From Alphaproteobacteria bacterium (GTDB lineage Bacteria; Pseudomonadota; Alphaproteobacteria; GCA-2731375), in NCBI GenBank assembly GCA_029937535.1, contig JAPYPT010000021.1, positions 1 to 32,412 of the forward strand: a stretch of DNA of 32,412 nt. Direction: 5' to 3'. The notes below the pieces were generated by a model. That model made no database searches. It had not been told where the DNA came from and saw only the letters and a program-made list of their open reading frames with translations. Below are positions 1-32,412 of the stretch, piece by piece. The stretch's first letter is position 1. Every line of letters begins with the position of its first letter. The position numbers and the translations under genes were made by a program.

Positions 1-1
1 C

Positions 2-217
2 GGCAACACAATCATCGGCAAATGGCTCGGCGGCCTGGACAATTTCTATGTCGCCACCGGTTTCACCGGCGCGGGCCTGCAAAAAGGCCCGGCAATCGGC
101 CGCGCCATGACCGAATTGTTAATTGATGGCGGCTATCAGACCATCGACCTCTCCCGCATGTCTTATCAACGGGTGATCGACGACGAACCGCTGCTGGAAG
201 TCGGCTTTTCGGCGTGA
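2..217 (+). CDS. C-terminal part of a FAD-dependent (DAO-type) oxidoreductase, truncated by window edge
   Basis: Frame 2 translation GNTIIGKWLGGLDNFYVATGFTGAGLQKGPAIGRAMTELLIDGGYQTIDLSRMSYQRVIDDEPLLEVGFSA*; the ATGFTGAGLQKGPAIGRAMTELL segment resembles the C-terminal FAD-binding region of DAO-family oxidoreductases. Confidence 0.75.
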   Translation, partial: GNTIIGKWLGGLDNFYVATGFTGAGLQKGPAIGRAMTELLIDGGYQTIDLSRMSYQRVIDDEPLLEVGFSA

Positions 218-232
218 ACGCGCGTGTGGCGG

Positions 233-1915
233 CTAATCGACTTCGCCATCTTCCTCCACCACGCCATAATCCCGCGCGGCCGCTTCCGGGCTGACGAGGC
301 CAAGGCGCACGTCTTCGGCGACGGCCTCTGGGTCGCGGGCCTTTGGGTCGCCGAAACCGCCGCCGCCGGGCATTTCGATGATCAGGCGCTCTTGCGCGGG
401 GATGGTTTGGAAGCCTTTATTGTTTAGGTCCTTGCCGGAGGCCAGCCGGATCCGTCCCGTCGCCCCCGCACCGGCGCCGTCGCGTCCGCGGGCCGGAAAC
501 AGCACCCGTTCGAAACTTGCGAAAATGCCGAACGGGGCGTCCTCCCGGCTGGTGATCTCCATGGTTTGCCCCAAGCCGCCGCGCTGGGCGCCGGCACCGC
601 CTGAATCCGTACGCAATTCCTTGCGCCAGACGACGATGGGCGTGATCGCCTCGGTAATCTCGACCGGCACATTGCGCACGCCGCTGGGATAGGGCGTGGC
701 CGAGAGGCCGTCCAGCCTGGGCCGGGCGCCGGCGCCGCCGCTGTGAAAGCTCATCAGCATAAAGGCCGTGGTCTCATGCTCGGTGCGTTTGGTGATGCCG
801 TGCCCGGCGCCAAGCTTGACGTTCCATAGGTTCGAGGTGCCCTCCGCCGGGACCCGGTCGGGCAGGGCCTGATGCAGGCAGCCGAAAATCACATCGGGCA
901 GCATATGGCCGATGGTCGAGCGCGCGACCACGGCGCAGGGGTGGGGAGCGTTGACGATGGTATTGTCGGGGGCGGACACGGTAATGGCGTCCAGGGTTCC
1001 CGCATTGTTGGGAATTTCAGGCGCCACGACGCATTTCGCGCCGAACGCCGTATAGGCCTCGGTGTAGCACATGGGGCAGTTGATGCCGAAGTCCGAGGTG
1101 CCGGAGGAACCGGTGTAATCCACGTGAATGATGCCATTCGATATGGTCAATTCCGCCACCAGATCGATCGGCGCCTCGAAGCCATCGATGCGCATGGCGT
1201 GCTTCCAACTGCCCTGGGGCAGGGCATTGATCCGGGCGGTAATGGCGGTGCGGCTTTGCTCAATGATATGGCGGCCCAGGGCGTCAAGATCGTCCAGCCC
1301 GTATTCATCCATCATCGCGAACAACCGCCGCGCGCCGGTGTCGTTGCAGGCGGCCAGGGCATAGATATCGCCCTCGACCTGCACCGGCTCACGCACATTG
1401 GCGCGGACCAGGTTCAACAGCCACTGGTTCATCTCGCCCTCGATGGCGAGCGGCATGATGGGTACGTTCAGCCCTTCATGATAGATCTGCCGTCCATCCG
1501 GCGACATGCCGACGCCGCCAATATCGACCACATGGCTGGTACAGGCGAACAGGGCCACCATGGCGCCATTGCGGTAAGTCGGCGTGACAACCGTGAAATC
1601 ATGCAGATGCCCGGTGCCCTTCCAGGGATCGTTGGTGATGTAGATATCGCCGTCCTTCATCACATGGATGGGAAAGACGTCGAGGAAATGGACCACGGCC
1701 CGGGCCATGGAATTGATATGCCCCGGCGTGCCGGTGACCGCCTGGGCCAGCATCTGGCCGTGGAGATCGAAGACACCGGCGGAAATGTCGCCCGCTTCCC
1801 GGCTCGAGGTACTGAACGCCGTGCGCATGAGGGTCTGGGCCTGTTCCTCGACCACCGAGAGCAACCGGTCCCACATGACCTGATACCTGATCCGATCCAT
1901 ATCCGCGCCACTCAT
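233..1915 (-). CDS. Hydantoinase B / oxoprolinase-family protein (N-methylhydantoinase B-like)
   Basis: 560 aa ORF; MDRIRYQVMWDRLLSVVEEQAQTLMRTAFSTSSREAGDISAGVFD, ITNDPWKGTGHLHDFTVVTP, PGGGGFGDPKARDP are typical of HyuB. Its start overlaps the HyuA stop by 4 bp (ATGA). Confidence 0.93.
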   Translation of the reverse strand: MSGADMDRIRYQVMWDRLLSVVEEQAQTLMRTAFSTSSREAGDISAGVFDLHGQMLAQAVTGTPGHINSMARAVVHFLDVFPIHVMKDGDIYITNDPWKGTGHLHDFTVVTPTYRNGAMVALFACTSHVVDIGGVGMSPDGRQIYHEGLNVPIMPLAIEGEMNQWLLNLVRANVREPVQVEGDIYALAACNDTGARRLFAMMDEYGLDDLDALGRHIIEQSRTAITARINALPQGSWKHAMRIDGFEAPIDLVAELTISNGIIHVDYTGSSGTSDFGINCPMCYTEAYTAFGAKCVVAPEIPNNAGTLDAITVSAPDNTIVNAPHPCAVVARSTIGHMLPDVIFGCLHQALPDRVPAEGTSNLWNVKLGAGHGITKRTEHETTAFMLMSFHSGGAGARPRLDGLSATPYPSGVRNVPVEITEAITPIVVWRKELRTDSGGAGAQRGGLGQTMEITSREDAPFGIFASFERVLFPARGRDGAGAGATGRIRLASGKDLNNKGFQTIPAQERLIIEMPGGGGFGDPKARDPEAVAEDVRLGLVSPEAAARDYGVVEEDGEVD

Positions 1916-3996
1916 CCAGCCGCTCCCATTCTGGTCAGGACAATCTGGCCCAGCGCGTTGACCGTCGCGCCGAAACCGTCCGTCACCAATGTTGTCGTTT
2001 CATCCTCGACGATGACCGCCGGCCCCTGAATGACCGCGCCGGGCCGCAAGTCGGCGCGGGCATGCACGGCCGCCTCGATCCAGGCGCCGCTGGCGGGATC
2101 GAACATCTTGCGTTGGCCGAGCGGGTCCGGGTGATATTGCTCCCGTATCGATGGCGCCATTTCGACGCCGGGCCGGTCCGTCGCCAGGGATAGTGTCCAG
2201 GTCAGTGCCTCGACGGCAAGGTTTGGGATGGTGCGGCTGAACAGCGCGCTGTAGGCCGCTTCGAACCAGCCGGCCAGCGCCGCGCCGTCATCGGTCCCAA
2301 ACACCCGTACCGGCACCGGGACCATGATCTCATGGCCCTGCCCCCGATAGCGCATGAAGGCCGAACGGGTTTCCACCAAGGCTTCATCCGGCGCGCCGAG
2401 CCGCACCACGGATTCCGCCTCGGCCCGCATATCTTGGTAGATCCCATTGACCGCGATGGGGTCGAATTCGCGCAGATCCATATACCGTGTCCGCACAACT
2501 TCGTAGGAAATCTGCGCGCGGAGGAACCCGATGGCGGAGCCGACACCGGCACCTTGTGGCACAATCACCCTGTCGATCCCAAGCTTGTCCGCCAACCGGG
2601 TTGCATGCAACGGCGCCGCGCCGCCAAAAGCCACGAGGGAGCGCCCAACCATATCCTTGCCGTTCTCGATGGCGTGGACCCGTGCCGCATTGGCCATATG
2701 CTCATCGACAATTTCGGAAACACCGGCGGCGGCGATATTGGTGTCGATATTCAAGGCCTCGCCTATGTCACGGTTGATCGCATCGACCGCGCGTTCCGGC
2801 GTCAATGTCACCTGGCCTCCCGCGAAGCGTGCCGGATCGATCCGCCCCAGCACCGTATCGGCGTCGGTCACAGTGGGGGCCACGCCGCCATTGCCATAAC
2901 AGGCGGGGCCCGGCACGGAGCCGGCACTTTCCGGTCCGACCCGGATGCGCTGCATGGCGTCCAGATCGGCAATAGAGCCGCCGCCGGCACCGATTTCGAC
3001 CATATCAATGACCGGTATGCGCAATGGCAGCCCGCTGCCCTTTAAAAACCGGTGCGTGCGCGCGACCTCGAATGAACGGGCGATATGGGGTTGAAAATCA
3101 TCGATCAAGGTAATCTTGGCCGTGGTGCCGCCCATGTCAAAGGACAGGATTTTATCCTGATCATTCTCCTTGGCGATATCCCGCGCCAGGATCGCGCCGC
3201 CGGCCGGGCCGGATTCGACAAGACGGATTGGCAACCGCACGGCCGTCTCCACCGTGGTCACGCCGCCGCTCGACATCATCAAAAGCAAGGGGCAGGACAG
3301 GCCCTGGCTCCGCAGACCGTCCTGCAGCCGGTTCAAGTAGCCCGCGATCATCGGCTGCACATAGGCATTCGCACAGGCCGTCGAGGCGCGGTCGTATTCG
3401 CGGATCTCCGGGCAGACTTCAGCCGACAGGGTGATGCCAACACCGGGAAGCGCGGCGGCTAGGATCTCGCCCGCGCGGCGTTCGTGATCCGGATTGACGT
3501 AGCTGTGCAGGAAACAGATGGCGACCGCCTCAACCCCGGTTTTGCCCAAATCAGCGGCCAGGGCGCGCAATGCCTCTTCGTCGAGCGCCAACAATACCGA
3601 GCCGTCCGCCGCGATCCTTTCCGGCACCGTGAACCGCCAATCCCGTTCGATCAGCGGCGGCGGCCGCTCCATGTACAAATCATACTGCTCGAACCGGTGC
3701 TCGTAGGCGATTTCAAGGGAGTCGCGAAAACCATCCGTGGTCACCAGCGCCGTGCGCGCGCCCTTGCGCTCGATCAAGGCGTTGGTGGCCAGCGTGGTGC
3801 CATGAATGATCAAGGTCACGTCCGAGGCGTTGACGCCGCTCCGCCGCAGGATATCGCCAACACCTTCCAAAACCGCCCGTTCGGGCGCATCCGGCGTCGT
3901 CAATAGCTTCAGGCTGTCCTGACCGCCGCCATGCTCCAAAACAACGTCGGTGAAGGTCCCACCAATATCGATTGCCAGCCGCGCCCCGTTGTTCAT
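1912..3996 (-). CDS. Hydantoinase A / oxoprolinase-family protein (N-methylhydantoinase A-like)
   Basis: 694 aa ORF; RLAIDIGGTFTDVVLE, HGTTLATNALIERKGARTALVTTDGFRD, SFDMGGTTAKITLI typical of HyuA. Confidence 0.94.
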   Translation of the reverse strand: MNNGARLAIDIGGTFTDVVLEHGGGQDSLKLLTTPDAPERAVLEGVGDILRRSGVNASDVTLIIHGTTLATNALIERKGARTALVTTDGFRDSLEIAYEHRFEQYDLYMERPPPLIERDWRFTVPERIAADGSVLLALDEEALRALAADLGKTGVEAVAICFLHSYVNPDHERRAGEILAAALPGVGITLSAEVCPEIREYDRASTACANAYVQPMIAGYLNRLQDGLRSQGLSCPLLLMMSSGGVTTVETAVRLPIRLVESGPAGGAILARDIAKENDQDKILSFDMGGTTAKITLIDDFQPHIARSFEVARTHRFLKGSGLPLRIPVIDMVEIGAGGGSIADLDAMQRIRVGPESAGSVPGPACYGNGGVAPTVTDADTVLGRIDPARFAGGQVTLTPERAVDAINRDIGEALNIDTNIAAAGVSEIVDEHMANAARVHAIENGKDMVGRSLVAFGGAAPLHATRLADKLGIDRVIVPQGAGVGSAIGFLRAQISYEVVRTRYMDLREFDPIAVNGIYQDMRAEAESVVRLGAPDEALVETRSAFMRYRGQGHEIMVPVPVRVFGTDDGAALAGWFEAAYSALFSRTIPNLAVEALTWTLSLATDRPGVEMAPSIREQYHPDPLGQRKMFDPASGAWIEAAVHARADLRPGAVIQGPAVIVEDETTTLVTDGFGATVNALGQIVLTRMGAAG

Positions 3997-4038
3997 ATGT
4001 ACGCTACCTTTTGCCTGAAGCTACAACGTGATCCGGCA

Positions 4039-4839
4039 TCAGGTACCGGTAAACTTGGCCGGGCGTTTTTCGACGAAGGCGGCCAGGCCCTCCTTGGCGT
4101 CGTTGGTTTTGCCCAGTTCCACATTAATGGTGGCAAATTCGGCGACGGCGGCGTCGAAACCCTGTTCGAGATACTTTCGGGAATTGGCGATGGTGCCGCG
4201 CACCGCCAGGGGGGCCTGGGCGCAGATCTTTTCCGCCAACTCAATGGCCCGGTCCAGTTGCTGGCCCACGGGCACCACTTCCTGGATGTAGTTGAAGCGC
4301 AGGGCGGTTTCGGCGTCAAATTCGTCATCCGTCAAAAGATAGCGCATGGCGTTGCCCCAGCCCGCGCGCTGCACCATGCGGATGGTGGCCCCGCCCGTGG
4401 CGACCAGATTGCGCTGCACCTCCAATTGCGAGAAACGGCAATCATCCGCCGCGATGACGATCTCGCAGGCCAGCATCAGCTCAATCCCGATGGTGTAGGT
4501 GATGCCCTGCACCGCCGCCACCATGGGCTTGGTGCGGTGCGGACCCTGCAGGCCAAAGCAATCGATATTGCCCTCGCCATAGATCGGCCCGCCCTTGGCG
4601 CGATGGGGTGCCATGGCTGGCATATCCAAACCGGCGGTGGTGTGCGGACCAACCGCGTGCAAGACGCCGCAGCGCAGTTCGTCATCCCGCTCCAACAGGG
4701 TGTAGGCATCGCCCAGTTCCTGGCCCATCTTCGGCGTGAAGCCGTTGAACTTGTGCGGCCGGTCGATGCCAATCAGCAACAGATGGCCGCGCCGTTCCGT
4801 GTTGATACGGCCGTCGGGATTTGTGGGATCGTCCGCCAT
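4039..4839 (-). CDS. Enoyl-CoA hydratase/isomerase (crotonase) family protein
   Basis: MADDPTNPDGRINTERRGHLLLIGIDRPHKFNGFTPKMGQEL...; crotonase pattern. Start placed at 4839, where AAAGGAGAGACGAGC precedes ATG; the track ORF to 4908 is N-terminally overextended. Confidence 0.9.
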   Translation of the reverse strand: MADDPTNPDGRINTERRGHLLLIGIDRPHKFNGFTPKMGQELGDAYTLLERDDELRCGVLHAVGPHTTAGLDMPAMAPHRAKGGPIYGEGNIDCFGLQGPHRTKPMVAAVQGITYTIGIELMLACEIVIAADDCRFSQLEVQRNLVATGGATIRMVQRAGWGNAMRYLLTDDEFDAETALRFNYIQEVVPVGQQLDRAIELAEKICAQAPLAVRGTIANSRKYLEQGFDAAVAEFATINVELGKTNDAKEGLAAFVEKRPAKFTGT

Positions 4840-4859
4840 TGCTCGTCTCTCCTTTGGAT

Positions 4860-6803
4860 CTAGTACGCCATGCAGGCATCGTAACGGGCGGCGGCGATTT
4901 CGATACATAGGTCCACGTCGTGGGCCAGAATATGCCGCTGTTCCACCAGAGCCTCCGCCGCCCCGCGGACCCGGTTCAGATAATCGTCACGGTTATCATA
5001 ACGTTCGCCCAGGGATAGCCGGGGATCCCCCTTTTCCTCTCGCGCCGACTTGTCCTTGGCCAGGGGAATTGAGGAGCCGACATATTCCAGCAACTGCCCC
5101 GTCCCGCCGGTGTCGCCATGGCGGGGGTTGAAGCCCGTGTGGGTGGCCACGGGGACCGTGATATCCGGCATGGGGATACCGCCCGCCTCATTGCCGTTTT
5201 CATCCACCTCCGAAACCCAATCGGGATAGGGCTCCGCCGCCAGCACGGGCGGCATGGCGCCGATGCCGTTGTCCGCCTCCGGCCCCAGATCCATCGGGTA
5301 GACAGCGGTCATCAGCCCGGGATCAGGCAGCGCCAGTCCGGGGATGTTGGACAGGGACGACATCACTGCCGCCCGCCTTGCGCGCTGATCGGCCTTTGGA
5401 TAACGGCTGTCAGGCGGATTGATGCCGTCGCGCACCCAATTCAGAAGATTGACCAGAGCCGCGCGATAGAGGGGCCGGTAGTCGATGATATTCATATTAT
5501 TCTGGCCATGGCTGCCGAACAACGTGCGGCTCTGCCATTTGGCGACGCCCGCGCCATGCTGGGTGGAGGCAAAGAGATAGCGGCGCACACCGTCGGGCAA
5601 CACCGCATCGCCGCCCGTGGCCAGATCGACGTGGCTCAATCCCGCATCGCCGCGCCAATATTCGGACGAGGTGTCCGTATAGATGATCTTGGGCATCCCG
5701 CCCTTGGCCCCTTGCCGGTCCAGAAGTCCCGCGGTCCGGTTGGTGCCGGGGTCGGTCTGCAGCAAATCGGCGAAGGGAAACAGATGCCCAAAGGACGGCG
5801 TGGGCTGGACCGAGGGCTGGGCATAACGGTTATTGAATTCGCCGCGCCGGCCGCCGGCAATGTGGGCCAGAATGCCATCGAAGGCCGGACGGCCCGCCTC
5901 GTCCAGGTTCAAGCCAAAATGCAGCAGGGTGCGCAGGAAGCGGCCGCATTGGGATTGCCCCTCACACACCACATGGTCGATGGCGCCCGCCGTCGGCGCG
6001 TCCGTGTCATGACGGAGGAACGCGGCCAGATCCCGTGTCGCCAGCATGCCGGCACCGACCACGGGACAGTCCAACGGCGTGTACAGCACATCGTAAATCA
6101 TGCCGGCCTTGAAACCGCCCTCCAGATGAACATCATCGTGGGCGCCGAAGGACCATTGACTTCGCGGTATCTCGGTCGGTGTGCCATAGGCGCCATCGCG
6201 CACCAGCAATTTGGCGCCTGGTTCGGATTTGTCGGCCACGGCCACCGGTTCATGCATGCCAAGTTCGCCCACATGATGGTCGGTCAGGGAGATGCTGTCG
6301 GCATCGCCATTGATTTGCAGGCGAAGCTGCATCTGGCCATGGGTTGTGCGGGCGGCGAGCGGCACCTGGGGCGGGGCGAGACCGATGCGCACATGCTCCG
6401 GCGTGCGGGGCACGTCCCACTGCCAGCCGGCCCAGGCCACGGTCAATCCATTGTTGAACAGGAAGCCATCGCCGGGCGCAATCTCCACCGTATCGGTGGT
6501 GCCCATGGCGGTCATATTGAAACGGGTGATGTTACGCTTGCCCCGGTTTGGAACCTGCATCAACAAGGTGCGGCTGCCGCCCGAGAGAGGCCGCAGAAGG
6601 GTGACATCGCCGCTGAAATGCACCAGGCCGTCGTCGCCGCGCGCCGCCACATCCAGATCAGTAACGCCATGATTGGCCGCATGGTCGGGATCGACGGCGT
6701 AGTGGGCAATGGCCTCTATCCGCTCGTAGGACCCCGTATCGCCGAAAGAGCGGCCATCTTCGTAAGGTTCGCGGCTGAGAATTTCGAAATGGGTTACTGG
6801 CAT
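4860..6803 (-). CDS. Alpha/beta hydrolase domain-containing protein (Abhydrolase_10-like)
   Basis: MPVTHFEILSREPYEDGRSFGDTGSYERIEAIAHYAVDP...CEGQSQCGRFLRTLLHFGLNLDEAGRPAFDGILAHIAGGRRGEFNNRYAQPS; GQSQCGR resembles a nucleophile-elbow region. Start chosen at MPVTHFE. Confidence 0.82.
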   Translation of the reverse strand: MPVTHFEILSREPYEDGRSFGDTGSYERIEAIAHYAVDPDHAANHGVTDLDVAARGDDGLVHFSGDVTLLRPLSGGSRTLLMQVPNRGKRNITRFNMTAMGTTDTVEIAPGDGFLFNNGLTVAWAGWQWDVPRTPEHVRIGLAPPQVPLAARTTHGQMQLRLQINGDADSISLTDHHVGELGMHEPVAVADKSEPGAKLLVRDGAYGTPTEIPRSQWSFGAHDDVHLEGGFKAGMIYDVLYTPLDCPVVGAGMLATRDLAAFLRHDTDAPTAGAIDHVVCEGQSQCGRFLRTLLHFGLNLDEAGRPAFDGILAHIAGGRRGEFNNRYAQPSVQPTPSFGHLFPFADLLQTDPGTNRTAGLLDRQGAKGGMPKIIYTDTSSEYWRGDAGLSHVDLATGGDAVLPDGVRRYLFASTQHGAGVAKWQSRTLFGSHGQNNMNIIDYRPLYRAALVNLLNWVRDGINPPDSRYPKADQRARRAAVMSSLSNIPGLALPDPGLMTAVYPMDLGPEADNGIGAMPPVLAAEPYPDWVSEVDENGNEAGGIPMPDITVPVATHTGFNPRHGDTGGTGQLLEYVGSSIPLAKDKSAREEKGDPRLSLGERYDNRDDYLNRVRGAAEALVEQRHILAHDVDLCIEIAAARYDACMAY

Positions 6804-6808
6804 GGGAA

Positions 6809-7777
6809 CTAACTTCCTAAATTTCGGATGGGTCTGGTCACCGACAAGGTACCGCCGGCCCACAGGGGCAAGTAGGTCATCTTCACGCCCGGCCCGCCGG
6901 TGACGATGGGGTGAATATCCCCCGGCGCACGGGCAATTGTGGCGGAGGCAAAGACGAATTCCTGGATGCGGGCCAGGTCCCAGCCGCGTTTGGCGATTTG
7001 CCGCGCCAATTCAGGCGGCAGCAGAAACATCTGCTCGCCCAAGGCCCGCTCCCGCCCGGCCGAGGACACGGCGCGGGCCGACGCCATGGCGTCCGCCATG
7101 GGGGTCAGGATATCTTCCGGAGCGTCGCCGTTTTCGCCCGGCAACACCTCCGCAGTGCCCGAGACGCCCAGGACGGTGACCGCATCGCCCTCAAATCCAC
7201 GGCGATGGGCCAGGGTCGGCAGGGTATCGTCATCGCCCTCGGGCAGGCAAAAGCCGTATTTGCCCGGCTGTCCCATGGTCGCCATATCGCCCACGCCGGC
7301 CCGGGCGCCGGCGATGTTGGTCATGACCAGGGCCATGGCCCGGCCCAATGTGGCATTGGCCCGGTTGCCGGGACCCAGGCAATTGGTGGAGGCATTCATG
7401 CCCATGGCCTGGACAGCGGGGCCATGTACTACAGTGACCACCGCCGGGGTGCCGGTGGTGGTCAAAATGCCCAACAAATTGAAACCTGGCTCCAGACAAG
7501 CCTCGGCGGCGCTTAACACAACCGCCAGCGCGCCTACCGGGCAGCCGGCCAGGATGCATTGATAGGCCAGGGCGGCCGTTGTCAGTTCGCCAAACAGCGG
7601 CGGCATAGGCCCGAACGAGCGCGCCGGATCGGCGCCCGCCAGCATCGCCGTCATACGCTTATCGGTCGGCGGCACCATGGGCAGGCCGTCGCACAGGTCG
7701 AACTCTTCCAGAACGGCGGCGGCGTCCTGCCAACCCGTCGCCTCCTCGAACAGCGGCCATTCGCCCAAACCGTCCAT
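6809..7777 (-). CDS. Conserved protein B of the UGSC-linked paralogous pair; function unassigned
   Basis: MDGLGEWPLFEEATGW...DGLPMVPPTDKR...LAGCPVGALAVVLSAAEACL...NCLGPGNRANATLGRAMALVMTNIAGA...GQPGKYGFCLPEGDDD. Collinear with the protein at 7783..8847 (e.g. NC-x-G-x-G-x3-NAT-[IL]-GRA; KY-x-FC). The track ORF extends upstream into the neighbouring gene and was trimmed. Confidence 0.75.
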   Translation of the reverse strand: MDGLGEWPLFEEATGWQDAAAVLEEFDLCDGLPMVPPTDKRMTAMLAGADPARSFGPMPPLFGELTTAALAYQCILAGCPVGALAVVLSAAEACLEPGFNLLGILTTTGTPAVVTVVHGPAVQAMGMNASTNCLGPGNRANATLGRAMALVMTNIAGARAGVGDMATMGQPGKYGFCLPEGDDDTLPTLAHRRGFEGDAVTVLGVSGTAEVLPGENGDAPEDILTPMADAMASARAVSSAGRERALGEQMFLLPPELARQIAKRGWDLARIQEFVFASATIARAPGDIHPIVTGGPGVKMTYLPLWAGGTLSVTRPIRNLGS

Positions 7778-7782
7778 GGGAT

Positions 7783-8847
7783 CTAAATATGCGCCACGCG
7801 CACGGAACAGGCGGCGGTGAAGCCGAAGGGCGGAATATAGGCGGAATGCTTGCCCGGCCCGCCGGCCACCAGGATATGGATATCTTCGGGGCCCGGGGTC
7901 AGATGGTAATGGCCATCGATCAGGGGCCGGTCCATATCGGCATAGCTTTCCTGGTTTTCCCGCGAAACCCGGTCCAGGGGAATGCGGGAGCGGTGAAAGA
8001 TATCCTCCTGCATGCTCTCGATGGTCCAGCCGTCCCGGTGCAGGGTCTGGGCATGTTCCGGCCCCAGCACGAGGAAGATCGGCGCGTTGCAATAGATCGA
8101 ATTGGCGCCGGGCTGGGATATGGTGCCGGCGATGGTGGTCAGAATACCCACCCCGGAGGTTGAGGCATGATCGTTGATATTATGGGGCGCCTCGCTGGGA
8201 ATGGCGGTGACCACGCTGTCACCGGGTGAAAAACCCCGGCGCACATGGAACGGCTCCCACGGGCTCTCCTCCTCGTTCTCGCCGAAACAAAAGGCGTATT
8301 TGGCGGGGGACCCTTGGGTCGAGCGGTCCATGACGCCGGGCATGGCCCCGCCCACGTTCAACAGGATCAATTGCAGGGCCCGGCCAATGGTGGCATTGGA
8401 CTGACGCCCCTGGCCGAAGCAATTGGAAGAACAATTGATCCCGAGCTCGTTGCGGACCGGACCATTGAACAGCAACATGGGCGCACAGGAATGGGTCGTG
8501 GCCAGGCTGCCGTGCAGATTATAGTCCGGCGTCAGTACAGCCCGCGTGGCGGCCAGAACAGCCGGGAAATACTCAGCCCGGCAGCCCGCCATGACCGCAT
8601 TGGCGGCCATGGCCTCCAGGGTCGGGATCACCCGGCGGGGCGACATCGCGGGCAGCGGCTCGTTGTCGCCCCTGACCGTATCGATGAACCGTTCCACCAC
8701 GTCCTCCGTGGGCATGACCACGGGGAAACCATCGCTCCACCCCTGGGCAAAGGCATATTCGCTCCATTCGATCTGGTCCATGTCGCCCAGGTCTATGGTC
8801 TCGGTATCCGGTGCCGGATCTAATTGACTATTGCTCACGATGGTCAT
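7783..8847 (-). CDS. Conserved protein A of the UGSC-linked paralogous pair; function unassigned
   Basis: MTIVSNSQLDPAPDTETIDLGDMDQIEWSEYAFAQGWSDGFPVVMPTEDVVERF...MAGCRAEYFPAVLAATRAVLTPDYNLHGSLATTHSCAP...NCSSNCFGQGRQSNATIGRALQLILLNVGGA...SPAKYAFCFGENEEE. Paralogous to 6809..7777. Start could alternatively be 8889. Confidence 0.78.
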   Translation of the reverse strand: MTIVSNSQLDPAPDTETIDLGDMDQIEWSEYAFAQGWSDGFPVVMPTEDVVERFIDTVRGDNEPLPAMSPRRVIPTLEAMAANAVMAGCRAEYFPAVLAATRAVLTPDYNLHGSLATTHSCAPMLLFNGPVRNELGINCSSNCFGQGRQSNATIGRALQLILLNVGGAMPGVMDRSTQGSPAKYAFCFGENEEESPWEPFHVRRGFSPGDSVVTAIPSEAPHNINDHASTSGVGILTTIAGTISQPGANSIYCNAPIFLVLGPEHAQTLHRDGWTIESMQEDIFHRSRIPLDRVSRENQESYADMDRPLIDGHYHLTPGPEDIHILVAGGPGKHSAYIPPFGFTAACSVRVAHI

Positions 8848-8910
8848 GTCACGGCCAAGCCCATCCGCCCCGTTTAGAGGGGCGGGCAAGCCAGGATGCG
8901 TCCTTCCAAA

Positions 8911-9429
8911 TCAGTTGGCGATCGCCGCCCGCAGGCCGGCGGCGGCCGTTTCAATACGTTCCACCAACTCCTCGGCATTCAGGCCGCCGATGGGATGCTT
9001 CACCACGATCACGTGGGGGTCCATCTTGCGGGCCTTGGCCTGGGCCTCGACGAGAGGCAGGAAGGTGTCGGTAGTCAGGATAAAGTTTTGTACGCCACGT
9101 TTTTCAAGTTCGATGCTGTCATGGAAACTCCACGACGAACATGCCCCTCAATCCGCTATAGCCAACAACGCCGCCCGGTAATTGCCGGCCATTTCGTCAT
9201 ACATGGCGTCCGTGGCCGGCTGCGCCGGGCTGTCCTTGGTCATGTAGTCGATATTGTCCGTGGCGCGGTAGGCGGACATCTTGTCCCGGATACCTTCCAA
9301 CAGCTCCTTGGCGTTGGGCTTGGCATTGGCGAACAGGATGATGGGGTCCTCGCTCCAATTGACCGAATTCGCGCCGGCCCTTTCGGTACTGGGCGCCTCC
9401 CGGCCAAACGATGGATTCACAATACGCAT
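8911..9429 (-). CDS. UGSC-type (seleno)protein with in-frame TGA (Sec at codon 94), read through to 172 aa
   Basis: ATG at 9429 (MRIVNPSFGREAPSTERAG...NYRAALLAIAD) to TGA at 9150-9148, then an open frame of 79 sense codons: U-GACSSWSFHDSIELEKRGVQNFILTTDTFLPLVEAQAKARKMDPHVIVVKHPIGGLNAEELVERIETAAAGLRAAIAN*, ending at 8911. RBS-like GGAGAGAG upstream. SECIS-like hairpin immediately 3' of the UGA. Confidence 0.87.
9118..9136 (-). promoter_or_regulatory. Candidate bacterial SECIS element
   Basis: RNA GUCGUGGA-GUU-UCCAUGAC: 8-bp stem with one G-U wobble, loop beginning with G. The loop starts 19 nt after the UGA. Flanking GUUC (9140-9137) and GAAC (9111-9108) could pair to extend the stem across an asymmetric bulge. 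Confidence 0.75.
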
Positions 9430-9546
9430 GATCTCTCTCCCTTCAGGCGCAAGGGTAAGCCAAGGCACCGCGTTCTGGCAAGCCAGAGTGGCGGCGGTGT
9501 CGTTTGCAAATTGAAATTTTAAAGGTTTGCTTTCATCAAGATTACC

Positions 9547-9831
9547 TCAACGGAGTTCGAGCGTCAGCTTGCGGCCAACGGCGGCTGCCGCGCGTTGCAT
9601 GGTGTGAAGCGTTACACTGGTGTTTGTCGGATCCAGCAAGCGATCCAAGGCCTGCCGGCTGGTCTTCATGCGCCGCGCCATGGCTGCCTTGTTCAAACCT
9701 TCGGATTGCATGGCCGCTTGGACTTGATCCGCCAAGATCTCCTTAATGGCCTGTTCTTCCGCCCCTTCCAACAATCCGTCCTCGGCGAGGAAATCGTCGA
9801 ATGATGAACCGATGTTTTTTTTGCCAACCAT
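9547..9831 (-). CDS. Antitoxin, XRE/HTH family (HigA-like) partner of a Gp49-like toxin
   Basis: MVGKKNIGSSFDDFLAEDGLLEGAEEQAIKEILADQVQAAMQSEGLNKAAMARRMKTSRQALDRLLDPTNTSVTLHTMQRAAAAVGRKLTLELR; HTH region, located directly after a toxin-like reading frame. Confidence 0.82.
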   Translation of the reverse strand: MVGKKNIGSSFDDFLAEDGLLEGAEEQAIKEILADQVQAAMQSEGLNKAAMARRMKTSRQALDRLLDPTNTSVTLHTMQRAAAAVGRKLTLELR

Positions 9832-9832
9832 G

Positions 9833-10180
9833 CTAGCCCACGCCTTTCATTCTATTTCGTGCAATGTCTTTGTCCCGATCCGGCGTCGTTTGGGTCTTTT
9901 TGATAAAGCCGTGCAACAGGATCATTCTGTTTCTCTGTATGCAGAACAAGACTCGGGCAATGCGGCCATTCGAAATATTGCTTCTGACTTCATAAAGCCT
10001 TGTCTCCAGTTTGCGGCTCTAGGGCATGCCAATCGGCCAGCCGAACTCAACCTTTTGAATATCCTTGCCGATGGTTCTTCGGTCGGCCCGATCCAGGCCC
10101 AACAGCCATTCCCGGACCGGCTCTCTGCCGCTGTCGAGATTGTAGAAGTTCGCCAGTATTTTTTTCGACTTATCGATCAC
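9833..10180 (-). pseudogene. Gp49/HigB-like toxin interrupted by an in-frame TAG
   Basis: Minus-strand reading frame from a possible GTG start: VIDKSKKILANFYNLDSGREPVREWLLGLDRADRRTIGKDIQKVEFGWPIGMP[TAG]SRKLETRLYEVRSNISNGRIARVLFCIQRNRMILLHGFIKKTQTTPDRDKDIARNRMKGVG*. The amber codon is at complement(10019..10021), where homologues usually continue with Leu. Absent from the ORF track. Confidence 0.72.
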
Positions 10181-10185
10181 GTCTA

Positions 10186-10207
10186 AATGTACCAGAATAG
10201 GTACATT
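10186..10207. promoter_or_regulatory. Perfect inverted repeat, candidate autoregulatory operator of the TA locus
   Basis: AATGTACC-AGAATA-GGTACATT: 8-bp perfect arms, 6-bp spacer, immediately upstream of the toxin reading frame. Confidence 0.65.
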
Positions 10208-10230
10208 ATTTCAACCCGGCGATAGGGGAT

Positions 10231-12420
10231 TTAAGGCGGCGGGGGAAAGGGCGTCGGATCGAGGAAGCGGCGCAGTACGTTGGCGGTAATTTGCGCAACG
10301 TTGTTGTCATAGGCGTTGTGGGCCAAGCTGCCGATCCAGGCGATGGAGCCGGTGGTAAAGACGGCGCCGCCCCGGGGGCATTCGAAAAACACCATGTCGG
10401 CGCGCACGTTGGGGTCATCGAACTGCGGCATGGTGGAGAGGAAATCCTCCTTGGTGCGCAGCATGTCGTCGCCGAATTTATCGGCCCTGGCCAGCACCAG
10501 GGCGTGGATGGGGGTGCCGTCGCGGGGATCCCAGCGGTCGATCTCCTCCCCCGCCGCGCCGCCGCCGATAGAGCCGAAATCGCCAATGGGGCCATGGGCG
10601 ACCCCTGCAAGGGCAAAGGCCGCGCGGGGGTCATCGGCGCCCGCCTGGCGCTCATAATAACTGCTGCGCTCGAACCCCTGGGCGGCGAAGCCGATGCCCA
10701 CAAGGCGGTTGGTTGGGCGGCCATTGCGCCGCCACAGGCCGCCATATTCACCGTTGAAGGATTGATGGGCCTCCCCCGACGGCGACATCCAGGCCCTCGT
10801 GCCATCCTCGGCCCGGCGGACTTCGATGACGCCGGGTTTGTCATCCCGGAAGGCGATGCGCCAATAAAATCCATTTCCGCCCAGATACATCAGACGTCCG
10901 CCCTCACTCAAATAGCCTTCAATGCCGTCCAGCATGGCGGTGGAATGATATTCGGGGTGGCTGCCGGTCAGAATACAGCGGTAGGGCCGCAGCAGATCGG
11001 CACCCTCCCGGTGTAGGTCCTCGTCGGTGATGATATCGAACCGCTGGCCGATTTCCGTCAGCCAGGCAACAATGTTCATGTCCGCCGGGAAGCCCCAGGG
11101 CCGGTTGTCGCCGGGCTTCATATTCATTACCGGACGCAGGCGGGAGGAATAGTGGATGCCGCTGCGGTCGTCATGCAGGTCGTATAGCGAGCCGCTGACT
11201 TCCTGGTGGCCGGCCAAATAGGCATCATTGACCCATTCCGGCCGGCCCTCGCCAAAGATCAGGTTTGGCTGCAGGCGCTGGCGGGTGTTGGCATAGGCCA
11301 TGTAGGATGCCGTCGGCACCAGAAACGCCACATCCGCCGTCACTGTCCCCTTGGGCGGAAGGACAAAGAACGGGATGCGGTCAATATCGGCGCCATGGCG
11401 CAGACGGGCGGCATAGACACCGCTGGGCAGGTCATGGGGGATGGTGTAGCTGAAATCGCTTTCCCAGGCGGCGTCGTACAGATCATCCTGGTGGAAATGA
11501 ATGGCGCCGTATTGATCGGGCGCATGACGCCAGTTGAATTCACCGCCGTCCCAGTTGTGGCCGGTAACACCGCGCGTGGGCAGATTGACCACCTCGCCAT
11601 GCAGGCCGTGGACGGAAAGATCGCTGATCCGGTCGCTGGAAATATCGGCCGCGAAGTCCCAGCACCCCAGCACGCAATCCGCCAGATTATCGGGAACGCC
11701 CGGCCCCGACAGGGCCGCCATCTCATCATCGCTCAAGGCCCGGCTGGCCAGGCGGGGGCGGTCGATCTTGCCATTGAAATGATCCACCCTCGACGCAACT
11801 CCCCCCGCCGCGAACAGGACCGGCGCCGAAGAGGCCGTCAATTGGGCGGCAATGGTATCTTGCCGTTCCACGGCGGGCGAGATCAGACGGTCGCCGGGGG
11901 AATTGGGCAACGGACGCTGGAGCAATCGGACCGCGCCGCTGTCCCCATCATAGCTGACGGCGGCGAACAGCCATTGGTGGCGGCGCACGGGCGCGCCGGT
12001 GCTTAGCTGAACGCCGCCAATGTCCACGGCCAAGGCGCCGTCGTCGTCAAGCAACATGGCGAAGGCGCCCGCCTGCCCCATGATGACCTGACGCCGCCGC
12101 CCCGGCAGGGTCGGATAAACCATCGCCTGCAAGGTAAAACTTTCCAAACCCGCAAGCGCGCCGCCGCTTGGCACGATCCCGTAGGAGCCTGGATGGATAT
12201 CCTGAAACCGGCCCGGATATGACTTGGCGAAGGGTGCGGCGATCTCTTCCTCGATCACGCCAACCCCGCCCGGCGCATCGTCCCCGGCGATTAGGCGAAC
12301 CAAATCGGCCGCATAGTTACCATCCTCATAACAGCAAACCTTGAAATCCAGGCGCTGCCCCGCCCGGATGGAGAGCGGATCGCAATAACCGGTGATGGTT
12401 TTTCGGCGTAGGTCAGGCAT
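10231..12420 (-). CDS. N,N-dimethylformamidase large (beta)-subunit-like protein with LamG/concanavalin-like segment
   Basis: MPDLRRKTITGYCDPLSIRAGQRLDFKVCCYEDGNYAADLVRLIAGDD...SYTIPHDLPSGVYAARLRHG...YLGGNGFYWRIAFRDDKPGVIEVRRAEDGTRAW... resembles the DMFase beta-subunit-like family. Confidence 0.83.
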   Translation of the reverse strand: MPDLRRKTITGYCDPLSIRAGQRLDFKVCCYEDGNYAADLVRLIAGDDAPGGVGVIEEEIAAPFAKSYPGRFQDIHPGSYGIVPSGGALAGLESFTLQAMVYPTLPGRRRQVIMGQAGAFAMLLDDDGALAVDIGGVQLSTGAPVRRHQWLFAAVSYDGDSGAVRLLQRPLPNSPGDRLISPAVERQDTIAAQLTASSAPVLFAAGGVASRVDHFNGKIDRPRLASRALSDDEMAALSGPGVPDNLADCVLGCWDFAADISSDRISDLSVHGLHGEVVNLPTRGVTGHNWDGGEFNWRHAPDQYGAIHFHQDDLYDAAWESDFSYTIPHDLPSGVYAARLRHGADIDRIPFFVLPPKGTVTADVAFLVPTASYMAYANTRQRLQPNLIFGEGRPEWVNDAYLAGHQEVSGSLYDLHDDRSGIHYSSRLRPVMNMKPGDNRPWGFPADMNIVAWLTEIGQRFDIITDEDLHREGADLLRPYRCILTGSHPEYHSTAMLDGIEGYLSEGGRLMYLGGNGFYWRIAFRDDKPGVIEVRRAEDGTRAWMSPSGEAHQSFNGEYGGLWRRNGRPTNRLVGIGFAAQGFERSSYYERQAGADDPRAAFALAGVAHGPIGDFGSIGGGAAGEEIDRWDPRDGTPIHALVLARADKFGDDMLRTKEDFLSTMPQFDDPNVRADMVFFECPRGGAVFTTGSIAWIGSLAHNAYDNNVAQITANVLRRFLDPTPFPPPP

Positions 12421-13672
12421 GGGGTGGTGTTCTTTCGTTAGGCGGCAGGTTGTTCTTAAAGGCAACCCCGCCCTTCATGATCAGTGCCAGGGCCTCGCCC
12501 TGGCCATCCAGGCAGGAAATATCGTCCAGGGGGTTGCCGTCCACGGCGATCAGATCGGCCAGGGCGCCGGGCGTGACCACGCCCAGTTTGCCGCTTTGGT
12601 TCAACAGCCGTGCATTGGCCGATGTCGCAGCGCGCAAGACATCGACGTTTGGCATCACTTTCGCCCGGATGGCGAATTCGTTGGATTGATCCTTGTGCAT
12701 GCCGCCCAGCAGGTCGGTACCGAAACCGATATTGACGCCGACCTCGTGCGCCATGGCCAAGGCTTTGAGACCCTGGCTGCGCACATCGTTCACCTTGGCC
12801 ATGCTAACAGGCGGTAGGCCGAATTCGGGTCCGGAACGGTGCAGGCTGTCGTAGGTGACCAGGGTCGGCACCAGCCAGGCGTCCCGTTCCTTCATCAATT
12901 CCAGGGTCGGGCGGTCGATCAGATTGCCATGTTCGATGGAGCGCACACCGAGACGAACACAGCGGGCGATGGCCTCGGGCGTGTAGGCATGGGCCATCAC
13001 ATAGGTCCGCCACGACGTCGCTTCCCACACGGCGGCGGCGATTTCCTCTTCGGAATATTGCAGATTCCAAATCGGATCCGTGGGCGAGGCGACACCGCCC
13101 GAACCCATGATCTTGATCTGGCTTGCGCCCCGGCGTAGTTCCGTCCGGGCGGCCTTTCGCACCTCGTCCACGCCGTCGGCAATGGCCGTGAACTGCGCGC
13201 TGGGCAGGCAGCACTGGCAAGAAGTCCAGTCATAGACCCGTGGCCGGGCATCGCCATGGCCCCCGGTCTGGCTTAACACCCGGCCGGAATAGAACAGCCG
13301 GGGGCCGGCGATCAGGCCTTCCTCGATGGCCATGGCCATGCCCCAATCGGCCCCGCCCGCATCGCGGACAGTGGTAAAGCCCCGTTGCAGCATCGCTTCG
13401 GCGATCTTGCCGGCGCGCAGGGCGGTCAGGGAGGCCGGGTCGTCGCCGATGCTGCCCAGATCCGCCGTGGTGGCGATCAAATGCACATGGGCATCGATCA
13501 ATCCCGGCATCAGCACCCGGCCGCCCAGATCGATGACCCGGTCCGCCGCCGGGGGCGCGCCCTTGCCCACCACCGCGATCCGCTCGCCCTCGATCACCAC
13601 ATAAGTATCAGGCTGCAGTTCGGGCGATTGCCCATCGAACAGCAAGCCGTTGCTCAACACCGTTTGCGGCAT
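12413..13672 (-). CDS. Amidohydrolase family protein (imidazolonepropionase/prolidase-like)
   Basis: MPQTVLSNGLLFDGQSPELQPDTYVVIEGERIAVVG...GRVLMPGLIDAHVHLIATT...AHAYTPEAIARCVRLGVRSIEHGNLID...GFGTDLLGGMH; DAHVH metal motif. Overlaps the downstream DMFase-like start by 8 bp. Confidence 0.92.
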   Translation of the reverse strand: MPQTVLSNGLLFDGQSPELQPDTYVVIEGERIAVVGKGAPPAADRVIDLGGRVLMPGLIDAHVHLIATTADLGSIGDDPASLTALRAGKIAEAMLQRGFTTVRDAGGADWGMAMAIEEGLIAGPRLFYSGRVLSQTGGHGDARPRVYDWTSCQCCLPSAQFTAIADGVDEVRKAARTELRRGASQIKIMGSGGVASPTDPIWNLQYSEEEIAAAVWEATSWRTYVMAHAYTPEAIARCVRLGVRSIEHGNLIDRPTLELMKERDAWLVPTLVTYDSLHRSGPEFGLPPVSMAKVNDVRSQGLKALAMAHEVGVNIGFGTDLLGGMHKDQSNEFAIRAKVMPNVDVLRAATSANARLLNQSGKLGVVTPGALADLIAVDGNPLDDISCLDGQGEALALIMKGGVAFKNNLPPNERTPPHA

Positions 13673-13773
13673 AGTCCCCTCCCGACAGATTGCCGCTAGG
13701 GTTCTAGACATCTGCTGGGCCGTCAAGTGCGAAAACTCTGGCATCCATCGATCATGCTGACTAAATTCCCCCG

Positions 13774-14079
13774 ATGAACGACTTACTGACCGCTGAGAAA
13801 TTTCCCCTCCCCCTCGATAGGGACGCCGTGGCCGCCGATTGGCGCCAGCGCGGCTATTCCTGCAATCTGTTCGTGGACCCGCCGGGCCAGCAATGGCTGG
13901 ACTTCACCCATGCCACCAACGAACTGGTGACAGTGATAGAAGGCCGGTTGGAGATGACGTTAGGCGACGATCGGGTGGAAATGGGACCCGGTGACGAAAT
14001 TTTTATTCCGGCCAGGGCACTGCATTCCGTTGTCAATATCCACGACGGCGTCTCGCGCTGGCTGTTTGGTTATGATTGA
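13774..14079 (+). CDS. Cupin domain-containing protein
   Basis: HATNELVTVIEGRLEMTLGDDRVEMGPGDEIFIPARALHSVVNI: cupin motifs 1 and 2. Confidence 0.88.
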   Translation: MNDLLTAEKFPLPLDRDAVAADWRQRGYSCNLFVDPPGQQWLDFTHATNELVTVIEGRLEMTLGDDRVEMGPGDEIFIPARALHSVVNIHDGVSRWLFGYD

Positions 14080-14090
14080 GGCAGAAAAAA

Positions 14091-14486
14091 ATGAATAGAG
14101 AAAAACTGGAGGACCTGACCCGGTCCTTCACCGAAACCTTCAACGACAACGATCTGGACGCCATGATGTCCTATTTCGCCGATGATGCGGCCATATACGA
14201 TCAACATGACGGCGCCATCGCCGAGGGCCTGGAGGCGATCCGCGCGGTTTTTCAACCGCAATTCGATGGCGACTACGGCGTCATGAACTTTGCCGCCGAG
14301 GATCTGTTCATCGACCCCGAGCAGGGCAAGACCATGATCCGCTGGCTTTGCACCTTCGATACCAAACGGGGACGGACGGGCTGGCGCGGCCTGGATATTC
14401 TGCATTTCAACGAGGCCGGGAAGATCACCACCAAGCTGACCTACGCCAAGGCCAAGGCGTTGCAGCTGGATTTGGTGGAGGCCTGA
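14091..14486 (+). CDS. SnoaL-like / nuclear transport factor 2 family protein
   Basis: MNREKLEDLTRSFTETFNDNDLDAMMSYFADDAAIYDQHDGAIAEGLEAIRAVFQPQF...; NTF2-like pattern. Confidence 0.82.
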   Translation: MNREKLEDLTRSFTETFNDNDLDAMMSYFADDAAIYDQHDGAIAEGLEAIRAVFQPQFDGDYGVMNFAAEDLFIDPEQGKTMIRWLCTFDTKRGRTGWRGLDILHFNEAGKITTKLTYAKAKALQLDLVEA

Positions 14487-14489
14487 GGG

Positions 14490-15584
14490 ATGCGCGAGCC
14501 ACGTAGCCAGCCGGGCACCCAATTGCGTTTCCAGGTCCTGCATGAGATCGCCGAGGAAGCCCGCGCCCGCCTGCCCCGCAACATCTGGGACTATATGCGC
14601 GGCGCGACGGAGACGGAGACCACGGCCAAACGCAACCGGATGGCCATCGATACCCTGGCCCTGCGGCCGCGCATGTTGCGCGACGTCAACGACATTGATC
14701 TTGGCAAGAATTTCCTGGGCGCCGAATTGGAATTGCCGCTGACATTCGCGCCCATCGGATCATTGGAATCGTTCGACGCCGAGGGCGGGGCAGCGGCGGC
14801 GCGGGCCGCCGCCCGCCACGGCATGATGACCACGTTAAGCTCCGTCTCCGCGCCCGGCCTGGAGGCCACGGCGGAAGCCGCGCCGGGACCCAAAATCTTC
14901 CAGCTCTACGTGCGCGGCGATGCCGATTGGGTGGATGAACACGCGCACCGGGCGATCGAGGCGGGCTACACCGCCTTTTGCCTGACCGTGGACGTCGCCG
15001 TCTACAGCCGGCGGGAGCGGGATCTCGTCAACCGTTTTGTCAAACCATGGCGGCGCAGCGCCACCGGCCACAACTATCAGGCCTCGCTGAACTGGAAGGA
15101 CGTGGAGCGTTTCAAGAAGACCCACGACATTCCCCTGCTGATCAAGGGCATCATGACGGCGGAAGATGCCGCCCTGGCCTGCGATCTGGGCGTCGACGGC
15201 GTCTGGGTCTCCAATCACGGCGGCCGCCAGTTGGATCAGGCCCAGGGCAGCATGGCGGTTTTGCCCGAGGTCGTGGAGACGGTGGCGGGCCGGGCGGCGG
15301 TGATCGTCGATGGCGGCTTCCTGCGCGGCACGGACGTGATCAAGGCCATGGCCCTTGGCGCCGATCTGGTTGGCCTGGGCCGCCTCACCGCCATGGGCCT
15401 GGGCGCGGCGGGTGAGGAAGGCCTGGTGCGGGCCATCGACTTGTTGTCGGAGGAAATGCACATCGCCATGGGCCTCATGGGCAAGACCCGGTATGAGGAT
15501 TTATCGCCGGAGGACCTGACCACCGCGCCCCCCGGCCATCCCCCGGATGTGTTGAGCGCCTTCCCGCTGTTGCCGGAGAATTAA
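14490..15584 (+). CDS. FMN-dependent alpha-hydroxy-acid oxidizing protein
   Basis: IWDYMRGATETETTAKRNR..., WKDVERFKKTHDIPLLIKGIMTAEDAALACDLGVDGVWVSNHGGRQLDQAQGSM, IVDGGFLRGTDVIKAMALGADLVGLGR: typical LldD/glycolate oxidase family motifs. Confidence 0.95.
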   Translation: MREPRSQPGTQLRFQVLHEIAEEARARLPRNIWDYMRGATETETTAKRNRMAIDTLALRPRMLRDVNDIDLGKNFLGAELELPLTFAPIGSLESFDAEGGAAAARAAARHGMMTTLSSVSAPGLEATAEAAPGPKIFQLYVRGDADWVDEHAHRAIEAGYTAFCLTVDVAVYSRRERDLVNRFVKPWRRSATGHNYQASLNWKDVERFKKTHDIPLLIKGIMTAEDAALACDLGVDGVWVSNHGGRQLDQAQGSMAVLPEVVETVAGRAAVIVDGGFLRGTDVIKAMALGADLVGLGRLTAMGLGAAGEEGLVRAIDLLSEEMHIAMGLMGKTRYEDLSPEDLTTAPPGHPPDVLSAFPLLPEN

Positions 15585-15618
15585 TTGGGACAACCGGCAC
15601 CAGATTCCCTCTCGGCCC

Positions 15619-15716
15619 TGGATGCCCGGATCACGTCCGGGCATGACGAATTTGGCAGTTTTCAGACATTTTCCGAGCTCTATCGTCATTGCCGGGCTTG
15701 ACCCGGCAATCCATGT
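15619..15716. repeat. Pair of oppositely oriented REP-like palindromic repeats
   Basis: Copy 1: TGGATGCCCGGATCACGTCCGGGCATGACGA (palindrome 15622..15644). Copy 2, inverted: TCGTCATTGCCGGGCTTGACCCGGCAATCCA (palindrome 15690..15712). Shared flanks TGGAT...ATGACGA. Confidence 0.75.
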
Positions 15717-15763
15717 TGATGACAGGGCCACGGGGCAGCTTTTACCAGCCCAGGCAATCGACT

Positions 15764-16354
15764 TCAGCGCAGGTCCGGCAGACTGGCCAGGATGCGCCGG
15801 GCCAGGTCGTCCAGCATGGAGGCAACAGTGTCGTCGTCGGTCTGGAAGGCCGCCGACCGTAGCACGGCGAGGGGCAGGGAGAACAAGGACAGGGGCACAT
15901 CGCCGGAATTGCGCGACGCCTCCGCCCGCGCCCGCCACAACATCGTGCCGTCCCTGGCCCGGATGATCTCCGCCGCCAGTTGGATGTGTTTTTGCGACCA
16001 GACCAGAACATTTTCCTGACCCGCGCCGACGATCCGCCAGCGCAGGAATGCGGAACATCGGGTGGCGGCGGCGAAATGACGGGCATCGGCGGGATGGTGC
16101 AAATCCACCGCCATGGCGCGTTCCAGGCGGCGGCGTTCGGTGGGTTGGATAACCTTCGCGACCCGGCCGCTCAACTGCCGCGCCAGGGCGCCGGAGATCC
16201 TCTCGCCAGCCACGATCCCGGCTTCCGCCGGCCCGGCCAGAACAACGACGCATTGCGGGGGATCGTCATAAAATGCCCTCAATGGTCCCGCCGCCCGCGC
16301 CTCGGTCAAGGCAAGGGGCAATAACCAAAGCATGAAAAGCAGCCGCCTCAACAT
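15764..16354 (-). CDS. Predicted secreted protein, uncharacterised (gene 7 of envelope operon)
   Basis: N-terminal signal peptide MLRRLLFMLWLLPLALTEARAA; tail VPLSLFSLPLAVLRSAAFQTDDDTVASMLDDLARRILASLPDLR. Confidence 0.7.
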   Translation of the reverse strand: MLRRLLFMLWLLPLALTEARAAGPLRAFYDDPPQCVVVLAGPAEAGIVAGERISGALARQLSGRVAKVIQPTERRRLERAMAVDLHHPADARHFAAATRCSAFLRWRIVGAGQENVLVWSQKHIQLAAEIIRARDGTMLWRARAEASRNSGDVPLSLFSLPLAVLRSAAFQTDDDTVASMLDDLARRILASLPDLR

Positions 16355-16356
16355 GG

Positions 16357-17259
16357 CTACGTCCGCCCGCAGGCGCCGCCCAGATCAATTCCGCCCCGAA
16401 TGGCGTGGCCATCGACCTGGATATCCCGTACCACGATGCCCTTGCCGCGCAAGTGATACCGCGCCCGGATCGAAACCGCCTTGCCATACCGGCCCGCCAG
16501 CAATTGCTCCAGGCCGCCCAGCAGCCGGGCATCAACATGACGGGGAAATATGCGCATGGCGGGCGCGGTGCCGGGCAAGCCGTGGGCCCTGGCAATGGCC
16601 CGCAAGTCGCGCTGTTCCGCCGCAACCAACCGCCCCGACGGCTGCCGTGCGAAACCGCTGTAGCGGTCCCGGTTGGGGCGCCAGGCCTGTCCACGCGCGG
16701 TTCCGGCGGTGAACAGCTCCCCCGCGCCACGGCGCAACGCTACCCGCATGCCGAAACAATCGCGGAACCGGCGGTAGAGACGGGCCCGCTCGTTCTCATT
16801 GCGCGGCCAGGCCAGCTCGATCGCCGGACCCCGACCATGCTCCAACAGATGCAGCAGAACCCGGCCTTGCGCCGTCGCCGCCTTGACAGTCTTAGGCTCG
16901 GCGTCAGCAGCTTTGGCGGCATTGACGGCGGCACGGGGTGGCGGCGCCGGACGTGGCCGCAATGGTTTCATTTGCAGCTTTACCTGTCGTTTCCGAGGTA
17001 ACGCGGGCTTGCCGCCGACCGGCTGTTTGGCTGCGGGTTTCAGCGCCTGCATAGGTGGCGGCGGGGCGGTTTTTTGCGGCGGCGGCGGAAGCTTGATCGT
17101 GCGCGGCATGGGCGCTGCCTTGACCGGTTGTTTGGCCGGGGCCTGTGCGCGCGGCTCCGCCGCCGGGTGCCTCTCGGGCGCGGGTCTGGTCAGCAGCAAC
17201 ACCGCCAGCAGGACCGAAAGCCCAACGGACGCCCCGCCCATGACCAGGCCCCGCACCAT
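16357..17259 (-). CDS. Membrane-anchored Pro-rich protein with TonB-like topology (gene 6 of envelope operon)
   Basis: N-terminal TM GGASVGLSVLLAVLLLT, then Pro/Lys-rich linker KLPPPPQKTAPPPPMQALKPAAKQPVGGKPALPRKRQ...RPRPAPPPR, then a globular C-terminal domain with no recognised family. Confidence 0.68.
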   Translation of the reverse strand: MVRGLVMGGASVGLSVLLAVLLLTRPAPERHPAAEPRAQAPAKQPVKAAPMPRTIKLPPPPQKTAPPPPMQALKPAAKQPVGGKPALPRKRQVKLQMKPLRPRPAPPPRAAVNAAKAADAEPKTVKAATAQGRVLLHLLEHGRGPAIELAWPRNENERARLYRRFRDCFGMRVALRRGAGELFTAGTARGQAWRPNRDRYSGFARQPSGRLVAAEQRDLRAIARAHGLPGTAPAMRIFPRHVDARLLGGLEQLLAGRYGKAVSIRARYHLRGKGIVVRDIQVDGHAIRGGIDLGGACGRT

Positions 17260-17262
17260 GAT

Positions 17263-17787
17263 CTACCGGGCCCGCGTGCTGGCGAACAGCAGCTCCATGT
17301 CCTCGGACAGGGCCTGCAATTCGCGCCGCCGTTGACTTGGCGTCATGAACTTTGGCCGTGCCTTGACAGCCGCAACAGAGGCAACGGGACCCCGGGCCAT
17401 GACCTCGGCCCGGCGCTTTTGAACAGCGGGGTCCGTGACCGCCACGGGCGACTTGGCGGTGATGGCGGGCGGCTTCGGCGCCGACAACGTGGCCAGGATG
17501 GGGGGAACGACTTTTTGCACCGGAACGTCCACGACAGGCATCGGAGTGGGCGGCGTCTTTAGGTCCGGTGGCGTCAGGGCGGAGGGCAGTGGCGCCTCCC
17601 GATCACCGGCCATGACCTTGTCGATCACCGCCGCCGTGGCCTGGCGACCGGAGGTGACACTGCGTTCCACCACCGCGCCGACCGTGCCCAGCATGCCATT
17701 TCGGTCCGTGCCGCCGAACGGCTGGCTGCCCGCGAACAGATAAAACAGGGCGCCGACCACAACAACATTGAATATCAGGAACCGCAT
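17263..17787 (-). CDS. Single-pass membrane protein, uncharacterised (gene 5 of envelope operon)
   Basis: N-terminal TM MRFLIFNVVVVGALFYLFAG, then a periplasm-like Pro/Ala/Val-rich region; starts inside the end of gene 4 (13-bp overlap). Confidence 0.68.
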   Translation of the reverse strand: MRFLIFNVVVVGALFYLFAGSQPFGGTDRNGMLGTVGAVVERSVTSGRQATAAVIDKVMAGDREAPLPSALTPPDLKTPPTPMPVVDVPVQKVVPPILATLSAPKPPAITAKSPVAVTDPAVQKRRAEVMARGPVASVAAVKARPKFMTPSQRRRELQALSEDMELLFASTRAR

Positions 17788-18317
17788 GGAATTACTCCTT
17801 TTGCTGTCGATTTAGCCTCGACCCAGGCGGCGCTGATGGACAACAGGGCGCGCAGCAGGGCCGAGGCGGGAAGCCCGATGACCGTGGTCATGAAGGCCAG
17901 GCTGAACCGTTCCGTCAGACCGCGAATAACCTCCTGCACGGTGTCGGGGGTCAGGTTCTGTCCGGCCAGTTCGCCAATACCAAGGCTGATGCCAAACAAA
18001 GTGTAGGTCAGGGCCAGAGTGGCGATACCGTTGGCGGCGTGCAGCCCGGCCTCGTGCCAGGCCTGACGCTGTTGGGGCCGCAAACGCCCATCCAACAGGC
18101 GCTGCCAACAATACAAGGTGGCCAGGATCAACAATGTCAGGCAGCTGATGAAGACGCCGCCCAGCACGCGGCCCGCCCAGGCCAGAATTTCACCCGGCTC
18201 CGGCGCACCCATGGCCAGGGCCAGGGCAAGGGCCAGGACGACAATGCCGAGAAAATAGCTCAAGGCGCGGGAGCCGCCCGAGGCAAATGCGACGATACCG
18301 GCGGTGATGGTGGCCAT
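17775..18317 (-). CDS. Multi-pass membrane protein, remotely MotA/TolQ/ExbB-like (gene 4 of envelope operon)
   Basis: Hydrophobic segments; C-terminal half LTYTLFGISLGIGELAGQNLTPDTVQEVIRGLTERFSLAFMTTVIGLPASALLRALLSI resembles the MotA/TolQ/ExbB channel pattern (G-rich helix, then AF-x-TT-x-x-G-L-x-A). By-eye similarity only. Confidence 0.6.
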   Translation of the reverse strand: MATITAGIVAFASGGSRALSYFLGIVVLALALALAMGAPEPGEILAWAGRVLGGVFISCLTLLILATLYCWQRLLDGRLRPQQRQAWHEAGLHAANGIATLALTYTLFGISLGIGELAGQNLTPDTVQEVIRGLTERFSLAFMTTVIGLPASALLRALLSISAAWVEAKSTAKGVIPCGS

Positions 18318-18318
18318 C

Positions 18319-18723
18319 TTACCGCCGCCCGCGCTTGGCCGACATCAGGCTTTGCGTCGATATACCCAGTTGCGCCAACCAGGTATCCGCCAATGCGCGG
18401 CTTTTCTCGGCCGAGGCATGGACCAAAAAGGTCAGATCGTAGTTGGCGAAGGCCCGGCGAACCTGGGGCGTGTTGCGGCCCACCAGATTGTCGTCGCGCA
18501 GCACCATGCGCTCCAGATCCAGCAGGCGGCGTTGGCCGGCCTCCATCCGCACCTGCCGCTCGGCGGGGGTAATCTCCCCATCCAACATGGTTTCAATTAA
18601 CAGCGCGCGCTCCCGTTCCATATTGGCCAGGGTGTCGGCATGTGCCGCGGCCGGGAGACCCGCCAGAATTACCGCCACCAGCAGGGCAGCCGCTGGCAGG
18701 GTGATCTTCAGGTTCGTTTTCAT
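18319..18723 (-). CDS. Small secreted/periplasmic protein, uncharacterised (gene 3 of envelope operon)
   Basis: Signal peptide MKTNLKITLPAAALLVAVILAGLPAAAHA; 134 aa; ends 1 bp before gene 4. Confidence 0.7.
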   Translation of the reverse strand: MKTNLKITLPAAALLVAVILAGLPAAAHADTLANMERERALLIETMLDGEITPAERQVRMEAGQRRLLDLERMVLRDDNLVGRNTPQVRRAFANYDLTFLVHASAEKSRALADTWLAQLGISTQSLMSAKRGRR

Positions 18724-18762
18724 ATTGATGCTCCTTCCAAGGGTGATCGTTGGGCGAAGTAG

Positions 18763-19650
18763 CTAGTTGACGAAAAATTTCACGGCCGATGCAGCCGAGG
18801 CGGTGGCGGGGATATCGCTGTCGATCAGTTCCCCATCCATTACCTGTTCCGAGAGGGCCAGGGCGTCGAGCGCGACCAGCTTGGCCATGTAGCCAAGGAT
18901 GTTCTGCTCCTGCTCCAGGATCGCCATGCCGGCCTGGGCATCCGCCAGCATCTGGCGAATAAAGTCACCCTTGCTCGCAGGGCCGCCGGCCAGTTGGGGC
19001 TGGATGTTCATGGGGTGGTTGCCGATGGCGGCGACCAGGGCTTCCACGGCCCCCATGTTAGTGGCGTATTCCTGGGCATATTTGCTGTCCGGCACGCTGG
19101 AGGCGGCGAGGATCGATAGATCAACTTTCTCCAAGGACCCCCTGAAGCGTTCGCGGGCCTGTTGCTGGCGAGAGACCAACTGCACCCGGGCCGGCGTCAT
19201 GGCGCCTTTTTCCCGGCCCAATTTTTTCAACAATCTCTCCAGGGTCCGTTGCTTGGTCTGGATATGCCTCTGCCGCAGATCGGCCTTGCGTTTCACCAAG
19301 GTGATGTATTCCCGTTTCTGGCCCAGGAATTGATGCCGCAGCTCCACCGCCAATTCGCCGTCCGCCTGATCGATGGCGGCGCGCAGATCTTCCAGGGTTT
19401 GGCCTTTCAGACCAATTTCACCGTCCGTGTCCTGAATGGCCGCCGACAGAGCCGATTGGGCAAAGTCGTGATCGAGGGATTTTTTCAGATAATTCGCCGG
19501 CAGCTTGATCAGCTTTTCGCTGGCCACGGGCTGCCAGGTGGGCACGCCGGCGCCCTCGGCCATGGCCTGACCCGGCGCGGCCATGGCCAGGATCAGATAG
19601 GCGGCCAAAGCCAGACTGGGACCCACGGAGAGAGATAATTTCGCATTCAT
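18763..19650 (-). CDS. Secreted/periplasmic coiled-coil-rich protein, uncharacterised (gene 2 of envelope operon)
   Basis: Signal peptide LSVGPSLALAAYLILAMAAPGQAMA; charged helical middle GQKREYITLVKRKADLRQRHIQTKQRTLERLLKKLGREKG. Confidence 0.7.
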   Translation of the reverse strand: MNAKLSLSVGPSLALAAYLILAMAAPGQAMAEGAGVPTWQPVASEKLIKLPANYLKKSLDHDFAQSALSAAIQDTDGEIGLKGQTLEDLRAAIDQADGELAVELRHQFLGQKREYITLVKRKADLRQRHIQTKQRTLERLLKKLGREKGAMTPARVQLVSRQQQARERFRGSLEKVDLSILAASSVPDSKYAQEYATNMGAVEALVAAIGNHPMNIQPQLAGGPASKGDFIRQMLADAQAGMAILEQEQNILGYMAKLVALDALALSEQVMDGELIDSDIPATASAASAVKFFVN

Positions 19651-19667
19651 GGCCTAATTCCCTTTTG

Positions 19668-20240
19668 CTAGTTTCGGGTCCAGTAGCGCACTCGGCGCAA
19701 CTCGGACTTCATCTGGGACGAGACGTTGGCAACGGAGAATTCACCCACCACCCCGCGGTCGCGATGGCCCAATAGAATTTCCATGCTTTCGATAAACGAG
19801 GCGCCATCGGCGAAATACAGATCGGCGCCCACAAAATTTTTCTTGAAGGTCTCCAGATTGGTCCGCGCGCGGGCCACGTCGCCGCCCTTGAAGTGATCCT
19901 GGATACCCAAGGCATAGGCGCGCATGCGTTCATCGATACCGACGCTGGCGGCTTCCGGGCCGATCTCGGCCTCGCACTTTTCCAACAGGCGGGCCGCCGC
20001 CAAGTATCGGGCGGAGGAGCCCTCGGCGCGGGCCTGGCCGTCCAGAGCCACGGCGTCATCCCGGCACGCGCGATAGGACCGCATCGCCGAAATCTCGGCA
20101 TAGCGGGCCTGGCGAAAGCCGATGCCTTCCTTCTGCACCGCCGTGGTCACGGGATTACACGCCGCGGCCAACAAGGCCATGGCAACCGCGAGCATGGGCA
20201 ATCGCCGGTCCTGTTTCGTTCGCTGAATTTTCGGTCGCAT
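19668..20240 (-). CDS. Predicted lipoprotein, uncharacterised (gene 1 of envelope operon)
   Basis: MLAVAMALLAAACNPVTTAVQ: lipobox LAAAC; helical-repeat-like body. Confidence 0.72.
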   Translation of the reverse strand: MRPKIQRTKQDRRLPMLAVAMALLAAACNPVTTAVQKEGIGFRQARYAEISAMRSYRACRDDAVALDGQARAEGSSARYLAAARLLEKCEAEIGPEAASVGIDERMRAYALGIQDHFKGGDVARARTNLETFKKNFVGADLYFADGASFIESMEILLGHRDRGVVGEFSVANVSSQMKSELRRVRYWTRN

Positions 20241-20494
20241 ATCGCGGTCCCTTCTTGCCGTTTAAGTTCATGGTTCGTGTCCTTGCTGGGGCTATGGCGG
20301 GGCCAGGGCGGTTTTTCCGCGATCGGGCAAAAGAATTTGGCATCCGGCACCAAGCGCCCATCATGGCGCGGCGAGGCGGTTCCAATTGTTTCGGCCAATG
20401 GTTACTATCGGGCTGATATTGCTGGTTTTTCCGGAAAGCAGGGGACGCGGACCATGCTCACCAGCTTAGAGCATTTTAGGTTTGGAACTGTTTG

Positions 20495-21661
20495 ATGGCT
20501 CGAAAATCCAAACTCAGCCGGCGCGTCACCTGGGCGGTGGCCATCCTTTGCCTCGTCGCGGCGGGGGGCACGGGTTTGCTATCGGGTTGTTCGACGTTCG
20601 GGGGCGCGGTAACGGGGGAGAGGTTGAAACGGGCCGAGGCGTCGCCGCATTTCGGTGACGGCCGGTTCTTCAATACCGTCCGGCAGTCGCCCGACAACTT
20701 CGGCCTATACTGGGATTATCTGACCGAACAATTCGGCGGCGATCAAATCCGTGTACCGCCGGCGCCCATCCCCGTTGTCGCCATACCGCCTGGGGCGTTG
20801 GACCGATCACCCCTGCCCGGTTTGCGCCTGGTCTGGCTGGGCCATGCCAGCGTCTATCTGGAAGTCGATGGCCTGCGTTTGCTGGTTGACCCGGTTTTCT
20901 CCGAATATGCATCGCCCCTCCAGGGCATCGGGCCGCGCCGGTTTCATGCTCCGCCGATTGCCCTGGCCGATCTGCCCAAAATCGATGCCGTGATGATTTC
21001 CCATGATCACTACGATCACCTGGTCATGGCGACAATCCAGCACCTGGCCGCCAAGGGAACGCGCATCTTCGTCCCCCTTGGCGTTGGCGCCCATTTGACT
21101 GAATGGGGCGTGCCGGAAAGCCAAGTCGTCGAACTGGATTGGTGGCAGGAGAGGAAGATCGGCGCGCTGAAGATCATCTGCACGCCGTCGCGGCACTATT
21201 CGGGCCGGGATCTGTTTGACCGAAAGGCCACCTTCTGGTCGTCCTGGTCCATTCTGGGGCCGAGGCACCGGGTCTACTACAGCGGGGACACGGGCTTTTC
21301 CGGCCATTTCCAGGACATCGGCGACCGCCTGGGCCCGTTCGATCTCTCCATCATAAAAATCGGCGCCTATGGTCCCGGCGCGCCCTGGATCGACATCCAT
21401 ATGCCGCCCGAAGATTCGATCAGGGCCCATCAGGCCCTCCGCGCCCGCCGCTTGCTGCCGGTCCACTGGGCAACGTTCAATATGGCCTTCCATGCTTGGG
21501 ATGAACCGATCATCCGCACCGTCAAGGCGGCCCGGGACAACCATGTGACATTACTGACCCCGCGCGTGGGCCAAATCATTGACGTCGGCGCGACAAACGC
21601 CACGGATGCCTGGTGGGAGGCGGTAAAATTGGGCCCCGTAACGGATACCAATGGTCCTTGA
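20495..21661 (+). CDS. MBL-fold metallohydrolase (NAPE-PLD/UlaG-like), membrane or lipid anchored
   Basis: GHASVYLEVDGLRLLVDPVFSEYASPLQGIGPRRFHAPPIALADLPKIDAVMISHDHYDHL...YYSGDTGFSGHF...IKIGAYGPGAPWIDIHMPPEDSIRAHQAL; SHDHYDHL metal motif; N-terminal hydrophobic segment ending LLSGCS. Confidence 0.92.
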   Translation: MARKSKLSRRVTWAVAILCLVAAGGTGLLSGCSTFGGAVTGERLKRAEASPHFGDGRFFNTVRQSPDNFGLYWDYLTEQFGGDQIRVPPAPIPVVAIPPGALDRSPLPGLRLVWLGHASVYLEVDGLRLLVDPVFSEYASPLQGIGPRRFHAPPIALADLPKIDAVMISHDHYDHLVMATIQHLAAKGTRIFVPLGVGAHLTEWGVPESQVVELDWWQERKIGALKIICTPSRHYSGRDLFDRKATFWSSWSILGPRHRVYYSGDTGFSGHFQDIGDRLGPFDLSIIKIGAYGPGAPWIDIHMPPEDSIRAHQALRARRLLPVHWATFNMAFHAWDEPIIRTVKAARDNHVTLLTPRVGQIIDVGATNATDAWWEAVKLGPVTDTNGP

Positions 21662-21847
21662 ATTTGTGCTATTATCTCCTCTGACGATTCAGATGAGCCA
21701 TTAGAGCGGTTCCGGCCTATTTTTCTCCGCACAAGATCCTTGGTCCTGTCGGCAACCCGGCCTATATCACCAGCCTAACGGCCACGGCCGCGCCAGTGCC
21801 TGGCGCTGCCTGGGCCAACGGCGTTTTCACGAAGGCAAGACATACGA

Positions 21848-23740
21848 ATGGCCGAAAGCAAGGCTGATATTAGGGACCAATCGCCAAGGCAGGCCATCAC
21901 CTTGCGGCAACAGGCCTACAAGGGGATGGAGGACGAGACCGAGTATACCTTCAGCACCGATGCGGCCGTGTTGTGGCGGATCACCCGGCTTATGCTGCGC
22001 TATCGTCTGCGCGTGGCCCTGGCCGTGGCCGCGACCATCGCGGCGGCGGTCTTCCAGCTCATGATCCCGCGCTTTCTGGGCCAGGCGGTCGACAATGCCC
22101 TGGGCCTGCTGGGTAGCGGCGCCGTTGTGGGCGAGGTGGCGCGGGAGGCTTTGTTCGAGGCGGCCATGTTGTTGCTGGGCGCCTCTATCCTGCGGGGCGT
22201 CTTTACCCTGATGCATAACTATGGCGGCGAGGCGATCGGCCATTTGATCGCCTACGATCTGCGCCTGTTGTTCTACAAAAAACTGCAAAGCCTCAGTTTT
22301 TCGTTTCACGATAAGATGCATACGGGCGAGTTGATCACCCGGGGCATGCTGGACCTGGAAGGCGTACGCATGTTCGTCAACACGGGCCTGCTGCGGCTGG
22401 TTCTGCTGGTGAACCTGATCGGCGCGGGAGGCTATCTGCTGCTTTCGACCGATCTGCTGCTGGGCGCGTTGAGTTTTTCCTTCGTGCCCTTCGTCGCCTG
22501 GCGGTCATCCGTGGCCCGGCTGCGGTTGCGGGCCTTGTGGCTGGCCCTGCAGGTGCGCATGGGCCGGCTGGGCCAGATCATGGACGAAAACCTGACCGGC
22601 ATCCGCGTGGTCCGGGCCTTCGGGGCCGAACCCCATGAAGTCGGCAAATATGACATCGCCGCGGATGATGCCATGACCATCGCCGACGAGCGCATCAGAA
22701 CCCGCGCCGCCTCCACCTCAATCATGACCTTCGCCTACTTTATCTCCATGGGCCTGGTGCTTTGGGTTGGCGGTATCCGGGTTTTGGACGGCGAGATGAC
22801 CGTGGGCGCCCTGACCGTATTCCTGACCTTCATCACCATATTGCAGCAGCCCGTGCGGCAATTGGGCCTGTTGGTGAACTCCATCGCGCGCGCCTCCACC
22901 TGCGGGGGTCGGCTGTTTTCCGTGCTCGACCTGGAACCGGCGATTTCCGACGGGCCGGATGCAAAGGCGCTGGAAACCACGATGGGCGCCGTGAGCTTCG
23001 AGGACGTCTCCTTCGCCTACACGGATGAGGATGCGCCACCCGTGCTGCACGATGTCTCGTTCACCGTTCCCCGCGGCAAGACCCTGGGCATTGTCGGCCC
23101 GCCCGGCAGCGGAAAATCCACCATCGCCAACCTGCTGCCCCGCTATTACGACCCCAGCGCGGGCCGGGTGACCATCGACGGCCAGGACATCAGGGACCTA
23201 ACCCTTGCCTCCCTGCGCCAGGCCGTGCGCATCGTCCAGCAGGACGCCTTTCTGTTTACCACCTCGTTGGAGAACAACATCGCCTATGGCGACCCCTGGG
23301 CCGATGACCAAATGGTGCGCGGTGCCGCCGCGACCGCCCAGATCGACGGCTTTGTCGCCAACCTGCCGGGGGGCTATGAAACACTGGTCGGGGAACGGGG
23401 GGTCTCGCTGTCCGGCGGCCAGAAGCAGCGCATCGCCATCGCCAGGGCCGCCCTGTTGGAGGCGGCGGTGCTGGTGTTCGATGATTCCACCGCCGCCATC
23501 GATGCCGAGACGGAGCGGCGCATCCGCGCGGCCCTGCGGAATCATATGCAAAATTGCGCCACCATCATCATCTCCCACCGCCTGGGCGCCCTGCGTCATG
23601 CGGACGAAATTATCTTTCTTGAGGAAGGACGCATCGTGGAACGCGGCAACCATGACAGCTTGATCGCCGCCGCCGGCCGCTATGCGGCGCTGTTCGCCCT
23701 GCAAAGCCGGGATGATGCCAGCCAGGATGCGGCGCAATGA
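21848..23740 (+). CDS. ABC transporter permease/ATP-binding protein (exporter subunit with degenerate Walker B glutamate)
   Basis: Walker A GPPGSGKST, signature LSGGQKQRIAIARA, Walker B AVLVFDDSTAAID (Asp at the usual catalytic Glu position). Confidence 0.95.
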   Translation: MAESKADIRDQSPRQAITLRQQAYKGMEDETEYTFSTDAAVLWRITRLMLRYRLRVALAVAATIAAAVFQLMIPRFLGQAVDNALGLLGSGAVVGEVAREALFEAAMLLLGASILRGVFTLMHNYGGEAIGHLIAYDLRLLFYKKLQSLSFSFHDKMHTGELITRGMLDLEGVRMFVNTGLLRLVLLVNLIGAGGYLLLSTDLLLGALSFSFVPFVAWRSSVARLRLRALWLALQVRMGRLGQIMDENLTGIRVVRAFGAEPHEVGKYDIAADDAMTIADERIRTRAASTSIMTFAYFISMGLVLWVGGIRVLDGEMTVGALTVFLTFITILQQPVRQLGLLVNSIARASTCGGRLFSVLDLEPAISDGPDAKALETTMGAVSFEDVSFAYTDEDAPPVLHDVSFTVPRGKTLGIVGPPGSGKSTIANLLPRYYDPSAGRVTIDGQDIRDLTLASLRQAVRIVQQDAFLFTTSLENNIAYGDPWADDQMVRGAAATAQIDGFVANLPGGYETLVGERGVSLSGGQKQRIAIARAALLEAAVLVFDDSTAAIDAETERRIRAALRNHMQNCATIIISHRLGALRHADEIIFLEEGRIVERGNHDSLIAAAGRYAALFALQSRDDASQDAAQ

Positions 23741-25689
23741 CGGCAATTCCCAGGCATGACCATCCTCAAAATGATGGTGGGGACCATCCCCAAGATGATG
23801 GTAGGGACCATCATGGACGGCCGCCCCGCGCCGTGGTCGGCTCTCAAATCAACCAGGATGAGGAGATGTTCGGCGCCGCCTTCGACGGCCGGGTGGTGCG
23901 CCGCTTTTTCCACTACGTCCGGCCCTATCGCCAACGGATTAATACCGCGTTAATCGCGGTCCTGGTCTTCACCGGGGCGCAACTGGCCATTCCCCTGATC
24001 ATCCGCTACGCCATCGACGAAGCCCTGGTCGCGCGACAGGACGGCGGCAGTGACGGCGGCGGCGGCATGGCGATATTGGCGGGGGCGATCGCGGCCTTCG
24101 CGGTGGTGATCATAGTCAATTATGGCGCCAGCTACATCCAGGACCGCCTGGTCGGGCTGACGGGCGAAAAAGTGATCTTCGATTTGCGCCGGGCCATGTT
24201 CGTGCATCTACAGCACGTGGGCCTGTCCTTCATGGACAAGACGGAGATCGGCCGCATGATGTCGCGGCTGCAGGGCGATGTGAATTCCCTGCAGGAATTT
24301 TTGGAGAACTCCATCACGGCGATCGGCGATCTGGTCTTGCTGTTCGGCATCGTCGCCATCATGTTGATCCTGGATTTCAAGCTGGGCCTGCTGACCCTGT
24401 CCGTGGTTCCGGTGCTGCTGTTCGTCCGTCTGATCTGGCTGCCCCGCGCCCGCATCGCCTTTCGCGGTGCGCGGGAGACCAATTCATCCGCCAACGGCGC
24501 CCTTGCCGAGGGCATCCATGCGGTGCGCACGGTGCAGGGCATGGGGCGGGAGGCGGTCAATTTCGCGCTGTATACGGAGAAGGCCCAACAAAACCTCGCC
24601 GCGCATTTGCGTTCGGCCAAATTCGCCCAGGCGATGATCCCCATCGTCGATACCCTAACGGGCGCGGCCATGGGCATCGTGGTGGTGGTGGGCGGGGCCC
24701 TGGTATTGGATGACGCCCTGGACATCGGCGTCATGGTGGCCTTCCTGTTCTATGTCCAACGCTTCTTTGACCCGATCCGCTCGTTGACCATTCAATACAG
24801 CGTCATGCAGCGCGCCATGGCCTCGGGTCAGCGCATCTTCGAGGTGCTGGAAGTGCCCATCGCCATCGCCGACGGGCCGGACGCCGCCGATCCGGCCGAT
24901 ATCGAGGGAGAAATTGAATTCGACCACGTCACCTTCGGCTACGTGAAAAACCAACCGGTGCTAAAAGACATCAGCTTCACCGTCCACAAAGGCGAAACCG
25001 TGGCCCTGGTGGGCCCCACGGGTTCGGGCAAGACCTCCATCACCTCGCTCCTGCACCGCTTTTACGAGGTTTGGGACGGTGGGGTGAAGATCGACGGACG
25101 GGATGTGCGCGACTATGCCAAGGCCGCCCTGGGCCGTCACATCGCCATGGTCTTGCAGGATCCGTTCCTCTTTACCGGCAGCATATTCGAGAATATCCGT
25201 TTCCGCACCCAGGCCGCCAGCCGGGAGGACGTGGAGCGGGCCGCCAAGGTGGTCGGCGCCCATGACTTCATCGCCCGCCTGCCCGGCAGCTATGACACCA
25301 TGCTGGAACAGCAGGGGCGGAATTTGTCCCTGGGTCAGCGCCAACTGCTCAGCTTCGCCCGCGCCCTGGTGGCCGATGCCAAGATCCTGATCCTGGACGA
25401 AGCCACGGCGAACATCGACAGCTATACCGAGCGGCAGATCCAGATCGCGCTCTCCCGCCTGCTGGAAGGCCGCACCGCCATCGTCATCGCCCACCGTCTG
25501 GCGACGGTGCGCGGCGCCGACCGCATCGTGGTCCTGCAGGAAGGCCGCATCGTCGAAACCGGCCCCCACGACGCCCTAATCGCCGAAGGCGGCCTCTACG
25601 CCCGCCTCTATGCCCTGAACTACGCCTCCTTCGACGACATCCCCGAAGACATCCTCGCCGACGCCATCAACGAACAGGCCCGGACCTGA
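23737..25689 (+). CDS. ABC transporter permease/ATP-binding protein (partner exporter subunit)
   Basis: Walker A GPTGSGKTS, signature LSLGQRQLLSFARA, Walker B AKILILDEATANID. ATGA overlap with the upstream gene; an alternative start is at 23866. Confidence 0.95.
   Translation: MTAIPRHDHPQNDGGDHPQDDGRDHHGRPPRAVVGSQINQDEEMFGAAFDGRVVRRFFHYVRPYRQRINTALIAVLVFTGAQLAIPLIIRYAIDEALVARQDGGSDGGGGMAILAGAIAAFAVVIIVNYGASYIQDRLVGLTGEKVIFDLRRAMFVHLQHVGLSFMDKTEIGRMMSRLQGDVNSLQEFLENSITAIGDLVLLFGIVAIMLILDFKLGLLTLSVVPVLLFVRLIWLPRARIAFRGARETNSSANGALAEGIHAVRTVQGMGREAVNFALYTEKAQQNLAAHLRSAKFAQAMIPIVDTLTGAAMGIVVVVGGALVLDDALDIGVMVAFLFYVQRFFDPIRSLTIQYSVMQRAMASGQRIFEVLEVPIAIADGPDAADPADIEGEIEFDHVTFGYVKNQPVLKDISFTVHKGETVALVGPTGSGKTSITSLLHRFYEVWDGGVKIDGRDVRDYAKAALGRHIAMVLQDPFLFTGSIFENIRFRTQAASREDVERAAKVVGAHDFIARLPGSYDTMLEQQGRNLSLGQRQLLSFARALVADAKILILDEATANIDSYTERQIQIALSRLLEGRTAIVIAHRLATVRGADRIVVLQEGRIVETGPHDALIAEGGLYARLYALNYASFDDIPEDILADAINEQART
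23765..23812 (+). repeat. Two 24-bp tandem repeats, each containing a small hairpin
   Basis: CTCAAAATGATGGTGGGGACCATC / CCCAAGATGATGGTAGGGACCATC (21/24 identical); each has GATGGT-NGGG-ACCATC. Confidence 0.8.
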
Positions 25690-25801
25690 GCAGGGCGACT
25701 GAGGTGAGATTTCGAATAGGACGAATTGATGACAAACAATGCCGCTACCCATCAGTCCAAGACGCACCGACTGGTACACAGCCCGTCAAGGCCGGGTTGG
25801 C

Positions 25802-26452
25802 TCAGATTGTCCTCTCGATCTGCTCTAACAATTCTTTGTGGTCACTCGTTTTCAGAGGTGCAGTACTGTAATAGATGTTTTTCCTGAATGGCTGCCCTAC
25901 ACGCCGTTCAATTCTAAATGGCGAATATTGGTATCCTTTTACGTCCGATTGGTCTGGAGACAATGAAATTCCCGAAGCTTCATAACCTTGATAACTTAGG
26001 CCATAATCACTTGCATACTTTCCTATGCTATCTGAAACGAAGGAAATGAACTCCAATTTTGAGGACAGGTCCACGTCCAGTTGGATGACCATTTGGCTGT
26101 CGTAATAGATTTTTGGTTCGCTGATCTCTAATATTGAAACTTCTAATTGATTCTCTGCCCAGTGCATAAAATTTTCTAAGAACAATACCGCATGATCATT
26201 TCCAGCTTGAGATTCGGCGGTGAATCCATCATTGAAAACCGAGAATTTCCGGATCACAGAATTTTCAAATTTCCCGTGTTGAAAAACTATGCTTGGCGCA
26301 GGCTCTAAAATTTCCGTGATCTTTGGAAAAGCCACGAAACCATAACGATCTGTCAAATCAGGTATGACTTCCGGCAAGTACAAACTGCCACGTGGGAGCG
26401 CAATATCGACAAGCCAGGTGGCCTGACCGAATTCAATTGATAGAACTTTCAT
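25802..26452 (-). CDS. Uncharacterised third gene of TA operon
   Basis: 216 aa ORF MKVLSIEFGQATWLVDIALPRGSLYLPEVIPDL...; 4-bp ATGA overlap with the antitoxin gene; AT-rich composition like the rest of the island. Confidence 0.75.
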   Translation of the reverse strand: MKVLSIEFGQATWLVDIALPRGSLYLPEVIPDLTDRYGFVAFPKITEILEPAPSIVFQHGKFENSVIRKFSVFNDGFTAESQAGNDHAVLFLENFMHWAENQLEVSILEISEPKIYYDSQMVIQLDVDLSSKLEFISFVSDSIGKYASDYGLSYQGYEASGISLSPDQSDVKGYQYSPFRIERRVGQPFRKNIYYSTAPLKTSDHKELLEQIERTI

Positions 26453-26958
26453 TGGCGTTGCTCCAAATCCTGGCGAATATAAGAAAGACGTTCCAAAGGC
26501 AAGATTTGTGGTGCTTCATTGGTGAGCGGTGTTGAAAGTGGGGATTTAGACATCTTGTAGTGGTTCTTAAATGCTTGTTCGTTTTCTAATTCGGCCATAC
26601 GCAGGGCGGTAGCGGAGGAGCCCGGGAGCATCTTCCTTTGTTCGCTTTCGTACTTCTCTATTACCTCTTCGGCAGTCTCAAATGTGACATGTACGCGGGC
26701 GTCTAGCGCTTCCGCAAGCCGCATCAACGTTGCAAAATTCCATCTTGAATGCTCGGATTGCTCAATGCGCGAGACAACGGACTGCTTCATACCCGTAGCT
26801 TTGGCAACGTCAATCTGTCGCAAACCTCGGAGTTTGCGAAGTCGTCGGATTTGGTCAGCAACTTCGTCTCGAGCCCATTCCTCGAAGAAGACAGTTCTAT
26901 ATTCTTTGTCTTCGAGTTTTTTGGCGATATCTAATTTAATGGATTTCAGTAAGGTCAT
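26449..26958 (-). CDS. XRE-family HTH antitoxin (HigA-like)
   Basis: RRLRKLRGLRQIDVAKATGMKQSVVSRIEQSEHSRWNFATLMRLAEALDARVHVTFE: canonical XRE HTH; overlaps the upstream toxin gene by 23 bp. Confidence 0.9.
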   Translation of the reverse strand: MTLLKSIKLDIAKKLEDKEYRTVFFEEWARDEVADQIRRLRKLRGLRQIDVAKATGMKQSVVSRIEQSEHSRWNFATLMRLAEALDARVHVTFETAEEVIEKYESEQRKMLPGSSATALRMAELENEQAFKNHYKMSKSPLSTPLTNEAPQILPLERLSYIRQDLEQRQ

Positions 26959-27292
26959 TTAAGAGCTCCGGGTGTTCTTCAAGGGTCTTCTTTATGTCGA
27001 TTGCGGCATCTATTAAATCTGGCGGCACCTTGCGTTCTTTGATGACCCCAGCGGTGACGATTATTCTCATATTTTTTACGTAAAACCACAGAATTCGCGC
27101 TTGCTGCCTATTCCTTTGTGCACGGCACTCAAAAATTCCATCCCGCAACGGTGCCGAGACTTTTGGGCCCGCGTTTCTGCCAAGCGCCGCCAACCGCGAC
27201 AGCCGCTGGTCAACTGCCGCTCTAAGTTTTTTATCTTCAAGACTGGCGACAAACGAATCATAAGCGCCACGATATTGTAAAATGGTGTACAT
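26936..27292 (-). CDS. RelE/HigB (Gp49-like) family toxin
   Basis: MYTILQYRGAYDSFVASLEDKKLRAAVDQRLSRLAALGRNAGPKVSAPLRDGIFECRAQRNRQQARILWFYVKNMRIIVTAGVIKERKVPPDLIDAA; typical size and motifs (GIFECR, RILWFY, KERKVPP). Confidence 0.88.
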   Translation of the reverse strand: MYTILQYRGAYDSFVASLEDKKLRAAVDQRLSRLAALGRNAGPKVSAPLRDGIFECRAQRNRQQARILWFYVKNMRIIVTAGVIKERKVPPDLIDAAIDIKKTLEEHPELLNDLTEIH

Positions 27293-27731
27293 TTTAATAA
27301 TATCACACAAAAGTGCTATTTCAAATTATTTAGTATAGCATAAAAGCTATGCAGTGTATTTCAGGACAAAGTCCTCCGTATACGCCTTTCAAAGGCGCAT
27401 AAAATGCATCATAAAATAGCCGCTCACGAATCTGATGCAACTTTCATTCTATCCGAACGGAAAAGCAAGGCTAATCGTGAGCTACGCCTACATATCAAGG
27501 TCACTAGAAATCCATAGATCGGGGCACAAAAACTGCGAATACAGGAGCCAATTGACATAGAAGATGGGTCCACCGAAGGGTATTGAAGGAATTGAATGCA
27601 GTGACCCCGACGCCATCAACGAGCAGGCGCGGACTTAGAGCGAATCTATTTGCGGCCAAGACTTCAGGTTTCATCCGAATTGTGGGAGACTTGGCCGTTC
27701 GGTTTTAGTTCCAGAGTCTGGAGGACGTTCC

Positions 27732-28322
27732 ATGAGCATGACGGAAGAAAAATGGCCCCTCGAGCAAATCATGCGGAAGATGAGCCGCGAGGCGGCGCTC
27801 GAGCTGTGGAAGAGCCTGCCCGCGCCGGAGCCGAACGAGATAGACGGCGAATACACAGGCCACGTCCACGATGGCGGCGACCGGGCGGTCCGGGACGCTA
27901 AGACAAAGTTCTTTTACGAGTCCCCGTGCGGTTACTGGCTGGGCAAGGCCTATAAGCCTGGGCGCGGCGGCCAGGGCGAAGGGTACAACTATTTTCGCGA
28001 GACCGACGGAAGCGTACGGCGGTATCGGCGTTTCGCAACCGAGATCGGGCGTTCAACCTTGGACGGCCGCCCGTCCCTGATTATGTACTACCGGGCGTTT
28101 CACAACTACGCCGGCGATATGGATCTTGTCGACGAAATTCGCCGTGTCGATGACGGCGTATATCTCTGCCTTTACACCGGTACCGAGGCGGTGGTGGGCT
28201 TTTCGACCATGAGGGCGGGACAGGCACGCACCGAACCCGAGTTCTTCGCCTTGACCGGCCCCGTGGGTCCATGGGTTGGTGTCGATGATCCACAACTGGA
28301 AGCGCGGCGGGAAATGCGGTGA
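27732..28322 (+). CDS. Hypothetical protein
   Basis: 196 aa ORF MSMTEEKWPLEQIMRKMSREAALELWKSLPAPEPNEIDGEYTGHVHDGG...GRPSLIMYYRAFHNYAGDMDLVDEIRRVDDGVYLCLYTG...EFFALTGPVGPWVGVDD; no confident family. Confidence 0.78.
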   Translation: MSMTEEKWPLEQIMRKMSREAALELWKSLPAPEPNEIDGEYTGHVHDGGDRAVRDAKTKFFYESPCGYWLGKAYKPGRGGQGEGYNYFRETDGSVRRYRRFATEIGRSTLDGRPSLIMYYRAFHNYAGDMDLVDEIRRVDDGVYLCLYTGTEAVVGFSTMRAGQARTEPEFFALTGPVGPWVGVDDPQLEARREMR

Positions 28323-28528
28323 TTTTATGGATTTTTGCGGTTTCAGGGTTATGCGGTTCCCAGGCGCGCCTGCTGCATAACTCCAACGAACCAATCCCGA
28401 TAAAATTTCTCGTCACCTGAACGCCAATTTGCAAACGAGACGGCCTGAACCCGGCGCACAATGCCGGACCAAGTAGATTTTCGCCCACCTGGCCACGACC
28501 GCGCCGCGAACGGAGAAGGAGACGGCAG

Positions 28529-29308
28529 ATGAGACTGAAGGGGAAAGCGGCCCTGGTGACGGGGGCAGGCGGCGGGCTGGGCGGCGCTATCGCCAAACGC
28601 TTTGCCGCCGAAGGCGCGGCGGTGCTGTGCACGGACCGGGACCTGGCCACGGCCGAGACAACGGCGGCGCGCATCACCGAGACCGGCGGGACGGCGAGCG
28701 CCTTTACAGCCGATGTGGGACAGGCCGCCGATTGCGAGGGCCAGGTGGCGGAAGCTGTCCAGCGCTTTGGCCGCATCGATATCGCGGTCAACAACGCCGG
28801 CGTGGCCCTGCACCGGCTGGCGCTGGAGACCAGCCTGGAGGATTGGCAGCGGGTGTTGGCGATCAATCTCACCGGCTCATTCCTGACCGCCCAGGCGGCG
28901 GCCCGGCGCATGGTGGAGCAGGACGGCGGACGGATTATCCAGATCGGTTCAATCTCCGGCCAGCGGGGCAACATGGGCGGTGTCGCCTATGGCGCCTCCA
29001 AGGCCGCCGCGATGCATATGTGCAAGGTTCTGGCGGTGGAGCTGTCCAGCCAGGGCGTGATGGTCAACGCCATCGCGCCCGGCCCCATCGAAACCGGGAT
29101 CAGCAGCCACGGGGCGAGCCGGAAGAAGGGTTATCTCGACCGCATTCCCGCCGGCAGCTATGGCACGGTCGAGGCCGTCGCCAACGCCGCGCTGTTTTTG
29201 GCCTCCGACGAATGCGAATGGGTTACCGGCCATGTGCTGAACGTGGACGGTGGCTATGGTGCGGCGGGGCTGTCCTACGACCCAACGGAAATCACCGACG
29301 GCAACTAA
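28529..29308 (+). CDS. SDR family NAD(P)-dependent oxidoreductase
   Basis: LVTGAGGGLGGAIAKRFAAEGAAV (Rossmann), VNNAGVALHR, GSISGQRGNMGGVAYGASKAA (YxxxK), VNAIAPGPIETG, VTGHVLNVDGGY. Confidence 0.96.
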   Translation: MRLKGKAALVTGAGGGLGGAIAKRFAAEGAAVLCTDRDLATAETTAARITETGGTASAFTADVGQAADCEGQVAEAVQRFGRIDIAVNNAGVALHRLALETSLEDWQRVLAINLTGSFLTAQAAARRMVEQDGGRIIQIGSISGQRGNMGGVAYGASKAAAMHMCKVLAVELSSQGVMVNAIAPGPIETGISSHGASRKKGYLDRIPAGSYGTVEAVANAALFLASDECEWVTGHVLNVDGGYGAAGLSYDPTEITDGN

Positions 29309-29329
29309 CGATTCCGGAAGGAAAAAACA

Positions 29330-30122
29330 TGACGGATGCAAACCATACACCGGTGTCAATCGTGACCGGCGCGGCGTCCGGTATCGGGCGCCAATGTTGC
29401 CGGCAGTTGCTGGACGACGGCTGGCGGGTCTTTGCCCTTGATGTTTCGGCCCCCGCGCTGGGCGAGGTCGAGACCGAGCTGCAGGCGGGAGACAGGCTGC
29501 GGCCCCTGCCCTGCGATGTCAGGGACGCCGACGAGATCACCTCGGTCTTTGGGCAGATCGCACAACAGGTTTCCGGCGTGGATGCGCTGATCTGTTCCGC
29601 CGGCATCCTCCGCACCGGGCCCTTGATGGAGATGACGGTCGAGGATTTCGACCAGCTTTTTGCCGTGAACACCCGTGGCGCCTGGCTGTCCGTCAAGGCA
29701 GCACTGCCCCTGTTGCGCCAGGCGGCCACGGATGAAATGCCCGCCCGGGTGGTGATGCTGGGTTCCATCGCCGCCATCCGCCCGAAAATCGGCGGCGGCG
29801 CCTATGCCGCCACCAAATCCGCGCTGTCCCGCCTGGTCAGGGTGATGGCGGTGGAATTGGCGGGCGACAAAATCCTGGTCAATGCCGTGGCGCCGGGCAC
29901 CGTCGATACCCCCATGATCGCCTCCGCCATGGCCGCCCCGGCAAAACCTACAAACCCTCCGGCCGCTCGCCCCTGGGCCGGGTTGCCGCGCCAGCGGATG
30001 TGGTGGCGGTTATCCGCTTTCTGCTGCAACCGGCCTCAAACTACGTGACGGGCACATGGATCCCCGTCGACGGCGGCACATCCGCCGCTTTCGTCGCACC
30101 GGAGGCGCCGTCGGGCGGCTGA
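29330..30122 (+). pseudogene. SDR family oxidoreductase disrupted by a frameshift near 29935-29945
   Basis: MTDANHTPVSIVTGAASGIGRQ...VNAVAPGTVDTPMIASAMAA in one frame; the expected C-terminus KTYKPSGRSPLGRVAAPADVVAVIRFLLQPASNYVTGTWIPVDGGTSAAFVAPEAPSGG* continues in another frame to 30122. Confidence 0.82.
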
Positions 30123-30250
30123 CAGCCCCCCCCCTGGGCCACGACGCCAGTGCTGTATTGCCGGGCAGGCATATTTGATGGATATTGCAATTTCAGTAGT
30201 ATCATCGTCACTTCGTTGCGCTCCTGGGGATCGTGATAATTGCTATATTG

Positions 30251-32077
30251 ATGAACTGGCGGAAAGGGACGATTTACGTCCTTTTGGCCGCCCTGCTGTC
30301 GTTGCCACACTTGGCGCAAGCGGCTTCGCGGGATCAGTACGGGCGTTATCACGCCCTGGTCATCGGCAACGACGACTACGCCCATTTGCCCAAACTGAAC
30401 ACGGCGGTGAGCGATGCCATCGCAACAGCTGGGTTGCTACGGAGCAAGTACGACTTCGATGTGACCCTGTTGTTGAATGCCACTCAAGCTCAAACTTTGA
30501 ATTTTGTCGACTGGCTAAAAAGCGAGCTGACCGCCAAGGACCGGCTGTTGATCTATTACGCCGGGCACGGCGGGATTGATCGCAAAACCGACACTGGCTA
30601 TTGGCTGCCCATCGATGCGAAGCCTGACGACAAGACCAATTGGATCGCCAACGAAAGCATAACCAAGCTCCTTCGGGCAATGGCGGCCCGCCACGTCATC
30701 GTGATCGCCGATAGCATTTTCTCGGGAACGCAAACCCGCGCCGCCGAGCTTGCGGCCCAGAGCGGGGTTGGCCGGGATGAATGGATCAGGCGCATGGCAA
30801 AGACGCGCGCCCGGACGGCCCTGGTCTCGGGTGGGCTGAAACCGGTGACCGGTACGGGCGGGGGCGGCCATTCCGTATTCGCCAATGCTTTTCTGTCGGC
30901 CCTCCGGGACAACAATGAAGTGCTGGACGGCCAGAGCCTGTTTCAGCGCCTGCGCGGCCGCCTGGCGGTCAAGGCCGATCAGACACCGCGATATGGCACA
31001 ATCCGGCGCGCCGCCCATGAGGGGGGCGATTTTCTGTTCGTACCGCGCATGCTGGCGGCCGAGGCCGAGGCAAAACCGGCCGTGTCTCCAGTGGATTCAA
31101 ACAAAGCTGAGTTGCTATTTTGGGAAACCATCAAGGACAGCCAGGATGCCGAGTCTTATCAAGCCTATCTTGAGCAATATCCAACAGGCTCATTCGCGGT
31201 ATTGGCGCGGGTTCGGCTAAAAAAACTGAAGTCTAGCCAGACGGCGTCATTGGAGCCGGCGATTGTCCTTGAACCTATTGAAGGGATGTTCGTGGCGGTC
31301 AGGAACGCCAACGTCCGTATCACGCCAAATGTGAACGCGGAAAAGGTCGTCACCTTGCGTAAGGGTCGCGAGATTTATGTGCCAGGCAAAGTGACCGGAA
31401 AAAACTGGCTGGCGGTGGACCGGGACGGCAAACGCCTGGGCTATGTGTTTTCAAATCTTCTGCAAGACAGGGAAGTCTTTGAAGCGGCTAGAAACGAAGA
31501 GGTGGCAAAGGGGAAACAAAAGGCGGAGCGTCAGGCGCGGGAGCAAGCCCAAAACAGAGAATCCGCAGCTTGGAAAATGGTTGCCGCAAGCGGCAGCGCC
31601 GCCGCGCTCAGAATCTATCTGCAACAATACCCGGACGGCGCCAATGCATCGCTGGCCCGCTTCCGGCTGGCGGACTTGGAAGCATCCGAGGGAAATGAAA
31701 CCCGGAAGTTAACCATGCGGCAGCCGAAGCCAGCGACAAAGACCGCCAACCCCAGCCGGTTCGATGGGAACTGGACCGCAATGTTGGATGATTGCGGCGT
31801 GAGTTCCTTCGGCGAGCCCATTTCCTATGACTTTGATCTGCGGATAACGTCCGGCAGGTATCATATCAAGGCAACGGCCAATCAAGGTTTCATTGGAAGT
31901 GGAGAGACTCAGGAAATGAGCGGGCCTATTGTTGCCGATGGCCGAATTCGCGTCGCGGTACCTTTCAAAGCGATCCTTCCCGAAGACCCCAATTTGGAAA
32001 TCATACTGAGGCCCGGCGACGGACGGGCCCGGTTGTTATTCGATAAATGCCGCATCTCGCTAACGGCGAAACCATGA
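30251..32077 (+). CDS. Secreted caspase-fold (peptidase C14-like) protein with SH3b-like domain and repeated helical motifs; predicted catalytic Cys missing
   Basis: Signal peptide IYVLLAALLSLPHLAQAA; YHALVIGNDDYAHLPKLNTAVSDAIATAGLLRSKYDFDVTLLLNATQ; DRLLIYYAGHGG (His motif); VIVIADSIFSGTQTR where DSC[YF]SG is expected; SH3b-like GMFVAVRNANVRITPNVNAEKVVTLRKGREIYVPGKVTGKNWLAVDRDGKRLGYVFSNLL. Confidence 0.88.
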   Translation: MNWRKGTIYVLLAALLSLPHLAQAASRDQYGRYHALVIGNDDYAHLPKLNTAVSDAIATAGLLRSKYDFDVTLLLNATQAQTLNFVDWLKSELTAKDRLLIYYAGHGGIDRKTDTGYWLPIDAKPDDKTNWIANESITKLLRAMAARHVIVIADSIFSGTQTRAAELAAQSGVGRDEWIRRMAKTRARTALVSGGLKPVTGTGGGGHSVFANAFLSALRDNNEVLDGQSLFQRLRGRLAVKADQTPRYGTIRRAAHEGGDFLFVPRMLAAEAEAKPAVSPVDSNKAELLFWETIKDSQDAESYQAYLEQYPTGSFAVLARVRLKKLKSSQTASLEPAIVLEPIEGMFVAVRNANVRITPNVNAEKVVTLRKGREIYVPGKVTGKNWLAVDRDGKRLGYVFSNLLQDREVFEAARNEEVAKGKQKAERQAREQAQNRESAAWKMVAASGSAAALRIYLQQYPDGANASLARFRLADLEASEGNETRKLTMRQPKPATKTANPSRFDGNWTAMLDDCGVSSFGEPISYDFDLRITSGRYHIKATANQGFIGSGETQEMSGPIVADGRIRVAVPFKAILPEDPNLEIILRPGDGRARLLFDKCRISLTAKP

Positions 32078-32364
32078 AATGCGATAGCTCTCGTACATTT
32101 CACCAATTGGGCTTTGGTTGAATTATGGCGCCGGCGCACTGTTGATTGCAGCCCGGGCCATGGCAGTGCGCGCGCCGCTCAAGGTGGCTGCTTTACAGCA
32201 AAAATCAAAAAAGGGTTCGTGCCATTTTATGGAAAAGGCTGTTGCCCGAGTCAGTTCAGCATGTAAGAGTTAGATAGCGGCTCCCGGTTCGGGGGTAACG
32301 ATTGACCGGAATTCCAAGCAGAATCAGGCAGCGGACCAACGCATGCCAGAACAAGGGGGACTGA

Positions 32365-32412
32365 ATGAAACACCTGACAATTTTTAGGGCGGCTGTTGCT
32401 GTCACTGTTTTA
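32365..32412 (+). CDS. Start of a secreted/membrane protein, truncated by window end
   Basis: RBS-like AAGGGGGA then ATG: MKHLTIFRAAVAVTVL..., signal-peptide-like. Confidence 0.5.
   Translation, partial: MKHLTIFRAAVAVTVL

Follow-up and report, generated by a model that had tools for sequence, protein, structure and literature searches.

Identification of a UGSC-family gene with an in-frame TGA

The window, meaning the whole stretch of 32,412 nucleotides analysed here, carries a UGSC-family gene on the minus strand at positions 8911-9429. The gene starts with ATG at 9429, ends with the stop codon TGA at 8913-8911 and encodes a predicted selenoprotein of 172 aa. Codon 94 is an in-frame TGA (9150-9148, minus strand) that probably specifies selenocysteine. 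When translated through this codon, the gene gives the motif ADUGACSSWSFHDSIELEKRG. Family membership was supported by the translation, by comparison of 12 window-type sequences and by two profile matches. The score against Pfam PF24696 (UGSC) was 109.4 bits, with a gathering score of 25 bits, and that against NCBIfam NF041046 was 107.3 bits (E 6.5e-31), below the equivalog cut-off of 125. As judged from these scores, the window protein is a divergent UGSC family member and not a strict NF041046 equivalog. It contains the U/C-G-x-C motif followed by the conserved H-D (UGACSSWSFHD), and among 33 sequences D93, Sec94, G95, C97 and D104 were invariant and H103 nearly so. A single TGA was present in nearly all relatives, the window UGA was aligned with the Cys of the CGSC motif in Cys-type homologues, and coding was conserved among the relatives downstream of the TGA.

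The UGSC family is known from metagenomes, with Sec in a UxxC motif and a SECIS downstream of the UGA (PMC2398784, PMC13188914). The GOS survey counted 255 Sec and 21 Cys forms (PMC2398784), and a 2026 review that lists UGSC notes that little has been characterised of what such selenoproteins do (PMC13188914). The window protein shares the family (PF24696, NF041046), the Sec in a UxxC motif and the downstream SECIS. It differs in that its motif is UGAC instead of UGSC and its subfamily falls below the NCBIfam cut-off. Further differences are that the host has seven Sec paralogues in one genome and that two partner genes follow the window copy. No relatives were present in the viral contigs searched.

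A SECIS-type hairpin downstream of the UGA

On the 3' side of the UGA, the RNA reads GGGGCAUGUUC, followed by the 5' arm GUCGUGGA (9129-9136, minus strand), the apical loop GUU (9126-9128, minus strand) and the 3' arm UCCAUGAC (9118-9125, minus strand). The UGA and the loop start are 19 nt apart. The two arms, which were defined by sequence, minimum-energy (MFE) fold and comparative alignment, form an 8-bp stem including one G-U pair. This stem is part of the minimum-energy fold, and the simple stem alone has an energy of -9.3 kcal/mol. Sequence and fold thus bear out the preliminary description, which had placed exactly such a hairpin here. The same description had proposed a fit to the published bacterial SECIS pattern, and this was found as well. 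The bacterial SECIS model calls for a loop of 3-9 nt, a stem of 4-16 bp and a spacing of 16-37 nt from the UGA, together with a G within the first two loop positions and an MFE of -7.5 kcal/mol or below (PMC13188914); the window hairpin lies within the model in loop, stem, G, spacing and energy. Compared with the bSECISearch consensus (PMC13188914, Fig. 2A), it likewise has an 8-bp stem, a 3-nt loop starting with GU, 19-nt spacing and a stem below -7.5 kcal/mol, without essential difference. The search of the window against Rfam at the gathering threshold returned nothing.

A lower stem formed by GUUC and GAAC had also been suggested. These sequences are indeed present within the window subfamily, but the minimum-energy fold has a helix of AUGUU with AGCAU in their place, and each of the GUUC/GAAC pairs was formed in only 24-77% of UGA-type sequences. 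Neither lower stem was conserved beyond the subfamily of the window gene.

The hairpin had further been put forward as evidence for recoding that is independent of the protein frame. Taken alone, it is weaker than claimed, because compliant hairpins are common in the GC-rich coding DNA of these loci. Among random in-frame sense positions, some model-compliant hairpin was present at 61%; one of -7.5 kcal/mol or lower was present at 10%, and one as strong as that of the window at 5%. When the peptide was recoded synonymously with the codon usage of the window, 2.5% of the trials formed all 8 pairs and 0.4% formed them together with a GU loop. The folding energy of 57 nt was ordinary in relation to synonymous recodings (p 0.49), as was that of 60 nt in a dinucleotide control (z -1.5). 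The energy of the whole region was dropped as SECIS evidence, its value being ordinary for the encoded peptide. The hairpin in a single sequence is therefore weak to modest evidence, and its strength comes from comparison across relatives.

Selenocysteine machinery and UGSC paralogues in the host genome

The host genome contains a tRNA-Sec gene with a UCA anticodon and a selA gene (582 bits) that directly precedes selB (434 bits, full model length) on the same contig. SelD genes were also found, the best of which has its own in-frame TGA in the motif HGGG-stop-GTK. There are seven PF24696 genes (L014-L020) in the genome, and every one of them contains a single in-frame TGA; genomes of the host's family have 3 to 8 UGSC genes. 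Within the host's genus and family, nearly all PF24696 matches had exactly one TGA. Of 61 genomes searched, 18 related ones had a PF24696 match, giving about 100 matches with one TGA each except for one terminal fragment. TGA forms also prevailed in the wider phylum and class samples, and a few genes had none.

In the host Sec-SelD gene (L069:1531-1590), the hairpin CCCGC-CGUGUU-GCGGG is located 20 nt after the UGA. Divergent UGSC paralogues with the motif GCUGSCTPAVLRA have a stem other than that of the window gene, (G)CCCGC-CGUGUU-GCGGG(C), at nearly the same place, so that the core CCCGC-CGUGUU-GCGGG is common to Sec-SelD and these paralogues. Given this likeness, a single SelB appears to read hairpins of common loop character in the host. 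Across the wider UGSC family, the apical loop alternates between 3 nt and 5 to 6 nt.

These observations bear on the possibility that the UGA is read through without a SECIS, by near-cognate decoding or in a reassigned code, and that the role of the hairpin lies in mRNA structure or stability. Sec insertion is predicted here from sequence, which leaves this explanation some room. However, the complete Sec machinery in the genome, the alignment of the UGA to the Cys of the CGSC motif, the fit of loop and spacing to the published bSECIS model and the comparable element in the host Sec-SelD all argue against it, and we regard it as highly improbable.

Comparison of UGA-type and Cys-type genes

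Cys-type genes were collected by a Cys-motif scan of 85,488 species genomes and by genome searches. Both the UGA-type and the Cys-type sets were limited to sequences with W or C at position +6, and the alignment was gap-free over the 36 nt after the Sec/Cys codon. The comparison covered 79 distinct UGA-type and 57 Cys-type sequences. The preliminary description had named as contrary evidence a hairpin that is not conserved in UGA-containing homologues and is equally present in Cys-containing ones; instead, 90.3% of stem cells were paired in the UGA-type set and 65.8% in the Cys-type set. The UGA-type value exceeded the 84.3% obtained in shuffles of the 3' letters (0 of 500 as high), whereas the Cys-type value was at shuffle level. 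Double-sided changes affected 27 stem cells in the UGA-type set, with 8 expected, and pairing fell to 8-46% when the partner was slid by 1-3 nt. The pair of columns 21 and 27 was C-G in 62, G-C in 15 and G-U in 2 of the 79 UGA-type sequences and broken in none. A stem covariation signal was absent from the 57 Cys-type sequences. The stem is thus selectively conserved, with covariation, in the UGA-type genes. Relative to synonymous expectation, pairing was 17 sd higher in the UGA-type and 4.5 sd higher in the Cys-type set (z 4.5); part of the stem is therefore imposed by the peptide or by shared ancestry.

The loop and its codons separated the two sets further. GU stood at the loop start in 76 of 79 UGA-type sequences and in 0 of 57 Cys-type sequences, a difference to which codon bias could contribute, since most Cys-type sequences belong to other lineages. 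Where serine was encoded at +7, over the loop, the codon was AGT in 45/45 UGA-type and 0/16 Cys-type genes (Fisher 5e-15, a nominal value since kin sequences were counted as independent). AGT also encoded this serine in all 19 additional UGA-type loci of other families, giving 64/64, and it accounted for 11 of the 189 serine codons (about 6%) in eight window genes. Furthermore, in UGA-type genes Trp at +6 went with F, I or V at +8 (codon end C/U) and Cys at +6 with L, M, T or V (codon end G). The residue at +6 tracks that at +8 because their codons base-pair, and the rule was absent in Cys-type genes. One bacterial family supplies most of the UGA-type set; sequences from outside it, in further families of the class and in the myxobacterial MAG L148, were in agreement. 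The recoding of the TGA, as first proposed from a single sequence, is now supported by the covariation, the GU loop, the AGT serine codon of UGA-type genes and the Sec machinery of the host, all of which point to selenocysteine.

A rival reading takes the TGA for a normal stop codon, or for damage in a pseudogene, and the hairpin for a side effect of the conservation of the peptide SSWSFHDS. It would be in keeping with the frequency of compliant hairpins in this coding DNA, the ordinary 57-nt MFE and the partial pairing kept in Cys-type relatives. In practice the comparative data refute it and leave it very little probability: the TGA keeps its position in nearly all relatives, coding is conserved past it, compensatory changes occur at both synonymous and non-synonymous sites, and the AGT serine codon and GU loop are limited to UGA-type genes.

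The partner family and possible function

Downstream of the UGSC gene lies P0002 (7783-8844, minus strand), a protein of about 350 aa from a family that adjoins or is fused with UGSC, as seen from family comparison and the locus survey. It is followed by P0003 (6809-7777, minus strand), a second copy from this family, which has diverged to 31% identity with P0002. No Pfam or NCBIfam model matched the P0002/P0003 family. A partner-family relative was present in 190 of 196 UGSC loci, some of them overlapping, which included UGA- and Cys-type genes of bacteria and archaea, and the two families were sometimes found in the same reading frame. In a close orthologue of the window gene from the same genus (L058), no partner gene lay within about 4 kb in either direction. 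A UGSC/Unknown_1 fusion was reported in the GOS survey (PMC2398784), and Unknown_1 may be the partner family of about 350 aa. On the Roseovarius plasmid pTHAF8_b, the UGSC gene is located between the partner family and thioredoxin reductase, and TrxB homologues occur near several other UGSC genes.

PDB sequence searches gave no match for the UGSC protein or for the partner protein. The AlphaFold model of the UGSC protein (pLDDT 86) has alternating strands and helices and places Sec where the helix that follows strand 3 begins. Its best matches in the PDB were weak (TM about 0.5); several were flavodoxin-like, and no thioredoxin was among the 50 listed. A thioredoxin-like fold has been suggested for UGSC (PMC2398784). 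Foldseek found nothing significant for the partner model, which weakly resembled fumarate hydratase and cyanuric-acid-hydrolase folds; this weak likeness was left aside.

We infer that UGSC and its partner of about 350 aa most likely make up a redox enzyme, in which the U-G-A-C motif would have a redox role with the co-encoded partner protein. A more specific reading, which we favour by a small degree, is that the two form one two-component, sometimes fused, enzyme that is possibly driven by thioredoxin reductase and duplicated into at least seven Sec versions per genome in different catabolic gene contexts.

Two further features of the window were recorded. The downstream genes at 233-6863 (minus strand) suggest a catabolic operon, since their products are an Abhydrolase_10 alpha/beta hydrolase, the A and B subunits of hydantoinase/oxoprolinase and an enoyl-CoA hydratase. 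In the interval from the UGSC stop to P0002, a GC-rich hairpin, CCGCCCC-UCUAAAC-GGGGCGG, was read by eye at 8861-8885 (minus strand); it may act in the processing or stability of the mRNA.

Probable recoding at codon 94 and its significance

Taken together, the hairpin is very probably a canonical bacterial SECIS, and SelB-mediated Sec insertion at codon 94 would yield the 172-aa UGSC selenoprotein. When the ribosome reaches the UGA, SelB with Sec-tRNA(Sec) would bind the apical loop with its GU, 19 nt further along the RNA, and deliver selenocysteine, and translation would go on to the stop codon at 8913-8911. Both the UGSC selenoprotein family and this type of SECIS are known already; by its comparative record, the window gene is a well-supported, if predicted, addition to them.

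What began as a guess from a single sequence is now a proposed recoding site that comparison strongly supports. The case shows a SECIS constraining codon choice and protein sequence alike, and the host, whose seven UGSC selenoprotein genes are accompanied by members of the partner family, would be a good place to learn the role of this old orphan family.
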